Positions 1-64,000 of a stretch of 64,000 nt of DNA are shown here, in pieces. Source of the stretch: Nitratiruptor sp. (GTDB taxonomy: Bacteria > Campylobacterota > Campylobacteria > Campylobacterales > Nitratiruptoraceae); contig PUXW01000013.1 of assembly GCA_009659925.1 (NCBI GenBank), forward strand, positions 1 through 64,000, read 5' to 3'. The position numbers were made by a program, and so were the translations under genes. Below the pieces are notes generated by a model. It made no database searches, was not told the origin of the DNA, and saw nothing but the letters and a program-made list of their open reading frames with translations. Each line of letters starts with the position of its first letter. Position 1 is the stretch's first letter.

Positions 1-1
1 C

Positions 2-235
2 TGTGGGACCCCTGTTATCGCCTCCAACAGCTCCTCCATTCCCGAGGTCGTGGGAGAGGGAGGGATCCTCATCGATCCCCATGAGCCAGAGACCATCACG
101 AGAGCCCTCTTAAAAGTTGACGAAGAGGCGCAACTGCGCCACCAACTCTCCCAGAGGGGACTCATCCAAGCTAGGAAATTCTCATGGAGCAAGAGTGCCC
201 AGCAACTCTATGAACTGATCCGACAAAACATTTAG
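2..235 (+). CDS. Glycosyltransferase family 4, C-terminal fragment (cut by window edge)
   Basis: The open frame runs in from the left edge and ends at a TAG at 233-235. Its first residues include SNSSSIPEVVGEGGILIDP, the conserved C-terminal signature of GT-B family 4 glycosyltransferases, where the Glu of the E-x7-E region binds the nucleotide sugar. The remainder (KFSWSKSAQQLYELI) is the usual C-terminal helix. The donor and acceptor sugars cannot be told from this piece. The next gene makes GDP-mannose, so a mannosyltransferase of surface-polysaccharide assembly is plausible but inferred. A GTG at 50-52 would give a separate 61-residue frame, but the family motif begins before it, so the gene starts outside the window. 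Confidence 0.85.
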   Translation, partial: CGTPVIASNSSSIPEVVGEGGILIDPHEPETITRALLKVDEEAQLRHQLSQRGLIQARKFSWSKSAQQLYELIRQNI

Positions 236-264
236 TATCATTTTAAAAAGCTCAAGGAGGAGAT

Positions 265-1620
265 GTGATTCGACATATTATCCTTTGTGGTGGCAGTGGG
301 ACGAGGCTCTGGCCTTTAAGTCGAGAGCTCATGCCCAAGCAGTTTCTCAAACTCTTCGAGCAGAACCGCTCCCTCTTCCAGCTCACCCTCCTGCGCAATC
401 TCCCCCTAGTGCAGGAACAGTTGATTATCGCCAACCAGGACCACTACTTTCTCGCCCTCGATGAGCTCGAAGAGCTCGGCCTTCAACCCCCTCCCTTCAT
501 CCTTGAGCCCTTTGGGCGCAATACGGCCCCCGCCATCGCCTTTGGGGCTATGGCTAGCCACCCTGAAGACCTCCTTCTGGTCACCCCTGCAGACCATCTC
601 ATTGAAGGAGACGAAGGATATAGAAAAGCTTTGCAACGGGCCATCGAGCTGGCTAGAGAGGGGGCCCTCGTAACTTTTGGCATCCCCCCAAAAACTCCCC
701 ACACAGGCTATGGTTACATCGAAGCCCACGGGGAGGATGTGATCCGCTTCCACGAGAAGCCCCCCCTCTCCCAGGCCAAGGAGTATTTAAAACGGGGGAA
801 TTTCTTCTGGAACAGCGGTATCTTTCTCTTCCAAGCCAAAACCCTCCTCCAAGAGCTGGCCCACCACCAGCCAGAACTCTACGGAGCAATCGAAAAGGCC
901 TACATGATGGCTAAAGGAAAGGGGGAGCAAGGAGATCCCCTCCGAATTCCTCCAGAAGGGATGGAAGCCATTGAGAGTATCAGTATCGACTATGCCCTTT
1001 TGGAAAAGAGTGGACGGGTCAAGATGGTCCAGGCTCCCTTTCAATGGAGCGATGTAGGCAGTTTCGAGGCTTTGAGCGAGGCGATCCCGGGGGATCCAGC
1101 TTTGGAATTGAAGGCAAAGAACAACTTCGTCCTCTCCAAGCGAACTGTGGGGCTCATTGGGGTCGAGGATCTCATCGTCGTCGATACCGCCGATGCCCTC
1201 CTCATCCTCAAGCGAGGATTTGGGGAGCTGGTCAAGGAGCTCATCAAAGAGATCCCCGATCCCCAACTGCTCCGCCTCCATCGGAAAGTCCATCGTCCTT
1301 GGGGAAGCTACGAAGTGCTCGTGACAGAGCAAGGATACAAGATTAAGCGGATCGTCGTCAAACCTGGAAAGCGGTTGAGTTTGCAAAAACATTTCCACCG
1401 GAACGAGCACTGGATCGTCTTGAGTGGAACGGCCCTGGTCCAGGTGGGGGATCGGGAGTATTTGCTTCGTCCCAATGAATCGACCTACATCGAGGCGGGA
1501 GAGCTCCACCGCCTGACCAATCCAGGCAAACTCCCCCTCATCCTCCTGGAGGCCCAGGTGGGAGAGTATGTGGGAGAGGATGATATTGTCCGGATCGAAG
1601 ACGATTTCAAACGGGAGTAG
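265..1620 (+). CDS. manC: Mannose-1-phosphate guanylyltransferase / mannose-6-phosphate isomerase
   Basis: Bifunctional cytosolic enzyme of GDP-mannose synthesis: it isomerises fructose-6-P to mannose-6-P and transfers GMP to mannose-1-P. The nucleotidyltransferase half opens with GGSGTRLWPLSRELMPKQF at about residues 9-27, the pyrophosphorylase loop with its catalytic Arg and Lys. A FHEKP motif follows near 155-160. The C-terminal type II PMI cupin begins near 345 (RPWGSYEVL) and carries the metal-site motif QKHFHRNEHW at about 374-383. At 451 residues it is slightly shorter than the usual 460-480. GTG at 265 is chosen because AAGGAGG lies just upstream (254-260), and the ATG two bases earlier is followed directly by a stop. 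The flippase starts on the next base after its stop. Confidence 0.93.
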   Translation: MIRHIILCGGSGTRLWPLSRELMPKQFLKLFEQNRSLFQLTLLRNLPLVQEQLIIANQDHYFLALDELEELGLQPPPFILEPFGRNTAPAIAFGAMASHPEDLLLVTPADHLIEGDEGYRKALQRAIELAREGALVTFGIPPKTPHTGYGYIEAHGEDVIRFHEKPPLSQAKEYLKRGNFFWNSGIFLFQAKTLLQELAHHQPELYGAIEKAYMMAKGKGEQGDPLRIPPEGMEAIESISIDYALLEKSGRVKMVQAPFQWSDVGSFEALSEAIPGDPALELKAKNNFVLSKRTVGLIGVEDLIVVDTADALLILKRGFGELVKELIKEIPDPQLLRLHRKVHRPWGSYEVLVTEQGYKIKRIVVKPGKRLSLQKHFHRNEHWIVLSGTALVQVGDREYLLRPNESTYIEAGELHRLTNPGKLPLILLEAQVGEYVGEDDIVRIEDDFKRE

Positions 1621-2808
1621 ATGGTCGCCAAGAGTCTCTACCAGATTGCCCAGTTGATCTTGGGAGAGGGGATCTCAAGAGCCATCTCCTTCGGGGTTAT
1701 CATCTACATTGCCCAGCAATTGGGGGCCCAGGAGCTCGGTCTGTGGGCCTACGCCCTGGCCCTCAACAGCTTCCTCATCCTCCTCTACAATCTGGGACTT
1801 GACATATATGCCATGGTGGAGGCGAGTAAAAATCCCTCCCAAATCCCCTCTCTCGTTACCAATGTGACCGCTATCAAGGGGATCTCCTTCTTGCTTCTTA
1901 TTACCTTCCTCCCCCTCTTCATGGATGAGTTTAGACTCCTCCTCCTTCTCTCTCTCCTTTTAGCCGGCGATTTCCTCCACTCTTTCTATCCAACTTGGTA
2001 CTACCAGGTTCACGAGGACTTTACCACTATCACCAAGATCAAGGTCTCCCGCTCCCTCTTCTACCTCCTCTCCATTATCCCCCTCCTCTGGCTCTGGCCA
2101 TCCATCGAGGCTGTAGCCCTCGCCTACTTGATGGCCCATCTGCTCCTGGCTCTCTTTTACTCAAGAGCCTATCTTGCCCATTTTCGCTGGGAGGAGATGC
2201 ACATTAAAGGGTGGAAAGAGATGGTCTCCCAGGGACTCTTCCTGGCGGGGGCCCTCATCTTCACCCAGGTCTACAACATAACCGACAAGATCATGCTCAC
2301 CCATCTCCTCGACCTCACCCATACGGGATGGTATGAGGCAGGGTATAAATTCGTGGCCTTGAGTATTGTTCTCTTCCACCTCATCTGGACCGTCTACGCT
2401 CCCAAAATCCCCAATACCCCATCCCTCTACCGCCACTACGGAGCCCTTATCCTCCTGCTGGCCCTCATCTTTGCCATCCTTTTCTGGGGAGTGGGAGAGA
2501 AGATGGTTCTCTGGCTCTATGGGAGGGAGTTTGAAAGGAGCGCCCAGAGCATGGGAGCCTTTGCCCTCATGGTCCTAGCTTATGGCCTCACGGCAACTCT
2601 CATCCCCCCTTTGACCATTTTAAGAAAGCATCGGGAGTGGTTCTGGATCACCTTCACCACCGCCTCCCTCAATATAGCTCTCAACTATTTTCTCATCTCC
2701 GCTTGGGGTTTGGAAGGGGCTATTATCGCCACCACTGTTTCTGAAGCTCTAGCAGCTCTTCTCGCCCTCAAATTTGTGGGAAAACTTCTCCTAGCATCGA
2801 CCTCCTGA
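1621..2808 (+). CDS. Polysaccharide flippase (Wzx/MVF-type, oligosaccharide translocase)
   Basis: Integral inner-membrane protein of 395 residues with about twelve hydrophobic segments evenly spaced along its length. It starts at the ATG directly abutting the manC stop. The N-terminal pattern (QIAQLILGEGISRAISFGVI, then AQELGLWAYALALNSF) is typical of Wzx O-unit flippases in the MOP superfamily, which move undecaprenyl-linked oligosaccharide across the membrane. With ManC and the upstream glycosyltransferase it forms the end of a surface-glycan operon. Which glycan is moved (O antigen, capsule or exopolysaccharide) is not visible. A colanic-acid type WzxC is an alternative. Confidence 0.85.
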   Translation: MVAKSLYQIAQLILGEGISRAISFGVIIYIAQQLGAQELGLWAYALALNSFLILLYNLGLDIYAMVEASKNPSQIPSLVTNVTAIKGISFLLLITFLPLFMDEFRLLLLLSLLLAGDFLHSFYPTWYYQVHEDFTTITKIKVSRSLFYLLSIIPLLWLWPSIEAVALAYLMAHLLLALFYSRAYLAHFRWEEMHIKGWKEMVSQGLFLAGALIFTQVYNITDKIMLTHLLDLTHTGWYEAGYKFVALSIVLFHLIWTVYAPKIPNTPSLYRHYGALILLLALIFAILFWGVGEKMVLWLYGREFERSAQSMGAFALMVLAYGLTATLIPPLTILRKHREWFWITFTTASLNIALNYFLISAWGLEGAIIATTVSEALAALLALKFVGKLLLASTS

Positions 2809-2852
2809 ACTCCTCTTTAAAAGGGAACTTCGATTCGATAAGTCCCCATGTC

Positions 2853-2873
2853 GATCCCCGAAGATCGGGGATC
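2853..2873. terminator. Perfect hairpin between convergent genes, candidate bidirectional terminator
   Basis: GATCCCCG (2853-2860), five-base loop AAGAT, CGGGGATC (2866-2873). The 8-bp GC-rich stem sits in the 98-bp gap between the flippase (+) and the CopD-like gene (-). The run after it (TTGGAATTT on +) is only weakly T-rich, so intrinsic termination is plausible but not certain. Confidence 0.5.
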
Positions 2874-2906
2874 TTGGAATTTCAAAGGAGAAGAGATTCC
2901 AGGGAG

Positions 2907-3359
2907 TTACAAAGCTCCCCGTACCTGCATGGCGAACCAGATGATGATGAGGTTGAGGAGGAAGATGGCCATAGAGCTACTCCTAGAGAGAAGCTTCTCC
3001 ATCTTGGTTCGCTCCCTGCCGTGGGTCTTGAGGGCGATATACATATGGACGATGGTGAAGATGGTAATAAGGGCCACGAGAATCAGTTTGATCGTCATGG
3101 CGTAGGCCAAGGACTCTGGAGTCCAGTGGGCCAGGACATTGTCGATGGCCAGATGGTAAAACATCCAGAGTCCCGTTCCAATGAGAATGGTCAACCAGAC
3201 CGACTCCATATAGCCATAGAGGGGTCCAATGTAGTAATAGACCCGCTCTTGGGCCTCTTTGTCTCGTAGGAAGATACCAAGGGTAAAGAGGAAGATACTC
3301 CCGCCGATCCAGACGGTTGCTGCCAGGAGATGGATATAAAGGACGATCTCAAGGGTCAT
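2907..3359 (-). CDS. CopD-like four-helix membrane protein
   Basis: Inner-membrane protein of 150 residues with four hydrophobic segments. The opening segment LYIHLLAATVWIGGSIF (about residues 7-23), with a His in the first helix followed by a WIGG turn, resembles the CopD/DUF2269-type family found in copper-resistance proteins and haem-containing membrane subunits. A conserved His also sits in the third segment (TIVHMYIALK). The substrate is not known; haem or copper handling is only family inference. Its start overlaps the stop of the upstream peptidase by four bases (ATGA), so it is the last gene of the ldtD-mepK transcript and is probably translationally coupled. Confidence 0.6.
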   Translation of the reverse strand: MTLEIVLYIHLLAATVWIGGSIFLFTLGIFLRDKEAQERVYYYIGPLYGYMESVWLTILIGTGLWMFYHLAIDNVLAHWTPESLAYAMTIKLILVALITIFTIVHMYIALKTHGRERTKMEKLLSRSSSMAIFLLNLIIIWFAMQVRGAL

Positions 3360-3892
3360 GATGGGTAGCGCCAGTAGCGTGGTGTTCCGGTATCCAAGTG
3401 GACAAATCCGGAGCGGGGATAGTAGCCAACCCCACCTTTGCGCAAAGCAAGGGCTACAAAGCGCAAGACCCCAAGGTCATAGCCAGCCAGACGGACATCG
3501 ACAGCCCGCCCATAGAGGTGGAAGCTGTTCTTGGCCACTCCCCGGCTATGGCGGCGAAGATAGGCGTTGGTCTGGGGGGAACGGTAGGCCGAGTAGATGA
3601 GGAACTCTTTGGAGGTTTCAAGCCGTTGACGGATAGAGTGGAGGTATTCGATGAGGCGAAGATCGATCTTGTGGACCTCATTGTTGCGGTAATCCCTCAG
3701 GAAGTACTCCAGATCTTCAAGGGTCTCGTAGATGTACTCCCCATCGGCCCAGAAGACTCCATTGAACCACTCCCCAGTATGGGTGTGGTAGAGTCGCAGC
3801 CGCTTCTCATACTTGGCAGCGGCTGAACGGGATGGGATAATGATCGATGCTCCTAGGAGAAAAGAGTTTTTGATGAATGTTCTGCGATCCAT
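3356..3892 (-). CDS. mepK: MepK/YcbK-like murein endopeptidase (M15/DUF882), Tat signal
   Basis: Predicted periplasmic zinc peptidase of 178 residues. The N-terminus MDRRTFIKNSFLLGASIII has the twin-arginine pattern and a hydrophobic stretch, then SRSAAA as a likely cleavage site. Catalytic residues fit the M15 layout: His125 and Asp132 in HLYGRAVD, and His165 in FVHLDTG. E. coli YcbK/MepK is a Tat substrate encoded beside the L,D-transpeptidase YcbB and cleaves 3-3 cross-links. The same pair is seen here, which supports the name. The frame is open further upstream, but ATG at 3892 is chosen because it overlaps the transpeptidase stop (TAATG), and the longer version would lose the signal peptide. 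Confidence 0.83.
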   Translation of the reverse strand: MDRRTFIKNSFLLGASIIIPSRSAAAKYEKRLRLYHTHTGEWFNGVFWADGEYIYETLEDLEYFLRDYRNNEVHKIDLRLIEYLHSIRQRLETSKEFLIYSAYRSPQTNAYLRRHSRGVAKNSFHLYGRAVDVRLAGYDLGVLRFVALALRKGGVGYYPRSGFVHLDTGTPRYWRYPS

Positions 3893-5379
3893 TATTGAGC
3901 CTCCGTGACGAGTTGGTGGACCCGATTGCGAACGAGTTTGCCCATGCGTCGATCGTAGCCGTAAATATCGTTGAAGAAGTAGCACTTTCCATCTGGATCG
4001 GCGTAGGCCGTCAAATAGGCCAGATAAACCGGTATCTTCCGTTTGAAGGGGACCCTTTTGGTCCTCTTCGACCAAATTATATCAAAGATATCCCTATAAG
4101 TTAATTTCTTTTCTTTAGATTTGAGCAAATAATAGAGCTCGATGGGACGTTCTACCCGGATACACCCCGAACTTAAGGCCCGATAGGGGTATTTGAAGAG
4201 AGTGCGATGGTTGGTATCGTGGAGGTAGACATCGAAGCGATTGGGGAAGATCAACTTCAAATAGCCCAGGAAGTTGTGGGGCCCTGGCTTTTGAAGGAAG
4301 TAGAAGGGGAGCTCTTCAGCCGAGGTATAAAGGCTCCAATCCACGTCCTCAAAGGGAATCTGATTACGGCCCCGATAGTCGGTGGCGGCAATGATCCCCT
4401 TGCGCTCAAGCTCTTTGAAATTCCCCTCTTGCAAGAGGGGAAGGATATCCTCCTCAATGATGGTCTTGGGAGCCCGCCAGTAGGGGTTGAGAACGGCATA
4501 GGAGATCTCATGGCGCATCATTGGTGTTGGTCGCTTCTTGCGCCCGACGATGACTTTGGAGTGGAAGGTAGAGCGATTTCCTTCATAGACCTCTAGGAAG
4601 AAGCCTGGAATATTGACAAAGACAAAGTAGGGGTCGTCCTGGAGGAACCAACGGAGTCGCTCGATGTTGATGAGGATCTTCTCGATCTTCTCCTCGGGAC
4701 TCATATTCATCGCCTTAAGAGTAGCTGGCCCGATGATTCCATCCGGTTTGAGGCCGTGGCGCCTTTGAAATTCGACGACGGCTTGACGCAGCTCCTGGTC
4801 ATAGGTTTGATTTTCATCAATTGGACCATCGTAAAACCCTTCGATACGGAGCCGCTCCTTGATGGCTGGAATTTCTGGATAGGCGCGCTCTGGATAGAGG
4901 TAGGCGGTATCGTTGACCTCGATTCGGGGCCACCCCCCCATGATGGCAATGCGCTGATAGCCCTCCAAGGCCCTCTCCAGGTTGGAGATGATCGGGTTTG
5001 CAATAGGATATCGTGGCTTTTCCCCCTGGACGGGATAGAACTCCTCCTCGGTGAAAAAACGGTCGGGGCTGCTACAGCCCCCATTTCTCAATTTGGCATA
5101 CTCCTCAAAGAGCTTCTGGGCGAGGCGCTCCACATCCTCCTTATTGGAGTCTATGGGGACCTTTTCCATCGCCTCGATGGCAAGACGAAGGGGAGTGGTG
5201 TCGAGACGCTGGATACAGGTCAAGGTCATGTCATGTTCGACGGCCTCGACGAGCTCCAAGAGCTCCTTGGTTGGACTATCCCCTTGAACCCAGCGATACT
5301 TGGGCTCGGGAGAGGAGAATTCAACTTGTGCCAAGAGCAAGAGGGTAAAGCTCCAGACAATTGGGATGACTCTCTTCAC
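3892..5379 (-). CDS. ldtD: YcbB/LdtD-like L,D-transpeptidase with peptidoglycan-binding domain
   Basis: Periplasmic cross-linking enzyme that forms meso-DAP to meso-DAP (3-3) bonds in peptidoglycan. A signal-anchor (VIPIVWSFTLLLLAQ) opens it. A PG-binding-1 domain lies near 175-230 (KERLRIEGFYDG ... FQRRHGLKPDGIIGPATL). The YkuD catalytic domain holds HDTN, then SSGCIRVERP with the nucleophilic Cys at about 406. At about 495 residues it is in the size range of E. coli YcbB, shorter at the N-terminus. Two GTG starts compete. The one at 5379 has AAGGTGG five bases upstream, whereas the GTG at 5388 lies inside that ribosome site, so 5379 is preferred. mepK follows with a one-base overlap. Confidence 0.88.
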   Translation of the reverse strand: MKRVIPIVWSFTLLLLAQVEFSSPEPKYRWVQGDSPTKELLELVEAVEHDMTLTCIQRLDTTPLRLAIEAMEKVPIDSNKEDVERLAQKLFEEYAKLRNGGCSSPDRFFTEEEFYPVQGEKPRYPIANPIISNLERALEGYQRIAIMGGWPRIEVNDTAYLYPERAYPEIPAIKERLRIEGFYDGPIDENQTYDQELRQAVVEFQRRHGLKPDGIIGPATLKAMNMSPEEKIEKILINIERLRWFLQDDPYFVFVNIPGFFLEVYEGNRSTFHSKVIVGRKKRPTPMMRHEISYAVLNPYWRAPKTIIEEDILPLLQEGNFKELERKGIIAATDYRGRNQIPFEDVDWSLYTSAEELPFYFLQKPGPHNFLGYLKLIFPNRFDVYLHDTNHRTLFKYPYRALSSGCIRVERPIELYYLLKSKEKKLTYRDIFDIIWSKRTKRVPFKRKIPVYLAYLTAYADPDGKCYFFNDIYGYDRRMGKLVRNRVHQLVTEAQ

Positions 5380-5416
5380 TTGGACCACCTTTTATTTTTT
5401 TTTAAGGTGTTTTGCG

Positions 5417-5422
5417 TAAAAT
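5417..5422 (+). promoter_or_regulatory. -10 box (TAAAAT) for tRNA-Glu
   Basis: TAAAAT lies 13 bases upstream of the tRNA 5' end, in an AT-rich gap after a T run (5391-5400). No clear -35 box is seen. Placement fits transcription starting a few bases before the tRNA. Confidence 0.45.
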
Positions 5423-5435
5423 AACGCTTACGAAC

Positions 5436-5510
5436 GGCCCCATCGTCTAGCGGTTAGGACACCGCCCTTTCACGGCGGTGACGGGGGTTCGAGTCCCCCT
5501 GGGGTCGCCA
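5436..5510 (+). tRNA. tRNA-Glu (anticodon TTC)
   Basis: A 75-base cloverleaf. The acceptor stem GGCCCCA pairs with TGGGGTC, including one G-U pair. The D-arm contains TCTAGCGGTTAGGA. The anticodon stem CCGCC/GGCGG encloses CTTTCAC with anticodon TTC. The T-arm GGGGG-TTCGAGT-CCCCC is perfect, and CCA is encoded at 5508-5510. It stands alone between divergent and convergent protein genes. The C/T-rich stretch after it (5511-5540) has no hairpin, so its terminator is not evident. Confidence 0.97.
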
Positions 5511-5551
5511 CTCATCCTCTTCTCTCCAAAAGTCCTTCTCGAACCGTTATT

Positions 5552-7297
5552 TTAACCAAATTCAGCCTTGTATCGATGAAAATCGATCCGTTCCCCTATC
5601 CGTCCCTCTTTGAGGACATAGATAACATCGGCTTGTTGGATAGTACTGGCCCGGTGAGCTACGAGGATGGTGGTGCGCTCCTTCAAGAAGGGTTCCATCG
5701 CCTTAAAGATCTGCCGCTCCATCTCTACGTCGATCCCCGATGTAGCCTCATCCAAAATGACGACCTTAGGAGAGCGCAGGATCATCCGGGCCAGGGCAAT
5801 ACGCTGGCGTTGTCCTCCACTAAGCCGTACCCCACCCCGCCCCACGGGGGTATCAAGCCCTGCTGGCAGCTGGCGAACCCATTGGGCTAGGTGGACCATC
5901 TCCAGTGCCTCCCAGATCCGTTGGGGATCGATGGGATCTGCCAGGGTGAGGTTGAAGCGGATGGTCGCGTTAAACAGCCGAGGGAACTGGGGCACATAGG
6001 CCACATGGGCCCGGACCAGATCGAGGCCGATTTGATGGATTGGAATCTGGTTGTAGCGGATCTCCCCCTTTTCGATGGGATAGAAGCCGACTAATAATTT
6101 GCACAGGGTACTCTTTCCACTCCCACTGGCCCCTACGATGGCGGTTCGACTCCCTGGATCGATCTGGAGGGAGAGATCGTGGAGGATGGGCAGATCCTCA
6201 TCGTAGGCGAAGGAGAGGGATTGGACGGTGATGCCAACTGGTCTCCTCTCTTGGAAGGGATTGAAGCGGTGGGGATAGTGGGGCTCTTGGCGAAGGGCGA
6301 AGAGGGCATTGATCCGCTCGAGGGCTACGGCTGCGCTCTTGTAGGCGTATTGGATGTTGATGAGGTCCTGGATCGGGGTCATCATGAACCAGAGGTAGGC
6401 GAAGATGGCCATCATCAACCCCACACTCAAGTCGCTGTAAAGGACCGCTGCGATTCCAGCCGCCCGGAAGAGCTCAAAACCGCTGACGAAGAGGAGGAAG
6501 CTCAGCCGTATCCCTGCTTCGCTCCGATAGCCAAAGGCGATGGAGCGCTCCCGCAGCTCCTCGACCCGCTCCTTGAGTCGTCCGAAGAAAAGGGGCTCCT
6601 TGTTGGCCCCGCGGATCTGGTCGAGGAGATCGAGGGTCTCGACTAGAGCCTCTTGAAACATTTCGATGGCCCTGTTCTGTTCCCGTTTGAGCTTGGCCAC
6701 CTTTTGGGCCAGTTTGGTCGAAAAGAGGATAACGATGGGGTTGAGGAGGAGAATGAAGAGGGCTAGTTGCCAATGGATGGCCACAAGGACACTGGCAACC
6801 CCAAGGAGCATGAGGATGGAGATGAGCAGTTTGGAGACGGAACCGCTCAGGAAGGTATCGAGACTTTCCACATCACTGATGAAACGGCTGGCGATGGCTC
6901 CGGTTCCAAGGAGTTCATACTCTTTGAGGCTGGCCCGCTGTAAATGGTCGAGAAGCCTTTCGCGAATCCAGGCGGCCACCCCCTTGGAGATGGTCTGAAA
7001 GAGCTTGGCTTGGAGGATCTGCAAGGCGGTGTAGCTTCCCCGTAACCCCAAGACAGCTACCAAGGTGGCGAGGATAATAGCCCCAGCTCCATGGATTCCA
7101 AGGAGGCCGAGCCACTGGCTCCAGTACCCCTGCTGGCCGAGAATGAGCTCATCGACCAGGAGAGGCATGAGGAGTGGAATGGGAATAGCGGCGAGGGTGG
7201 CAAGAAGGGCGGTCAACTGGGCAAGGAGGAGCTCCTTGCGATAGCGTGTCCAGATGAACCTCCAGATCCGCAGGAATGAGAGGGGGGTCTCACCCAT
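5552..7297 (-). CDS. MsbA-like ABC exporter (fused permease and ATPase)
   Basis: A 581-residue half-transporter. The six-helix type I exporter domain spans about 1-320. The ATPase follows with Walker A GASGSGKST (about 389-397), signature LSGGQRQRI (about 492), Walker B VVILDEATS and an H-loop (LVAHRAST). Such proteins homodimerise in the inner membrane and export lipids, peptides or drugs; the substrate here is unknown. The start ATG overlaps the stop of the deacetylase-like gene by eight bases. It is the last gene of the long minus-strand run that begins at leuD. Assignment to lipid A transport specifically (msbA) is not justified by sequence alone. Confidence 0.88.
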   Translation of the reverse strand: MGETPLSFLRIWRFIWTRYRKELLLAQLTALLATLAAIPIPLLMPLLVDELILGQQGYWSQWLGLLGIHGAGAIILATLVAVLGLRGSYTALQILQAKLFQTISKGVAAWIRERLLDHLQRASLKEYELLGTGAIASRFISDVESLDTFLSGSVSKLLISILMLLGVASVLVAIHWQLALFILLLNPIVILFSTKLAQKVAKLKREQNRAIEMFQEALVETLDLLDQIRGANKEPLFFGRLKERVEELRERSIAFGYRSEAGIRLSFLLFVSGFELFRAAGIAAVLYSDLSVGLMMAIFAYLWFMMTPIQDLINIQYAYKSAAVALERINALFALRQEPHYPHRFNPFQERRPVGITVQSLSFAYDEDLPILHDLSLQIDPGSRTAIVGASGSGKSTLCKLLVGFYPIEKGEIRYNQIPIHQIGLDLVRAHVAYVPQFPRLFNATIRFNLTLADPIDPQRIWEALEMVHLAQWVRQLPAGLDTPVGRGGVRLSGGQRQRIALARMILRSPKVVILDEATSGIDVEMERQIFKAMEPFLKERTTILVAHRASTIQQADVIYVLKEGRIGERIDFHRYKAEFG

Positions 7298-8195
7298 ACC
7301 AGAGGAGCTCCTCTAGGGTAACCTCCACACTGGAAGCGAGGGAGTCGAGGTTGTAGCCCCCCTCCAGGAGGAAGGCAGTTGGCCTATCTCCGGCAAAATC
7401 GAGGATACGGCGCACCAGCTGGCGCAGGCCATCTAGGGTAATCTGGGCGGTGGAGATGGTCTCGGGAGCCATGAGATCGTACCCAGCGCTTACAAGGAGG
7501 ATGTCAAAGTCAAAGTCTTGGGGGAGATCGTCATAGAGGGCCAGGAGCTCCTGGTCGCTACAATAGTCTCCATAGGGTCGGTTGCGGGTAAATCCCGTTC
7601 CCGGACCGGCCCCGATCTCATCTTCGTGACCGGTGAAGTAGGGGTAGTTATTGCGCTCGTGGGTGCTAAAGAAGAAGACCGTCGGATCCTCGTAGAAGAT
7701 CTCCTGGGTCCCATTCCCATGATGGACATCGAAGTCGATGATCATCACCTTTTCAAATCCCCTCCTTTGAGCGTATCGGGCCATGAAGGCGATATTGTTG
7801 AAGATGCAAAAGCCCTGCCCCGTCTTGCGCTCGGCATGGTGGCCTGGAGGGCGGATATTGAGGAAGGCCCTTGTAATCTCTCCTTGTCGGAAGGCATCGA
7901 CGACGGGCATCGTCGAACCGGCTGCATAGGAGGCCACTTCGAAGGAGCGGGGGCCAAGAATAGTATCCTCGTTGAGGATGAAGCGAAATCCTTGATCGTA
8001 GGCCCGTTCCACCCACTCCACATAGGCGGGATCGTGAACCGTTGCAAGGGCCTCTTTGCTCCCTTTGGCTATGGGAAGGCGCAGGAGTGGGAAGTTCTGG
8101 GCTACTTCGTGGATTCGGATAACCCGCTGGGGCCTTTCGATATGGTTTCCCGTCTCATGTTGGGTGAAGATGGGATCGTAGACATAACCGACCAT
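7290..8195 (-). CDS. Histone deacetylase-superfamily amidohydrolase
   Basis: A 301-residue cytosolic zinc enzyme of the arginase/deacetylase fold (bacterial HDAH, AcuC and acetylpolyamine amidohydrolase relatives), likely removing acetyl groups from small amines or proteins. Visible motifs in order: RPPGHHAE near 115-122 (catalytic His pair), IDFDVHHGNGT near 151-161 (zinc Asp and His), SAGYD near 235 (third zinc Asp) and LLEGGYN near 280 (transition-state Tyr). All expected ligands are present. GGGGGAG precedes the ATG at 8195. It lies between hemH and an ABC exporter, which gives no hint of its substrate. Confidence 0.85.
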   Translation of the reverse strand: MVGYVYDPIFTQHETGNHIERPQRVIRIHEVAQNFPLLRLPIAKGSKEALATVHDPAYVEWVERAYDQGFRFILNEDTILGPRSFEVASYAAGSTMPVVDAFRQGEITRAFLNIRPPGHHAERKTGQGFCIFNNIAFMARYAQRRGFEKVMIIDFDVHHGNGTQEIFYEDPTVFFFSTHERNNYPYFTGHEDEIGAGPGTGFTRNRPYGDYCSDQELLALYDDLPQDFDFDILLVSAGYDLMAPETISTAQITLDGLRQLVRRILDFAGDRPTAFLLEGGYNLDSLASSVEVTLEELLWYG

Positions 8196-8217
8196 GGTCT
8201 CCCCCTGATCTTTTCCC

Positions 8218-9147
8218 CTATTCTACCACAAGCTCCTTGAGAACCGCCACGAGTTGGTGGGTCCCGTTGGGGCAGCGGGCCACCCGATACTCAGTAACGC
8301 CTCGTTCCTGGGCCACTTGACCATACTCCTGGTGCAATTCCAAGAGGGTTTCGGAGTTGTCCAGGAGGAAGGAGAGGGGATAGACCAGGACCCGACGTCC
8401 TTTGAGGGTGGCTAGAATCTGATCGAGGGAGGGTTCAAGCCAGCGGACTGGCCCCAGTTTGGATTGGAAGGCGAGGTGGATGGCCCGGAAGCGCCCTTGA
8501 AGGCGACGGCGCAAGAGCTCGACATGGCGCTGGACCTGAAAGGGGTAGGGATCCCCTCTTTCGACGATTTTTTGGGGGAGGGAGTGGGCAGTGAAGATTA
8601 GATCGTATTCCCGGCTTGAAGCCCCCTCCAGGGCCTCGTCGATCCGCTGGCAAATAAGCTCGTTGAGGGAGGGATGATCGTAGAAGTGGGTTATAGCTGT
8701 GACCCGTTTGGGATAGTAGCCCAATCGTTGGGCCCAGTAGGCGAAGTCCTGGAGGCTGGAGCGGGTCGTGGTGGTAGAGTAGTGGGGATAGAGGGGCAGG
8801 AGGGTGAGCCGATCTACCTGGGCCTCCTGGAGCTGGAGGATCGCCTCCCTGGCCCGGGGAGGGGTATAGCGCATCACCTGGAGGACCAGACTCTCTGGAA
8901 GGGCCTCTTGCATCTTGGCCACCAGTTGAAGGCTCTCTTCCACCAGGGGACTTCGCCCCCCCAACTTCTGGTAGTTGGCCCGGGCCTCTGGGAGGCGCCC
9001 TTTCGTAATGAGGTAGGCTAGGAGAGAGCGGATTGGAGCTGGAAGGGGGAGGATATTGGGATCGTTGAACATGTTCTTTAAAAAGAGCTCCACCTCATCC
9101 AGGTTGTGTGGACCACCCATATTCATCAAGACGATACCCCAGGACAT
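8218..9147 (-). CDS. hemH: Ferrochelatase
   Basis: Inserts Fe(II) into protoporphyrin IX (or coproporphyrin) in the last steps of haem synthesis. The 309-residue product opens with GIVLMNMGGPHNLDEVELFL, the standard HemH N-terminus. YPHYSTTTTRSS near 130 carries the metal-binding His, and FLLDNSETLLELHQEYG near 250-268 carries the conserved Glu pair. The frame is open far upstream, but ATG at 9147 has AAGGAGG eight bases before it and gives the family length. It starts two bases after the oxidoreductase stop. hemL is elsewhere in this window (19.4 kb), so haem genes are scattered. Confidence 0.93.
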   Translation of the reverse strand: MSWGIVLMNMGGPHNLDEVELFLKNMFNDPNILPLPAPIRSLLAYLITKGRLPEARANYQKLGGRSPLVEESLQLVAKMQEALPESLVLQVMRYTPPRAREAILQLQEAQVDRLTLLPLYPHYSTTTTRSSLQDFAYWAQRLGYYPKRVTAITHFYDHPSLNELICQRIDEALEGASSREYDLIFTAHSLPQKIVERGDPYPFQVQRHVELLRRRLQGRFRAIHLAFQSKLGPVRWLEPSLDQILATLKGRRVLVYPLSFLLDNSETLLELHQEYGQVAQERGVTEYRVARCPNGTHQLVAVLKELVVE

Positions 9148-9149
9148 GG

Positions 9150-10223
9150 TTACCTCCTTTTTTTCAGCCACCGCCAGAAGAGGCGATCCAGAGCGATAGA
9201 GGGGGGCAGGGGGGTGGCCGAGCGGATCTGCTCGACCAGCCGTTTGGCGACGAAAGGGGCAAAGACGAACCCCCGTCCCCCAAAACCGCCAACCAGATAG
9301 AGCCCCCGCAAACGGGGTAAGGGTTTTTCTGGCGTACAAGCTCCCTCCTCCCACCGGATCGCCTCTCCAGCATAGGGGAAGTGATCGAAGACACTTGGAC
9401 GTACCCCACATAGGAGCTCCAGGGGCTCGACCCGATTCAGCTCCACCATACGCCGGGCCTCTTCCAAGAGGAAGTTGGGAGGCGGAGGGGTGTGGCTTGG
9501 ATCGTCTACACGAACGTGGGTAGCCCCGATAGCTACCCTCCCGCCGATGGGAGGAGAGATGGAGATCCGTTTGTGGAGGCTCCATGGGATTTGAGGTGAG
9601 GCGCGTACATCGATTCGATATCCCCCGACCCGTCCCAGTTGGAGGTATGGGGGCAAAAGCTCTCCCCAAGCGCCGGTAGCGACGATGACGCGCTTCGCCT
9701 CGATATCGTTGCAGAGGTACCCTCCCCCTTTCTCTTCAATCCGCTCTATGCCCTCTCGAAGTATGGGAACTCCTTCCAAAAGGGCCGCGCAGACCCTCCG
9801 AGGCTCGACAATGCCCCCCTCTGGAAAGAGGAAACCCCCGAAAGCCCGGGCATAGGGTTTGAGCCACGGGAGATCTTCAGGGGCGAGATGGCGAAAGGGG
9901 AGATCGATGAAGGGCAGATACCCTTGGAACCGCTCGGCGTCCCCCTCATCTTTGGGGAGTCGGAGGATACCGGTCTGGGTGAAAAGGTGGGGAAAGTTCC
10001 GGGTATAAAAGGCCACACTCTCTCGAAAGGCCTGGTTGGTTAGGCGTTGGAGGGGTCCACCCCGCCCCAGACGGGGAGCGATGAAGGCTCCGGCTGCCCC
10101 ACTGGCCCCGGCGGCGATTCCCCCTTGATCCACCACGAGGAGCCGTAGCCCAGCCTTCTTTAAGTAGTAGGCACAATGGGCCCCAGCTGCCCCGGCTCCA
10201 ATGATGAGGAGATCGACCTTCAA
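9150..10223 (-). CDS. FAD-dependent oxidoreductase (DAO family)
   Basis: A 357-residue flavoprotein of the D-amino-acid/glycine-oxidase superfamily. The Rossmann motif GAGAAG is at residues 9-14, with an acidic residue ending the second strand (VVDQGG). The C-terminal FAD signature GLYLVGGFGGRGFVFAPF is near 305-322. That C-terminal wording resembles the oxidase domain of MnmC, which acts on the tRNA wobble uridine, but no methyltransferase half is present, so the substrate is left open. It starts at TTG (10223), overlapping the glyS stop by three bases (TTGA). It sits just before hemH in the same transcript. Confidence 0.8.
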   Translation of the reverse strand: MKVDLLIIGAGAAGAHCAYYLKKAGLRLLVVDQGGIAAGASGAAGAFIAPRLGRGGPLQRLTNQAFRESVAFYTRNFPHLFTQTGILRLPKDEGDAERFQGYLPFIDLPFRHLAPEDLPWLKPYARAFGGFLFPEGGIVEPRRVCAALLEGVPILREGIERIEEKGGGYLCNDIEAKRVIVATGAWGELLPPYLQLGRVGGYRIDVRASPQIPWSLHKRISISPPIGGRVAIGATHVRVDDPSHTPPPPNFLLEEARRMVELNRVEPLELLCGVRPSVFDHFPYAGEAIRWEEGACTPEKPLPRLRGLYLVGGFGGRGFVFAPFVAKRLVEQIRSATPLPPSIALDRLFWRWLKKRR

Positions 10224-12262
10224 AGGGTGATCTCTTTGATGTCGGCGATCTGCTTGAACTCCAGGTAGATGGCGGCGATGAGATTCTTGCGGTTGGAGCG
10301 CAGCTGGGGATCGTCTACATTGACCAGGACATGGTCAAAGAATGCGTCGATATAGCCCTTGAGGCCGAAGAGGGCTTCGAGGCGCTCCTTGAGGGAGCCA
10401 TAGGCTCTAGAGCGCACCGCTTCAAAGGCCTCCCACAAGGCCCGCTCCTCCTCTTGCTGGAAGAGGGCTGGGTCGACCTCTGGAGGACCTGCCAACTCCA
10501 TATCCTTGATAATGTTGGAGAGGCGCTTGAAGGTGGAGAAGTGCTCTTTGAACTTGGGATCCTCCACGATCTGGCGCAAAGCCTCTAGCTTCTCCTGGAT
10601 ACCCACGAGATCCCGCTCACCACTCTCCAAAACGGCGGTGAGCAGGGAGGGGTTGACCTGGAAGAACTGGTAGAGTCGCTCCACGAAGAAGCGCTCCAGC
10701 AGAGTTGTATCGAAGGGGCGATACTCATCGAGGAAAGGCTCCCACTCTCGAATATCGAAGGGGAGCTTGAACTCCAAGACGATCCGGATAATCCCCAAAG
10801 CGGCCCGGCGCAATCCGAAGGGATCCTTAGAACCACTCGGGATCTTCCCGAGGCTAAAGAGGGCCAAGAGGGTATCGATCTTGGTGGCCAAGGCGACCAG
10901 GGCGCTCAAGAGATTGGAAGGGAGTTCGCTCTCCTCCCCTTTGGGAAGGTAGTGCTCCTTGATGGCCAGGGCTACAAGCTCATCTTCCCCCTGGGCCAGG
11001 GCGTAGTAGTAGCCCATAATTCCCTGGAGTTCTGGAAATTCATAGACCATCTCGGTGAGCAAATCGGCTTTGGAGAGCATGACGGCCCGCTCCAGAAGGG
11101 CCCGGAGCTCTCCCTTAGGGAGGCGAAGTTCCGTCTCTACCCGCTTTCCGTAGCGTTCCAGCAGCTTCTGGGCGATCTTGAGTTCCCGAAGCTCCTTGTC
11201 GAAGATGGAGCCCAGCCCATCCATGAAGCGGATTTGGCGCAATCCCTCGAAATCGAGGCCCCGCTTTAAGTCGTTGCGCCAGAAGAAGAGGGCATCGTTG
11301 AATCTGGCCCGGAGAACCCGCTGGTTCCCTTGGACGATCTGGTCGAAATTTTGGGTATAGGCGTTGCTCACCACGACGAAGCTGTTATCCAGCCGCTCCC
11401 CTTTGAAGATGGGAAAGTAGCGCTGGTGTTCGCGCATCGAAGTGATGAGGACCTCTGGAGGGAGCTGGAGGAAGGTCTCATCGAAATGGCCCCGCAAAGG
11501 GGTGGGGTATTCGGTGATGGCTACCACCTCCTCGAAGAGCTCCCAATCCCGCTGGATGGCTCCCCCTTCCCGCTCGATCCGCTCGAAACCGACTTCGATC
11601 ATCTTGGCCCGCTCCTCTTGATCGAGGATCACCCCTCCCGAACGCAACTTCTTGAAATAGTCTTGGGGCCCCTCGACGGGAATGGGCTCCATTGAGACGG
11701 CTCTGTGGACCCGGGTGGTGTTGCCGGTCTCGATGCCAAAGAGGGGGAAGCGGAGGAAGCGGCCATGGAAGTGGACGATCCCCCAGCGGATGGGGCGGAT
11801 GAAGGTCTCCCTGAGGCTACCCCAACGCATCTCTTTTCCAAAGGAGAGGGATTGGAGCCACTCTCCCACCAGCTGGGGGAGGAGGGTTTCCACCTTGGCC
11901 CCTGGGGTCTGACGGCGATAGTAGAGGACCTCTCCCCCCTTGCCCGGATGCCGCTGCAACTCCTCCACCAAGACCCCTACCTTCTTGGCAAAACCAAGGG
12001 CCGCTTTGGTCGGTACCCCATCCTTGTAGGCAATGGCAAGGGGGGGACCGAAGAACTCTTGGACCTGGTCTGGCTCTTGCTCTGGGAAGCGCTCATGCCA
12101 GAGAACCAGACGGCGGGGGGTATAGAAAAAGGCAAATTCGCTCTCAAGGGAGTGGCGCTGGAGGAGCTCCTCCCATTTACGAGGGATGTTGGGAAGTTCC
12201 TGAAGGAGGGGGAGGGCTGGAAGCTCCTCCACCCCGATCTCGATGAGCAGCGATTGGCTCAT
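10220..12262 (-). CDS. glyS: Glycyl-tRNA synthetase beta subunit
   Basis: Beta chain of the bacterial alpha2-beta2 glycyl-tRNA synthetase, which charges tRNA-Gly with glycine. The alpha chain (glyQ) is not in the window. The 680-residue product starts LLIEIGVEELPALPL, the beta-chain hallmark. It contains FVVVSN and REHQRYFPIF near 270-290, the HD-like region, and ends with FFDHVLVNVDD and an anticodon-binding tail. ATG 12262 is chosen over longer frames because it restores the family N-terminus and has GGAG upstream. A 31-base gap separates it from the upstream microprotein. Confidence 0.95.
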   Translation of the reverse strand: MSQSLLIEIGVEELPALPLLQELPNIPRKWEELLQRHSLESEFAFFYTPRRLVLWHERFPEQEPDQVQEFFGPPLAIAYKDGVPTKAALGFAKKVGVLVEELQRHPGKGGEVLYYRRQTPGAKVETLLPQLVGEWLQSLSFGKEMRWGSLRETFIRPIRWGIVHFHGRFLRFPLFGIETGNTTRVHRAVSMEPIPVEGPQDYFKKLRSGGVILDQEERAKMIEVGFERIEREGGAIQRDWELFEEVVAITEYPTPLRGHFDETFLQLPPEVLITSMREHQRYFPIFKGERLDNSFVVVSNAYTQNFDQIVQGNQRVLRARFNDALFFWRNDLKRGLDFEGLRQIRFMDGLGSIFDKELRELKIAQKLLERYGKRVETELRLPKGELRALLERAVMLSKADLLTEMVYEFPELQGIMGYYYALAQGEDELVALAIKEHYLPKGEESELPSNLLSALVALATKIDTLLALFSLGKIPSGSKDPFGLRRAALGIIRIVLEFKLPFDIREWEPFLDEYRPFDTTLLERFFVERLYQFFQVNPSLLTAVLESGERDLVGIQEKLEALRQIVEDPKFKEHFSTFKRLSNIIKDMELAGPPEVDPALFQQEEERALWEAFEAVRSRAYGSLKERLEALFGLKGYIDAFFDHVLVNVDDPQLRSNRKNLIAAIYLEFKQIADIKEITL

Positions 12263-12293
12263 GGTTGCCTGCTCCTTCTCATTGGATTGATCT

Positions 12294-12407
12294 TCACCGC
12301 TCTTCGCCCCGTTTGTGGTGATCCCGTTGGCGGTGGTAGCCAACTACGATCCAGACCATAAAGAGGACAAAGGCGAGGAGGATGGCACTGTGCAAAAATT
12401 CCATCAT
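12294..12407 (-). CDS. 37-residue single-helix membrane microprotein
   Basis: Short frame starting at tandem ATGs whose first codon overlaps the trmL stop (CAATGATG). The product begins MMEFLHSAILLAFVLFMVWI, a single transmembrane segment, followed by VVGYHRQRDHHKRGEER, a strongly basic, His-rich cytoplasmic-type tail. No family is recognised. The size and shape recall CcoQ-like accessory subunits of cbb3 oxidase, but no oxidase gene is nearby. Overlap with trmL on one side and glyS 31 bases on the other argue that it is translated rather than noise. It is not in any longer frame with a recognisable product. Confidence 0.6.
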   Translation of the reverse strand: MMEFLHSAILLAFVLFMVWIVVGYHRQRDHHKRGEER

Positions 12408-12865
12408 TGACAAAATCCTTCTCGGTTTTGGGCAATTCCCTGGTACAAGACGATCCCAACACTCACCGCCAGGTTGAGGCTGCGCCCTTCGGGACATATG
12501 GGAATCCGCAGGGTTTGGGAGGAGAAGCGCTCCAGGAGCCAAGGGGGCAATCCCCGATCCTCGCTTCCAAACAGGAGGTAGTCCCCAGGACGGTAGATGG
12601 CATCGAAGATGGATCGGTTCCCCTTGGTGGTGAGCAGATGGAGCCGTCTCCAGTCGACGTGATCCAAAAAGGCCTCCAGACTCTCCCAGACCACTGGGCG
12701 CAACCGTTTCCAGTAATCCAGACCAGCCCGTTTGAGGGAGGCCTCGTCGATACGAAAGCCTAGGGGTTTGATGAGGTGGAGGGTCGCTCCGGTATTGACA
12801 CACAAGCGTCCGATATTGCCGGTGTTGGGTGGGATTTTGGGATGGACCAGGACCACATGGAACAT
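12404..12865 (-). CDS. trmL: tRNA (cytidine/uridine-34 2'-O)-methyltransferase
   Basis: SPOUT-class methyltransferase that 2'-O-methylates the wobble base of certain tRNA-Leu species using S-adenosylmethionine. The 153-residue product shows HPKIPPNTGNIGRLCVNTGA near the N-terminus, LLFGSEDRGLP near 95-105 and RSLNLAVSVGIVLYQ near 128-142. These are the three motifs that form the knot and SAM site. Length matches TrmL (about 155). ATG 12865 overlaps the purU stop by one base (TGATG), which fixes the start against longer open frame upstream. Confidence 0.93.
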   Translation of the reverse strand: MFHVVLVHPKIPPNTGNIGRLCVNTGATLHLIKPLGFRIDEASLKRAGLDYWKRLRPVVWESLEAFLDHVDWRRLHLLTTKGNRSIFDAIYRPGDYLLFGSEDRGLPPWLLERFSSQTLRIPICPEGRSLNLAVSVGIVLYQGIAQNREGFCQ

Positions 12866-13698
12866 CAAAGGATCACCGTCTTGTTGGCGTGGACGAAGAT
12901 CCGATCCTCCACCGCCAGGCGGAGGGCCCGGGCCAGTACCACCTTTTCCACATCCCGCCCAGCCTGGCGCATCTGTTGCCACGAGTAGGTATGGTCCACG
13001 GGAATGACATCCTGGGCGATGATGGGCCCCTCGTCGAGGCGCTCATTGACGAAGTGGGCCGTTGCTCCGATGATCTTGACCCCCCGATCGAAGGCCTGTT
13101 TGTAGGGATTGGCCCCGATGAAGGCAGGGAGGAAGGAGTGGTGGATGTTGATGATCCGATTCTCGTAGTGGGAGACGAACTGGGGGGTGAGGATGCGCAT
13201 GTACTTGGCTAGTACGATGTAGTCGATCCGCCCAAAGAGTTCGAGGAGGGCGAGGATCTTCTCCTCATGTTCGCTACGCTCCAGATCGTGGTGGGGGAGG
13301 TGGAAGTAGTCGATCTTGAATTTTTCCACCAAGGAACGCAGGAGATCGTAGTTGGAGATGACCGCCACGATCTCGATGGGGAGCTCCCCGTCGAAGTGAC
13401 GCATGAGCAGGTCCCCCAAGACATGGCTCTCTTTGGTAGCCAGAATAACGATCCGCTTCTTGCGAGGGGTGATGACCCGGATAGAGGCCCGGGGCAGCTC
13501 CTTGGCCAAGGCCTCTTGGAGCTCATGCTCTTCCACCCTTCCCCGGACGACGCTGCGCATGAAGAAGCGCCGATACTCCTCGTCGACGAATTCGCTGTTG
13601 CGCTCGATATTCAAATCGAGCTCGAAGAAGACCTTGGAGATCCGATAGACCAACCCCTTCTCATCCTTGGAGTCGATGAGGACCCGATAGAGTTTCAT
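12865..13698 (-). CDS. purU: Formyltetrahydrofolate deformylase
   Basis: Hydrolyses 10-formyl-THF to formate and THF, balancing one-carbon pools. The 277-residue product has an N-terminal ACT domain (about 1-80, starting YRVLIDSKDEKGLVYRISKV) and a formyltransferase-fold domain with NIHHSFLPAFIGANPY near 205-220. That motif contains the catalytic Asn/His, and the following HFVNERLDEGPII supplies the Asp. Length and two-domain order match PurU rather than PurN, which lacks the ACT domain. folD, another THF enzyme, lies at 25.4 kb. The stop overlaps trmL, and the start overlaps the end of the CCA-enzyme gene by four bases. Confidence 0.94.
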   Translation of the reverse strand: MKLYRVLIDSKDEKGLVYRISKVFFELDLNIERNSEFVDEEYRRFFMRSVVRGRVEEHELQEALAKELPRASIRVITPRKKRIVILATKESHVLGDLLMRHFDGELPIEIVAVISNYDLLRSLVEKFKIDYFHLPHHDLERSEHEEKILALLELFGRIDYIVLAKYMRILTPQFVSHYENRIINIHHSFLPAFIGANPYKQAFDRGVKIIGATAHFVNERLDEGPIIAQDVIPVDHTYSWQQMRQAGRDVEKVVLARALRLAVEDRIFVHANKTVIL

Positions 13699-14870
13699 TC
13701 TCTCCCTTTAAAACGCTCGCGGATGGCGGCGAGATTGCGCCGGCGCAGCTCAGCCCCGAGCCTGGCTCCATGGAACCCCTGGGCGAGGAGCTCCTTAGGG
13801 GTTACAGCTTGAAAAGGGCGTTCCCACAACCCAAGCTCCTTGGCCCGCTGGGCGATACGGGGATCGTAGTTGCCCAGATAGTCGCGAAGGGGGAAGCGAA
13901 GGGCCATGGCTGCGATGAATCGATCGGTCACGCTCTTTGGCAACCCCTTTTGGAGGCGGAAGGTGCGATAGTATTCCCGGGGAGCCTTGAGGCGATCGAG
14001 GAAGTGGCGGTAGCTCTTGTGGCTCTTGTTGGCTAAGATGTAGAGGAAGGAGAACTTCCTCAAATGGGGGAGAAAATCCCTTTGAAATCGCAGGAGCTCC
14101 CGGGCCACCTGGCAAAAGGGAATGGTGATCGAAAAGAGCTGCCTGTCGACTCCCAGGCGGGTGAGGTAATAGGCCCCGTAGTGGAGCCAGCGCCCCTGAA
14201 AGAGCTTCTCGAACTCCCAAAAGATCCGCTCATGGGAGAGATCCTCTAGAGAGATCGAAGCCATCACCCCTACACTTCTCTCCTCAATCTTGTAACCGAA
14301 ACGGGCACTAAACTGGACCCCCCGCAAGACCCGGAGACTATCCTCTCGGAACTTCTCGGGATCGATGATGGCGATGCGCCTTTTAGCGATATCCTCCACC
14401 CCTCCCCAAAAGTCCAGGAGCTTGCCCGTAAAGATATCGAGCATCAAGGCGTTCATGCGAAAATCTCGGCGCAGCGAGGCCTCCCGCTCACTGGAGGCCA
14501 ATTCCACGACGAAGCCCCGATGGCCCCGCCCCACCTTACTCTCCAGGCGGGGCAGACTCAAATCGATGTACTCCTTGTACTTATAGACGAAAAAGCTCTT
14601 CCCCACCCCCTTGGCTCCCAGGCTCTCCATAAGGGCTTCGAACCTATCAGGTTCGATCCCATAGACTTCGATGTCGAGATCGATGATGGGAATTGGATGG
14701 CCTTCGAGATGGGTCCTGACGAGGTCCCGGACCGCACCGCCCACCAGATAGGCCCGCCGGGTGTAGGGGGCTAGGAGTTGGCGGATATGGGCAAGATCCT
14801 CCCTCAGGTGCTGGGGGAGCTCTTCCAGGAGCCAGGGATAGCGACCCTCGTGTTCAAAGTTGTGCGGCAT
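13695..14870 (-). CDS. cca: CCA tRNA nucleotidyltransferase / poly(A) polymerase family
   Basis: Class II nucleotidyltransferase that adds or repairs the 3' CCA of tRNA. Of about 391 residues, the catalytic core has [10 protein letters not shown] near 39-48, then DLDIEVYG near 63-70 with the metal-binding Dx[14 protein letters not shown] and a flexible Arg/Asp region ([17 protein letters not shown]) complete the core, and the C-terminus is helical. The tRNA-Glu here encodes CCA, so the role may be mostly repair. An ATG nine codons upstream is possible. The ATG at 14870 (MPHNFEHEG) is preferred because it leaves only a 17-base overlap with leuB. Confidence 0.9.
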
Positions 14871-15924
14871 ACTGGGCGATGAGACTTCCCATCTCACTGG
14901 TGGTCACCACCTCCTTGGCATCGAAGGAGGCGATATCCCGGGTGCGATACCCCTCTCTCAAGACCCGGCGAATCGCCTCCTCGATCCGCCAAGCTGCCCT
15001 CTCCTGACCAAACTGGAATCGGAGCATCATGGCCGCACTGGAGATAGCGGCGATCGGATTGGCGATGCCCTGCCCGGCGATATCGGGAGCACTTCCGTGG
15101 ATTGGCTCATAGAGCCCATGTTTTTCCCCCAGGGAGGCACTGGGTAAAAGGCCGATAGAGCCACTGAGCATACTGGCCTCGTCGCTGAGGATATCGCCGA
15201 AGATATTCCCCGTTAGGATCACATCGAACTGCTTGGGATCGCGGATGAGCTGCATCGCCGCATTGTCGACATACATGTGGTCCAAACTCACCTCTGGATA
15301 CTCTTTGGCCACCTCGCTCACCACATCCCGCCAAAGCTGACTCACCTCCAAGACATTGGCCTTGTCTACTGAGGTGACCCGCTTGTTGCGTTTCATGGCG
15401 ATATCGAAGCCAACCCGGGCGATCCGCTCTACTTCGGCTCTGGTATAGACCATCGTATTATAGGCCCGATCCCCCTCATAGCCCCGGGGCTCGCCGAAAT
15501 AGATCCCGCCAATGAGCTCCCGGACCACCATCAAATCGGTTCCCTGGATCACCTCGGGTTTGAGGGGGGAGGCGTTGATCAGTTCGTCGTAGACGATGGT
15601 GGGACGCAAATTGGCGAAAACCCCCAGGGCTTTGCGCAACTTCAAAAGGCCGGTCTCAGGGCGCTTAGAACGAGGGAGATCGTCCCATTTGGGACCGCCG
15701 ATGGCGCCAAAGAGTACGGCATCACACGATTTCGCAATCTCGATGGTCTCTTCGGGAATGGGATCTCCCGTCATGTCGATGGCGGCTCCCCCAAGCAGCG
15801 CCTCCTTGTAGGTTATCTCGAAGTTCTCCTTCACACTCACGGCATCCAGGACCTTGACGGCCTCGTCGATGATCTCCGGGCCGATTCCATCCCCTTTGAT
15901 GAGGGCCACGCTATATCGTCTCAT
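14854..15924 (-). CDS. leuB: 3-isopropylmalate dehydrogenase
   Basis: Oxidative decarboxylation of 3-isopropylmalate with NAD+ in leucine biosynthesis. The 356-residue product opens with [20 protein letters not shown]. It has [10 protein letters not shown] near 73-82, a substrate-binding [11 protein letters not shown] loop, [32 protein letters not shown] (Mg-binding Asp) and [16 protein letters not shown] near 285. All fit the LeuB family. It overlaps leuD by four bases (ATGA). leuA and leuC are not in the window, so the leucine genes are split in this genome. Confidence 0.96.
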
Positions 15925-16427
15925 CCCTCTCCTTCTTGTAGAAGCTTGGCTTTGGCGTAGTTGATCAGGCCACCACAGGCAAGGAGCTCCTGCATGAAGG
16001 GGGGGATGGGGGTGAAGGGGTACTCCAGCCCCTTGTTGAGATCCTTGATGATCCCGCGATCCATGTCGATGGAGATGAGATCCCCCTCTCCAATCCGGTC
16101 GGCCTGGGGCAGTTCGAAGATGGGCAGACCCATATTGAAAGCGTTGCGGTAGAAGATCCGGGCGAAACTCTTGGCCACCACCGCGGCCACACCAGCCGCT
16201 TTGAGGGCGATGGGAGCATGCTCCCGACTACTCCCACAGCCGAAATTCTCTCCAGCGACGATGATGTCCCCGGGCTGGAGCTTCTTGACAAACTCCGGAT
16301 CGGCATCCTCCATGACATGTTTGGCCAGCTCGTGGGGATCGGAGGTGTTGAGATAGCGCGCGGCAATGATGAGGTCGGTGTCGATGTTGTCTCCGAACTT
16401 CCAGACCTTCCCTGTGATGACGTTCAT
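15921..16427 (-). CDS. leuD: 3-isopropylmalate dehydratase small subunit
   Basis: Small subunit of isopropylmalate isomerase; it partners LeuC, the Fe-S subunit. The 168-residue product carries [20 protein letters not shown] at the N-terminus and [14 protein letters not shown] near 62-75, the swivel-domain signature. Length is that of the short archaeal/epsilon-type LeuD. The frame stays open for 118 codons upstream through the divergent rpoD promoter, but ATG 16427 gives the family start and has GGAG six bases before it. It is the first gene of the long minus-strand run ending at the ABC exporter. Confidence 0.95.
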
Positions 16428-16486
16428 CGACGCTCCTGCTCTTTTTGCCACGATTTTATCAAAAAAGGCCCACTTTGGCAAAAGAG

Positions 16487-16514
16487 TTGCAAAATGGGAA
16501 AATTTTGGTATAAT
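16487..16514 (+). promoter_or_regulatory. Sigma-70 promoter of rpoD
   Basis: TTGCAA (16487-16492), 16-base spacer, TATAAT (16509-16514), preceded by a TTTTGG stretch. This is in the AT-rich gap between divergent leuD and rpoD. Predicted transcription start is near 16521, giving a leader of about 54 bases before the TTG start codon. Confidence 0.7.
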
Positions 16515-16574
16515 TGGGCGCAAAACCCAAATTCCCTCCCCAACCCAAGAACTTCCAACCACGAAGGAGCTACT

Positions 16575-18395
16575 TTGGCTGCAAAAGATCTCACCAAAAA
16601 ATTGGAGACTTTTTTCAAAGAGCACGAAAATGGCTATGTGACCTATGAGGGGCTGGTGGACCTCTTCGATCGCCAACCAACCCTTGCCCAAGCCCGGAAG
16701 ATCCTCCAACTCAAAGATAAATATAATGTAGAAATCATCACCAGCGCCGAAGCGGCGAAGAAGCTCAATCTCCAGGAGCAAGAGCGCAAGGAGGAGGAAC
16801 GCAAGAAGCTGAGTGAAGAGGAGTTGGTGGAAGAGTTCGATTTGACTAAGGACAAGGACCTATTGGAGTGGAGTCGGAGCGATTCACCTGTGCGGATGTA
16901 TCTGCGTGAGATGGGACAGATCCCACTCCTGACCAAGGAGGAGGAGATCGAGCTCTCCAAGAAGATCGAACTTGGAGAGAACATTATCATCGACGCCATC
17001 TGCTCGGTTCCCTACCTCATCGATTTCATCCTCGACTACAAAGAGCCCCTCATCAATCGGGAACGCCGGGTCAAGGAGCTCTTCAAGAGCTTCGAAGAGG
17101 AGGGAGATGACGAGGAGGATGAAAATCTGGACAAGGAGGCCAAGAAGCGGGCCAAATACTCCAAACGGGAGAAGAAGATCATCGAACTCTTCAAGGCCTT
17201 GGAGAAGGCCAAGAAGGAGTGGCTCAAGGTTCGAGATAGGGAGCTTCCCACGGAAGATGCCGAACGCTTCCACCATGAGTTGGCGGTTGCCTACAAAAAG
17301 AAACTCATGAAAGAGAAACTCTTAGAGCTCGGGCCAACCAGTAAGTTGATCAACGAACTGGTCAAGTCGATGGAGACCGCCCTCAAGAGCGACGAGGACT
17401 TTGAAAAAGAGCTCAAGAAGCTAGAATACCGCCTCCCCCTCTTTAACGAACAGCTACGGGAGAACCATCGCCAGATTCTCGCCGAGATCACCAACCTCTC
17501 CAAAGAGGAGATCGCTGCCCGGGTCCCAGAGGCGACGATGGTGAGCACCTACATGGATATCAAGAAGCTCTTCAAGGCCAAAGAGGCCAGCAAGAAGGGA
17601 TTCAACCTGGAGCCAGAAAAGCTGGCGGAGATCCTTGAACAGATCAAACGGGGCAAGAAGATCAGCGAAGAGGCCAAGACCCGCATGGCCAAATCCAACC
17701 TGCGCCTGGTGGTCTCCATCGCCAAGCGCTACACCAACCGAGGCCTCCCCTTCCTCGACCTGATCCAGGAGGGCAACATCGGCCTCATGAAGGCGGTGGA
17801 CAAGTTCGAATACAAGAAGGGCTACAAATTCTCCACCTACGCCACCTGGTGGATCCGCCAGGCCATTAGCCGGGCCATCGCCGATCAGGCCCGAACCATC
17901 CGGATCCCGATCCATATGATCGAGACCATCAACCGTATCAATAAGATCGTGCGCAAACACCTCCAAGAGACGGGAAAAGAGCCGGATGTGGAGACCATCG
18001 CCAAAGAGGTAGGGCTTCCTGTAGAAAAGGTCAAAAATGTCATCAAGATCACCAAGGAGCCCATCAGCCTCGAAGCGCCCATTGGTAATGACGAGGATGG
18101 AAAGTTCGGCGATTTTCTGGAGGATAAAAATACACCCAACCCCCTTGAGGTGATTATGAAGGAGGATATGAAACACAAGATCGACGAGATCCTCGAACAC
18201 CTCAACGAACGGGAAAAAGCGGTGGTCCGGATGCGTTTTGGCCTCATGCCGGACGAGAGCGATCGTACCTTGGAAGAGATCGGCAAGGAGCTCAACGTCA
18301 CCAGGGAGCGGGTGCGCCAGATCGAAAGTAGCGCCATCAAAAAGCTCAAACACCCCAAAGTGGGCCGCAAGATCAAGAACTACATCGAAGATTGA
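16575..18395 (+). CDS. rpoD: RNA polymerase primary sigma factor (sigma-70)
   Basis: Housekeeping sigma factor, 606 residues. Region 1.1 is at the N-terminus ([20 protein letters not shown]). Region 1.2 has [20 protein letters not shown] near 105. A long charged non-conserved spacer (about 160-370) follows. Region 2 contains [20 protein letters not shown] and the -10-recognition helix [14 protein letters not shown]. Region 4 ends [18 protein letters not shown]. The start is a TTG at 16575 with AGGAG seven bases upstream. The frame continues open upstream across the promoter, but those residues cannot be transcribed from it. Nothing follows in the same direction: the next gene converges. Confidence 0.95.
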
Positions 18396-18398
18396 TTA

Positions 18399-18420
18399 TC
18401 GAGGATCTACCGATCCTCGA
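18399..18420. terminator. Perfect 9-bp hairpin between convergent rpoD and membrane-protein gene
   Basis: TCGAGGATC, loop TACC, GATCCTCGA. It starts three bases after the rpoD stop and includes the last codons and stop of the minus-strand gene, so one hairpin serves both strands. Neither side has a U-tract, so it may act with Rho or as an RNA-end stabiliser. Confidence 0.55.
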
Positions 18421-18895
18421 CATAGAGTAGCGAGAGCACCAGGGCAGCAGCCGGCACAACCCCAAGCCCTAGAAGAAATCCGAAGGGATCGAAGATCCCT
18501 CTTCGCACCAGCGCCAAAAGGGCCACCACCAAAAAGAGGTATCCCAAAAGGCGAAGGGGAGAGAAAAAGCCCTGATAGGTTGTCAAAAGCACTTTGAGAT
18601 TGCCGCTTCTTTTGATCCGCCTTCGCTCCTCTTCGAAGATCTCCTTGGCGCTTTTCGAGTGGTTCTCCCCCTCTACATCGTAGGGATCTTCGAGACGCTG
18701 GATATAGTCTCTATCGCCATTGAAAGGGAATCTCCCTCGCTTCACAAGTCCCGCGTAGCCCCAATAGGAGCCAAGTACGACCAAGAGGGAGCTGATAAAT
18801 GCAATCTGGGAGTTGAGCAGAGGCACAGGAGCTGTGAAAAGCAGAGCAACCAGAATCAGATCCAAGATTGCAGCTATAGTAAAAAACCGCCTCAC
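18407..18895 (-). CDS. Conserved membrane protein, function unknown
   Basis: A 162-residue protein with two hydrophobic N-terminal segments (about 5-25 and 30-50) and two C-terminal ones (about 112-132 and 138-158). They flank a charged middle loop (FNGDRDYIQRLEDPYDVEGE, then KEIFEEERRRIKR) that would lie on one side of the membrane. I do not recognise a family. It is the last gene of the hemL-microprotein-microprotein-AtpZ/I run and overlaps AtpZ/I by four bases, so it is probably co-expressed with it. A role in membrane-complex assembly is only guilt by association. Confidence 0.65.
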   Translation of the reverse strand: MRRFFTIAAILDLILVALLFTAPVPLLNSQIAFISSLLVVLGSYWGYAGLVKRGRFPFNGDRDYIQRLEDPYDVEGENHSKSAKEIFEEERRRIKRSGNLKVLLTTYQGFFSPLRLLGYLFLVVALLALVRRGIFDPFGFLLGLGVVPAAALVLSLLYVEDR

Positions 18896-19173
18896 TTCTC
18901 AAACTCGTCCACTACTTTATCGTCGTAGTAGTTCTTGTAGCGAGGATCCTGGGCCAACTCCTGGAACTCGCGCTGCTGCTTCTTGTAGGCTTTGTAGACG
19001 TTGAGCAGGGCCGCCGCCACTCCCCAGAAGACCCCAAGCCAAAAGAGCCAATCGATACCGAAGGTCTTGCCCATCCAGTAGCCAAGCCCGATCCCGATCA
19101 AAATGGCGGCAACGATAGAAATACCCAGACTCAGCCCCTCAGCCCCCTCAATGAGTTTGCGATACTTAGCCAT
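18892..19173 (-). CDS. AtpZ/AtpI family membrane protein
   Basis: A 93-residue protein with two transmembrane helices: LSLGISIVAAILIGIGLGYW, then a short GKTFGID turn, then WLFWLGVFWGVAAALLNVYK. The glycine-rich first helix and the WMGKTFG hairpin are typical of the AtpI/AtpZ family, linked to assembly of the F-type ATPase rotor ring or to Mg/Ca transport. No ATPase structural gene lies nearby. ATG 19173 is chosen because it overlaps the end of the upstream microprotein frame; the longer frame adds a poorly conserved Ser/Leu stretch. The tail is charged (DPRYKNYYDDKVVDEFEK). Confidence 0.8.
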   Translation of the reverse strand: MAKYRKLIEGAEGLSLGISIVAAILIGIGLGYWMGKTFGIDWLFWLGVFWGVAAALLNVYKAYKKQQREFQELAQDPRYKNYYDDKVVDEFEK

Positions 19174-19264
19174 GGTTGGGCTTTTTGAGAAAGAGAAAGT
19201 AGACAACCCAAGCGGCAGTAGCAAAAACCGCCGCAAAGATTGCGAAAAACTCCAGGCTATTCAT
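19166..19264 (-). CDS. 32-residue membrane microprotein
   Basis: ATG at 19264, stop TAA at 19166-19168, overlapping the AtpZ/I start by eight bases. The product is MNSLEFFAIFAAVFATAAWV followed by VYFLFLKKPNHG. It has one transmembrane helix with an acidic N-tip and a basic C-tip, so the C-terminus probably faces the cytoplasm. No family is recognised. GAGAGTGCAG lies upstream, a weak ribosome site. The ATG overlaps the stop of the preceding small frame, so reinitiation could supply translation. Confidence 0.55.
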   Translation of the reverse strand: MNSLEFFAIFAAVFATAAWVVYFLFLKKPNHG

Positions 19265-19412
19265 CTGCACTCTCCTTAATCAGATGAAACCCAAGCCAAT
19301 ATAAGGAAACGACGCTATAGACAATCAATAGGACTACGATCGCGTTGACTTGGGCTTTTTGCAAATAGGTATTGAACAAAAAGAGCACCAACAGCAAATT
19401 GGCCAGATTCAA
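19257..19412 (-). CDS. Small two-helix membrane protein, start uncertain
   Basis: A frame of about 51 residues from TTG at 19412. It contains ANLLLVLFLFNTYLQKAQVN and AIVVLLIVYSVVSLYWLGFH, two membrane segments, and ends LIKESADE. It lies between hemL and the 32-residue microprotein and overlaps the latter's start. The reading frame is open further into the hemL 3' end, and AAGGAGGAG sits 12 bases before the TTG. An ATA codon at 19445 just after the hemL stop region is the other candidate, which would be a non-standard start. No family recognised. Confidence 0.5.
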   Translation of the reverse strand: MNLANLLLVLFLFNTYLQKAQVNAIVVLLIVYSVVSLYWLGFHLIKESADE

Positions 19413-19441
19413 AAAGGCCTTGAACTCCTCCTTGGTCCGCT

Positions 19442-20725
19442 TTATAGGATCTTCTTCATCCCCTCTTCCACCTTCTCCAGGGTCTCGTCGATGAGCTTCT
19501 CATCCAAAGGGGTAGAGATGAAGCCGGCCTCAAACTGGCTGGGAGCGAAATAGATCCCCCGCTTGATCATCTCCTGATGGAACTTGGCAAAAAACTCCAG
19601 GTCGCTCCTTTTAGCATCTTCAAAGTTGCGTACCGGCTGGTCGTTGAAGAAGAAGCCGAACATGCTTCCTTGCACCTCGATTTGCAGCGGAATTCCATAG
19701 GCGTCGGCGATCTTCTTCATCCCGCCAACCAACCCCTTGGCCCTGGCTTCGAGGATCTTGTAGATGTCGGGATCTTCCTTGAGGCGGCGTACCACACTCA
19801 AACCCGCCGCCATGGCAACCGGATTGCCGCTGAGGGTACCTGCCTGATAGACCGGCCCCTCCGGACTCAAATGTTCCATGATTTGGGCTCGCCCTCCAAA
19901 GGCGCCCACCGGCATCCCGCCACCGATTACTTTCCCAAAGGTGACCATATCGGGGACCACGTCATAGAGCCCCTGAGCCCCTTTGAGGTGGGCCCGAAAG
20001 CCGCTCATGACCTCATCAAAAATCAGCACTGCCCCATACTCGTCACACAGCTCTCTGAGCCCTCGCAAGAACTCCTCATCTGCTGGTACGAGCCCCATGT
20101 TCCCTGCAATTGGCTCGATGATGACACAGGCGATATTGTCGCTGGCCTCAAAACAGCGCTTCACGCTCTCCAAATCGTTGTAGGTCGCAAGGAGTGTATG
20201 CTTGGTGAAATCGGCCGGCACTCCTGGACTCGAAGGGGTTCCGAAGGTGGCCGCTCCGCTGCCGGCACTCACCAGTAGCGAGTCGCTATGGCCATGGTAG
20301 CACCCCTCGAACTTGACGATATCGTCCCTGCCCGTGTAACCTCTGGCCAGGCGGATGGCACTCATGACCGCCTCGGTCCCGCTGCTAACGAAGCGGATCT
20401 TGTCCACACCTTCGAAAAGCTCCACGATCTCCTTGGCCAATTCGGTCTCCAGCAGGGTGGGGGCTCCGAAACTAAGCCCCTTTTTGGCCTGCTGGCAGAC
20501 GGCATCGAGAGTCTCGGGATCGGCATGGCCGAAGATCAAGGGGCCCCAACTTTGCACATAGTCGATGTAGCGGTTCCCGTCGATATCGTAGAGGAAGGCC
20601 CCCTCCCCCCGGTCGATGAAGGGGGGAACCCCCCCAACACTCTTGAAGGCTCGCACAGGAGAGTCGACTCCCCCTGGAATGTAGTTCAAGGCCTCCTGGT
20701 AGGCTTGGTAACTGCGCTCCAACAT
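19442..20725 (-). CDS. hemL: Glutamate-1-semialdehyde 2,1-aminomutase
   Basis: PLP enzyme converting glutamate-1-semialdehyde to 5-aminolevulinate in the C5 pathway of tetrapyrrole synthesis. The 427-residue product shows [20 protein letters not shown] near the N-terminus, [20 protein letters not shown] near 120-140, [18 protein letters not shown] near 240, and the Schiff-base Lys at about 265 in [23 protein letters not shown] lies six bases before the ATG at 20725. The frame is open upstream but overlaps the divergent TonB-like promoter, so the family start is used. Confidence 0.96.
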
Positions 20726-20752
20726 GGCAATCCTTTTTTTGCTAAATTGTAC

Positions 20753-20758
20753 TATAAT
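20753..20758 (+). promoter_or_regulatory. Consensus -10 box placing transcription start at the TonB-like ATG
   Basis: TATAAT ends six bases before the ATG at 20765. A start site 6-8 bases downstream of the box would fall on or beside the A of that ATG. No Shine-Dalgarno sequence fits in between. No clear -35 box is seen. Confidence 0.6.
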
Positions 20759-20764
20759 CTCGGT

Positions 20765-21574
20765 ATGAAACGGGGCCTCATCGCATTTGGAATCACTCTG
20801 GCCATCTATTTGCTCCTCTTCCTTCTGGCTTTTCTTCTCCTTCCCAAAAGGGAAGATCCCAAAGAGACCAGACAGACCATCGATCTCCACCAACTCGCCC
20901 TTCTCCAATCACCTCCAACTCCCAAACAACCCCCAACTCCCAAACCGACTCCCCCACCAACACCTCAAAGGGCCAAAGGTCAGCAAAAAAGAAAAGAAGG
21001 GAACGCCACCCGCCCTCCAACCCCTACTCCCTTGGCCACAAAGCAGCGTGCCCACTCCCTAAAACCTCGCGGTAAAGGGAAGAGAAGGAAAAAACCTTCC
21101 CCAAAACCCAAGAAGAAATCAAGGGCTCCAGCCCCCTCCTCCCCTCAATCCATTCCATCTCTAGGAAAACTCTTCGCCGCCCCTTCCAAAGGAATCAAGG
21201 TCCAAGAGGAGCTAGCAAAGCTTCCAGCCCCCTTTCGCAAGCTCTACAAAGATGAGTTCTCCAGCTACACCAAAGGACAACGGGAGTTCCTCCAACGCCA
21301 CCTAGCCCAAATCGGCGCCATCACCCAGCGCTACCTCTACCTGCGGGGATATCCCGAGGTTGCCATCAAGACCCGCCAACAAGGGACCGCCCTCGTGGAA
21401 TTTATCCTCCATCCCAACGGAGACATTACCAAACTGCGCCTGCTCGATTCCAGTGGCTATAGCGCTCTAGATCGCAACTCCATCGAGGTGATCCGCCACG
21501 CCTACAAGGACTACCCCCTCCCTCCAGAACCCACGAAGGTCCGAATTTACATTGAGTATCGCCTCGTGCTATGA
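20765..21574 (+). CDS. TonB-like energy transducer
   Basis: A 269-residue inner-membrane-anchored periplasmic protein. One N-terminal helix ([20 protein letters not shown]) is followed by a Pro/Lys/Thr-rich spacer (about 45-125, with repeated PPTPK-type units). A C-terminal TonB-like fold follows, with [38 protein letters not shown] and a final [11 protein letters not shown]. TonB couples proton-motive force from ExbB/ExbD to outer-membrane receptors. No exbBD genes are nearby, so it may be an orphan paralogue. The ATG follows a -10 box too closely for a normal leader. Its stop overlaps the convergent GGDEF/EAL gene by six bases. Confidence 0.82.
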
Positions 21575-23521
21575 ACCACAGCTCTCATCCACGAAGGGTT
21601 GGGGCTTGGCGAAGTAGAAACCCTGCCCATAGTCGACTCCGAGGGCCCGGACCCGTTCAAAGATTGCCTGGGAGCTGACAAACTCCGAAATCGTCTTGAT
21701 CCCCTTCTTCTTGGCCAGTTCGACAATGGCCGAGACGATGATCTGGGAGTTGTAGTCCTCTTCGATGTTGCGCACCAGGGAGCCGTCGATCTTGATGTAG
21801 TCGAGGGGGAGGTTGAGGATATGTTCGAAGTTGGAATAGCCACTCCCAAAGTCGTCAATGGCAATCTGACAGCCCAGTTCCTTCATACGAAAGAGGAAGT
21901 CGGAGACGATGGCATAGTTATCGATCCCCTCCGATTCCACCACCTCCAGTACAATGCGCTGGCTCACCCCGTAGCGCCGGATCGAGGTTTCGAGGTAGCG
22001 GGTTAGCTCGGGGTTGAGGATATCCTCGATGGAGAGGTTCAAGGAAAAAGAGCAAGGGCTCTCCTGGAAGTAGGCGCAGCTCTTTTCGATCATGATCTTG
22101 GTCAAGTGGGAGTAGAGGCGGCTCTTCTTAGCGATGGCGAGGAACTCCCCAGGGGCTACGGGATAACCTTGTTCGTCGATGAGGCGGATGAGGGCCTCAT
22201 ACCCTTTGGGCTGGAGGGTTTGCAGGTTGACGATAGGCTGGAAGTAGGGGACGATCCGATCTAGTTCGATGGCCTTCTTGAGCCGCTTGATCCACTCGAT
22301 ATTCCGCTTGTACTGCTCTTCGACCTTCCGGTCGTCGATGTTGTAGATCTCAAAAGGTTTCCCCAGCTCCCTGGCCTTCTTCAAGGCGATGTCGGCCTTT
22401 TCCAGGGCCCCCTCCTTGGTCAAGGAGACTCCGATGGTGGTGCGCAAGGAGAACTCTTTATCTCCGGAGAGGAAGACCATCCGGTCGATCTGTTCCATGA
22501 GGAGCTGGAGGAACCGTTCCACGTCGGGTGGTTCCATGGTCCGGTTGAAGAGGAGGGCGAATTCATCCCCCGAGAGGCGGTAGATTTTGGGATAGTTGGT
22601 GGAGAAGAGTCCCTGGAGTTTGGCGGCGAAGGTTTTGAGGATCTGATCCCCGCTTTTGTGGCCGAAGAGGTCGTTGATCTCCTTGAAGTCGTCGATATTG
22701 ATGATGACGAGGGTGACCTCCTGAAGCCTCTCGAGGTCCTCCTGGAGTTTGGTTCGATTGGCCAAACCGGTGAGGGGGTCGATGTAGAGCCGCTCCCTGA
22801 GCTCCCTGGTCTTCTCCTGAACCTCTTGTTCCAGCATCTTGTGGTAGAGCTCCTGGCGCTTGTTGTAATCGAGGATCTTGTTTTGCATCTGTTCGAGGGC
22901 TCTGGAGATGGCTCCAATCTCATCCTCCCGCTTGGCGAATTCAAAGCGCAGCGGCTTTTTGTGGGAGTAGTTGTTGAGCTTGAGGGCGATTCGCTGGAGG
23001 GGGGCCAGGAGTTGGTCGAGGTAGACGCTAAAGAGAAAGAGCAAGATGGCAATACCAGCCAAGAAGATAAGGAGGAGCTTCTCATACTTGGCGATGAGCT
23101 CGTTGTAGTGTTCGTAGGAGTAGATCACATGCATACGGCCGATGATCTCTTTGGAGTTGGGCTTGTAGATGGGTTCGGTGAGGATGAAGTAGTCCTTCTC
23201 CTTGGTACTCCCCTTGATCTTGCTGGCGATGACCCTTCCATTGCTTACCACCGTAATCCCTAAAATACTGCGCTGGCGCTTGAGGATATCGTCAAGGATC
23301 TGCTGGATCTTGTGGGTGAAACCGAGGTAGAGGTTCATGGCGATGGAGGGGGTGATAGCCTTCATGACCACTTGGGCCTTCTCCCGCTCCATATTTTTAA
23401 AGGCCACCTTCCCAGCCTCCTCGAAGGCGAAGAAGATGGCGACGATGAGGGTGGTCGAGACCAGAAGGAAGTAGAAGAGGATGCGCTTGGTCAAAGAGCG
23501 TTTGATTGTGCCCTTGGCCAT
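21569..23521 (-). CDS. Membrane GGDEF-EAL protein with HAMP (c-di-GMP turnover)
   Basis: A 650-residue inner-membrane signalling protein. One helix lies near 12-30, a periplasmic region follows to about 150, a second helix near 145-167, then a HAMP-like segment (LLAPLQRIALKLNNYS). The GGDEF domain has DPLTGLANR, and its active-site loop reads YRLSGDEFALL near 317 (SGDEF variant, compatible with activity). The EAL domain has GYEALIR near 440, SLNLS, VVESEG, IDDFGSGYSN, IKIDGS and QGFYFAKP, so its metal and general-base residues look intact. It could make or degrade c-di-GMP. It overlaps the upstream YfiR-like gene by one base (TAATG). Confidence 0.9.
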   Translation of the reverse strand: MAKGTIKRSLTKRILFYFLLVSTTLIVAIFFAFEEAGKVAFKNMEREKAQVVMKAITPSIAMNLYLGFTHKIQQILDDILKRQRSILGITVVSNGRVIASKIKGSTKEKDYFILTEPIYKPNSKEIIGRMHVIYSYEHYNELIAKYEKLLLIFLAGIAILLFLFSVYLDQLLAPLQRIALKLNNYSHKKPLRFEFAKREDEIGAISRALEQMQNKILDYNKRQELYHKMLEQEVQEKTRELRERLYIDPLTGLANRTKLQEDLERLQEVTLVIINIDDFKEINDLFGHKSGDQILKTFAAKLQGLFSTNYPKIYRLSGDEFALLFNRTMEPPDVERFLQLLMEQIDRMVFLSGDKEFSLRTTIGVSLTKEGALEKADIALKKARELGKPFEIYNIDDRKVEEQYKRNIEWIKRLKKAIELDRIVPYFQPIVNLQTLQPKGYEALIRLIDEQGYPVAPGEFLAIAKKSRLYSHLTKIMIEKSCAYFQESPCSFSLNLSIEDILNPELTRYLETSIRRYGVSQRIVLEVVESEGIDNYAIVSDFLFRMKELGCQIAIDDFGSGYSNFEHILNLPLDYIKIDGSLVRNIEEDYNSQIIVSAIVELAKKKGIKTISEFVSSQAIFERVRALGVDYGQGFYFAKPQPFVDESCGS

Positions 23522-24048
23522 TACTCGATGAACCTCACCATCTGGTAGAAGAGATCGAGAAAGTCGATCTTGCTCTTCAAGAGGACCCCCTTGTTGAGGT
23601 AGATTTGAACCCCATCCTCCAGGGTGATCCCACACAAGAAGCCATAGGAGAGATCGGCAATGTCATAAACGAAGGAGACGATGGGGCGTCCCTGGATGAG
23701 TTGGGCGAGCTGGAGGAGATCTTGGTGTTGGAGTTTGAGGACAAAGATGGCATCGAGGGCTATGGCTTGGCTGAGGTTGCGCTTCGCATCGATGGGATGG
23801 GGTTTGAGGGGATAGGCGCCAAGGGAGGTATACTCCCTTTGAAGTTGGGAAGCGATCTGCTGGGCTAGGGAGCGATCGACGGGATCGTAGACCACTCCAA
23901 AATCGATCTGCCCATCCTGGAGCTCCTTGGGAAGTCCCAACAAAAGGATCTTGGGGTAGAGTTCGATCTGGGTCTTCAGGAGCAAACGGCTATACTCGTA
24001 GCCAAAAAGGGCCAAAGAGAAGAGGAGGAGTGTAGCCAGCCGAACCAT
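23521..24048 (-). CDS. YfiR-like exported protein, probable regulator of the adjacent GGDEF-EAL protein
   Basis: A 175-residue protein with an N-terminal signal segment (LATLLLFSLALFGYEYS). An alpha/beta periplasmic domain follows, with GVVYDPVDRSLAQQIASQL, DAIFVLKLQHQDLLQLAQL and a C-terminal block reading GFLCGITLEDGVQIYLN, then KGVLLKSKIDFLDLFYQMV. This block has the topology of YfiR/DUF4154: a strand with a Gly-rich turn, a strand ending in N, then a basic helix that ends the protein. YfiR proteins bind and repress the periplasmic domain of partner diguanylate cyclases. Direct one-base overlap with the membrane GGDEF-EAL gene supports that role. Similarity is by eye only. Confidence 0.6.
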   Translation of the reverse strand: MVRLATLLLFSLALFGYEYSRLLLKTQIELYPKILLLGLPKELQDGQIDFGVVYDPVDRSLAQQIASQLQREYTSLGAYPLKPHPIDAKRNLSQAIALDAIFVLKLQHQDLLQLAQLIQGRPIVSFVYDIADLSYGFLCGITLEDGVQIYLNKGVLLKSKIDFLDLFYQMVRFIE

Positions 24049-24090
24049 CAAGGGATACTCCCATTGCCTCGATCCTCCCTCATCCAACGC

Positions 24091-25029
24091 TCATCGATAC
24101 TCCCCCAAGATATTGAGGGCATCTTTGTAGATGGGTTCGTCAATGAAGCCATACCGCTCGTCGACAAAGCCCCCGACCCCTTGGGCTGCCATCGCCTCAT
24201 AGCGCTCCTTGATATAGCGGGCCCGCTGGAGCTGGGAAGGGGGTGGGGTGAAGATCTCGTTGGCAATGGTTACCTGGGCTGGAGAGATACACCCCTTGGC
24301 CCGATAGCCCATGGCGTACTCATAACTGCACCATTGGCGAAACCCCTCCAAGTCTTGGTAGTCCTGGTAGACAAAGGAGATGGGCAAGAGCCCTTGGCTT
24401 TTGGCATCCAGAAGGAAGCGGGTGAGGATCTGATCGATGGTGGGATTGGCGATTTTGAGAATGCTCTGGGGAATGCCCAGATCCACCAAGAGATCGAGGA
24501 TGCCAAGGTAACAGGCCTTGAGTTTGGCTCCATGGAAGGAGGCTAGATCCCGGAAGGCCTCCTTGGTCTCTACCGAAATGTGCAGATCGATCCCCTCGTC
24601 GATAAGGGCGCTGGCCCGGTCGATCTCCCCTTGGGTACGCACCTTGGGGATACGGATGGCATCGGGATGGACCCGGTTGAGCTCCTCAATCTCTCGGGCT
24701 CCCCCCTGATCGAGGGGATTGACCCGGACCACCAGCAAGGGAGCCTCCTGGGGGGCATGGGCGATGAAGGCCATGGCGGCGTAAAGGGCCGCCCGCTTCC
24801 GCTGGGGGGGTACCCCATCTTCGAGGTTGATGATGGCGATATCGGCCTCCAGTTCGTCCAGTTTGTTCAAATGGCGGGCCTTGTGGGCTGAGACCATGAG
24901 GGCCGAGCGGATTGGTCGAGGCTTTTTGGGCCGGGGGGGAGAGGGGTGGATGAAGGATTGGAGGAGGGTGAGATCATCCCTGTCGATAGCCTCTTGGATC
25001 GTGGCCAGGGTTGCTGGATCGAAGATCAC
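24091..25029 (-). CDS. CitE-like HpcH/HpaI aldolase/lyase family protein
   Basis: A 312-residue TIM-barrel enzyme of the citrate-lyase beta superfamily. These enzymes cleave or form C-C bonds with CoA thioesters, for example citryl-CoA, malyl-CoA or citramalyl-CoA. Seen in order: SALMVSAHKARHLNKLDELE, NLEDGVP near 70, LVVRVNPLD (substrate Arg) near 97, IPKVRT, SVETKEAF near 152 (metal Glu), then YLGILDLLVDLGI near 170 where the metal Asp is kept but the usual preceding Glu is Leu. No citrate lyase alpha or gamma genes are present, so it is a stand-alone enzyme. GTG start overlaps the cytochrome stop by four bases. Confidence 0.8.
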   Translation of the reverse strand: MIFDPATLATIQEAIDRDDLTLLQSFIHPSPPRPKKPRPIRSALMVSAHKARHLNKLDELEADIAIINLEDGVPPQRKRAALYAAMAFIAHAPQEAPLLVVRVNPLDQGGAREIEELNRVHPDAIRIPKVRTQGEIDRASALIDEGIDLHISVETKEAFRDLASFHGAKLKACYLGILDLLVDLGIPQSILKIANPTIDQILTRFLLDAKSQGLLPISFVYQDYQDLEGFRQWCSYEYAMGYRAKGCISPAQVTIANEIFTPPPSQLQRARYIKERYEAMAAQGVGGFVDERYGFIDEPIYKDALNILGEYR

Positions 25030-25367
25030 CGCTTCTCCTTTTGCCCGTGGGTGAGGTAGTAGTAGAGGGTCTTGATCTCCTTGTCGGTGAGGAAGTAGGA
25101 GGGCATGAGGCGATTCTTGTTGGAGCGGATGGCTCCTTTGAAGCGCTCGAAGGAGAGCCCCGTAATATCGGGGGCCTTGATAACGATGGTCCTGTTCCCA
25201 TCCCGATAGCGCCCAAGCTCCAATCCCTTCCCATCAACCCCATGGCACTTGTGGCAGCCGATGCCTCTGGGATTTTGGTAGAGCATCTGGGCATATTCGT
25301 CCTTGGTGATGAAGGATTCCGCCAACCCCCATCCAACGAGGGTCAAGGAGAGCAAAAGAGCCCGCAA
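25026..25367 (-). CDS. Periplasmic class I c-type cytochrome
   Basis: A 113-residue exported monohaem cytochrome. The N-terminus MRALLLSLTLVGWGLAES is a signal peptide with likely cleavage after GLA. The haem motif CHKCH is at residues 38-42, and the axial Met is about residue 88 in RLMPSYFLTDKE, with the usual spacing for a short cytochrome c. It is transcribed first in the run cytochrome-CitE-YfiR-GGDEF/EAL. An electron-transfer role is safe; its partner oxidase or reductase is not visible. It diverges from folD. Confidence 0.85.
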   Translation of the reverse strand: MRALLLSLTLVGWGLAESFITKDEYAQMLYQNPRGIGCHKCHGVDGKGLELGRYRDGNRTIVIKAPDITGLSFERFKGAIRSNKNRLMPSYFLTDKEIKTLYYYLTHGQKEKR

Positions 25368-25443
25368 TGTCCGTCCTTAAAGCAAATCACAAAATCTTTT
25401 TGTTATCATATCACAACTTAATCACCCGATGAAGGGCCCTACC

Positions 25444-26292
25444 ATGGTACTACTCGATGGCGCCAGGCTCTCCAAAGAGATCAAGGAGCAGATCCGGCAC
25501 GAAGCCGCCCAGCTAAAGGAGAGGAGAGGAATCACCCCCACCCTCTCGGTTATCCTCGTGGGCGACGATCCGGCCAGCCACACCTATGTGAAGATGAAGG
25601 AGCGAGCCTGCAAGGAGGTGGGGTTTCACTCCATCGTCCACACCATGCCAGCCGATATTACCCAAAATGACATTGAAGAGACCATCACCTCGATGAATCA
25701 AGATCCCAATGTGGACGGGATCCTCGTCCAATTGCCCCTCCCCCCCCATATCGATACGACCCGGATCCTCGAACTCATCGACCCGGCCAAGGATGTAGAC
25801 GGGTTTCACCCCTACAACTTCGGCCGTCTCGTTCAGGGGCTGGAGACCTTTGCCCCATGCACTCCCCTTGGGGTGATGGAGCTGCTCCGGGCCTACGGGA
25901 TCGATCCGAAGGGGCTCGACGCTTGCGTCGTGGGAGCGAGTAACATCGTAGGCAAACCGATGGCCGCCCTCTTGCTCAATGCCTTTGCTAGTGTCGATGT
26001 TTGCCATATTTACACAAAGGATCTACAATCACACACCAAAAGGGCCGACCTGTTGGTGGTGGGGGTGGGCAAGCCCAAACTCATCGGTCCCGAGATGGTT
26101 AAGGAGGGCGCCATCGTCATCGACATTGGGATCAACCGCCTCCCCGATGGGAGACTGGTGGGGGATGTGGATTTCGAGGGGGTCAGCCAGAAGGCCTCCT
26201 ACATCACCCCCGTTCCGGGAGGGGTGGGGCCGATGACCATCGCCATGCTCTTGACCAACACCATCAAAGCCGCCCGGAAGAGAAGGGGATAG
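25444..26292 (+). CDS. folD: Methylene-THF dehydrogenase / methenyl-THF cyclohydrolase
   Basis: Bifunctional NADP-dependent enzyme interconverting 5,10-methylene-, methenyl- and 10-formyl-THF. The product of about 283 residues has DDPASHTYVKMKERACKEVG near 45-65 (catalytic Tyr and Lys), VDGILVQLPLPPHID near 95-110, PCTPLGVMELL, VVGASNIVGKPMA near 160-172 (NADP site) and PVPGGVGPMTIAMLL near 258-272. All are diagnostic. Two starts exist: ATG 25429 without a ribosome site and ATG 25444 after GAAGGG. The latter matches the usual family N-terminus (MVLLDGARLS). Confidence 0.96.
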   Translation: MVLLDGARLSKEIKEQIRHEAAQLKERRGITPTLSVILVGDDPASHTYVKMKERACKEVGFHSIVHTMPADITQNDIEETITSMNQDPNVDGILVQLPLPPHIDTTRILELIDPAKDVDGFHPYNFGRLVQGLETFAPCTPLGVMELLRAYGIDPKGLDACVVGASNIVGKPMAALLLNAFASVDVCHIYTKDLQSHTKRADLLVVGVGKPKLIGPEMVKEGAIVIDIGINRLPDGRLVGDVDFEGVSQKASYITPVPGGVGPMTIAMLLTNTIKAARKRRG

Positions 26293-26293
26293 A

Positions 26294-27070
26294 TTGAAAG
26301 AGCACCTCATCCGATTCTACCGCTGGTCCAACAGCTGGACCGGAACCATCGTCATCGTCCTCCTGGTCATCTTCTTCATCGCCCAAGCCTTTGTCATTCC
26401 AAGTGGCTCCATGAAGCGGACCCTCCTCATCGGCGATCACCTCTTCGTCCAGAAGTTCGCCTACGGGATCCCCATCCCCCACCTCCCATGGATCGAGATC
26501 CCCCTCCTGCCCGATTGGGATGGGGATGGCCACCTCATCGAAGGTCCCCGGCCCCAACGGGGCGATATCGTGATCTTCCGCTATCCGGTCAACCCCAAGA
26601 TCCACTATGTGAAGCGGTGCGTCGCCACCGAGGGGGATATCCTCTTCGTCCACAACAAGGATCTCTATCTCCACCCCAGCCAGGGGAATGAGTATGTCCT
26701 GGGCCACTATCCCAAGGAGCGCTACGAGATTGTCGAGATCAACGGACTCCTCTGGGTGAAGAACCCTTATATGGTGGACCATCCCGGCATCCACCACGAT
26801 CCCAAGGTCGTCGACAATGGCCGCTATCCAAAGCAGATCTTCAATTTTGGCCCAGTTCAAGTGCCAAAGGATAGCTTCTTCATGATGGGAGACAACCGGG
26901 ACCACTCCAACGACAGCCGCTTCTGGGGCTTCGTCCCCTACCGCCTCGTGGTAGGTAAGCCCTGGTTCATCTACTGGAGCTGGGACGAAGAGTATATACC
27001 CCGATGGGAACGGGTGGGCAAGACCATCCCCCAGATCGAGGAAATGATGACCAGGAGCTCCGATGGATAG
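26294..27070 (+). CDS. lepB: Signal peptidase I
   Basis: Inner-membrane serine protease that removes signal peptides from exported proteins. The 258-residue product has one membrane helix near 18-35, then VIPSGSMKRTLLIGD with nucleophile Ser39. The Lys general base is at about 107 in HYVKRCVATEGD. Box E FMMGDNRDHSNDSRFWG is near 200-217. TTG start at 26294 follows AAGGGG and comes one base after the folD stop. The cassette between boxes contains NKDLYLHPSQGNEYV, an insertion of ordinary size for the group. It overlaps the M50 protease gene by eight bases. Confidence 0.95.
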   Translation: MKEHLIRFYRWSNSWTGTIVIVLLVIFFIAQAFVIPSGSMKRTLLIGDHLFVQKFAYGIPIPHLPWIEIPLLPDWDGDGHLIEGPRPQRGDIVIFRYPVNPKIHYVKRCVATEGDILFVHNKDLYLHPSQGNEYVLGHYPKERYEIVEINGLLWVKNPYMVDHPGIHHDPKVVDNGRYPKQIFNFGPVQVPKDSFFMMGDNRDHSNDSRFWGFVPYRLVVGKPWFIYWSWDEEYIPRWERVGKTIPQIEEMMTRSSDG

Positions 27071-27767
27071 TCTCCACCTCATCGATCTCCTCAAGATCCT
27101 TGCCACCATCCTCGCCCTTATGGTCGCCATCATCGGCCATGAGATCATGCACGCCCTGGTAGCCTACCGCTTCGGGGATCCCACCGCCAAGGAGGCGGGC
27201 CGCCTCAGTATCAATCCCATCGTCCACATCGATCCTGTCGGAACCATCCTCGTCCCAGCCCTCCTCTACATCCTCGATGCCGGTTTCCTCTTTGGCTGGG
27301 CCAAACCGGTACCGGTGAATATCGCCCAGGTCATTGGCACCGGGGGAGAGCCGGCCGCCATCGCCGTCGCCTTAGCTGGAGTTACCTACAACTTCTTCCT
27401 GGCCCTTTTGAGTGCCATTGCCATCAAGCTCATAGGCCGCCCCGATGGTCTCTTCGAGCTCTTTTTGCTCTTCTTCTTCGCCAAGAGCCTTCTCATCAAT
27501 ACGGTCCTGGGGGTCTTCAACCTCTTGCCCATTCCACCCCTGGATGGGGCCAACGCCCTCATCCATCTGGCCAGATGGCTCAAGCTCCCGTGGATCGTCA
27601 ACTTTTACGAGGCCATCTTCCCCTACGGAATGGTGATCCTCTTCCTCGTTATCGCCACCCCACTGAGCCGTTTCCTCTTCGTGCCGATCTATTTCATCCT
27701 CCAGGCCCTCTCCCTCCTGACGGGGATCGATCTGCTTGCCCTCATCCAGACCATCGAAAGGATCTGA
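27063..27767 (+). CDS. Site-2-protease-like M50 metalloprotease
   Basis: Multi-helix membrane zinc protease of 234 residues. HEIMH (His26, Glu27, His30) in the first helix is the zinc site. NLLPIPPLDGANAL near 152-165, with Asp161, supplies the third ligand. Five or six hydrophobic segments are visible. No PDZ domain is present, so it belongs to the short sporulation-factor/YwhC-like branch rather than RseP. It lies directly after signal peptidase I with an eight-base overlap, which may couple clearance of signal peptides to their cleavage (inference). Confidence 0.88.
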   Translation: MDSLHLIDLLKILATILALMVAIIGHEIMHALVAYRFGDPTAKEAGRLSINPIVHIDPVGTILVPALLYILDAGFLFGWAKPVPVNIAQVIGTGGEPAAIAVALAGVTYNFFLALLSAIAIKLIGRPDGLFELFLLFFFAKSLLINTVLGVFNLLPIPPLDGANALIHLARWLKLPWIVNFYEAIFPYGMVILFLVIATPLSRFLFVPIYFILQALSLLTGIDLLALIQTIERI

Positions 27768-27769
27768 CC

Positions 27770-28222
27770 ATGCGTGTTTACATCGCCACCGACCATGCCG
27801 GTTTTGCCATCAAGGAGTTTGTCAAGGGACTCTTTGAGCAACGGGGCTACGAGGTGATCGACCTTGGTCCAGAGAGTGGGGATCGGGTCGACTATCCCGA
27901 CTTCGCCGCCAAGGTGGCCAAAGCTGTGGCTGCAGATCCTGGTAGTCAAGGGGTTTTGATCTGTGGAACCGGGATTGGCATGAGTATCGCCGCCAACAAG
28001 GTCCCAGGAATTCGAGCCGCCGAGGTTCATGACCACTACACCGCCCAAATGGCCAGGGCCCACAACGACGCCAACGTCTTGTGTTTTGGCGAGCGGGTCG
28101 TGGGCAAGGGGGTTATCGAGAGCATCGTCGAAGCCTGGTGCTCCACCCAGTTTGAGGGGGGGCGCCACGCCACTCGGGTTGCCAAGATCGCCCAGTTGGA
28201 AAGGGAGTACCATGGGAATTGA
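27770..28222 (+). CDS. rpiB: Ribose-5-phosphate isomerase B
   Basis: Interconverts ribose-5-P and ribulose-5-P in the pentose phosphate pathway. The 150-residue product starts [17 protein letters not shown], the RpiB/LacAB hallmark. It has [14 protein letters not shown] near 43, [15 protein letters not shown] near 63-77 with the general-base Cys65, and [17 protein letters not shown] near 100-116. ATG at 27770 is two bases after the protease stop. Supply of ribose-5-P suits the downstream adenine phosphoribosyltransferase, with which it shares the transcript. Confidence 0.95.
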
Positions 28223-28313
28223 GACCCTCGGTTTCATCTTCTTCGCCCTCCTGGTGGCCATATTCCTTGGAATCAAACTCTTTCTCTTTGGAGGCAACGA
28301 TGCTACGCGATGA
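28212..28313 (+). CDS. 33-residue membrane microprotein between rpiB and apt
   Basis: ATG 28212 lies inside the 3' end of rpiB, and the stop at 28311-28313 lies inside the first codons of apt. The product is [20 protein letters not shown] followed by [13 protein letters not shown], one transmembrane helix. AAGGGAG is seven bases upstream. It also carries the apt ribosome site (GGAGGCAACG) within its own codons. No family known. Overlap on both sides suggests it is a genuine coupled gene. Confidence 0.6.
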
Positions 28314-28845
28314 GGAGCGCACCTATTTGCTTGAGACGATCCGGGAGATCCCCGACTTTCCTAAGCCGGGGATCCGATTCAAGGATATCACGACCCTCCT
28401 CAATAATGCCAAGGCCTTCACCCTCCTCATGGACCATCTGCAGGAGCGCTACGAACCGATGGATCTCGATTTCGTCGCTGGAATCGAGAGTCGGGGCTTC
28501 ATCTTCGCAGCCGCCTTGGCCACGAGACTTGGGATTGGATTCGTACCGGTTCGCAAGAAGGGCAAACTCCCCTACACCACCGTGGGTGAAAAGTATGCCC
28601 TGGAATATGGAGTCGATGAGGTTGAGATCCATATCGACGCCTTCCATCAAAAGCCAGGGGCGAGGGTCCTCCTCGTCGACGACCTCATCGCTACGGGAGG
28701 GACAGCTCAAGCTGCGGCCCGTCTCATCAAGCGGGTTGGAGCCAACTTGGTAGAGGCCCTTTTCATCATCGAGCTCCCATCCCTCGGAGGGCGGGAGCGG
28801 CTAGAGCGTGAAGCGCCAGTTTATAGCGTCTTGGAGTGTGTCTAA
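28300..28845 (+). CDS. apt: Adenine phosphoribosyltransferase
   Basis: Purine salvage: adenine plus PRPP gives AMP. The 181-residue product has [18 protein letters not shown] near 18-35, [20 protein letters not shown] near 64-83 and the PRPP loop [14 protein letters not shown] near 123-136. Length is normal. GGAGG lies seven bases before the ATG at 28300. Its stop and the trpB start share a base (TAATG). Confidence 0.96.
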
Positions 28846-30044
28846 TGTACATCCCACAGCCGAGTCCTCACGATCCGGATAGCTCAGGCCACTTTGGCCG
28901 CTACGGGGGACGCTATGTCCCCGAAACCCTCATGCCCATCCTCCAGGAGCTTGAGGAGGCCTATTCCCAAATCCGCTTCGACGAGGAGTTTTGGAAAGAG
29001 GCCAGATACTACCTGGAAAACTACGTCGGCCGTCCAACTCCCCTCTACTACGCCAAGAACCTCTCCAGAGAGCTTGGCGCCACCATCTACCTCAAACGGG
29101 AGGATCTCAACCACACGGGGGCCCACAAGATCAACAACACTATCCTCCAGGGACTCCTGGCCAAACGGTTGGGCAAGAAGCGGGTCATCGCCGAGACGGG
29201 AGCCGGTCAACACGGGGTTGCCACTGCCACCATGGCGGCCCTCTTTGGGCTGGAGTGCGAAATCTTCATGGGGGAAAAGGATGTCCAGCGCCAGGAGCTC
29301 AACGTCTTTCGCATGAAGCTCCTTGGCGCCAAGGTCCATCCGGTCAAGAACGGCTCCCGCACCCTCAAGGATGCCATGAACGAAGCCATCCGCTACTGGG
29401 TCACCAATGCCCGGGATACCTTCTATGTCATCGGTACCGTCGCCGGTCCCCACCCCTATCCTATGATGGTTCGGGACTTCCAGGGAATCATCGGATATGA
29501 GACCAAGGGGCAGATTCTCCGGGCCGAGCGCCGCCTTCCCGACTACGTGATCGCCGCCATTGGAGGAGGGAGCAATGCCATTGGGATCTTCAACCCCTTC
29601 CTGCAAGAGGCCCAGACCCAGTGTATTGGAATCGAGGCGGGGGGATTGGGATTGGAGAGCGGAAAGCATGGGGCCAGTCTGGCCAAGGGATCCCCTGGAG
29701 TCCTCCATGGCCAGATGAGCTATGTCCTCCAGGACGAGGAGGGACAAATCCTTGAAGCCCACTCCATTAGCGCCGGACTGGACTATCCAGGAATAGGTCC
29801 AGAGCACAGCTTCCTCAAGGACGAGGGGATCGTGCGTTACGAATCCATCACCGACCAAGAGGCTTTGGAGGCCTTCGTCTGGCTCTCCCAAGCCGAGGGG
29901 ATCATCCCAGCCTTCGAGAGTGCCCATGCCATCGCCTACTTGAAGAAGTTGGAACCCATTGCCAATAAGCTCGTCGTCGTCAATCTCTCGGGACGGGGGG
30001 ATAAAGATATGGTCCAAGCCAAAAATCTCCTCCATTTCGACTAG
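28845..30044 (+). CDS. trpB: Tryptophan synthase beta chain
   Basis: PLP enzyme joining indole and serine to make tryptophan. The 399-residue product shows [20 protein letters not shown] at the N-terminus, [14 protein letters not shown] near 86-99 with the PLP Lys at about 95, [18 protein letters not shown] near 113-130, and [10 protein letters not shown] near 240. This is the classic TrpB1 form that pairs with TrpA. No trpA or other trp gene is in the window, so it is separated from the pathway. A GTG nine bases upstream is possible, but ATG 28845 overlaps the apt stop and gives the usual N-terminus. Confidence 0.96.
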
Positions 30045-30051
30045 GGGTCCA

Positions 30052-30735
30052 ATGAAAGGCTTTTTCCAGCGCAACAAAGATTGGCTTATCCAGATTGCCG
30101 CCCTCCCCATCCTCCTCTTCATCGGTTTTGTCGTCTACCAACTCTTCAACGCTCCAGGAGAGACCCTGGAAGAGCGGTTCATCTACCTGCTCAAGGAGTA
30201 TGGCTACATCATCCTCTTCGTCTGGAGCATCATGGAAGGCGAAACGGGGCTGGTGATGGCTGGAGTCCTCAGCCATACGGGGGATATGAACTTGTGGCTT
30301 GCGATTCTGGTGGCAGGAATCGGTGGCTTCGTCGGGGATCAACTCTACTTTTACATCGGTCGCTTCAACAAGCCCTACATCCAAGAGCTCATGAAGAAGC
30401 AGCGGCGCAAGTTCGCCCTAGCCCATCTACTGCTCAAAAAGTACGGCTGGCCGGTGATCTTCATCCAACGCTACCTCTATGGCCTACGCACCATCATCCC
30501 CATGGCCATAGGCCTCACCCGCTATAGCGCCAAGAAGTTTGCCCTGATCAATTTTGTGAGTGCCATGGTCTGGGCGGCGGCTACGATCATCCCCGCCTAT
30601 ATTTTCGGGGAGGAGATCCTCCAGCTCCTCCACTGGGTCAAGGAGCACTGGTACTACGCTTTGCCAATAGCTGCTATAATTGCAGGGAGCATCGCCTACT
30701 ACTTCCACAAAGTGACCGAAAGGAAGCGCCGATGA
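30052..30735 (+). CDS. DedA family membrane protein
   Basis: A 227-residue integral membrane protein of the SNARE-associated/DedA group. These are linked to flipping of undecaprenyl phosphate or phosphatidylethanolamine and to membrane homeostasis. Seen: EYGYIILFVWSIMEGETGLV near 56-75, GDQLYFYIGRF near 101-111, and RYLYGLRTIIPMAIGLTRYS near 142-161, the conserved G-x-x-x-x-x-R-x-x-P-x-x-x-G element. Four to five membrane helices. AGGGG precedes the ATG, and the pepA ATG overlaps the stop by four bases. Its 3' end contains a -10-like box written with avoided codons. Confidence 0.88.
   Translation: MKGFFQRNKDWLIQIAALPILLFIGFVVYQLFNAPGETLEERFIYLLKEYGYIILFVWSIMEGETGLVMAGVLSHTGDMNLWLAILVAGIGGFVGDQLYFYIGRFNKPYIQELMKKQRRKFALAHLLLKKYGWPVIFIQRYLYGLRTIIPMAIGLTRYSAKKFALINFVSAMVWAAATIIPAYIFGEEILQLLHWVKEHWYYALPIAAIIAGSIAYYFHKVTERKRR
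30675..30680 (+). promoter_or_regulatory. Candidate internal -10 box for pepA inside dedA
   Basis: TATAAT lies 51 bases upstream of the pepA ATG, in codons GCT-GCT-ATA-ATT-GCA. Ile is usually ATC in these genes, so the use of ATA and ATT here is notable. No matching -35 box is apparent. Confidence 0.35.
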
Positions 30736-32201
30736 GATGTACCTTCGTCGAAAAACCGCTGGATCAAATTGAAGCCGATATCGAGATCGTTTTTGTCATC
30801 GACAAGAGGCTCGATCACAAATGGGTGGCCGACAAGGAGCTCCTGGAAAAGCTGGGATTCAAGGGAGAGGTGGAGGAGGTCTGTCTGCTCCCTGAAAAGG
30901 GGCAACTCTACGTGGGGGCCAAGCTGGAGCACGACGAGATCCGCATCGCAGCGGCCAAGGCGGTCAGAGCCCTCAAGAACAAGGACTACAAGAGGGCCAA
31001 GGTCGGGGTTTACATCCAAAACTGCCCCATTACCAACATCAAGGCCTTCGTCGAAGGGGCCCTGCTGGGACGTTACGAGTTCGACAAGTATAAGTCCAAG
31101 AAAAAGCCCCACCCTCTCAAGGAGATCCTCATCGCCAACGAGGAGTACGCCGACAAGCCCTTTAGCCCCGAGCATGCGAAAAAGAGTGTCGCCGAGGCTC
31201 AAAAGGTAGCCCAGACAGTCAACTTCGTCCGGGACCTGGTCAACAGCCCTCCCAACGAGATCTACCCCGAGCGCCTGGCCGAAATCGCTCAAGATGTGGC
31301 CCAGCGCTACGAGTTGGAGTGTACCATCCTCGATGAGCAGGATCTGGCCAAAGAGGGGATGGAGGCGATGCTTGCGGTAGGGCGCGCCAGTGTCCATAAA
31401 CCTCGCCTCATCCATCTCACCTATCGCCCTGAAAATCCCAAGGCCAAAGTGGTCTTCGTCGGGAAGGGACTCACCTATGATAGCGGGGGACTCAGCCTCA
31501 AGCCGAGTGACTACATGGTCACCATGAAGGCCGACAAGAGTGGAGCCTGTGCTGCCCTTGGAATCGTGGAGGCAGCCAAGCGGCTGGAACTACCCGTGGA
31601 GGTCCATGCCATTTTGGGAGCTGCCGAAAATATGGTGGATGGCAACGCCTACAAGCCGGATGACATCATCAAGGCCAAGAATGGCAAGACCATCGAGGTG
31701 CGCAATACCGACGCCGAGGGGCGCTTGGTGCTGGCTGATGCTTTGTGTTACGCCCAGGAAAAGGTACCCGATCTGGACTACATCGTCGATATCGCCACCC
31801 TCACAGGCGCTTGTGTGGTGGCCTTGGGCGAGTATACCATCGGGGTCATGGGCGAGAGCCAGGAGCTTAAAGAGAAGATCTTGGCTGCTGCCAGATCCAG
31901 CGGCGAGTTGGCGGCGGAGCTCCCCTTCAACCGCTACTTGCCAAAGCTACTGGAATCCAAGCAGGCCGACATCTCCAACATCTCCTCTAGCCGCTATGGT
32001 GGCGCCATCACGGCAGCCCTCTTTTTAAAAGAGTTCATCGAGGAGAAAAACCACAAACGCTGGGTCCATCTGGACATTGCAGGTCCAGCCTATGTGGAGA
32101 AGGAGTGGGGATACAATCCTTACGGAGCCAGCGGGGCTGGAGTGCGGCTGGCCATCAAGTGGCTCCAGAAAGAGTATGTCTTTTCCAAAAACCACCCATA
32201 G
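30732..32201 (+). CDS. pepA: Leucyl aminopeptidase (M17)
   Basis: Cytosolic dizinc aminopeptidase, 489 residues. The variable N-terminal domain covers about 1-170. The catalytic domain holds VGKGLTYDSGGLSLKPSDYM near 243-262 (metal Lys and Asp), MKADKSGACAAL near 265, and the M17 signature NTDAEGRLVLADAL near 325-338. GAAITAALFLKEF and the closing HLDIAGPAY complete the fold. AAGGAAG lies before the ATG. In some bacteria PepA also binds DNA; nothing here tests that. The last gene of the folD-to-pepA transcript, ending three bases from a convergent Uma2 gene. Confidence 0.95.
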   Translation: MRCTFVEKPLDQIEADIEIVFVIDKRLDHKWVADKELLEKLGFKGEVEEVCLLPEKGQLYVGAKLEHDEIRIAAAKAVRALKNKDYKRAKVGVYIQNCPITNIKAFVEGALLGRYEFDKYKSKKKPHPLKEILIANEEYADKPFSPEHAKKSVAEAQKVAQTVNFVRDLVNSPPNEIYPERLAEIAQDVAQRYELECTILDEQDLAKEGMEAMLAVGRASVHKPRLIHLTYRPENPKAKVVFVGKGLTYDSGGLSLKPSDYMVTMKADKSGACAALGIVEAAKRLELPVEVHAILGAAENMVDGNAYKPDDIIKAKNGKTIEVRNTDAEGRLVLADALCYAQEKVPDLDYIVDIATLTGACVVALGEYTIGVMGESQELKEKILAAARSSGELAAELPFNRYLPKLLESKQADISNISSSRYGGAITAALFLKEFIEEKNHKRWVHLDIAGPAYVEKEWGYNPYGASGAGVRLAIKWLQKEYVFSKNHP

Positions 32202-32204
32202 CGG

Positions 32205-32726
32205 CTATCTTCGCCGCTTGAAGATGTAATCGATATCAAGCTCGATGGTCTCGTCGCAGATAGCAAAAATTGGCTCGCTCTCGCGATACTCGACGCCATT
32301 GAAGGCGAGAAAGCGGACCTCTTCGCTCTCTGGATCGACGATGAGATAGTAGGGGACTCCCAAACTCTGGTAGAGGCTGCGCTTCATCACCTCGTCCCGC
32401 ATCCGGGTCGAGGGGGAGAGAATTTCAAAGACGATCTGCGGCCTTGTAGAGATATAGTCCCTTAACTCGTCACAGACCACCATTACATCGGGGCGCACCA
32501 CCGTATCCTTGCTGATGCGCCACTCGGCCTCTGCGAGGACATAACACTCGTCACACTCTTCAAGAGCGTCGTTGAGAAAAGAGACAATTCGTCCCATCAA
32601 CCACTGGTGTTTACTCACCGGCGCTGGAGCCATGGCGTAGGGAACCCCTTTGATCAGCTCCCAATCTCCCTCCCAAAGCTCGTAATCTTCAATGGTATAG
32701 CGCTCAACCAGCTGAACCACTTCCAT
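32205..32726 (-). CDS. Uma2-family (DUF820) PD-(D/E)XK nuclease-like protein
   Basis: A 173-residue protein. The N-terminal YTIEDYELWEGDWELIKGVP is the family's typical opening. PDVMVVCDEL near 97 (Asp) and IVFEILSPSTRMRDEVMKR near 115 (Glu and Lys) are the restriction-endonuclease-fold active residues. YLIVDPESEEVRFL and a C-terminal strand complete the fold. Uma2 proteins are common in cyanobacteria and scattered elsewhere; their biological role is poorly known. GGAGGG lies before ATG 32726. The longer frame upstream would run through the promoter. It stands alone between pepA and ychF, so recent acquisition is possible but not shown. Confidence 0.82.
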   Translation of the reverse strand: MEVVQLVERYTIEDYELWEGDWELIKGVPYAMAPAPVSKHQWLMGRIVSFLNDALEECDECYVLAEAEWRISKDTVVRPDVMVVCDELRDYISTRPQIVFEILSPSTRMRDEVMKRSLYQSLGVPYYLIVDPESEEVRFLAFNGVEYRESEPIFAICDETIELDIDYIFKRRR

Positions 32727-32741
32727 GATCCCTCCTTGTGT

Positions 32742-32747
32742 TATAAT
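32742..32747 (+). promoter_or_regulatory. -10 box of ychF
   Basis: TATAAT in the 48-base gap between divergent Uma2 and ychF genes, 27 bases before the ychF ATG at 32775. The same TTATAA core reads as TATAAC on the other strand, so the Uma2 gene may use the overlapping box. Confidence 0.55.
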
Positions 32748-32774
32748 TGTGCCAAAATTTCTCAAAGGCTACCA

Positions 32775-33875
32775 ATGGGTCTGAGTGTCGGAATCGTCGG
32801 TCTTCCCAATGTGGGCAAGTCCACCACCTTCAACGCCCTGACCAAGGCGCAAAATGCCGAGGCGCAAAACTACCCCTTTTGTACCATCGAACCCAACAAA
32901 GCCGTCGTCCCCGTCCCCGACGAGCGGCTCCAAGAGCTGGCCAAGATCGTCAAACCGGAGCGCATCGTCCACTCCACCATCGACTTCGTCGACATCGCCG
33001 GATTGGTGCGCGGAGCCAGCAAGGGAGAGGGGCTTGGCAACCAGTTCCTCTCCAACATTCGCGAAACCGACATGATCTTGCACATGGTCCGCTGCTTTGA
33101 GGATGGCAACATCACCCATGTGGAGGGAAGCGTCGATCCGATCCGGGACATTGAGATCATCGAGAGCGAGCTGATCCTGGCCGACTTGCAGCAGCTAGAA
33201 AAGAAGATCGAACGGCTCAAGAAGCAGGCCAAGGCCGATAAGAAGGTGGCCCCCGTGCTCACCATCGCCCAGGAGCTCTACGCCCATCTCGAAGAGCTTC
33301 AACCCGTGCGCACCTTCGCCAAGTTCGACGACGAACACTTCCAGGCTCTCAACAAGGAGCTGCGCTTCTTGAGTGCCAAGCCGGTGATCTTTGGCGCCAA
33401 TGTGGACGAGGATGGATTGGCTCAGGACAATGAGTATGTACGCCAGGTCAAGGAGTACGCCGCAAAGGTTGGAGCCGATGTGATCAAACTCAGCGCCAAG
33501 ATCGAAGAGGAGCTCATCGGTCTCAGTGACGAGGAGGCCAAAGAGCTCCTCCAGGAGTTGGGAGCTCGAGAGAGCGGCCTGGAAAAGATCATCCGCACTG
33601 CCTTCCACCGCCTAGGCCTCATCAACTACTTCACCGCCGGGGTCAAAGAGGTGCGCAGCTGGACCATTCGCAAAGGCTGGACTGCTCCAAAAGCGGCTGG
33701 AGTGATCCATGGGGACTTCGAAAAGGGCTTTATCCGGGCCGAGGTCATCGCCTATGAGGACTTCATCAAGTACGGGGGAGAACAGGGGGCCAAGGAGGCT
33801 GGGAAGATGCGCCTGGAGGGCAAGGACTACGTGGTCCAGGACGGGGATGTGATGCACTTTCGCTTCAACGTCTAA
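32775..33875 (+). CDS. ychF: Obg-family ATPase/GTPase YchF (OLA1)
   Basis: Ribosome-associated P-loop NTPase that prefers ATP; 366 residues. The G domain starts VGIVGLPNVGKSTTFNAL (Walker A near 9-17). G2/G3 follow with NYPFCTIEPNKA and DFVDIAGLVRGASKGEGLGN, then the NVDEDG nucleotide motif typical of YchF rather than NKxD. A helical arm near 130-190 and a C-terminal TGS domain (YFTAGVKEVRSWTIRKGWTA ... HGDFEKGFIRAEVI) complete it. It has its own -10 box and ends overlapping the convergent trmA by 11 bases. Confidence 0.96.
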   Translation: MGLSVGIVGLPNVGKSTTFNALTKAQNAEAQNYPFCTIEPNKAVVPVPDERLQELAKIVKPERIVHSTIDFVDIAGLVRGASKGEGLGNQFLSNIRETDMILHMVRCFEDGNITHVEGSVDPIRDIEIIESELILADLQQLEKKIERLKKQAKADKKVAPVLTIAQELYAHLEELQPVRTFAKFDDEHFQALNKELRFLSAKPVIFGANVDEDGLAQDNEYVRQVKEYAAKVGADVIKLSAKIEEELIGLSDEEAKELLQELGARESGLEKIIRTAFHRLGLINYFTAGVKEVRSWTIRKGWTAPKAAGVIHGDFEKGFIRAEVIAYEDFIKYGGEQGAKEAGKMRLEGKDYVVQDGDVMHFRFNV

Positions 33876-34950
33876 GGAAGACCCCTACCTCCAGGTGCTC
33901 GGTGTAGGGGAACTGGTCGAAGAAGGCCAGCTCTTCTGCCTTGAAACCTGCCTCTTGGAGTACTTCGAGATCTCGAAGGAGGGTCTCAGGGTTGCAGGAG
34001 ATGTAGATGATCTGGTTGAAGTGGGTGGCTACCTGGAGGGTTGCAGGATCGAGACCACAGCGGGGTGGATCGACGAAGAGGGTGGAAAAACCATCCAGAT
34101 CGACTCCATCGAGCCGCTTGAATTGACGCTTCCTCCCAAGAGCTTGAGCCATCTCCTGGCTGCTCAGGCGTGCAAAAGTGACATTCTCGACGCCATTGAG
34201 CTTTGCTGCCTCCTTGGCCGCCTGGATGGAGGATTTGGCGATCTCGGTGGCAAGGACCGCCTCGAAATTTCGAGCCAGGGGGAGGGTGAAGTTGCCACTG
34301 CCACAATAGAGCTCCAGGAGCTTGCCCCCCAGATCTTGGCTCACATTGAGAGCCCACTCGATCATCTTGACGTTGACGAAGGGGTTTGGCTGGGTGAAGC
34401 TGCCCTCGGTATGGATGTAGCGGTAGGTGTGCCCGGCAATGGGAAGCTCCTCGTAGATGAAGTCCCGCTCCAAGACGATCTTGCGTCCTCGGCTGCGCCC
34501 CATGAGCATAATCCCGAGCTGTTGCGCCACCTCTTGGGCTGCCTCTTTCCAGGCGGTATCGATGGGGCGGTGGTAGATGAGGGTGGCGAGGATTTCGCCT
34601 CGAAGGCCTGAGAGAAAGTCGATGCGAAAGAGCTTTCTAGCAAGCAGATCCTCCTTGGCTATTGCTTCCAGAAGGGGTTCCATTATCCTTGTGAGGGGTT
34701 CGATGAGGATGGAGCAACCCTCGATGGCTACAAATCCGCCACCTACCTGGTGCATCGCATAGTGGATCGTAGCATTGTGGAAGATACGAAACTCGCCTCT
34801 GGCTCGAAAATGGGAGGAGGGAGAGGGGAAGATGGCTGGCGGAATGGGAAAGTGAGGGGCCCACTTGGCGATCTTGTACTCCAATTGGGCCTCGTAGTCT
34901 CCGGGAAAGAGGCGACAACTCCCACACTGGCCAAAGTAGCGACACTCCAT
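33865..34950 (-). CDS. trmA: tRNA (uracil-54-C5)-methyltransferase
   Basis: SAM-dependent enzyme forming ribothymidine at position 54 in the tRNA T-loop. The 361-residue product has CRYFGQCGSCRLFPGDYEAQ at the N-terminus, LLELYCGSGNFTLPLA near 213-228 (SAM motif I), DPPRCGL near 298 and IIYISCNPETLLRDL near 318 with the catalytic Cys. The short form without TRAM domain matches TrmA over RlmD/RlmC. AGGGG precedes ATG 34950. It diverges from glmU across a 77-base promoter gap. Confidence 0.92.
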   Translation of the reverse strand: MECRYFGQCGSCRLFPGDYEAQLEYKIAKWAPHFPIPPAIFPSPSSHFRARGEFRIFHNATIHYAMHQVGGGFVAIEGCSILIEPLTRIMEPLLEAIAKEDLLARKLFRIDFLSGLRGEILATLIYHRPIDTAWKEAAQEVAQQLGIMLMGRSRGRKIVLERDFIYEELPIAGHTYRYIHTEGSFTQPNPFVNVKMIEWALNVSQDLGGKLLELYCGSGNFTLPLARNFEAVLATEIAKSSIQAAKEAAKLNGVENVTFARLSSQEMAQALGRKRQFKRLDGVDLDGFSTLFVDPPRCGLDPATLQVATHFNQIIYISCNPETLLRDLEVLQEAGFKAEELAFFDQFPYTEHLEVGVFLRR

Positions 34951-34970
34951 AGCACCCCTTTTTTTAAGGG

Positions 34971-34976
34971 ATTGTA
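34971..34976 (-). promoter_or_regulatory. -10 box of trmA
   Basis: TACAAT on the minus strand, 20 bases before the trmA ATG, preceded by GTGC. AT-rich on both sides. A start near 34964 would leave a leader of about 14 bases that includes the AGGGG ribosome site. Confidence 0.45.
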
Positions 34977-34987
34977 GCACTTTTTTG

Positions 34988-34993
34988 GATAAT
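34988..34993 (+). promoter_or_regulatory. -10 box of glmU operon
   Basis: GATAAT (with overlapping TAATAT at 34990-34995), preceded by TTTTTTG. This is 34 bases before the glmU ATG and opens the glmU-to-truA run. Confidence 0.5.
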
Positions 34994-35027
34994 ATTACAC
35001 AGCAAAAGCCAGATGGAAAGGTCTCCC

Positions 35028-36323
35028 ATGGGACTCTCAATCGCTATTCTCGCCGCAGGGAAGGGGACGCGGATGCGCAGCACCCGTCCCAAGGTACTCC
35101 ACACCATCAGTGGAAAGCCGATGATCTGGCACATCCTCAAGGCGGCAACGGCCCTGAGTGACGATGTAACCCTCGTCGTGGGCCACGGGGCTCCATTGGT
35201 CCAAGAGGCGGTAGGAGAATTTCAGGTCCACATCCTCCATCAAGACCTCCAACGCTATCCGGGAACGGGGGGAGCGCTCCGTGGGATTGAGCCCCGCTAT
35301 GATCGTCTCCTCATCCTCAACGGTGACATGCCCCTGGTAGAGGCCGAAGATATCGCCCCCTTCGCCCAAGTGGAGGGAGACATCGTCCTGGGGGTTATCG
35401 AATTGGAAGATCCCCGGGGCTATGGACGGGTCGTCATCGCCGATGGCCAGGTAGAGCGTATCGTCGAGGAGCGAGACGCCTCCCCCAAGGAGCGCTCCAT
35501 CAAGCTGGTCAATGCTGGGGTCTATTGCATCAGGCGGGAACTCTTGAGAGAGTTCCTCCCTCGCCTCTCCAACGACAACGCCCAAGGGGAATACTACCTC
35601 ACCGATATTATCCAACTGGCCCGGGCAGCCGGATACTCCATCACCCCCCTCTTCCTCCCTGCAGACCACTTCTACGGGGTCAATTCCAAGGCCGATCTGG
35701 CCAGGGCCGAAGAGATCATGCAGGATCGTATCAAGCGACGCTGGATGGAAGCTGGCGTGATCTTACGCCTTCCAAAAACGATCTACATCGAGGTGGAGGT
35801 TACCTTCGAAGGGGAGTGTGAAGTAGAAAGTGGCTGCGTCCTCAAGGGCAAGAGCCATATCGTCTCTAGCCAGATCAAGGCCAACTCCATCATCGAGGAT
35901 GCCACCCTTATCCACAGCTCCGTCGGGCCCCTGGCCCGAATTCGCCCTGGAAGCCGGATCGAAAAGAGCCAGATTGGCAATTTCGTCGAGGTCAAAAAGA
36001 GCCGCTTGGATGGGGTCAAGGCTGGCCACTTGAGCTACCTCGGAGATGCCACCATCGCTTCGGGAACCAACATCGGAGCGGGAACCATCACATGCAACTA
36101 CGACGGGAAGAAGAAATACCCCACCACCATCGGGAAGAATGTCTTCGTCGGGAGCGGAACCAAATTCATCGCCCCCGTAACGGTTGCAGATGATGTTATA
36201 ATAGCTGCAGGAACTACCCTGACCCGAGACCTCCCCCGGGGGGTGTTGGCCATTGCCCGCCCACCCCTCAAGCTCGTGGAAGGGTTCTACTACAAATTTT
36301 TCGGGAAACGGGATGATGCTTGA
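35028..36323 (+). CDS. glmU: Bifunctional GlcN-1-P acetyltransferase / GlcNAc-1-P uridyltransferase
   Basis: Makes UDP-GlcNAc for peptidoglycan and LPS. The 431-residue product begins LSIAILAAGKGTRMRSTRPK (pyrophosphorylase loop, Lys near 23). GTGGALRG near 82 and NGDMPL near 100 bind UTP. The C-terminal left-handed beta-helix shows hexapeptide repeats and GDATIASGTNIGAGTITCNYDGKKK (in pieces) near 341-366 with the catalytic His nearby (HLSYLG). It is shorter than the about 456 residues of E. coli, as usual in this phylum. ATG 35028 follows AAGG; an ATG five codons earlier lacks a site. coaBC overlaps its 3' end by 11 bases. Confidence 0.95.
   Translation: MGLSIAILAAGKGTRMRSTRPKVLHTISGKPMIWHILKAATALSDDVTLVVGHGAPLVQEAVGEFQVHILHQDLQRYPGTGGALRGIEPRYDRLLILNGDMPLVEAEDIAPFAQVEGDIVLGVIELEDPRGYGRVVIADGQVERIVEERDASPKERSIKLVNAGVYCIRRELLREFLPRLSNDNAQGEYYLTDIIQLARAAGYSITPLFLPADHFYGVNSKADLARAEEIMQDRIKRRWMEAGVILRLPKTIYIEVEVTFEGECEVESGCVLKGKSHIVSSQIKANSIIEDATLIHSSVGPLARIRPGSRIEKSQIGNFVEVKKSRLDGVKAGHLSYLGDATIASGTNIGAGTITCNYDGKKKYPTTIGKNVFVGSGTKFIAPVTVADDVIIAAGTTLTRDLPRGVLAIARPPLKLVEGFYYKFFGKRDDA
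36197..36202 (+). promoter_or_regulatory. Candidate internal -10 box for coaBC inside glmU
   Basis: TATAAT formed by codons GTT-ATA-ATA-GCT-GCA about 110 bases before coaBC. Two consecutive ATA codons are strongly atypical for this gene, which otherwise favours ATC. Confidence 0.35.
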
Positions 36324-37569
36324 AGGAAAACGGGTTCTCCTGGCCGTCACAGGTTCGATAGCGATCTATAAATCCCTAGAACTGGTGCGCCTTTTTAAAA
36401 AGGCCGGAGCCCAGGTCAAAGTGGTCATGAGCCAAGGGGCCAAGCGCTTCATCTCCCCCCTCACCTTTGAAGGGGTTGGGAGCGAGCGGGTTCTCCATAG
36501 CGAGAGTGAGGATTGGACAAGTCGGCACAACCACATCGGTGTCCAGGAGTACGATCTCCTCCTCATCGCCCCAGCCACCGCCAATACCCTCAACAAACTC
36601 TCCAACGGCATTGCCGACACCCTCCCGACCCAGGTGGCTCTTGCCTTCCAGGGACCCAAACTGGTGGCTCCAGCCGCCAATACCGCCATGTACGAGAACA
36701 ACTTTACCCAGGCCTCCTTGCGCCTTTTGCGCCTCAACGGCTATCAAATTATTGAACCAGTCGTCAAGGAGCTCGCTTGTGGGAGCGAAGGGATCGGGGC
36801 CATGGCCTCCCCCAGAACCATCTTCTTCGCCGCCGCCAGGGAGCTTTTAAAAGATCCCTTCTGGGAGGATCGCAAAGCCCTGGTTACTGGGGGAGGGACC
36901 ATCGAACCCATCGACGATGTGCGCTATATCTCCAACTTCTCCAGTGGCAAGCAGGCAAAGGCCCTCGCTACGGCCCTCTACCTCAAAGGGGCCCTCGTCG
37001 AACTCATCACCACCAGACCCTTCGCCCACCTCCCCCCCATCGACCACTTCCAGGTAGAAAGCGCCCAAGAGATGCTCCAGCTCCTCCAGGAGCGGATTCA
37101 AAGGGCCAAACGGGGGGTCGTCAAAAAGCCCGATCTCGTCAACGATCTCTCCCAGCCAACCCTCATTCAAAAACGCCCCTACCTCTTCATGGCCGCTGCC
37201 GTGAGCGACTATCGTCCCAAATACCCCCAGCAAGGCAAGTTGAAAAAGGAGCAGCTTGGCAGCCAGTGGTGTCTCGAACTGGTGGAGAATGTAGACATCT
37301 TAAAGAGCATCGACAAGGAGGGGATCGTGACCATCGGTTTCAAGGCCGAAACCGACGAGAAGGAGGCTCTGGCCAACGCAAAACGGGCCCTGGAAGAGAA
37401 GGGACTCGATGCTATCTGCCTCAATCTGGTCAAGGGAGCCACCTCCTTTGGCAGTGATCACAACGCCATCGCCTTCATCACCCACAACCAGGTGATTCAA
37501 AGCCCCCTCAAGGAGAAGCTCGATCTCTCCTTCGATATTCTCCAGTTGGCAAAGGCCCTCGATGAATAG
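36313..37569 (+). CDS. coaBC: Phosphopantothenoylcysteine decarboxylase / synthetase
   Basis: Two steps of coenzyme A synthesis: CoaB joins cysteine to 4'-phosphopantothenate, and CoaC (flavin-dependent) decarboxylates it. The product of about 418 residues starts KRVLLAVTGSIAIYKSLELV (FMN site). HNHIGVQEYD supplies the His, and APATANTLNKLSNGIADTL and a PAANTAMYEN-type motif are near 110-125. The CoaB part opens ALVTGGGTIEPIDDVRYISN near 195-214 and contains AAAVSDYRPKY near 296. A short insert (QRAKRGVVKKPDLVNDLSQ) before the latter is unusual. Start is one of two tandem ATGs inside glmU. Confidence 0.94.
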   Translation: MMLEGKRVLLAVTGSIAIYKSLELVRLFKKAGAQVKVVMSQGAKRFISPLTFEGVGSERVLHSESEDWTSRHNHIGVQEYDLLLIAPATANTLNKLSNGIADTLPTQVALAFQGPKLVAPAANTAMYENNFTQASLRLLRLNGYQIIEPVVKELACGSEGIGAMASPRTIFFAAARELLKDPFWEDRKALVTGGGTIEPIDDVRYISNFSSGKQAKALATALYLKGALVELITTRPFAHLPPIDHFQVESAQEMLQLLQERIQRAKRGVVKKPDLVNDLSQPTLIQKRPYLFMAAAVSDYRPKYPQQGKLKKEQLGSQWCLELVENVDILKSIDKEGIVTIGFKAETDEKEALANAKRALEEKGLDAICLNLVKGATSFGSDHNAIAFITHNQVIQSPLKEKLDLSFDILQLAKALDE

Positions 37570-38239
37570 AGCCCGCCACATCGCCATCATCATGGATGGA
37601 AACGGACGTTGGGCCGTGCAGCGGGGGATGCAGCGGATCCGAGGCCATGAACGGGGAGCCGAAGTGGTCCGGGAGATCACCACCTATTGCGCCCAACATC
37701 CCGAGGTCGAAGTGCTCACCCTCTACGCCTTTAGCACCGAAAATTGGAAACGGCCCAAGGTTGAGGTCGATTTTCTCATGCGTCTACTAGACCGTTGGTT
37801 GGCCCAGGAGCTGCCTACCTACCAGCGGGAGGGAGTCCGCTTCGAAGTGATTGGGGATCTCTCCAAGTTCAGCCCCCAGTTGCAAGAGCGCATCGCCATG
37901 ACGAGGGAAAAGACCCAGCACAACGATCGCCTCACCCAGGTCCTCGCCCTCAACTATGGAGGGCGGGATGAGATCGTTCGGGCCTGTCGCAAAGCCTGCC
38001 AGGCTGGAGTTGAGCTTGATGAGACCAATTTTGAGGCGTTCCTCGACGCCAATCTTGGGGATGTGGATATGCTCATTCGCACCGGCGGAGAACAACGGAT
38101 CTCCAACTTCCTCCTCTGGCGGGCCGCCTATGCCGAGCTCTTCTTCACCAAGACCCTCTGGCCCGACTTTACCCCTGAAGAGCTAGCCCAGATGATTGCA
38201 GCTTTCAAAGGAAGGGAGCGCCGCTTTGGAGCTATATGA
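37562..38239 (+). CDS. uppS: Undecaprenyl diphosphate synthase
   Basis: cis-Prenyltransferase extending farnesyl-PP with isopentenyl-PP to the C55 lipid carrier for cell-wall sugars. The 225-residue product opens RHIAIIMDGNGRWAVQRGMQ with catalytic Asp12. VLTLYAFSTENWKRP is near 51-65, and LIRTGGEQRISNFLLWRAAYAELFF (in parts) near 170-194 carries the conserved Arg/Ser/Glu. Length is at the short end of the family. It overlaps coaBC by eight bases and the prepilin peptidase gene by 14. Confidence 0.96.
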   Translation: MNRARHIAIIMDGNGRWAVQRGMQRIRGHERGAEVVREITTYCAQHPEVEVLTLYAFSTENWKRPKVEVDFLMRLLDRWLAQELPTYQREGVRFEVIGDLSKFSPQLQERIAMTREKTQHNDRLTQVLALNYGGRDEIVRACRKACQAGVELDETNFEAFLDANLGDVDMLIRTGGEQRISNFLLWRAAYAELFFTKTLWPDFTPEELAQMIAAFKGRERRFGAI

Positions 38240-39053
38240 CCTTTTCCCCTGGTTCGGGGCCTTTCTCTTGGGAGCCGTGATCGGCTCATTCCTCAATGTC
38301 CTCATCCTCCGCCTCCCCCAAGGCCAGAGCGTTGTCTATCCCTCGAGCCACTGCCCCCGTTGCAAACAGCCCCTCAAGTGGTGGCACAATATCCCCATCC
38401 TCTCCTGGCTCTTGTTGCGGGGTCGCTGTTTCTACTGCAAGGAGCCAATCTCCATCCAATACCCCCTAATCGAACTGGCCACAGGCCTCCTCTTCCTCCT
38501 GGTCATCGCCAAGGAGGGGCCAACCATCAAGGGGCTCCTTATCGCCCTGGTCTTTACCCTCCTCTTGGCCTTGAGCCTCATCGATTTGCGTTTCAAGGCG
38601 GTTCCCGACAGCCTCAACCTCTTGGCCTTGACCCTTGCCATCCTCGCCCAAGAGGATTGGCTCCGGGCCCTCCACGACGCCCTGGTGCTGGCGGGTGCCT
38701 TCGCCCTCTTGCGCTTTTATGTGAGCTACTACGTGAGCAAGAAGGAGGCTCTCATGATCGAGCGCCAGATCCGTCGGGCTCCGTGGCTGGCCGATTACTA
38801 TCCCAAATTCCCAATGGTCGAGGCGATGGGTGAGGGGGACATCATGGTAGCTGGCACAATGGGGGCTATCCTAGGGATCAAGCTCTCCATTGTGGCTATC
38901 TTCCTCGCCGCCTTGCTCGCCTTGCCCGCCTCCCTCTTACAGCGGCTCCTCAAAGAGGATCGAGAGCTCCCCTTCATCCCCTTCCTGCTGGCAGGTTTTC
39001 TCCTCGCCTATCTCTTCGGCCAGCAGATCCTTGCCGCTATAGGGCTCCAATGA
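38226..39053 (+). CDS. pilD: Prepilin peptidase / N-methyltransferase (A24)
   Basis: Polytopic inner-membrane aspartic protease processing type IV prepilins or type II pseudopilins. The 275-residue product has GSFLNVLILRLPQGQSVVYP near 19-38. The zinc-type motif CPRCKQPLKWWHN, then CFYCKEPIS, lies near 43-80. Catalytic Asp occurs in LSLIDLRFKAVPD and in GEGDIMVAG near 203-211. Having the Cys tetrad means it probably also methylates. TTG at 38226 is used because GGGAG lies seven bases upstream. No pilin or secretion genes are in the window. Confidence 0.9.
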   Translation: MELYDLFPWFGAFLLGAVIGSFLNVLILRLPQGQSVVYPSSHCPRCKQPLKWWHNIPILSWLLLRGRCFYCKEPISIQYPLIELATGLLFLLVIAKEGPTIKGLLIALVFTLLLALSLIDLRFKAVPDSLNLLALTLAILAQEDWLRALHDALVLAGAFALLRFYVSYYVSKKEALMIERQIRRAPWLADYYPKFPMVEAMGEGDIMVAGTMGAILGIKLSIVAIFLAALLALPASLLQRLLKEDRELPFIPFLLAGFLLAYLFGQQILAAIGLQ

Positions 39054-40066
39054 GACGGGTGAGTGCCTACCTCAACAGCCACCTCTTCTCTTCGATGCTC
39101 GCCTTCTTCATCCCCCTCTTTGGCATCGCCTCCCTCATCTTCTTCGTCAAACTGGTTTCGGTCACCTCCATTATCCAGATCTCCTTGGGGGAGCTGATCA
39201 AACTCTACCTCTTCATCCTCCCCCAGATCCTCTTTTACACCCTCTCCATCACCTTCTTCGTTGCTGCGGTCAGTGCCATCTACCAGCTCAGCTTCGAGTT
39301 CGAGCTCATCGCTCTTTTCGCCCTTGGCATCTCTCCAAACACCATCATCAAGATCTTCCGCAAGAACGCAATGCTCCTCTCCACTATCCTCTTGCTCTTT
39401 GGCCTCATCCTCATACCCCAAGCCAAACAGCTCTACAAAGGCTTTATCGCTTACAAACGGACCCAAGCGGAGCTGACCATCAAACCCAGCGAATTTGGCC
39501 ATAAGTTCGGGGATTGGTACCTCTTCATCGGGGCAAAGGAGGGCAATAGCTTCACCAACATCGCCCTTTACACCAACCAGTTCCAAAACAAGGAGAACTT
39601 CATCATCGCCAAGAAGGCCTTAGTAAAAAGCGACGCCAAGGGGTTGCGCCTTATGCTCATCGATGGAAAGACCTACAGCTACGACGACCACAAACTTCAA
39701 GAGATGGCCTTCGAGAAGATGGAGATCTTCAACTCTAGTGCGGGGCGGATCTTCCACTACGACGATGTACTCAGCTACTGGTTCAAGGCCTTTAGCGATC
39801 GGAAGCGGGCCTTCGACTTGACCTTTTTCATCTTCCTCGCCCTCTTTCCCCTCGTTTCGGTCTACCATATCGCCTACCTGGGAATCACCAACACCCGTTA
39901 CGAGCGGCGTAATGTCTTCCTGAGCGCCTTGGGGGTTACGGCTCTCTACTTTGCCATCGCCTTCGGGCTGGCCAAGCCCCTCGGGATCAAGGCCCTCTTG
40001 CTCTTGCCCTTGTGGGTGGGGGCTGGCTACCTCCTCTATCGACATAAGATCCTCAGGAGGTATTGA
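39050..40066 (+). CDS. LptF/LptG family LPS-export permease (YjgP/YjgQ)
   Basis: A 338-residue inner-membrane protein. It has three N-terminal helices (about 15-35, 55-78, 98-118), a periplasmic jellyroll region (about 130-240, with YLFIGAKEG and LRLMLIDGKTYSYD), and three C-terminal helices. This is the layout of the LptF/LptG subunits that, with LptB, drive LPS from the inner membrane to LptC/LptA. The QISLGELIKLYLFILPQILF segment is typical. Which of the two it is cannot be told without alignment, and the partner and LptB are elsewhere. Four-base overlap with the peptidase gene; the truA start overlaps its stop. Confidence 0.85.
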   Translation: MRRVSAYLNSHLFSSMLAFFIPLFGIASLIFFVKLVSVTSIIQISLGELIKLYLFILPQILFYTLSITFFVAAVSAIYQLSFEFELIALFALGISPNTIIKIFRKNAMLLSTILLLFGLILIPQAKQLYKGFIAYKRTQAELTIKPSEFGHKFGDWYLFIGAKEGNSFTNIALYTNQFQNKENFIIAKKALVKSDAKGLRLMLIDGKTYSYDDHKLQEMAFEKMEIFNSSAGRIFHYDDVLSYWFKAFSDRKRAFDLTFFIFLALFPLVSVYHIAYLGITNTRYERRNVFLSALGVTALYFAIAFGLAKPLGIKALLLLPLWVGAGYLLYRHKILRRY

Positions 40067-40812
40067 TGCGGGTCCGGGGAGTGATCAGTTATGATGGGAG
40101 CCAATTCTTCGGATTTCAATCGCAACGGGGGGAGAAGAGAACCGTCGTCGGGGAGCTCCAAAGGGCCCTGAGAGCCCTAGGAATTGAGAGCCAGATCGTT
40201 GGAAGCGGACGCACCGATCGGGGGGTCCACGCCAGCGCCCAGGTGGTCCATTTCGACCTTCCTCCCTATTGGGAGGATCTCCAGCGGCTACGCCACAGCC
40301 TCAACCACCGCCTCCACCCGGCCATCCACTTTCGCCGGATCGATCCCGTTCCAGAAGATTTTCACGCCCGCTACTGGGCAAAGCGGCGGGCATACCGCTA
40401 CATCTTGGCCCATCCAAGCCTCTTTTCCCCCTTCCAAGGGCGCTATGTCACTTTTGCTTCCTACGATCTTCAAGCCATCGCCCAAGCCATCCCCCTCTTT
40501 CAAGGAACCCACGATTTTAGCCTCTTCCACAAAAGGGGAAGCGATCCCAAAGGGACCATACGTACCATCTACAAAGCCACCACCTACCGCTATCGCCACT
40601 ATCTGGTACTCTACTTCGAGGCCAACGGCTTTTTACGGGGGCAGGTGCGAATGATGGTGGCCGCCCTCCTGGCCTTGAGCCAAGGCAAGCTCCAACGAAA
40701 CCAGATTGAAAGGCAGTTGGCCGGAGTGGAGCGGGCCATCACCACCCTGGCCCCTCCCCAAGGTCTCTATTTGTGTCGGGTCCTCTATGGGACGAAGGCG
40801 GCACTCATGTAG
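40066..40812 (+). CDS. truA: tRNA pseudouridine(38-40) synthase
   Basis: Isomerises uridines 38-40 in the anticodon arm. The 248-residue product starts RVRGVISYDGSQFFGFQSQ. GSGRTDRGVHASAQVVHFD has catalytic Asp at about 51, NHRLHPAIHFRRIDPVPEDF follows, and FEANGFLRGQVRMMVAALL near 185-203 closes the active site. AGGAGG (the last two LptF/G codons) is its ribosome site, five bases before ATG 40066. Its 3' end overlaps the convergent MEMO gene by 28 bases. Confidence 0.95.
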   Translation: MRVRGVISYDGSQFFGFQSQRGEKRTVVGELQRALRALGIESQIVGSGRTDRGVHASAQVVHFDLPPYWEDLQRLRHSLNHRLHPAIHFRRIDPVPEDFHARYWAKRRAYRYILAHPSLFSPFQGRYVTFASYDLQAIAQAIPLFQGTHDFSLFHKRGSDPKGTIRTIYKATTYRYRHYLVLYFEANGFLRGQVRMMVAALLALSQGKLQRNQIERQLAGVERAITTLAPPQGLYLCRVLYGTKAALM

Positions 40813-41588
40813 CCTACCACTGCACTGGTATCCCCGCTGGCATCGGCGCTGGTGCGATAGTCGAGGATAACCGGGCGCAGTCCCACCGCCTTGGCCGCGA
40901 CGATGATCGCCTCCATCCCAATCTTCCCACAGGCCTCACACCCACGATGGAGCAGGGCCGGATCGAGGTTATGGACCGCTTCGAGGCAGATGGAATCGAG
41001 CTGTTTGGCCCGATCCAAGGGGTAGTAGTGGCTCAAGTCGGTGCTAATGACGATCCCGTTGGAGGGATCTTGGAGGATCGTCTCACACATCTTGGCGAGA
41101 TAGAGGGGATCGATTTCGCCATAAACGATCTCCACCACCTTGGCCCCGGGGAGGTAGTGGTGGATAAAGGGCATCTGGGTTTCGGTAGAGTGCTCCCCGT
41201 GGGCCTCAGGGACAAAGTCGATGTCAAAGAGGCTGGCCAGATGGTCCAAATAGGCCCGATCGATCACGAGATCGCCACACGGGGTCTCGAAGGTATCGAA
41301 GAAGCTTCCACTCATACCCCGCAAATAGACCCGGTGGCTCGGTCCAATGACGACGACGCGTTTCGGTTTGGAGTTGGCCAGGACCCGGTGGGCTACATTG
41401 GCGGTGAAGCCACTGTAAACATAGCCTGCATGGGGGGAGATGATGGCCCTGGGATGGAGCTGGAGCACAGAGCTTTCCTGTTTCTCGATAGCCTCCTCCA
41501 AAATGGCGTTGAAACGGTTGATGAGCATCTCTACCTCGACACACTTGGCCGGATAGAACATTCCTGCAACACTGGCTTTGCGTCTCAT
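40785..41588 (-). CDS. amrB: MEMO-like protein (AmmeMemoRadiSam system protein B)
   Basis: A 267-residue member of the MEMO1 family, related to nonhaem-iron ring-opening dioxygenases. KASVAGMFYPAKCVEVEMLI opens it. ISPHAGYVYSGFTANVAHRV near 50-69 and VVVIGPSHRVYLRG near 77-90 carry the metal His residues, followed by EHSTETQMPFIHHYLPG. CEACGKIGMEAI is near 220. In other genomes it sits with AMMECR1 and a radical SAM protein; neither is here, so this copy is separated. Role unknown, redox or copper chemistry suggested for the family. ATG 41588 gives the standard N-terminus. Confidence 0.88.
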   Translation of the reverse strand: MRRKASVAGMFYPAKCVEVEMLINRFNAILEEAIEKQESSVLQLHPRAIISPHAGYVYSGFTANVAHRVLANSKPKRVVVIGPSHRVYLRGMSGSFFDTFETPCGDLVIDRAYLDHLASLFDIDFVPEAHGEHSTETQMPFIHHYLPGAKVVEIVYGEIDPLYLAKMCETILQDPSNGIVISTDLSHYYPLDRAKQLDSICLEAVHNLDPALLHRGCEACGKIGMEAIIVAAKAVGLRPVILDYRTSADASGDTSAVVGYMSAAFVP

Positions 41589-41727
41589 ACCACTTTTCGG
41601 CGCCCGAGCGCCTACTTCCTCCTTTCTCTTCGCAATCTTTCTCTCCTCCCGCCGATCCAACTTCCTCGATTTAGCCCCTTTTCAACCCTTTTTGAGTACA
41701 CTTTGGAAAAACGAAAAGGGAGTGTGG

Positions 41728-43167
41728 TTGGATCGCACCCTCCTCCAACTCATATTGATCACCATTATAGTACAACTTTATCGCCTCTATGTGCTACTAA
41801 ACGCACAAATCGACCTCTATGTGGATGAGGCCTACTACTGGGGCTGGAGCAAGGAGCTCGCCTTTGGCTACTACTCCAAGCCTCCCATGATCGCTTGGAT
41901 CATCGCCCTAGCTAGCCTGGCGTGTGGGGATAGCCTCGTGTGCATCAAACTCCCTGCCCTCCTGATCTATCCCATCACCACCATCTTCGTCTACCTCATC
42001 GCTAAACGCCTCTTTAACCCCCAAATCGCCTTCTCCAGCGCCCTAGCCTTCATAACCCTCCCAGCCGTTTCCATGAGTTCCCTCATCATCTCCACCGATG
42101 TGCCCCTCCTGCTCTTTTGGGCCATGGCCCTCTACCTCTTCCTCCAAGCCTTGGAGCGGGATCGCCTCCCCTACTGGATTGGGGCTGGCATAGCCGCTGG
42201 GGCTGGGCTCTTGAGCAAATATACAATGATCCTCTTCCTGCCAAGTGCCTTCTTCTACCTTTGGCTGGAGCCCCGCTACCGGCACCATCTCACCAACCCC
42301 AGGCTCTATACCGCCATCCTCATCGCCGCCCTTATCTACTTTCCCAACTTCGCTTGGAACGCGACCCACCACTTCATCTCCTTCCTCCACACCAAGGATA
42401 TCTCGAAGATCGAAGAGCTCTCCTACCTCCACTTCGACAAGCTCCTGGAGTTTTGGGGGGCGCAAATGGCGGTCTTTGGACCCATCTTCTTCCCCCTCTT
42501 CCTCTACCTCCTCGTGCGCCCCGTCAAAGAGCCCCCTTTCAAACCCCTCTACGCCTTTAGCCTCCCCTTCTTCGCCACCATCTCCCTCCAGGCCCTTCTA
42601 GCCCGGGCCCTGGCTAACTGGGCCGCTCCCACCTACATCACCGCTACGATCCTGGTCGTTGCCTACCTCATCCAGCGCCGACGAATCTGGCTCGTGAAGG
42701 GGGCTATCGCCATCAATATCGCCCTCGCTCTCCTCTTCTACCACTACCATCAGGTCCTCGAAATCCTCCAGATCCCTTTGCAAGCCAAGATCGACCCCTA
42801 TAAGCGGGTCCGGGGCTACTCCCAGTTGGCTACAAGGCTCCAGCCCATCGTCCAAGCCCATCCCGAAGCCATCCTCCTCTTTGACAATCGCTCCATCATG
42901 GCGGAGATGATCTACTATTTGCGCCCTCACCCCTTCGATGCAGTCATGTTCAATCCCGAGCGCCGCCTCTCTAGCCAATACCACCTCACCACCGACATGA
43001 ACCACCATATCGGTCAAAATTTCCTCTATGTGACCACCAGGCAAGATCTCTCCTTCCAACGCTATTTCGATGGAGTAGAGCTCCTTGAAACCATTACCAT
43101 CCAGCTCTATCCCGATCTCGCCAAGACCTATCGGATCTACTACCTGAGAAACTTCAAAGGATACTAA
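41728..43167 (+). CDS. GT39 (ArnT/PMT-type) lipid-linked sugar transferase
   Basis: A 479-residue polytopic membrane protein. An early LYVDEAYYWGWSKEL motif near 31-45 (catalytic Asp in the first periplasmic loop) and YYSKPPMIAWIIAL follow a first helix. About ten more hydrophobic segments continue to residue 350, and a soluble C-terminal part (about 355-479) follows. Family members transfer sugars from polyprenyl phosphate to lipid A, glycans or proteins on the periplasmic side. With the next three genes it looks like a complete periplasmic glycosylation unit. TTG at 41728 has GGGAG five bases upstream; the frame is open further but would overlap the divergent gene. Confidence 0.85.
   Translation: MDRTLLQLILITIIVQLYRLYVLLNAQIDLYVDEAYYWGWSKELAFGYYSKPPMIAWIIALASLACGDSLVCIKLPALLIYPITTIFVYLIAKRLFNPQIAFSSALAFITLPAVSMSSLIISTDVPLLLFWAMALYLFLQALERDRLPYWIGAGIAAGAGLLSKYTMILFLPSAFFYLWLEPRYRHHLTNPRLYTAILIAALIYFPNFAWNATHHFISFLHTKDISKIEELSYLHFDKLLEFWGAQMAVFGPIFFPLFLYLLVRPVKEPPFKPLYAFSLPFFATISLQALLARALANWAAPTYITATILVVAYLIQRRRIWLVKGAIAINIALALLFYHYHQVLEILQIPLQAKIDPYKRVRGYSQLATRLQPIVQAHPEAILLFDNRSIMAEMIYYLRPHPFDAVMFNPERRLSSQYHLTTDMNHHIGQNFLYVTTRQDLSFQRYFDGVELLETITIQLYPDLAKTYRIYYLRNFKGY
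41764..41769 (-). promoter_or_regulatory. Candidate -10 box for the MEMO gene, antisense inside the GT39 gene
   Basis: TATAAT on the minus strand, about 175 bases upstream of the MEMO start. On the plus strand it falls in codons ATT-ATA-GTA-CAA of the GT39 gene, all uncommon choices here. The -35 region is not convincing. Confidence 0.3.
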
Positions 43168-43832
43168 TGGTACTCCTACGCCTTGGTCTCCTCCTGCTCC
43201 CAGGCTGCTTCCTCTTCCTCCTCTTCCCCCAAATCGATCTTTATGGAAGCAGCCTCTTCTTCGACGGAGAGGGATTCCCCCTCCACAAAGCCCCCCTTCC
43301 CACCTTCATCTACCATGCCACCATCGTCATCACAACCGCCACCGCTTTGCTCTTGCTCCTCTTCCTCTTCTTCCCCCAACCCTGGCTCTCCCGCAAAGAG
43401 GTGGTCTACCTCCTCCTCGTCCTCCTCTTAGGACCCGGACTCATCGTCAATGTGGGGCTAAAGAACACCATGGGGCGGGCCCGCCCCTCCCAAATCATCC
43501 AGTTTGGGGGGGAGAAAGAGTTCACTCCAGCCCTCGTGCCAGCCGACGAGTGTCAGCGCAACTGCTCCTTTACCAGTGGCCATGCCGCTGCCGCCTTCTA
43601 CTTCCTCGCCTTTGTCCCCCTGGTTCGAGGTCGGTGGCGGCGGCTCCTCCTTGCAGGAGCTCTTGCCTGGGGCTGGATTGTTGGAATAGGGCGGATCGTT
43701 CAAGGGGGCCACTTCCTCAGCGATGTCTACTGCTCCCTCGTCATCGATCTGCTGGTTGCAGGCGCATTGTACTACCTACTCTTTGAAAGGAGCCGCAATG
43801 GAGCTCTCGGTGGTCATTCCGGTCATGAATGA
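43167..43832 (+). CDS. PAP2-family membrane phosphatase (LpxE/PgpB-like)
   Basis: A 221-residue protein with five or six helices. The three phosphatase motifs are intact: KNTMGRARPSQ near 92-102, CSFTSGHAAAAF near 132-143 (catalytic His) and RIVQGGHFLSD near 174-184 (nucleophilic His and Asp). Such enzymes dephosphorylate undecaprenyl-PP, phosphatidylglycerol-P or lipid A on the periplasmic face. In this neighbourhood recycling of the polyprenyl carrier or trimming of lipid A is likely (inference). It starts on the last base of the GT39 stop (TAATG) and overlaps the next gene by 35 bases. Confidence 0.88.
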   Translation: MVLLRLGLLLLPGCFLFLLFPQIDLYGSSLFFDGEGFPLHKAPLPTFIYHATIVITTATALLLLLFLFFPQPWLSRKEVVYLLLVLLLGPGLIVNVGLKNTMGRARPSQIIQFGGEKEFTPALVPADECQRNCSFTSGHAAAAFYFLAFVPLVRGRWRRLLLAGALAWGWIVGIGRIVQGGHFLSDVYCSLVIDLLVAGALYYLLFERSRNGALGGHSGHE

Positions 43833-44730
43833 AGAGGCCAATATCCAACCCCTCATGGAGCGCCTCCAAAAGGCCCTGGAGGGGATCGATTACGAGGTGA
43901 TCTTCGTCGACGATGGTTCCACCGATGGGACCACAACCCGGATCAAGGAGCTTGCGACTCCCCGGACCAAACTGATCGTCCTCAATCGCAATTTCGGTCA
44001 GAGCCTGGCCATGATGGCTGGAATCGATGCGGCCCGGGGGGAGGTGATCGCGACAATTGACGGGGATTTGCAAAACGATCCCGCGGATATCCCCATCATG
44101 CTCGAAAAGTTGCGCCAAGAGGGGTGGGATGTAGTGGCTGGGATCCGGGCCAGACGCCAAGACGGCCTCCTCTTGCGCAAGATCCCAAGCAAAATCGCCA
44201 ACTGGATCATCCGCAAGAGCACGGGAGTCCACCTCCACGACTACGGCTGCACCCTCAAACTCTTCAAACGGGATGTGGCTAAAAATCTGGGGCTCTACGG
44301 GGAGCTCCACCGCTTCATCCCCGTTTTGGCCAAACTTTACGGGGCGAAGATGACCGAGATGGAGGTGCGCCACCACCCTAGACTCCATGGAACCAGCAAG
44401 TATGGGATCGGGCGCACCTTCAAGGTGATCAGCGACTTGATGCTCATGCTCTTCTTCCAGAAGTACGCCACCAAGCCGATGCACCTTTTTGGCACCTTGG
44501 GGTTTGGGATGTTCGGGATTGGAATGGCTATCAACGGCTACCTCTTCCTCCTCAAACTGCTAGGCCACGATATTGGAGGGCGCCCCTTGCTCATCCTGGG
44601 GGCCCTCTTAACCTTGGGAGGGATCCAGCTCATTACCACTGGGTTTCTTGCTGAAATCATGGTGCGCACCTACTACGAGGCCCAGCACAAGCGGCCCTAC
44701 ATCGTCAAAGAGGTCTATGAAGGCCGTTAA
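43798..44730 (+). CDS. GT2 polyprenyl-phosphate glycosyltransferase (ArnC/DPM-like)
   Basis: A 310-residue membrane-anchored enzyme. The GT-A domain shows LSVVIPVMNEEANIQPLMER, VIFVDDGSTDGT near 38-49, IATIDGDLQNDPADIP near 84-99 (DxD-type metal site) and HPRLHGTSKYGIGR near 199-212. Two C-terminal helices follow (about 235-262 and 268-292). This is the form that charges undecaprenyl phosphate with a sugar on the cytoplasmic side, which a GT39 enzyme then uses outside. AAAGGAG precedes ATG 43798. The 35-base overlap with the PAP2 gene indicates tight coupling. Confidence 0.92.
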   Translation: MELSVVIPVMNEEANIQPLMERLQKALEGIDYEVIFVDDGSTDGTTTRIKELATPRTKLIVLNRNFGQSLAMMAGIDAARGEVIATIDGDLQNDPADIPIMLEKLRQEGWDVVAGIRARRQDGLLLRKIPSKIANWIIRKSTGVHLHDYGCTLKLFKRDVAKNLGLYGELHRFIPVLAKLYGAKMTEMEVRHHPRLHGTSKYGIGRTFKVISDLMLMLFFQKYATKPMHLFGTLGFGMFGIGMAINGYLFLLKLLGHDIGGRPLLILGALLTLGGIQLITTGFLAEIMVRTYYEAQHKRPYIVKEVYEGR

Positions 44731-45619
44731 AAACCTGGTCAAATTCGCCCTCTCCCTCGGACTCCTCCTGTGGGTCCTCGATCAAGTGGGATGGGATCGG
44801 ATCTGGAATCTGGTGGCCCAGAGCGATTTGTTCTGCCTCTTTGGCGCCCTCCTCCTCTTCAATGCCTCCAAGCTCCTTTCCGCCTGGCGCCTCAACCTCT
44901 ACTTCCAGGGAATTGGGCTCCATATCCCCCAAAGTACCAACTGTAAACTCTACTACCTCGGGATGTTCTACAACCTCTTCTTGCCTGGAGGCATTGGGGG
45001 GGATGGCTACAAGGTCTACCTCTTGCAAAGAGCGACGGGCCTTGGTTTCAAACCCCTGCTCCAGGCAAGCCTCCTCGATCGCTTCTCAGGCCTCTTCGCG
45101 CTCCTCTTCCTTGCCGGTCTGCTCCTCCCCTTTTCCACCTTTGCCAAGAAGTACCCCCTCCCAACCCTCACCCTTGCCCTCTTGGCCATTTTGACCTACC
45201 CCCTGGCCATCTGGTTGGAAGTGCGCCTCTTCCCCTCCTTCGCCCCAACCTTTCCCATGCGCGCTCTCTCCTCCCTGGCTCTCCAGCTCCTCCAACTCCT
45301 CAGCGCCCTCTGCCTCCTCCTGGCCCTTCCCTCTTCTTTGCCTCTCATCGATACCTTGAGCCTCTTTCTCCTGAGCAGCGTCGCCGCGGCCTTGCCCTTG
45401 ACCATTGGAGGGGTTGGAGCCAGGGAGGCTACCCTTCTACTTGGCCTGACAGCTCTTGGGATCGATCCGGCCCCTGGGATCGCCTTTGGGCTCCTCTTCT
45501 TCCTTGTAAGTGCTCTCTCCAGCGCCTTGGGACTCTTGTGGATCAATAGAGCAGATGAGCTGGCATCTCAATCTCGATGTAGCCCAGATACTCCAGAAGC
45601 CAAAGGAGAGCTACGATAA
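44717..45619 (+). CDS. UPF0104 / lysylphosphatidylglycerol-synthase-type membrane protein
   Basis: A 300-residue protein with about eight helices. The family pattern is visible in YYLGMFYNLFLPGGIGGDGY near 76-95 (membrane re-entrant Gly-rich loop), LLDRFSGLFALLFL near 116, and LPLTIGGVGAREATLLLGL near 231-249. Members act as flippases or lipid carriers beside glycosyltransferases (AglD, MprF flippase part). Placed after the ArnC-like gene, it may flip the polyprenyl-phosphate sugar made by it (inference). The last 25 codons overlap the convergent zinc-ribbon gene by 77 bases and look polar and non-conserved. Confidence 0.83.
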   Translation: MKAVKNLVKFALSLGLLLWVLDQVGWDRIWNLVAQSDLFCLFGALLLFNASKLLSAWRLNLYFQGIGLHIPQSTNCKLYYLGMFYNLFLPGGIGGDGYKVYLLQRATGLGFKPLLQASLLDRFSGLFALLFLAGLLLPFSTFAKKYPLPTLTLALLAILTYPLAIWLEVRLFPSFAPTFPMRALSSLALQLLQLLSALCLLLALPSSLPLIDTLSLFLLSSVAAALPLTIGGVGAREATLLLGLTALGIDPAPGIAFGLLFFLVSALSSALGLLWINRADELASQSRCSPDTPEAKGELR

Positions 45620-46616
45620 AAGCCAGGGTGGAGGCAACAGCAAGGAGGATCTTGAGCCAGCTGTAGGGGCGCTCCCCAATAACCTCGCCGGTCTGACCAT
45701 TGACAAAGAAGGGGTAGATCTTGCCCCGATACTCCACACTCCCCCAAAAGAGGGGGAGGTAGAGACCGCTGTACTCCACATCGTAGAAGTGGCGTTGGAT
45801 AGAGGAGATAATTTGGCGATCTCCCCCAATATCCCTTCGAATCGCCTGGCGCAGTGCCCCTTCGACGACCCCTTGGGCGGCGGTAAAGCCTTGCTTCGTC
45901 GAGGTGTCGAACTCATACCCCTCCTGACCTGCTAAGAGACGCTCGTCAAAGGGGACCACTTCCTGGGGCCGATAGAGGAGGCGGCGGGCAAGCATGGGGG
46001 TCTGGGTATAGCTAAAGGCGTAGATATCCTCAAATCCCAGATCGACCACGCCGTGCACCAGATACCATCGGGTCCGGATTTCGGGAACCTCCCGATAGCC
46101 CCGATTGGTATAGATTCTGCGATATTCGACATAGTCGATCCCCCGCTGCCCCGTATAGCTGGCCCGAACCCGGAAGCGGTAGATCCAGGCCGGATAGTAG
46201 AAGGGACGCAACTTCTTGTACTGCTTGAAGAAGCGCTTGAAATCGTTGGGGGCAAACCACAAGGAGCCGATGCGCCGGCGCAACCTGGCCAGGGCCTCCC
46301 CCTCGTCTAGGGCAAAGGGGATGGCATAGGGGAGTTCGTAGCCATTCTGGCTGGGGGCTACCAGGGGGCTCTGGCAATAGGGACACTCCCCGGCATGGAG
46401 GAAGGGTTTGGCCTGAAAGCTCGCACCACACGAGGCGCACAAGAAGTTGGGATCCTCCCAATTGGGGAGGTGGTTCTGGAGGGGACGGTAGGTAATCGAT
46501 GTGGAAGGTAGGGCCAGGGGTTCGACCCGTTGGCAGTAGTCGCAACGCATTTGCCCCTTGCGAAAGCGCAAAGGAGCCCCGCACGAGGGGCAGGGGAAGC
46601 GCTTGGTCTCGATCAT
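45543..46616 (-). CDS. Double zinc-ribbon membrane protein (YdjG-like)
   Basis: A 357-residue protein. Two N-terminal zinc ribbons have Cys at 9/12/25/28 and 60/63/78/81. A soluble domain follows (about 95-315: WFAPNDFKRFFKQYKKLRPF, then YYPAWIYRFRVRASYTGQRG), and one helix sits near 323-346 close to the C-terminus. Database entries sometimes label such proteins as helicase or primosomal, which nothing here supports. B. subtilis YdjG, encoded near the SPFH protein YdjI, has the same plan. Its ATG overlaps the SPFH stop by four bases, so it is the last gene of the stress-type module. Confidence 0.72.
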   Translation of the reverse strand: MIETKRFPCPSCGAPLRFRKGQMRCDYCQRVEPLALPSTSITYRPLQNHLPNWEDPNFLCASCGASFQAKPFLHAGECPYCQSPLVAPSQNGYELPYAIPFALDEGEALARLRRRIGSLWFAPNDFKRFFKQYKKLRPFYYPAWIYRFRVRASYTGQRGIDYVEYRRIYTNRGYREVPEIRTRWYLVHGVVDLGFEDIYAFSYTQTPMLARRLLYRPQEVVPFDERLLAGQEGYEFDTSTKQGFTAAQGVVEGALRQAIRRDIGGDRQIISSIQRHFYDVEYSGLYLPLFWGSVEYRGKIYPFFVNGQTGEVIGERPYSWLKILLAVASTLAFIVALLWLLEYLGYIEIEMPAHLLY

Positions 46617-47665
46617 GGAAGGGGTGGCGGGAGCTTTTGAAAGAGTTCAGGGACGACCTGAGCCGCCTTCTCCCACTGCTCCATCCCCTCCTTCCAGACC
46701 AGGGTCTCGCGGGTAACCTGGCCGGAGCGAATCTGCTCTTTGAGCTCCTCTTTGCTCAAAGGGCCCACCGGTTTGCCATCCTTGGCGATGTAAAAGGACT
46801 CTTTGGGAAGGGGAGGTGGGGTGGTTTGGGTACTCTCTTCCAGGAGCTCCTTGGCCATGGCCATTCCAGCTCCAAGTCCTACCAGCTCGCTCCCAGTCCC
46901 TCCCTTTCCAAGGCCCTGGGCACTCTTGTAGCGCAGATAGTCCCGGCTATCCCCCACAATCTCCATAGCGCTGCGCTCATCCAAAGCCTGCTCCACCTCC
47001 TCAGGCAAGGAGACATTTTCGATGAGGAGCTTCTCCAAGGAGAAGCCATACTCCTCGAAATAGGGGGCCAACTGCTGGCGGATCCGCTCCCCGAGGCGGT
47101 TGTAGTGGCGGGCCAGCTCTAGAATGGAGATGCTACTTTTGGCTAGTACCTCAGGGAGTTTGGAGACGATGAGGTCACTGAGACGATCGTCTACCTCATC
47201 GACGGTAAAGAGTCCATCGGTACCGGCCACCTCTTGGATCACCTTGGCCGGATCCTTCACCCGGATCTCATAGGTCCCGAAGGCCCGGACCCGTACAGGT
47301 CCCAACTGGGGATCGTTGATGATGATTGGGTGTTTGGTTCCCCACTTCAAGTCACTGAAGCGCTTGGTAGAGACGAAGTAGACTTCGGCCTTGAAGGGGG
47401 AGCGAAAGCCGTGGTCCCAATGTTGCAAATCGGTAAGGATCGGGAGGTTCCGGGTCTCCAGCTCATAGGTTCCAGGGCCTAAAATATCGGCGATCTGCCC
47501 CTCGTTGACGAAGACTGCCACCTGAGAGGGGCGTACGATCAACTTGGCTCCATACTTGATCTCGTTGTCGTGGCGATCGAATCGGTAGATAATGGTGTCA
47601 TGGCTCTCGTCGAGCCATTCGATGACATCGATAAATTGATCTTTGAGCCAATCAAAGAGCCCCAT
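46613..47665 (-). CDS. SPFH-domain protein with C-terminal GYF_2 domain (YdjI-like)
   Basis: A 350-residue protein. It begins MGLFDWLKDQFIDVIEWLDE and has an SPFH/band-7 domain (about 40-215: KLIVRPSQVAVFVNEGQIAD, then GPGTYELETRNLPIL and VRAFGTYEIRVKDPAK). A Gly-rich hinge and a Pro stretch are near 255-288, then a GYF_2 module SFYIAKDGKPVGPLSKEELK near 290-310 ending before LPPPLP. There is no transmembrane segment, unlike stomatins. YdjI-type proteins scaffold at stressed membranes. The GYF domain probably binds Pro-rich partners, possibly its own tail. Overlaps telA by 14 bases. Confidence 0.8.
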   Translation of the reverse strand: MGLFDWLKDQFIDVIEWLDESHDTIIYRFDRHDNEIKYGAKLIVRPSQVAVFVNEGQIADILGPGTYELETRNLPILTDLQHWDHGFRSPFKAEVYFVSTKRFSDLKWGTKHPIIINDPQLGPVRVRAFGTYEIRVKDPAKVIQEVAGTDGLFTVDEVDDRLSDLIVSKLPEVLAKSSISILELARHYNRLGERIRQQLAPYFEEYGFSLEKLLIENVSLPEEVEQALDERSAMEIVGDSRDYLRYKSAQGLGKGGTGSELVGLGAGMAMAKELLEESTQTTPPPLPKESFYIAKDGKPVGPLSKEELKEQIRSGQVTRETLVWKEGMEQWEKAAQVVPELFQKLPPPLP

Positions 47666-48764
47666 CGCCTTCCTTCTTGGCCTTGATCTCCAAGAGGGCT
47701 CGCTTGAGGGCCTCTTCCGCCTTTTTGAGCTCCTCTTCGGCCATTGCCCTGGCCCGCTTGCCCTCCTGGGCGATCTGGAGGGACTCGTTGAGGGTCTCGA
47801 TCAGGGTCTGGTTGGCCTTTTTGATGCTCTCGATATCGAAGACCCCCCGCTCCACTTGGGTCTTGACCTCCTTGTTGGCCGCCTTGAGGCTTTCGGCATT
47901 CTTCTCCAAGAGCTCGTTGGTCAAGTCGGTGGCCTCCTTGAGGCTCTTGGCCGCCTCCCTGGAGCGATAGATCGTAATGGTCTGGGCCAACTGGTTGCGC
48001 CAGAGGGGGACGGTGTTGACCAGAGTGGAGGTAATCTTGTTGATGAGGGCCTTGTCGTTCTCTTGAATGAGCCGGATGGAAGGAAGGGCCTGCATCGCCA
48101 CCTGACGGGAGAGTTTGAGATCGTGGAGCCGTCGCTCCAGATCGTTCCGGAATTCCCGGACCTCTCTGAGCTCTTGAACCTTGAGCATGTCGCCACTTTT
48201 GGCGAGCTCCTCATACTTTGGAATGATCTGCTCGTCCAGCTCCTTGAGCTTCTCCTCCCCAGCCCGGATGTAAAGTTCGAGCTTGCGGAAGTAGTCGAGA
48301 TTGGCCTCGTAGAGCTTTTCGAGGGAGACCAGATCCTCCATCAATTTGGCCTTGTGGCGCTCCAGATTGTTGGCGATGGTATCGATTTGATCCCGGACCT
48401 CTTCATAACGCTGGATGAATTTGGCCACGGGCGACCCCCAACCAAGGAGCTTTTGCCACCAGCTCTGCCCCTCTTCCAGCTCCTCGACGTCAAATCCCCG
48501 AATAGCCGCGACCATCTCGTTGAGGGTCTCTCCAGCCTCTCCGAGATCCTTGTTCTTGACGCCCTCGATCATCCGGTTGGAGATCTCATCCAGCTTCTCT
48601 TGGGCCTCGACACCAAAATAGATCACCGAGTTGCGGTTTTTAAAATCGAGCTCCTCTTTGAAGCGCTGGATCAGCTCCTCTTCCTCCTTGGCCACTGGCG
48701 GGAGTGGCTCTTGCTCCTGTTTGACGATGGCATTTTCGATGCGCTCGCGCACTTGCGTATCCAT
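47652..48764 (-). CDS. telA: TelA-family toxic-anion resistance protein
   Basis: A 370-residue, largely helical cytoplasmic protein. FGVEAQEKLDEISNRMIEGV near 50-69 and WWQKLLGWGSPVAKFIQRYE near 101-120 are the family core. Long coiled-coil helices follow (about 120-330), including LHDLKLSRQVAMQALPSIRL and VPLWRNQLAQTITIYR. TelA proteins are associated with tellurite and other chemical or membrane stress in Ter-type networks; their biochemical action is not established. The start shares a base with the XpaC-like stop (TAATG). The symbol follows family usage only. Confidence 0.85.
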   Translation of the reverse strand: MDTQVRERIENAIVKQEQEPLPPVAKEEEELIQRFKEELDFKNRNSVIYFGVEAQEKLDEISNRMIEGVKNKDLGEAGETLNEMVAAIRGFDVEELEEGQSWWQKLLGWGSPVAKFIQRYEEVRDQIDTIANNLERHKAKLMEDLVSLEKLYEANLDYFRKLELYIRAGEEKLKELDEQIIPKYEELAKSGDMLKVQELREVREFRNDLERRLHDLKLSRQVAMQALPSIRLIQENDKALINKITSTLVNTVPLWRNQLAQTITIYRSREAAKSLKEATDLTNELLEKNAESLKAANKEVKTQVERGVFDIESIKKANQTLIETLNESLQIAQEGKRARAMAEEELKKAEEALKRALLEIKAKKEGDGAL

Positions 48765-49588
48765 TATCCCTCCTTTAGCTGTTTATCCAGGGCGCGAATC
48801 TTGGTATCGAGCTCTTCGGTCCCTTGCCGTTTGACCTTCTGCAGCTCATAGTCGAAACGGCGCTCCACCTCGTCCATAAGCTCGAAGAGGGCCCTCTTGA
48901 GTTCGGGGGTAATCTCCTCTTGGGTCTCGACATAACTTTGGGTCACATCGTGGATGGATTCGACAAAGACCACCAGGAACTTACGCAACTGGCGTACATA
49001 GGCTGGACGCTTATCCAACTCTTCGAGGATCGCCCTTGCCTGGGCAAGGGTGCGCTCTACTCGCTTGCGCAGGTCGTAGTTGCGGATCTGATCCACCAGT
49101 TTGGCCGTCTCCTGCAAGCGATCCTTGGCCTGTCGGATGGTCTGGTAAGCCACATCGCTTCCCATGTCCCCAGTATCGGGAATCTTGTCCTCCCGGGGAT
49201 CGAGGCCGTACCAGAGGGCATATCCGATGAAGGCGATGACCGCAAGGAAGAGGGATTGGAGCCAACCCAAATGGGAGAGGACCATGGCCGAGTAGAAGGT
49301 GGCCAGGGCTAGGAGGAGGGCGCCGATGGTCTTGTAGGGTTTGGGAGCCTTGGCGAAGTTGGCCTGTTCGTAGTCGAACTCTCCTTGAAATCCCTTTTTG
49401 GAAAAGTAGAGGGCTCCGAAGAAGAGGAGGAAAGCGATGAAGTTGAGGAAGAAGGCCTTGATATTGAGGGTGAAGAGGGCCAGAAGCACCGAAATGAGGG
49501 GAGGGATGAGGAAGAGGTAGAGCAGAATACCCAGCTTCCTCGTCCGCTTCACATAGGTGAGAGAGTCGATGCGGCGGGCAAATGGCAT
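48764..49588 (-). CDS. XpaC-like membrane protein (indolyl-phosphate hydrolysis family)
   Basis: A 274-residue protein. Two N-terminal helices (about 18-38, 42-62) and two more (about 85-103, 108-128) are followed by a cytoplasmic helical domain. That domain holds AYQTIRQAKDRLQETAKLVD near 147 and KLVDQIRNYDLRKRVERTLA, ending in a basic tail. This is the arrangement of XpaC, regularly encoded next to TelA. The old name refers to a screen phenotype; a hydrolase active site is not seen. GGGGGTGA precedes ATG 49588. Likely a membrane anchor for TelA (inference). Confidence 0.75.
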   Translation of the reverse strand: MPFARRIDSLTYVKRTRKLGILLYLFLIPPLISVLLALFTLNIKAFFLNFIAFLLFFGALYFSKKGFQGEFDYEQANFAKAPKPYKTIGALLLALATFYSAMVLSHLGWLQSLFLAVIAFIGYALWYGLDPREDKIPDTGDMGSDVAYQTIRQAKDRLQETAKLVDQIRNYDLRKRVERTLAQARAILEELDKRPAYVRQLRKFLVVFVESIHDVTQSYVETQEEITPELKRALFELMDEVERRFDYELQKVKRQGTEELDTKIRALDKQLKEG

Positions 49589-49589
49589 G

Positions 49590-49688
49590 TCACCCCCTAA
49601 ACAGATAGAGTAGTGGATACCAGGCGGCAAAACCGGCACTGAAAAGGAGAAACGAGAGCCCAAAGAACTTTTTCAAGAAGTCTCCCAC
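49590..49688 (-). CDS. 32-residue membrane microprotein before xpaC-like gene
   Basis: GTG start at 49688 with GGAGG seven bases upstream, stop TGA two bases from the XpaC-like ATG. The product is MGDFLKKFFGLSFLLFSAGF followed by AAWYPLLYLFRG, one membrane helix with basic ends. It overlaps the 3' end of the dihydroorotase-like gene by 16 bases. No family known. A good ribosome site and tight fit make it likely to be translated with the stress module. Confidence 0.6.
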   Translation of the reverse strand: MGDFLKKFFGLSFLLFSAGFAAWYPLLYLFRG

Positions 49689-50827
49689 GACCAATCCTCC
49701 AGATATTCGATTGTACCATAAATCTCCTCCCCTCGATAGAGTCCCTCCCCTTGGTGGAGGGAGCGTGGATCGAAGAGGAGGTAGGGACCAGGCGCTTCTG
49801 GGGCGATGGTGCCCCGCTCCAATCCGATGAGCTTGGCCGGGGTGGCACTGGCAAGCTGGAGGAGGCGCTCCATCGAGATATGCCCTGGAAGCACCAATTT
49901 CGTATAGGCTAGGGGGAGATAGGAGGCGATGGAGTCGATCCCATAGGCCGCTTCGTCAAAGCTCAAATCCTTACGGGTGTAGGATGCAGGGGTATGCAAG
50001 GCGGTGAGGAGGTCGACCTTCCCAGCGCCCAGGGCTTCCAAGAGGGCTTCCTGCTCCTCCTGGTCGCGCAGAGGGGGGTCCAGCTTGGCTAGAGTATTGT
50101 AACCCAGGGCAGCTCGGTCGCTCTTGAGGAGGTGGTGGATGGAAAGCTGGGCGAAGCAGTGGGGGGATTGGGCGATGAGCTCGAGGCTGCGGGCGGTGGA
50201 GATTCCCCCGATGATCACCGGTACCCCGTAGTAGTCGCCATACTCGACGATTCTCGCCACCTCCCCGTATTCGTCTACCTTGCTGCGCCCGCGAAGTCCC
50301 AACTGGAAAGCGACCTCCCCCTCGTTCATAACCCCCCTTCTTCGAGAGCCATCGATCCAAACGAATAGGGGGAGCTGGAGCATCTGGGCATACTGGAAGA
50401 TGGGAGCCAGGAGGCTCGAATCGGTCCGGCTCTCCACGAAGATCGCCCGGGCCCCCAGCTTAGCCAGAGTAGCGATCTCGCTCAAGCCCCCCTCCCCCCG
50501 AGTGGCAAGGATGGCAGGATAAAGCTCTACCTGGACATGGGTACTCTTGATGAACTCCAGGTGGATCTCGTCGTTGAGGGGAGGAGAGAGGTCGGGGCGC
50601 AAGAGAATGGTTCCCACCCCTCCCTGACGCGCTTTACGGGCAAGTTCTCGGAGACTCCTTTGACTCAAACGTCCATCCAGCACCCCGACCCCCAAATCGA
50701 CCAAAGGGGGGAGGAGCCAGGGCCCTTCGTGGTCCTGGGGGATGGAATCGAGGAGGGAGAGCTTGCCCTTGGAAAGAGCTATCCCACGACGCCCCGTTGC
50801 GTCGATGGCAAGGGCTCTAAAGTCCAC
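49673..50827 (-). CDS. Dihydroorotase-like protein lacking the catalytic His pair (PyrC'-type)
   Basis: A 384-residue protein with the amidohydrolase/dihydroorotase fold: a short N-terminal beta-sandwich part, LPPLVDLGVGVLDGRLSQ near 39-56, FVWIDG, GVPVIIGGISTARSLELI and a C-terminal LYRGEEIYGTIEY. The metal motif normally read as D-x-H-x-H is D44-L-G-V-G48 here, so both His are Gly. The late T-D-H-A-P motif reads T-A-L-H-T-P, losing the catalytic Asp. It should therefore be inactive. Non-catalytic PyrC' chains in other bacteria support aspartate transcarbamoylase; pyrB is not in the window. GTG start overlaps the thioredoxin-like gene by 11 bases. Confidence 0.82.
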   Translation of the reverse strand: MDFRALAIDATGRRGIALSKGKLSLLDSIPQDHEGPWLLPPLVDLGVGVLDGRLSQRSLRELARKARQGGVGTILLRPDLSPPLNDEIHLEFIKSTHVQVELYPAILATRGEGGLSEIATLAKLGARAIFVESRTDSSLLAPIFQYAQMLQLPLFVWIDGSRRRGVMNEGEVAFQLGLRGRSKVDEYGEVARIVEYGDYYGVPVIIGGISTARSLELIAQSPHCFAQLSIHHLLKSDRAALGYNTLAKLDPPLRDQEEQEALLEALGAGKVDLLTALHTPASYTRKDLSFDEAAYGIDSIASYLPLAYTKLVLPGHISMERLLQLASATPAKLIGLERGTIAPEAPGPYLLFDPRSLHQGEGLYRGEEIYGTIEYLEDWSWETS

Positions 50828-51203
50828 TTTTGATCTCCTCGAGCTTCTTCAAGAAGATTTTGGCCGGAGCCGCTCCCACGAGACCGCGGCCAATAGGGCT
50901 TCCATCGCTCCTGAGAAAATAGAAAGTCGGGGTTCCATAGACCCGATAGCCCAAAGCCTTGGCCTCCTGGATGGTGAGCTGGATAGGGATGAAGTTGTAC
51001 TCGATGAAATCCACCAAAGCCTCCTCCTCGAAGGCTACATCTTCCATGTAGTCACAAGCGCTACACCCCTCCTGGGTGATCATGAGGAGAATCGGCTTAT
51101 TGTCTGCCTTAGCCTGGGCCAACCCCTCCTGGTAGCCATACCACTCGAAGTCGGCCCCTACAAGCCAGAGGCTCAAGAGCCAGAGGATGAACATCGCTTT
51201 CAT
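50817..51203 (-). CDS. Exported thioredoxin-fold protein
   Basis: A 128-residue protein with signal segment MFILWLLSLWLVGADFEW and a thioredoxin fold. The redox motif CSAC is at residues 47-50 in ITQEGCSAC, and the cis-Pro loop YGTPTFYFLRSDG is near 91-103. The GLAQAKADNKPILL opening and the buried-acid pattern resemble SoxW and the DsbD C-terminal domain. It directly follows dsbD with a four-base overlap, so it is probably the periplasmic protein that DsbD reduces, passing electrons to cytochrome c maturation or to other oxidised thiols (inference). Confidence 0.85.
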   Translation of the reverse strand: MKAMFILWLLSLWLVGADFEWYGYQEGLAQAKADNKPILLMITQEGCSACDYMEDVAFEEEALVDFIEYNFIPIQLTIQEAKALGYRVYGTPTFYFLRSDGSPIGRGLVGAAPAKIFLKKLEEIKSGL

Positions 51204-52960
51204 CGTACCACCCTTTCCAACCGTTTCAAGAACTCCTCGGCCTCGATGAAGCCGATGATCCGGTCCACCTCCTTCCCATTCACGAAGATCAAAATCGCCG
51301 GAGGGCCGAAGAGGTTGAACCGCCTCAAGAGCTCTTTGTCCTCCTTGGAGTTATCGCTCACATCAAAGCGCAAGGGGATGAAATGCTCCTGGAGGAAGCG
51401 GCGTACCCGGGGATTGGAGAAGGTGAGGGCGTCGAGCTCTTTGCAACTGGTACACCATTGGGCGGTCACATCGAGGAGGACAGGTTTTTGGGCACTGGAG
51501 AGAATCTCTTCCAATTTGGCCAGGGAGTTAACGGGCTGGAAGAGTCTTTCCTCTTGAGAGCGCTCCTGGGCGCTTCCTACCCCCCGTAAGGGATCAAGGG
51601 GGCTCAATCCCCCAGTGAAAGCCCCGAGGAGGACGAAGAGTCCATAGAGGAAGAGGATAATTCCGACACTCTTCTTGAAATAGGCGAACCACGGGGCTTC
51701 CTGGGGCAGCGGTTCCAGGGCTCGAAGGTAGACGGCGCTGCCTATGAAGAGGGAGCCCCAGAGGAACATGGTGACCCCTGGTGGGAGGATCCGCTCCAAC
51801 ATCCAGATGGCCACCCCGAGCATCACAACCCCGAAGACCCGGTTGATGGCCTCCATCCACCCCCCTGGTTTGGGCATGAATTTCCCAGCTCCTGTTCCAA
51901 TGAGCAAGAGGGGCGTTCCCATCCCAAGACTCATGGCGAAGAGGGCACTTCCCCCCAAAAGGGCATCCCCAGTTTGGCCGATGTAGATGAGGGCCCCGGC
52001 CAAGGGCGGCGCGACACAAGGACCTACAATGAGCGCTGAGAGCAGCCCCATGAGAGCTACTCCGATAATCCCTCCACGGCTACCGGCCGCATCGCTCTTT
52101 TGAGCCAATTTGGTCTGTAAGGAGGCGGGGAGTCCGATCTCGTAAAATCCAAACATACTCAAGGCCAAGGCGACGAAGAGAAGGGCGAAGAGGGTAATGA
52201 CCACGGGATTCTGGAAGGCTGCCTGGAGGTTGGCGCCAAAGAGCCCGGCCAAGAGGCCGGCGATGGTATAGGTGATGGCCATCGCCAGGACATAGACCAG
52301 GGAGTAGAGGAAGGCCCTTTTGGTTGTCATCCCCTTGGATCCAACGATGAGGGAGGAGAGGATGGGGATCATGGGGAAGATACACGGGGTAAAGGCCAGG
52401 AGCAATCCCAACAGGTAGAAAGTCCCCAAAATTGCCCAAATACTCCGATGTTTCAACAAATCGACGATCTCCCCCTCCTCCGATCCCAAACCTTGGCTTT
52501 GAGGTGGCTCTTGTCCCTGGGAGGCCTGCTCTAGCTCCTTGGGAAGGGCAATAGTAAAGCGGTGGCGCTGGGGTGGGTAGCAGACTCCAATTTCGTTGCA
52601 TCCCTGGTAGGAGAGCTCCAATTCGACAGAGGGTTGGGAGGTATCCAGAGCCTCCAGGGGGATAGTAGCCTCCAGAGAACCTTGATAGATCGGCTCTCCG
52701 TGGAGCTCTTGAGGAGGGGGGAGTTGGAGGGGAAGCTCCCGCTGGCTCGGGGCGATTTGGCGGAGTTTGAGCTCCTTCTGGTAGAGGTAGACCTTGGGGG
52801 CCATCTCGATCCGCAGGCGGATTCTATCTCCTTCTAACTGGAGTGAAGGTTTGTAAGCCTCCTCAACGGGAGTGATTTGAGGCCCCTCCTTCCCAACCTC
52901 GACGAAACCGAAACCGAAGAGGAAGGTGACGAGGATGATCCAGATGAGACTGTGGCGCAT
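51200..52960 (-). CDS. dsbD: Thiol:disulfide interchange protein DsbD
   Basis: Carries electrons from cytoplasmic thioredoxin to the periplasm. The 586-residue product has all three modules. The N-terminal periplasmic domain has Cys121 and Cys127 in YQGCNEIGVCYPP. Eight helices include membrane Cys193 in AFTPCIFPMIPI and Cys315 in IVGPCVAPPL. The C-terminal thioredoxin domain has Cys503-Cys506 in AQWCTSCKELDALTF. A signal segment (LIWIILVTFLFGFGF) opens it. GGGAG precedes ATG 52960. First gene of the minus-strand run that continues to the zinc-ribbon gene; a 20-bp perfect palindrome lies just upstream. Confidence 0.95.
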   Translation of the reverse strand: MRHSLIWIILVTFLFGFGFVEVGKEGPQITPVEEAYKPSLQLEGDRIRLRIEMAPKVYLYQKELKLRQIAPSQRELPLQLPPPQELHGEPIYQGSLEATIPLEALDTSQPSVELELSYQGCNEIGVCYPPQRHRFTIALPKELEQASQGQEPPQSQGLGSEEGEIVDLLKHRSIWAILGTFYLLGLLLAFTPCIFPMIPILSSLIVGSKGMTTKRAFLYSLVYVLAMAITYTIAGLLAGLFGANLQAAFQNPVVITLFALLFVALALSMFGFYEIGLPASLQTKLAQKSDAAGSRGGIIGVALMGLLSALIVGPCVAPPLAGALIYIGQTGDALLGGSALFAMSLGMGTPLLLIGTGAGKFMPKPGGWMEAINRVFGVVMLGVAIWMLERILPPGVTMFLWGSLFIGSAVYLRALEPLPQEAPWFAYFKKSVGIILFLYGLFVLLGAFTGGLSPLDPLRGVGSAQERSQEERLFQPVNSLAKLEEILSSAQKPVLLDVTAQWCTSCKELDALTFSNPRVRRFLQEHFIPLRFDVSDNSKEDKELLRRFNLFGPPAILIFVNGKEVDRIIGFIEAEEFLKRLERVVR

Positions 52961-52992
52961 TAGAACTCCCTTCTATACAAACGGCTCCAAGA

Positions 52993-53012
52993 TTGGTTAC
53001 AATTGTAACCAA
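52993..53012. promoter_or_regulatory. Perfect 20-bp palindrome in the dsbD/yyaL-like divergent promoter
   Basis: Half-site TTGGTTACAA followed directly by its exact reverse complement, with no spacer. TACAAT, a fair -10 box, is present on both strands within it (52998-53003 on +). Starts would fall about 33 bases before each ATG. It may be an operator, a symmetric divergent promoter, or both. Confidence 0.6.
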
Positions 53013-53042
53013 ATTGGGTAAAACTTGACCAAAGAGGGAGTC

Positions 53043-54962
53043 ATGGCGAATCGACTGCAATGGGCCCAGTCCCCCTATCTCCAGCAGCACAAGGAGCAGC
53101 CTATCGACTGGTACGAGTGGGGTCAGGAGGCCTTCCAGAGAGCCGAGAGGGAGGGGAAACTCATCTTCTTGTCCATCGGCTATAGTAGCTGCCACTGGTG
53201 CCATGTGATGGCCCGGGAGGTCTTCGAGAACGAAGAGGTGGCCCGCCTCCTCAACGACCACTTCATCTCCATCAAGGTGGATCGGGAGGAACGCCCCGAC
53301 ATCGACCACTACTTCCAAGAGGTCTACCGCCTCTTGAACCAGCGCCCAGGGGGATGGCCCCTCTCCATCTTCATGACTCCCCAGGGGCACCCCTTCTTCG
53401 CCGCCACCTACATCCCCCTTCAACCCCGCTTCAATATGCCCGGTTTCATCCAGCTTCTACGCAACATCATCGAGGTCTACCAAGAAGACCCGAACCAAAT
53501 CCACCAGCAAGCCAAGGAGGTCATGAGATTCATGCAACCAAGCAGCAAAAGGGAGCAGGTTGCCTTCGATCCTTCCATCGCCCAAACCTTCGTCGCCAAG
53601 ACCAAAGCCCTCTTCGATCCCGTCCACGGCGGTTTTGGCTCCAAGCCCAAGTTCCCCCAAACCTCGACCATCAACACCCTTTTAACCATCTACCGCCTTA
53701 CCAAGAATCGGGATGCCTTGGAGATGGCGACCAAGACCTTGCGCGAGATGGCCAAAGGGGGGTTGCGGGACCTGGTGGATGGGGGATTTTGCCGCTATAG
53801 TACCGATGAGCGCTGGTTGGTCCCCCACTTTGAGAAGATGACCTATGACAACGCCCTCCTCATGGAGAGTTACCTCTTGGCCTTCCACACCACCCAAGAG
53901 CCGCTCTTCAAGGAGATCGCCTTTGAGATCGCCGACTTCATGGTGGAGTACATGAGCCACAAGGGGCTTTTTTTCAGTGCCAGCGACGCCGACAGCCAGG
54001 GGGAGGAGGGGGGCTACTTCACTTACACCTTCGACGAGGTCGTTGCCAAGCTCCAAGCCGACGGCCTGAGTTCTGAGGAGATCCAAGAGGTCCTCCAACG
54101 GCTCAACATAACCCCCGAGGGCAACTTTGCAGGGAAAAACATCGTCCGGGTCGAGGATCTCGAACTCTGCCAATCCCAGCGGCGAGGCCTTGCCAGCTTA
54201 CGGGAGTTACGCCAAGAGCGGTGCTACCCCTTCATCGATCGCAAGATCATCACCAGCTGGAACGCGATGATGATCAAGAGTTTGTACATGGCGGCACGCA
54301 TTGAGAACCGCTACTTTGAGGTGGCGGAAGAGTCGATGGACTCCCTCTTGAAGACGATGCTCGTCGACGACCATCTCTACCACTCCACCATTATCGGTGA
54401 AAAGCCCAAGATCAAAGGCTTCCTCGAAGATTACGCCTACCTTGCCATCGCTCTGCTTGAGGGCTACAAAACCACCCTTAACGAGGAGTATCTCGCCCGG
54501 GCCAATCTCCTGGTCAACGACGCCCTCGTCGAATTCTACGACCAGGGGAAGTGGTATTTCAGCAAGGGGGAGCTCTTCGTGGAAGCGGAACATACCGACA
54601 CCACCTATCCCAGCAGTGCAGCGGTCATGGTAGAGGGGATGCTCACCCTCGCCGCCCTGGTCCACCAACGCTACTTCACCTTCGCCCAACAGACCATCGA
54701 CTACTATGGCCCCGCCATCATGAGCCATCTTCCATGGAGTGGCCGCTTCGTCACCGCCATCTTGCGCACCTTTTACGAAGATCGGATCATCAAGTCGACT
54801 CCGGCCAATCTCGCCCCCTGCACCCCCCGTATCGACTCCCTCATCTACCCCTTCATCCTCCTCAAAGAGGAGGAGCATGAAGAGCTGGTACTTTGCGACT
54901 GGAATCGCTGTTTTGCTACGGCCCGGGAGTGTAGGGAGATTCTAGGAGCTATCGATGGCTAA
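53043..54962 (+). CDS. YyaL/DUF255 thioredoxin-domain protein
   Basis: A 639-residue cytosolic protein. The N-terminal thioredoxin-like DUF255 domain opens NRLQWAQSPYLQQHKEQPID and contains the redox motif CHWC at 50-53 (YSSCHWCHVMAREVF). GGWPLSIFMTPQGHPFFAAT is near 104-123. The rest is an alpha/alpha barrel of the six-hairpin glycosidase type with GGFCRYSTDERWLVPHFEKM near 245-264 and DADSQGEEGGYFTYT near 310. Human SPATA20 belongs to the family; function is not known. GGGAG precedes ATG 53043. It runs divergently from dsbD and overlaps msrA by eight bases, which suggests thiol repair (inference). Confidence 0.88.
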   Translation: MANRLQWAQSPYLQQHKEQPIDWYEWGQEAFQRAEREGKLIFLSIGYSSCHWCHVMAREVFENEEVARLLNDHFISIKVDREERPDIDHYFQEVYRLLNQRPGGWPLSIFMTPQGHPFFAATYIPLQPRFNMPGFIQLLRNIIEVYQEDPNQIHQQAKEVMRFMQPSSKREQVAFDPSIAQTFVAKTKALFDPVHGGFGSKPKFPQTSTINTLLTIYRLTKNRDALEMATKTLREMAKGGLRDLVDGGFCRYSTDERWLVPHFEKMTYDNALLMESYLLAFHTTQEPLFKEIAFEIADFMVEYMSHKGLFFSASDADSQGEEGGYFTYTFDEVVAKLQADGLSSEEIQEVLQRLNITPEGNFAGKNIVRVEDLELCQSQRRGLASLRELRQERCYPFIDRKIITSWNAMMIKSLYMAARIENRYFEVAEESMDSLLKTMLVDDHLYHSTIIGEKPKIKGFLEDYAYLAIALLEGYKTTLNEEYLARANLLVNDALVEFYDQGKWYFSKGELFVEAEHTDTTYPSSAAVMVEGMLTLAALVHQRYFTFAQQTIDYYGPAIMSHLPWSGRFVTAILRTFYEDRIIKSTPANLAPCTPRIDSLIYPFILLKEEEHEELVLCDWNRCFATARECREILGAIDG

Positions 54963-55476
54963 AGCTCTCTTTGGAGGGGGGTGTTTCTGGTGTCTCGAAG
55001 CGGCCTTCAGGCGGATTCGGGGCGTTCAGGAGGTTACCAGCGGCTATGCAGGGTGCCAAGAGCCAAATCCAACCTATGAGCGGGTTTGCACAGGCGAGAC
55101 CGGATGTGCCGAAGCAGTCCTCATCGAATACGATCCGCAAACCATCAGCTACCAGGAGCTCTTAACCCTCTTCTTCGCCCTCCACGATCCAACCCAACTC
55201 AACCGCCAAGGGGCCGATATCGGAACCCAGTACCGCTCCGTCATCTTCCCCCTTAACCCGCAGCAGGAGCAAATTGCCAAGGCCTTCATCGAGAGCCTCC
55301 AACCCCACTTCAACGGCCAAATCGTCACCACTATCGAAGAACCGGGTCCCTTCTATCCCGCCGAAGCCTACCACCAGAACTACTACGAGCGCCATCCGGA
55401 CCAACCCTACTGCCAGTTGGTCATCGCCCCCAAACTTGCCAAACTAGCCACCAATTTCCAGGAGTATCTGCGATGA
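54955..55476 (+). CDS. msrA: Peptide methionine-S-sulfoxide reductase
   Basis: Repairs oxidised methionine (S-epimer). The 173-residue product starts ALFGGGCFWCLEAAFRRIRG with catalytic Cys10. EVTSGYAGC is near 26-34, YERVCTGETGCAEAVLIEYD near 41-60, and the substrate pocket motif HDPTQLNRQGADIGTQYRS near 76-94. Possible resolving Cys sit at 34, 45 and 50. There is no signal peptide, so it is cytosolic. Placed after the CHWC protein and divergent from dsbD, it is part of a redox-repair neighbourhood. Confidence 0.95.
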   Translation: MAKALFGGGCFWCLEAAFRRIRGVQEVTSGYAGCQEPNPTYERVCTGETGCAEAVLIEYDPQTISYQELLTLFFALHDPTQLNRQGADIGTQYRSVIFPLNPQQEQIAKAFIESLQPHFNGQIVTTIEEPGPFYPAEAYHQNYYERHPDQPYCQLVIAPKLAKLATNFQEYLR

Positions 55477-55790
55477 TCAAGCTCCTCATTCCCCTAGTTC
55501 TCCTTGCGGCGGCGACCCTCTACAAGATCTATCGGGACTACCAGGGGGATCGAAGAAAGGCGATCCTCGATATCCTCCTGCTCTTCTTCCTCCTCTTTGC
55601 TACAGGCTTTAGCTCCTACCTGCGTATCTACACCCCCCTCCTCTTCTTCCACCTACTCCTCCTACTCATTGGCTGGATCAACTACTACCGCTACCTCTTT
55701 GGAGGAAGGCCCAGGCTCTCCTTGACCCTGGCCCCCTCTTTGACCATCCTCCTCTTCTTTCTCGCAGGGCTTACTATCCCCGATCAGTAG
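55473..55790 (+). CDS. Small conserved-type membrane protein, unknown
   Basis: A 105-residue protein with four hydrophobic stretches (about 2-16, 33-50, 55-72, 83-100), linked by short charged turns (KIYRDYQGDRRKA, YRYLFGGRPR). No family recognised. The ATG overlaps the msrA stop by four bases, so it is co-translated. Its own stop overlaps the end of the convergent exported-protein gene by seven bases. Confidence 0.6.
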   Translation: MIKLLIPLVLLAAATLYKIYRDYQGDRRKAILDILLLFFLLFATGFSSYLRIYTPLLFFHLLLLLIGWINYYRYLFGGRPRLSLTLAPSLTILLFFLAGLTIPDQ

Positions 55791-58018
55791 GGGAATTCGA
55801 CGGCCACAGCGGGGTTTTTACACGAGACCCGCCCGGTGCCATACTCCTTGAAGACCTGATAGGTCTGATTGGTATCCGGATCGGTCTTCTCCTCGTAGAC
55901 TGGAGCTGGATAGATGCAAAGGCGCACAAATCCCCATCCATTGGTCTTTTGCAAGTTAATACTGCCACCATATTCCAGCTCTCTTCGGGTACGACAGCGG
56001 GTATTGGTCGGGGTGAAGTAGAAGTAGGAGACCTGATCCCCATCACATGTAACTCCGAAGTTGGAGTAGCTCAAACCATAATTGGCATCGGTGTAGACGA
56101 TCTTAAGATCGTAAGCGCAAACCGGTGCCTTCTTACAGGTGATGGAGCCTGGCATATCGAGCTTGGTACCTGTGAGGGTTCGCTTGAAGGAGTTGCCTAC
56201 CCGGACCCTGCCATTTCCAATGGAAGCGTTGATGAAGATATCCTTCCCACCGAAGAATTTGGGGTAGATGATCTGGAAACGGACCTGGCGGTTTCGAATG
56301 GTATAGAGCCCGTTGGGATGGTCGAGAACGATATTGGAGATGGTCTCCTCCTTCGGATCCCAGCGGCTCTCGTTTCCAATAACGAAGGTGAGTTGCTCAA
56401 CCCGGTCCGCCTCGATGGAGCCTTGCAAGAGGATTTCATGGTTGTTGAGGATGGAGGTGATGGTCCATCCACCCAGATAGTTGGGATCTTGGCTCGCCCC
56501 GTTGGGGATGATGATGAGCTTATCCCTATACGTTTCCAGCCACTCCAGATCGAATTTGGAAGTTGAGAATTTGAGGAGATCTTCCCCAACCTGCTCCAGG
56601 CTTCCACTAAAACTTCCATCCCGGAAGCCATCGAAATAGACGAAGGGATTCTCCCGAAGGGATTCGAAGGTGAAGAAGTTCCCCTCCTGGTAGTACCAAT
56701 CGGTGTCGACCTTGGGATTGAGGATGGTCAACTTCATCGTACTCCCATCGAACCTGGAGCTACGCAGTTTGATGGTATAAGTATCGATGAAGAAGCCGCT
56801 GGTCTTGTTGTAATCGGTTCCCACATACTCCAGGGTGATGGTGTTGTTGAGCCGTCTGGTTACGGGATAGGTGATCCGCTTGACGAGACGATCCTGGTTG
56901 GGCAGTCCCTGGAGGAGGACCTCTACCTCAAATTCCGCTGTTCCAAGCTCTTCTCCCCGGACGAGAAAGTCCACGCTCCCATTTTCCACCTCTTCCACAC
57001 TCATCTCATCATAGACATTCCCGTGCAGATCCACCAACTTGGCCCGATCGTTGAGGGAACGGATCGTAATCCGGACAATCTTCTCGCTGGAGAGGGGGTG
57101 GAGATCTTCCGATCCAAGCACCTTGACGGTGATGTGGTTGGTCTGGCCCAAGATGATGGCTTGATCCTCGTTTTCCACCTCGATCATATACTCTTGCGGC
57201 TTGTAGAGGATGGTCAGGGGAATCGACTTGCTCACCTTCTGGACGAAGCCCTCCTCATTCTTGATCTTGGCAAGGAGCAAGATGGCAGCCTGCCCATCTT
57301 TACCAAGGGCTTGGATTGTCACACGCCCATCGGAGACATTGCTCAAACGCTTCTTACTCACCAGCTGCTCCCCATCTACGATCTTCAAGAGCAAGGCGTT
57401 GGAGGATTTGATGACCAGCTCCTCTACATTCTGGGGATCGACTTGGACCTTGCTGGTTTGATCCATCAAGAGGAAGCGGAGCTCCCCCCTGGTATTGGTG
57501 TAGAGCTGCCGGGGAGCCTCGACGATAAAGTCCACATTGCCGAAGTGGATGGGCTCCTGGTTGACCACAGGTTTGGGACCAAACTTGGAGACCGATTGGG
57601 TCACGAAGGTCTGCCCGTTGGCCACAACCTTGTTCTCCATCACCAACTCCCCACTCACATAGATCACATCGGTGGGACATGGATCGGTGAAGTTGAGGCG
57701 GAAGGAGAAGTAGCCCTCAGGATCGAGGGTGGTCTCCTTTTCAGGGGTCTGGGAGGCGATGATACAGTGCCCCGTATCGAAGTGTAAGGAGCGCACCCGG
57801 TAAATCCGTTTCACCGTATCGGTATCGATAGAGCGGTAGCTCCCGACGAAGACCCGTCCTGCCACAGTGGTGGGGGTGATGTAGCGATAGGTGGAACGGG
57901 ACTCTTGGATCTGTTGGGATTGGGTGACCTGTTGAGGCTGTTGCGACCCTTGGACGGGCTGATCCTGGCTAAGAGCCGAGAGCAAGAGGGCAATAGAGGT
58001 CAAGAGCTCCTGGAACAT
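55784..58018 (-). CDS. Large exported protein of unknown function with Ig-like repeats
   Basis: A 744-residue product. A short signal peptide (FQELLTSIALLLSALS) is followed by a Gln-rich linker (about 17-40). Two similar beta-rich segments follow: about 155-270 beginning NVDFIVEAPRQLYTNTRGEL, and about 273-385 beginning EYMIEVENEDQAIILGQTNH. Each has the strand pattern of bacterial Ig-like domains. The C-terminal third is Cys-containing (about nine Cys in the protein, most beyond 640) and ends VSCKNPAVAVEFPY. It is richer in Asn, Thr and Tyr than its neighbours. No known domain is certain. AAAGGCGTAGG precedes ATG 58018, and GATAAT further upstream may be its -10 box. Confidence 0.7.
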   Translation of the reverse strand: MFQELLTSIALLLSALSQDQPVQGSQQPQQVTQSQQIQESRSTYRYITPTTVAGRVFVGSYRSIDTDTVKRIYRVRSLHFDTGHCIIASQTPEKETTLDPEGYFSFRLNFTDPCPTDVIYVSGELVMENKVVANGQTFVTQSVSKFGPKPVVNQEPIHFGNVDFIVEAPRQLYTNTRGELRFLLMDQTSKVQVDPQNVEELVIKSSNALLLKIVDGEQLVSKKRLSNVSDGRVTIQALGKDGQAAILLLAKIKNEEGFVQKVSKSIPLTILYKPQEYMIEVENEDQAIILGQTNHITVKVLGSEDLHPLSSEKIVRITIRSLNDRAKLVDLHGNVYDEMSVEEVENGSVDFLVRGEELGTAEFEVEVLLQGLPNQDRLVKRITYPVTRRLNNTITLEYVGTDYNKTSGFFIDTYTIKLRSSRFDGSTMKLTILNPKVDTDWYYQEGNFFTFESLRENPFVYFDGFRDGSFSGSLEQVGEDLLKFSTSKFDLEWLETYRDKLIIIPNGASQDPNYLGGWTITSILNNHEILLQGSIEADRVEQLTFVIGNESRWDPKEETISNIVLDHPNGLYTIRNRQVRFQIIYPKFFGGKDIFINASIGNGRVRVGNSFKRTLTGTKLDMPGSITCKKAPVCAYDLKIVYTDANYGLSYSNFGVTCDGDQVSYFYFTPTNTRCRTRRELEYGGSINLQKTNGWGFVRLCIYPAPVYEEKTDPDTNQTYQVFKEYGTGRVSCKNPAVAVEFPY

Positions 58019-58054
58019 CCTACGCCTTTCTGGAAGATTGGAATTTTCACCCTA

Positions 58055-58585
58055 TTATCGGAGATAGGAGAGAATTTTTGACCAGTGGGCCAACTTGGTC
58101 TTGAAATCGAGCCGTCGGTTGGCTGGAGAGGGGGATGGGAGGTAGTGGGCTGGAAGGGGGAGGTGGCCAAAATACCGGCGATAGAGGGATTCACTCTTGC
58201 GCCCTACCAGGAAGATCGCCTCGATGTTTGGATAGCGAGCTAGGAGCCCTGGAATGTCGTTGGGCTCGATCTGGCGCAAGGAGCTGTCGAGGGAGTTGGT
58301 CCGCTGGCAGCTGGCCACCATATCCCACAAAGCGATCCCCTTATCCAAGACGAAGGCCCTCCTATCCTCCGCCCTCTTGGGAACCTCCTCCTGGAAGAGA
58401 GCGCCAAGGAGGGGCCAGAACTGATTTTGGGGATGGCCATAGTAGAAGGCCTCTTGAAAGGATTTGATACTGGGGAAACTTCCAAGGAGGAGGACTTTGG
58501 AATTGGAATCAACAACCGGCTCGAAGGGGTGCAAGAGCCGCTGGTGCGGCTCCTGGTTACTCGACCTCCGCGTCGATGACCTCAT
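58055..58585 (-). CDS. Hypoxanthine/uracil-type DNA glycosylase (DNA-deoxyinosine glycosylase family)
   Basis: A repair enzyme of the UDG superfamily, about 176 residues. [20 protein letters not shown] near 35-54 and [15 protein letters not shown] near 55-69 carry the catalytic Asn. [13 protein letters not shown] is near 88, [15 protein letters not shown] near 127 and [10 protein letters not shown] near 150 form the last motif. This pattern is that of the hypoxanthine-DNA glycosylase group rather than true Mug. The start is uncertain. ATG 58585 overlaps the dnaK 3' end by 29 bases. TTG 58534 would begin just at LHPFEP and remove the Arg-rich stretch. Confidence 0.82.
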
Positions 58586-60446
58586 CGTCACCGCCACCGC
58601 TCTTCTTGGCTTCCCCTCCTTGAGCGGCTTGAGCGCCTTGCTCTTTTTTATAGATCGCCTCGGCCAACTTATGGCTCACCTGGGTGAGGGCTTGGACCTT
58701 GGCCTCGATCTGCTCTTTGGTGGCGTTCTCATCTTTGAGGACCTCTTTGAGATCGTTGAGGGCCCCTTCGATCTGGGCGCGCTCTTGGGCACTAATGGCA
58801 TCCCCTACCTCTTTGAGGCTCTTTTCGGTCTGATAGGCCAGGGCGTCTGCTTGGTTCCTCGCCTCTACCAGCTCCTTGCGCTTGCGGTCCTCCTCTTTGT
58901 GAGCTTCAGCCTCCTGGATCATGCGCTGGATCTCCTCTTCACTCAAACCGCTGGATCCAGTCACCTTGATCTGCTGCTCTTTTCCTGTCGCCTTGTCCTT
59001 GGCGCTTACCGTCAAGATCCCGTTGGCGTCGATATCGAAGGTAACCTCAATTTGTGGCACGCCTCGGGGAGCTGGTGGGATTCCTTCGAGGGTAAACTGT
59101 CCCAGGGACTTGTTGTCCTTGGCCATCTCCCGTTCGCCCTGGAGGACATGGATGGTCACCGCAGGCTGGTTGTCCTCGGCGGTACTGAAGATCTGGGTCT
59201 TCTTCACGGGGATCGTCGTTCCTCGCTCGATGATCTTGGTCATGACCCCACCAAGGGTCTCGATTCCAAGGCTCAGGGGTGTGACATCGAGCAAGAGGAC
59301 ATCTTTAACATCCCCTTTGAGGACCGCACCTTGGATGGCCGCACCGATAGCCACAACCTCATCGGGGTTCACTGACTTATTGGGCTCTTTGCCGAAGAAC
59401 TCCTTGACCTTGCGCTGAACCATCGGAATCCGGGTAGAACCACCAACCAGGACCACCTCGTTGATCTCATCTTTGGAAAGACCAGAGTCCTTCAAAACAT
59501 TTTGAGCGATCTCGATGGTTCGATCCACCAGATCCTCGATGAGGCTCTCAAATTTGGCCCGGGTCAACTTCTTTACCAGGTGCTTGGGACCACTCTGATC
59601 GGCGGTGATGAAGGGGAGGTTGATCTCGGTCTCCATTGCCGAACTCAACTCTTTCTTGGCATTTTCGGCGGCCTCTTTGAGTCGCTGGAGCGCCATGATA
59701 TCCTGCTTGAGATCGATTCCCGTCTCCTTCTTGAACTCATCCACCAACCAGTCGATAATACGGTTGTCGAAATCGTCTCCTCCCAAGAAGGCGTCACCGC
59801 CAGTGGCCAGAACCTCGACTACATTGTCCCCCGTTTCGAGGATCGTCACGTCGAAAGTACCACCACCAAGGTCGTAGACTACGATCTTTTCGGCATTCTT
59901 CTTGTCCAGTCCATAGGCCAGAGCAGCAGCCGTAGGCTCGTTGATGATTCGCAAGACATTGAGCCCGGCGATAGTTCCAGCCTCCTTGGTCGCCTTGCGC
60001 TGGGCGTCGTTGAAGTAGGCTGGTACGGTGATAACCGCCTCGTTGATCTCTTCTCCCAAATAGGCTTCGGCATCCTCTTTGAGCTTCATGAGGATCTTGG
60101 CGCTGATCTCCTGGGGCGTGTAGACCTTACCTTCGACCTCGACGGCACAGGCTCCGTTGCGATCGACGATCTTGTAGGGAAGGCGCTTCTTGGCCTCTTG
60201 AGCCTTCTCCTCGTTACACATCATCCCCATGATCCGCTTCACCGAATAGATGGTTCTGGTGGGGTTGGTGATCATTTGCCGTTTGGCAGGATCCCCGACC
60301 AGAACCTCTCCCTTATCGGTGAAAGCTACGACGGAAGGGGTCGTGTTCTTCCCCTCTTTGTTAGGGATAACTTTGGCTTCATTCCCTTCGTAAATTGCCA
60401 TACATGAGTTGGTTGTTCCAAGGTCGATACCCAATACTTTGCCCAT
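58557..60446 (-). CDS. dnaK: Hsp70 chaperone DnaK
   Basis: ATP-driven chaperone of 629 residues. It begins [20 protein letters not shown] (phosphate-1 loop) and contains [14 protein letters not shown] near 195-208, [20 protein letters not shown] near 335 and the substrate domain ([14 protein letters not shown] near 390). The C-terminal lid ends in a Gly-rich linker and [10 protein letters not shown], close to the EEVD-like bacterial tail. AAGGAGTGGAA precedes ATG 60446; two codons upstream a second ATG is also in frame but too near the ribosome site. It has its own -10 box 29 bases upstream in addition to read-through from hrcA-grpE. Confidence 0.98.
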
Positions 60447-60474
60447 TTCCACTCCTTGACGAGATTTTTTCCCA

Positions 60475-60480
60475 ATTATA
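60475..60480 (-). promoter_or_regulatory. -10 box of dnaK in the grpE-dnaK gap
   Basis: TATAAT on the minus strand preceded by TTGGAC, 28 bases before the dnaK ATG. No good -35 box. No CIRCE element is visible here, so this start may be outside HrcA control. Confidence 0.55.
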
Positions 60481-60502
60481 GTCCAAGGGACTTAATTTTT
60501 CT

Positions 60503-60516
60503 GCTACTTTAGTAGC
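60503..60516 (-). terminator. Short hairpin after grpE
   Basis: GCTAC, loop TAAA, GTAGC directly after the grpE stop on the minus strand, followed by an A-rich run rather than U. A partial terminator or an mRNA processing site is possible; the 5-bp stem is weak. Confidence 0.35.
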
Positions 60517-60517
60517 G

Positions 60518-61123
60518 TTACTTGGCTACACTCACCTTCGCTGGACGGAGGATGCGCTCCTTGTACTTGTACCCTTTTTGGATTACCTGGACCACTTCCC
60601 CAGCCCGCTTCTTGGCATCTTCGACCTGGAGGATCGCCTCGTGCAGATGGGGGTTGAACTCTCCCCCTTCCTCGATCTCGATCACCTCAATCCCATTCTT
60701 TCTAAAGGCTCGAACGAACTGATCGATGGTCAGTTCAATCCCCTTCTTCAACTCCTCCAGGGCCTCCTGGGCGTTGAGCCCCTCCTTATTCACGGCAGCC
60801 AAAGCCATGTCGAGACTATCGAGGGCTGGGAGGAGATCCTGGGCAAACTGCTCCAAGGCGTACTCGATGGCCTGGATCTTCTCCTTTTCCAACCGCTTCT
60901 TGGCATTCTCAAAGTCGGCATGGACCCGGAGCAAATTCTCCTCACACTCCTTGATCTTGGCTTCAAGTTCCTTGCACTCTGGGGTAACTGCCTCCTCTTG
61001 CTCCTTCTTCCCAGTCCTCCCTTCCCCTTCCTTCACCGCTTGTTCTTGCTCTTGGCTAGCGCGTGGTCGCTCTTGCCCCTTACGCTCCTCATCCCGCTTC
61101 CGATCTCGACGCTCTTTACCCAT
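60518..61123 (-). CDS. grpE: Nucleotide exchange factor GrpE
   Basis: Releases ADP from DnaK. The 201-residue product has a highly charged disordered N-terminus (about 1-50, rich in Arg, Glu, Gln), a long helix (LEAKIKECEENLLRVHADFE), then KRLEKEKIQAIEYALEQFAQ and the beta-wing domain. That domain has GIEVIEIEEGGEFNPHLHEA near 145-164 and VVQVIQKGYKYKERILRPAK near 178-197. All are typical of GrpE. It overlaps hrcA by eight bases and precedes dnaK, the standard order for this phylum. Confidence 0.95.
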   Translation of the reverse strand: MGKERRDRKRDEERKGQERPRASQEQEQAVKEGEGRTGKKEQEEAVTPECKELEAKIKECEENLLRVHADFENAKKRLEKEKIQAIEYALEQFAQDLLPALDSLDMALAAVNKEGLNAQEALEELKKGIELTIDQFVRAFRKNGIEVIEIEEGGEFNPHLHEAILQVEDAKKRAGEVVQVIQKGYKYKERILRPAKVSVAK

Positions 61124-61910
61124 TTTCGACTCCTTTCAATAGATTGATGAACCCGTCAAAGTCGCGATAGAGCCTCCCTAGTAGGAGCATCTCTCCATGA
61201 CGGCTCCCCTCCCCGAGGACGATGCGAAACTTGTAGCGGAGCAAATCGGCCTCGAAGAAGAGCCCCTCCTGCTCGCGATGGAGCAGCGATCCATCCATGT
61301 AGGAGGGGAGATGGACCTTGGCCCAGGTCGGATCGATCCGACAGATGTCGACGATCTCTTCGATGGCGAAGATCTCGAAACGATCCTGTAGGAAGCGTCG
61401 CAAATCCTTGGCGAACTGAACCAAGCCAACCTTGCGGCAATCCTCGCTCAAGGCGAAGGCCTTGCGCCCGATTTGCCCCTCCAAGAAGGCTTCCAGTTTC
61501 CTATTGTAGCGTACAACGAACTCCCGATCACCAAAGTGGCACAGGAGGTGCCCCCCACACCTTTCGACCTGGGTCAAGGTCCGATTCTCGAAGGTATAGT
61601 ACTCGCAAAAGATCCGCTTCCTAGTGGCCACACGCTCCACCCGCCCCGTATCGACGAGCTCCATCTCCATATGGTCCCGGAGTCGTTGGCGCCAGAACTC
61701 CCGGAGACTCCTGGTCGTTGGAATCCGACCCCCACTGCTGTGGGCCTTCTTGATGGATCCATGTTCGCTGAGCTGTTTGAAATAGTAGCGAATGGCCGCA
61801 CTGGAGAGGGCGATATCCAGGGATTCTTGAAGTTTTCGCGAGCTAATTGGCTCTTGCTCTTGGATATAGCGTTCAATGAGCTTGAGCAAAATATACTCTC
61901 GCTTGTTCAT
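61116..61910 (-). CDS. hrcA: Heat-shock repressor HrcA
   Basis: DNA-binding repressor of chaperone genes that recognises CIRCE. The 264-residue product opens with a winged helix: EYILLKLIERYIQEQEPISS, then RKLQESLDIALSSAAIRYYF and SSGGRIPTTRSLREF near 59-73, the HrcA hallmark. The rest is a divergent GAF-like domain, shorter than the about 340 residues of Bacillus HrcA, as is usual in this phylum. A degenerate CIRCE lies between its promoter and its ATG, so it probably represses itself and grpE. No strong ribosome site is seen before ATG 61910. Confidence 0.9.
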   Translation of the reverse strand: MNKREYILLKLIERYIQEQEPISSRKLQESLDIALSSAAIRYYFKQLSEHGSIKKAHSSGGRIPTTRSLREFWRQRLRDHMEMELVDTGRVERVATRKRIFCEYYTFENRTLTQVERCGGHLLCHFGDREFVVRYNRKLEAFLEGQIGRKAFALSEDCRKVGLVQFAKDLRRFLQDRFEIFAIEEIVDICRIDPTWAKVHLPSYMDGSLLHREQEGLFFEADLLRYKFRIVLGEGSRHGEMLLLGRLYRDFDGFINLLKGVENG

Positions 61911-61911
61911 A

Positions 61912-61938
61912 TTAGCACTTCGCGAAGGTTTTTGCCAG
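61912..61938 (-). promoter_or_regulatory. Degenerate CIRCE operator of hrcA-grpE
   Basis: On the minus strand the proximal half AAGTGCTAA matches 8 of 9 bases of the consensus GAGTGCTAA. Nine bases upstream CTGGCAAAA matches 4 of 9 of TTAGCACTC. The spacing is exactly nine, and it overlaps the predicted transcription start and ends one base before the ATG. Confidence 0.6.
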
Positions 61939-61942
61939 AAGT

Positions 61943-61972
61943 ATTATACACGATTGAGCCAACTTGTGTCAA
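61943..61972 (-). promoter_or_regulatory. Sigma-70 promoter of hrcA operon
   Basis: Minus strand: TTGACA (61972-61967), 18-base spacer, TATAAT (61948-61943). This is the closest match to full consensus in the window and lies directly upstream of the CIRCE-like site, the usual design for HrcA control. Confidence 0.75.
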
Positions 61973-61996
61973 GTTTATTAAGTTCTACCAATCAGT

Positions 61997-62045
61997 TGGG
62001 TGGGGAGAGGGGAAAAGGAAGAGGGTGGGCAAGAAGGAGGGGGAG
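61997..62045 (-). terminator. C/T-rich, G-poor tract after rpsO, candidate Rho-entry region
   Basis: The transcript downstream of the rpsO stop runs almost 50 bases with only one G and many C, for example CTCCCCCTCCTTCTTGCCCA. No hairpin is present before the hrcA promoter. Such C-rich, G-poor RNA is what Rho binds. Confidence 0.4.
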
Positions 62046-62315
62046 CTACCCTCGGATGCCCAACTCTTTGATCACCTGGGTGTACTTTTCGTAATCTTTG
62101 CGTTTGAGATAGTTCAAGAGCCGCTTGCGTTGGCCTACCAGTTTTAAAAGGCCCAGTCGGGAAGAGTGGTCCTTCTTGTGCTCTTTGAGATGCTCGGTGA
62201 GGTAGTTGATCCGCTCGCTCAAGAGGGCGATCTGGACCGCTGGACTGCCGGTATCCTTTTGAGATTGGCCGAACTTGGAGATGATCTCCTTCTTCTTCGC
62301 CGAATCCAAAGCCAT
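62046..62315 (-). CDS. rpsO: 30S ribosomal protein S15
   Basis: Primary 16S rRNA-binding protein of the small-subunit platform. The 89-residue product contains [20 protein letters not shown] near 15-34, [20 protein letters not shown] near 36-55 and [19 protein letters not shown] near 56-74, the complete S15 signature at the normal length. AGGAGG lies six bases before ATG 62315. In many bacteria S15 represses its own mRNA; no pseudoknot was traced in the short leader. The next gene, hrcA, has a separate promoter. Confidence 0.97.
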
Positions 62316-62352
62316 GGGAGCCTCCTGATTGGTCGTAATTTAGCAAAGCGTA

Positions 62353-62381
62353 ATTATACACAAAAAATAACGAATTACCAA
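62353..62381 (-). promoter_or_regulatory. Sigma-70 promoter of rpsO
   Basis: Minus strand: TTGGTA (62381-62376), 17-base spacer, TATAAT (62358-62353). It is about 38 bases upstream of the ATG, in an AT-rich gap. Confidence 0.65.
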
Positions 62382-62405
62382 AAGCTCGCCTTAGGATTGA
62401 TTGAG

Positions 62406-62429
62406 TATAATTGGGACCAAATTTCCCAA
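62406..62429 (+). promoter_or_regulatory. -10 box and inverted repeat before the Rrf2 gene
   Basis: TATAAT (62406-62411) overlaps by one base an inverted repeat TTGGGA-N7-TCCCAA (62411-62429). The repeat covers the expected start site, a position suited to autorepression by the Rrf2 protein that follows 12 bases later. Confidence 0.5.
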
Positions 62430-62440
62430 AGGGTGAGTAG

Positions 62441-62842
62441 ATGCTGTTTACCAGAGCAACCGAGTATGCCCTACTCTCGCTCATCATCATCGCCAGGGAG
62501 GAGAAGCCCCTTGGAACCGACTACCTCTCCAAGCGGCTCAACATCTCCCGGAGCTTCCTGGCCAAGATCCTCCAATCCCTAGCCAAGCGGAACATCCTCA
62601 TCTCCTACAAAGGGGCTGCCGGCGGTTTTACCCTCGCCCGTCCAGCCCATGAGCTTTCCATCAAGGAGATCGCCCAAGCCGCCGAAGGGCGCCCCATCAA
62701 TATCTTCGACTGCTCCAGCGACCAGGCCGCTTGCCCCAGCAACCAGGGGGAATTTTGTACCCTCTGGCCCTTCCTCAACCGGCTCCAAAGCCGGGTCGAT
62801 AGCTTCTTGGATGAACTCACCCTCAAGGACATCATGGAATGA
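62441..62842 (+). CDS. Rrf2-family transcription regulator with three-cysteine cluster site
   Basis: A 133-residue winged-helix regulator. TRATEYALLSLIIIAREEKP opens it. The recognition helix includes LNISRSFLAKILQSLAKRNI near 33-52, and the wing reads SYKGAAGGFTLARPA. Cys91, Cys98 and Cys106 (spacing 7 and 7 residues) match the [2Fe-2S] ligand set of IscR, NsrR and RsrR-type members. It could sense iron-sulfur status, NO or redox. No suf/isc genes are near. AAGGGTGAG precedes the ATG. The DHH gene starts four bases before its end. Confidence 0.88.
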   Translation: MLFTRATEYALLSLIIIAREEKPLGTDYLSKRLNISRSFLAKILQSLAKRNILISYKGAAGGFTLARPAHELSIKEIAQAAEGRPINIFDCSSDQAACPSNQGEFCTLWPFLNRLQSRVDSFLDELTLKDIME

Positions 62843-63855
62843 AGTTCTACCACCTCTCCCATACCGATCTGGACGGCTATACCTGCCAACTTTTAACCAA
62901 GGAGCTCTATCCCGAGGGCCTCTTCCTCAACGCTAACTATGGGGAAGAGGTGCTCGTTCGCATCGATCAGATTCTCACAGCCATAGAAAACAGCTCCCAA
63001 GAGGCCTTCTTCCTCATTACCGACCTCAACCTCAGCGAGGAGGAGGCCCGCTACCTCGATCACAAAGTCCAGCAGATCTCCAAAATCAAACCGGTCAAGC
63101 TCCAGCTCCTAGACCACCACCTCTCGGGGTTGGAGACCTCGATGCGCTACCAGTGGTACCATCTCGATTCGACCAAATCGGCCACGAAGATCACCTATGA
63201 CTACCTAGCCTCCCCCAAGCTTGCCCCCCTGGCCCCCCTTGTGGAAGCGGTCAACGCCGTGGATATATGGCTCAGCGACGAGGAGGCCTTTGAATTTGGC
63301 AAGGTCTTGATGCGGGCCCTGGACGAGGCCAAGGAGATCAATCGGGTCACCTTCTTGCAGGAGAATATCGCCTACCGCCACCACATGCTCCGGAGCGCCC
63401 TTCCCTATCTCGGCCAACCGGAGGGCCATATCGCCTTTGACGACGAGATCTGGCAGGCGAAGAAGCGCTTCTTCCTCAAGGAGCGCAATGATACCCTCGA
63501 CAACCTGGTGAGCAACTACATCCTCAACCTCTTGAGTCTCAAACGGGAACAGATGGAGATCACCTACCGGGGCCATCGGGGCATCCTCACCTATGGAATC
63601 CAGAACAGCTCCATCATCGGCAATGCCTTCCTCAAGGCCCATCCCGAGTACCACTTCTTCATGAATGTGACTCCCAAAGGGACCTTTAGTCTGCGAGCCA
63701 ACAACCAGATGGATGTAGCGGTCATGGCCGACGCTATCGCGGGAGGAGGTGGCCACCCCAACGCCAGCGGAGGGCGGATCAAGGAGTTTCGCGACTACTT
63801 TATCTACGACGAGCTCAAAGCCTTCATCACCGCCTACCTCCAGGCTCGGGAGTGA
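62839..63855 (+). CDS. DHH/DHHA1 phosphoesterase
   Basis: A 338-residue metal-dependent phosphoesterase. YHLSHTDLDGYTCQLL near 4-19 (metal Asp10 and Asp12), LITDLNLSEEEARYLD near 59-74, LLDHHLSG near 90-97 (the DHH motif) and a C-terminal DHHA1 domain with AIAGGGGHPNASGGRIKEF near 302-320 are all clear. Related proteins degrade nanoRNA, pAp or cyclic dinucleotides. The exact substrate is not visible; a c-di-NMP or nanoRNA role would fit the GGDEF-EAL gene elsewhere but is not implied. ATG overlaps the Rrf2 stop (ATGA). Confidence 0.85.
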   Translation: MKFYHLSHTDLDGYTCQLLTKELYPEGLFLNANYGEEVLVRIDQILTAIENSSQEAFFLITDLNLSEEEARYLDHKVQQISKIKPVKLQLLDHHLSGLETSMRYQWYHLDSTKSATKITYDYLASPKLAPLAPLVEAVNAVDIWLSDEEAFEFGKVLMRALDEAKEINRVTFLQENIAYRHHMLRSALPYLGQPEGHIAFDDEIWQAKKRFFLKERNDTLDNLVSNYILNLLSLKREQMEITYRGHRGILTYGIQNSSIIGNAFLKAHPEYHFFMNVTPKGTFSLRANNQMDVAVMADAIAGGGGHPNASGGRIKEFRDYFIYDELKAFITAYLQARE

Positions 63856-64000
63856 TCACTTCCTGGCCAGGATCGTAGCGAAATTGGCCCAGCGGAAGAT
63901 GGTCTCCACATGGGAAAACCCCGCTCGCTGGAGCATCTCCTCGTTCTCCTTGAGGCTAAAGGGGATGAGCACATGCTCTAGAGCCTCCCGTTTTTGGGCT
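63856..64000 (-). CDS. cmoA: Carboxy-S-adenosyl-L-methionine synthase, C-terminal fragment
   Basis: The last 48 codons of a minus-strand gene cut by the right edge, stop TGA at 63856-63858. The residues [20 protein letters not shown], then [20 protein letters not shown], match the CmoA C-terminus: the conserved KR-x-ALE start, the RAGF-H-VE strand and the closing aromatic-Asn-Phe pair. CmoA makes Cx-SAM from SAM and prephenate for the wobble modification cmo5U, used by CmoB. Only one base separates its stop from the convergent DHH gene. Other small SAM methyltransferases share some of this pattern. Confidence 0.7.

Follow-up and report, generated by a model that had tools for sequence, protein, structure and literature searches.

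We analysed a 64,000-nucleotide stretch of a Nitratiruptor sp. genome, hereafter the window, in which two gene sets related to thiol repair face away from each other across an 82-bp intergenic gap. On the minus strand, dsbD begins with an ATG at 52960 and, together with the small thioredoxin-like gene that overlaps its end, probably forms one operon. On the plus strand, yyaL begins with an ATG at 53043 and is followed by msrA. Among named sequences, YyaL is closest to proteins from Nitratiruptor and from Campylobacterota MAGs, at no more than 68% identity. The gap holds a palindrome, TTGGTTACAATTGTAACCAA, and the features of the locus are as follows.

50817-51203, minus strand: small thioredoxin-like protein, overlapping the end of dsbD (Pfam, ORF table)
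51200-52960, minus strand: dsbD, thiol:disulfide interchange protein with DsbD_N, DsbD_TM and a C-terminal thioredoxin domain (Pfam)
52993-53012, both strands alike: perfect 20-bp palindrome TTGGTTACAATTGTAACCAA, core of the proposed bidirectional promoter
52994, minus strand: predicted dsbD transcription start, placed by symmetry, with a leader of about 34 nt
52996-53003, plus strand: extended -10 box GTTACAAT for yyaL-msrA, matching gnTAnaAT
53002-53009, minus strand: extended -10 box GTTACAAT for dsbD, matching gnTAnaAT, its position conserved in relatives
53011, plus strand: predicted yyaL-msrA transcription start, the first A of CCAA, placed by its spacing from the -10 box, with a leader of about 32 nt
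53043-54962, plus strand: yyaL/DUF255 (Thioredox_DsbH), the CHWC protein of an earlier note on this DNA (Pfam)
54955-55476, plus strand: msrA, peptide methionine sulfoxide reductase, overlapping the end of yyaL (Pfam PMSR)

The sequence, position and perfect symmetry of the palindrome, as described in the earlier note, were all confirmed; it equals its own reverse complement. The TACAAT reported there on both strands is likewise present, at 52998-53003 on the plus strand and 53007-53002 on the minus strand. The palindrome is single-copy in the genome of 1,440,596 bases when up to three mismatches are allowed, and is also the sole match in the 64-kb window. It had been called very unlikely by chance, which applies to its position in the gap and not to its mere existence. 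At 56% GC, composition alone predicts about 0.07 perfect 20-bp palindromes in 64 kb and about 1.6 in a genome of 1.44 Mb, so that the existence of this one is less remarkable than was held. The expectation for such a palindrome within an 82-bp gap is about 0.0001, and its position, unlike its existence, is unexplained by chance. In the 664 kb of host genome examined (46% of the genome), three of the six palindromes with arms of at least 10 bases were found in divergent promoter gaps; together these gaps span 7,044 of 664,434 bases, or about 1% of this sequence. The window also contains a second, longer palindrome, the perfect 22-bp TTCCCCTCTTGCAAGAGGGGAA at 4421-4442, which lies within a called gene.

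Promoter statistics were gathered from the same host stretches, with genes called by a simple codon-usage script, by which individual start codons may be misplaced. In the first 341 kb, the most enriched hexamers 5' of genes were TATAAT, the ribosome-binding AAGGAG and TACAAT. Upstream of genes, TATAAT was observed 27 times against 2.2 expected and TACAAT 18 times against 1.6; over 664 kb the corresponding counts were 57 against 5.5 and 42 against 3.9. Among the sense copies of both hexamers in the 341 kb, 40 of 45 have their last base 20-49 nt ahead of the start codon; for the two TACAAT boxes in the palindrome the distances are 39 (yyaL) and 41 nt (dsbD). Start-site maps of Campylobacter jejuni and Helicobacter pylori define the sigma-70 box as gnTAnaAT (PMC3847290). 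In C. jejuni this motif, which has no accompanying -35 box, lies 4-8 nt before the start and precedes 95.6% of start sites (PMC3847290). The extended box GTTACAAT fits gnTAnaAT exactly on both strands and, by this consensus and the host statistics together, both copies qualify as boxes of the housekeeping sigma factor.

We therefore consider it highly probable that TTGGTTACAATTGTAACCAA is a compact bidirectional sigma-70 promoter composed of two extended -10 boxes placed head to head. The two TACAAT boxes overlap by 2 bp at an offset of +4 and have their central AT in common. RNA polymerase would load in either direction, transcribing dsbD and the thioredoxin-like gene leftward from about 52994 or yyaL-msrA rightward from about 53011. 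The predicted spacing between the opposite starts is 15 bp, or 17 bp if the first A is used. That both boxes are used, that transcription begins at these positions and that the two polymerases exclude each other is what we infer from this arrangement. The flanks of the boxes may also be accounted for. Host promoters serving a single gene carry T in 83% and 51% of cases at the two positions 5-6 bases before the -10 box, and are C-rich and then A-rich 10-16 bases past the first base of the box (A-rich from +12 to +16). The T/G-rich stretch 5' of one -10 box would thus be complementary to the C/A-rich region in which the other promoter starts. The flanks mirror each other because, at an offset of +4, the TT(GG) of one promoter opposes the (CC)AA of its partner; a near-perfect palindrome would therefore follow unaided from two good promoters in this geometry. 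Points against a shared promoter include that the -10 boxes alone do not need a perfect match between the outer TTGG and CCAA, and that a weak TAAAAC at 53019-53024 could still serve yyaL.

Head-to-head -10 boxes were observed repeatedly elsewhere in the host. Overlapping pairs are present in 30 of the 60 divergent gaps in 664 kb, compared with a mean of 10.9 and a maximum of 18 in dinucleotide-shuffled gaps, a control that is too generous on its own as shuffling also destroys single -10 boxes. None was found in the 16 convergent gaps of the same sequence. Pairs at +4 that share the central AT number 16 in the divergent gaps, against 2.5 in shuffles. Because shuffling removes single boxes too, one-sided promoters were added as a second control. 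In the host, a +4 partner accompanies 13 of the 61 boxes in divergent promoters and 1 of the 31 in one-sided ones (p = 0.03, for one of several offsets tested). The preference was not replicated in the sister genomes G004 (1/38 versus 1/16) and G010 (6/56 versus 3/39), and pooling the three genomes gives 20/155 versus 5/86 (p = 0.12). A general preference of divergent pairs for +4 was consequently dropped as a claim, owing to this lack of replication. Head-to-head recurrence is clear, while the preference for the +4 geometry is only suggestive. It appears rather unlikely that evolution in this lineage has come to favour +4 promoters of full mirror symmetry, in which two complete -10 boxes share the AT and the starts lie 15-17 bp apart. 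If it had, the geometry would fall outside the commonest 10-, 18- and 23-bp classes, and at dsbD/yyaL the box for yyaL would have shifted onto that for dsbD.

Individual cases illustrate the recurrence; the gene names given here were read by eye from translations. In the host, mirror-image -10 pairs were identified at 157342 of contig C1 (GGGTTACAATTATATCC), in a secA/lolA-like gap at 69771 of contig C3 (TACAATTGTA) and in a ubiD-like/sufB gap at 42101 of contig C3 (TACAATTATA). On the same contig as the window but outside it, a perfect 24-bp palindrome, AATTATAGCAAATTTGCTATAATT, lies between the divergent recR and dnaJ (C1, 108972-108995) and carries an outward-facing TATAAT on both strands. 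Where proC and a bamD-like gene diverge (C10, 4225-4246), TTATGTTAAAATTTTAACATAA forms a perfect 22-bp palindrome with TAAAAT boxes in the +4 geometry. These other pairs resemble TTGGTTACAATTGTAACCAA in their -10 boxes but do not carry its half-site. Of the 11 near-matches in sister genomes (TTTGTTACAATTGTAACAAA and variants), at least 8 are flanked by unrelated genes that start in opposite directions, with uvrB and thiL among the neighbours, and one sister genome has TTGGTATAATTATACCAA in a divergent gap. These unrelated housekeeping neighbours favour a general promoter and not a regulon.

The same divergent dsbD/yyaL pair was compared in 16 gaps of the Nitratiruptor family. The dsbD-directed box is kept in 14 of them, as ATTTTAAC or ATTGTAAC on the plus strand, corresponding to GTTAAAAT or GTTACAAT. 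The right arm of the palindrome is thus the conserved one, whereas the left arm varies. Strict conservation of the whole palindrome was not found among relatives. Most low-GC relatives within the genus have a TATNAT for yyaL about 19 bp further to the right, and the host carries at this ancestral place GGGTAAAACTT, with the weak TAAAAC that lacks the key T. The ancestral yyaL box has been lost as well in G004, the other GC-rich species, where a plus-strand TAAAAT lies near the dsbD box (TTTTGGTAAAATCTATTGTAACC). Most likely, a box overlapping that of dsbD took the place of the original yyaL box.

Of the two readings put forward in the earlier note, the symmetric promoter is borne out by the host -10 statistics, the recurrence of head-to-head boxes and the published consensus, while the operator for a dimeric regulator is not. 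In the latter, a redox-sensing dimer would bind both half-sites and repress the two operons together. In favour of this, the two-fold symmetry is perfect and the site separates two operons for thiol repair, and dimeric helix-turn-helix regulators have sites of a form like GTTAC-N4-GTAAC; we regard this resemblance as a lead only. However, TTGGTTACAATTGTAACCAA is the sole such site in the genome even with three mismatches. The genome scan for the half-site pair, which had been proposed as a check, revealed no regulon: with one mismatch allowed in GTTAC-N4-GTAAC, only one other match has the AATT spacer, and it is itself a divergent promoter with a -10 pair, while the remaining relaxed matches look coding and have unrelated spacers. 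No regulator gene adjoins the locus, and relatives with the dsbD/yyaL pair keep only the arm with the dsbD -10 box, which disfavours a conserved operator. Judged from the sequences compared, the operator reading would fail on two counts, multiple sites in a regulon and conservation of both arms. The lack of a second site in the genome led us to reject an operator that governs a regulon, and the operator reading as a whole is improbable.

It is likewise improbable that only the dsbD box is used and that yyaL is driven from the ancestral TAAAAC, the symmetry of the plus-strand box being incidental. The conserved arm is indeed the dsbD arm, and the TATNAT of most low-GC sister species sits at just that place. 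Nevertheless, TAAAAC has no T at the key position -7, and a start from it would give yyaL a leader of only about 12 nt, while the plus-strand TACAAT fits gnTAnaAT fully and, at 39 nt from the yyaL ATG, is spaced as usual. We give next to no probability to a palindrome that arose by chance and serves no purpose other than that of ordinary DNA. Composition alone would yield about 1.6 of this length in the genome, and others were found inside genes; yet the consensus promoter boxes are correctly spaced from both genes, and divergent promoters are where palindromes accumulate.

The shared promoter is most likely a bidirectional promoter of a known type with unusually perfect symmetry. Warman, Forrest, Grainger and colleagues describe prokaryotic bidirectional promoters in which opposite-strand -10 elements are shared or overlap; the commonest start spacings are 18, 10 and 23 bp, with small variations allowed (PMC12825309, PMC10268837). 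The dsbD/yyaL element resembles these in being short, in its overlapping opposite-strand -10 boxes, in its divergent mRNAs and in the steric exclusion to be expected. It differs in that the boxes overlap by 2 bp with a predicted start spacing of 15-17 bp, and in that its symmetry is perfect over 20 bp where theirs is partial. Basal activity of the E. coli bidirectional promoters is too low for competition, which appears once one direction is activated (PMC12825309). By analogy, two weak promoters may merely be co-located here, with exclusion between polymerases a sterically plausible consequence. Compared with Campylobacterota sigma-70 promoters, which have no -35 box (PMC3847290), GTTACAAT is a full match with a T-rich upstream stretch, but here two opposed copies have bases in common. 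With palindromic operators between divergent genes, the element has in common its two-fold symmetry, its intergenic position and its overlap with both -10 boxes; unlike them, it has no second genomic site, one of its arms is unconserved and no regulator adjoins it. Among the results listed, our literature search yielded no direct precedent for bidirectional promoters in Campylobacter or for promoters in Nitratiruptor.

Even a perfect palindrome as striking as this one, set between divergent genes, may be explicable by promoter symmetry alone, with no regulator involved. The locus also offers a comparative case in which two boxes that are separate in relatives appear merged into one shared element. 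If the start spacing of 15-17 bp is true, it would add a further geometry to the described classes of bidirectional promoters.

A different conserved element was observed in the dsbD/yyaL gap of many Sulfurovum genomes (e.g. at loci L072, L078, L087 and L103). These gaps contain a strongly conserved block, approximately TATTGTACTATTTGTGTATAAGCTGTGTAATA, with a direct repeat of TGTGTA spaced by about 11 bp, as might suit a response-regulator site; the block is present in one to two copies per genome with up to three mismatches. In the window, the divergent trmA-like/glmU gap at 34951-35027 contains GCTGTGTAATATTATCCAAAAA, which is close to the Sulfurovum dsbD/yyaL block GCTGTGTAATATTACCAAAAA.
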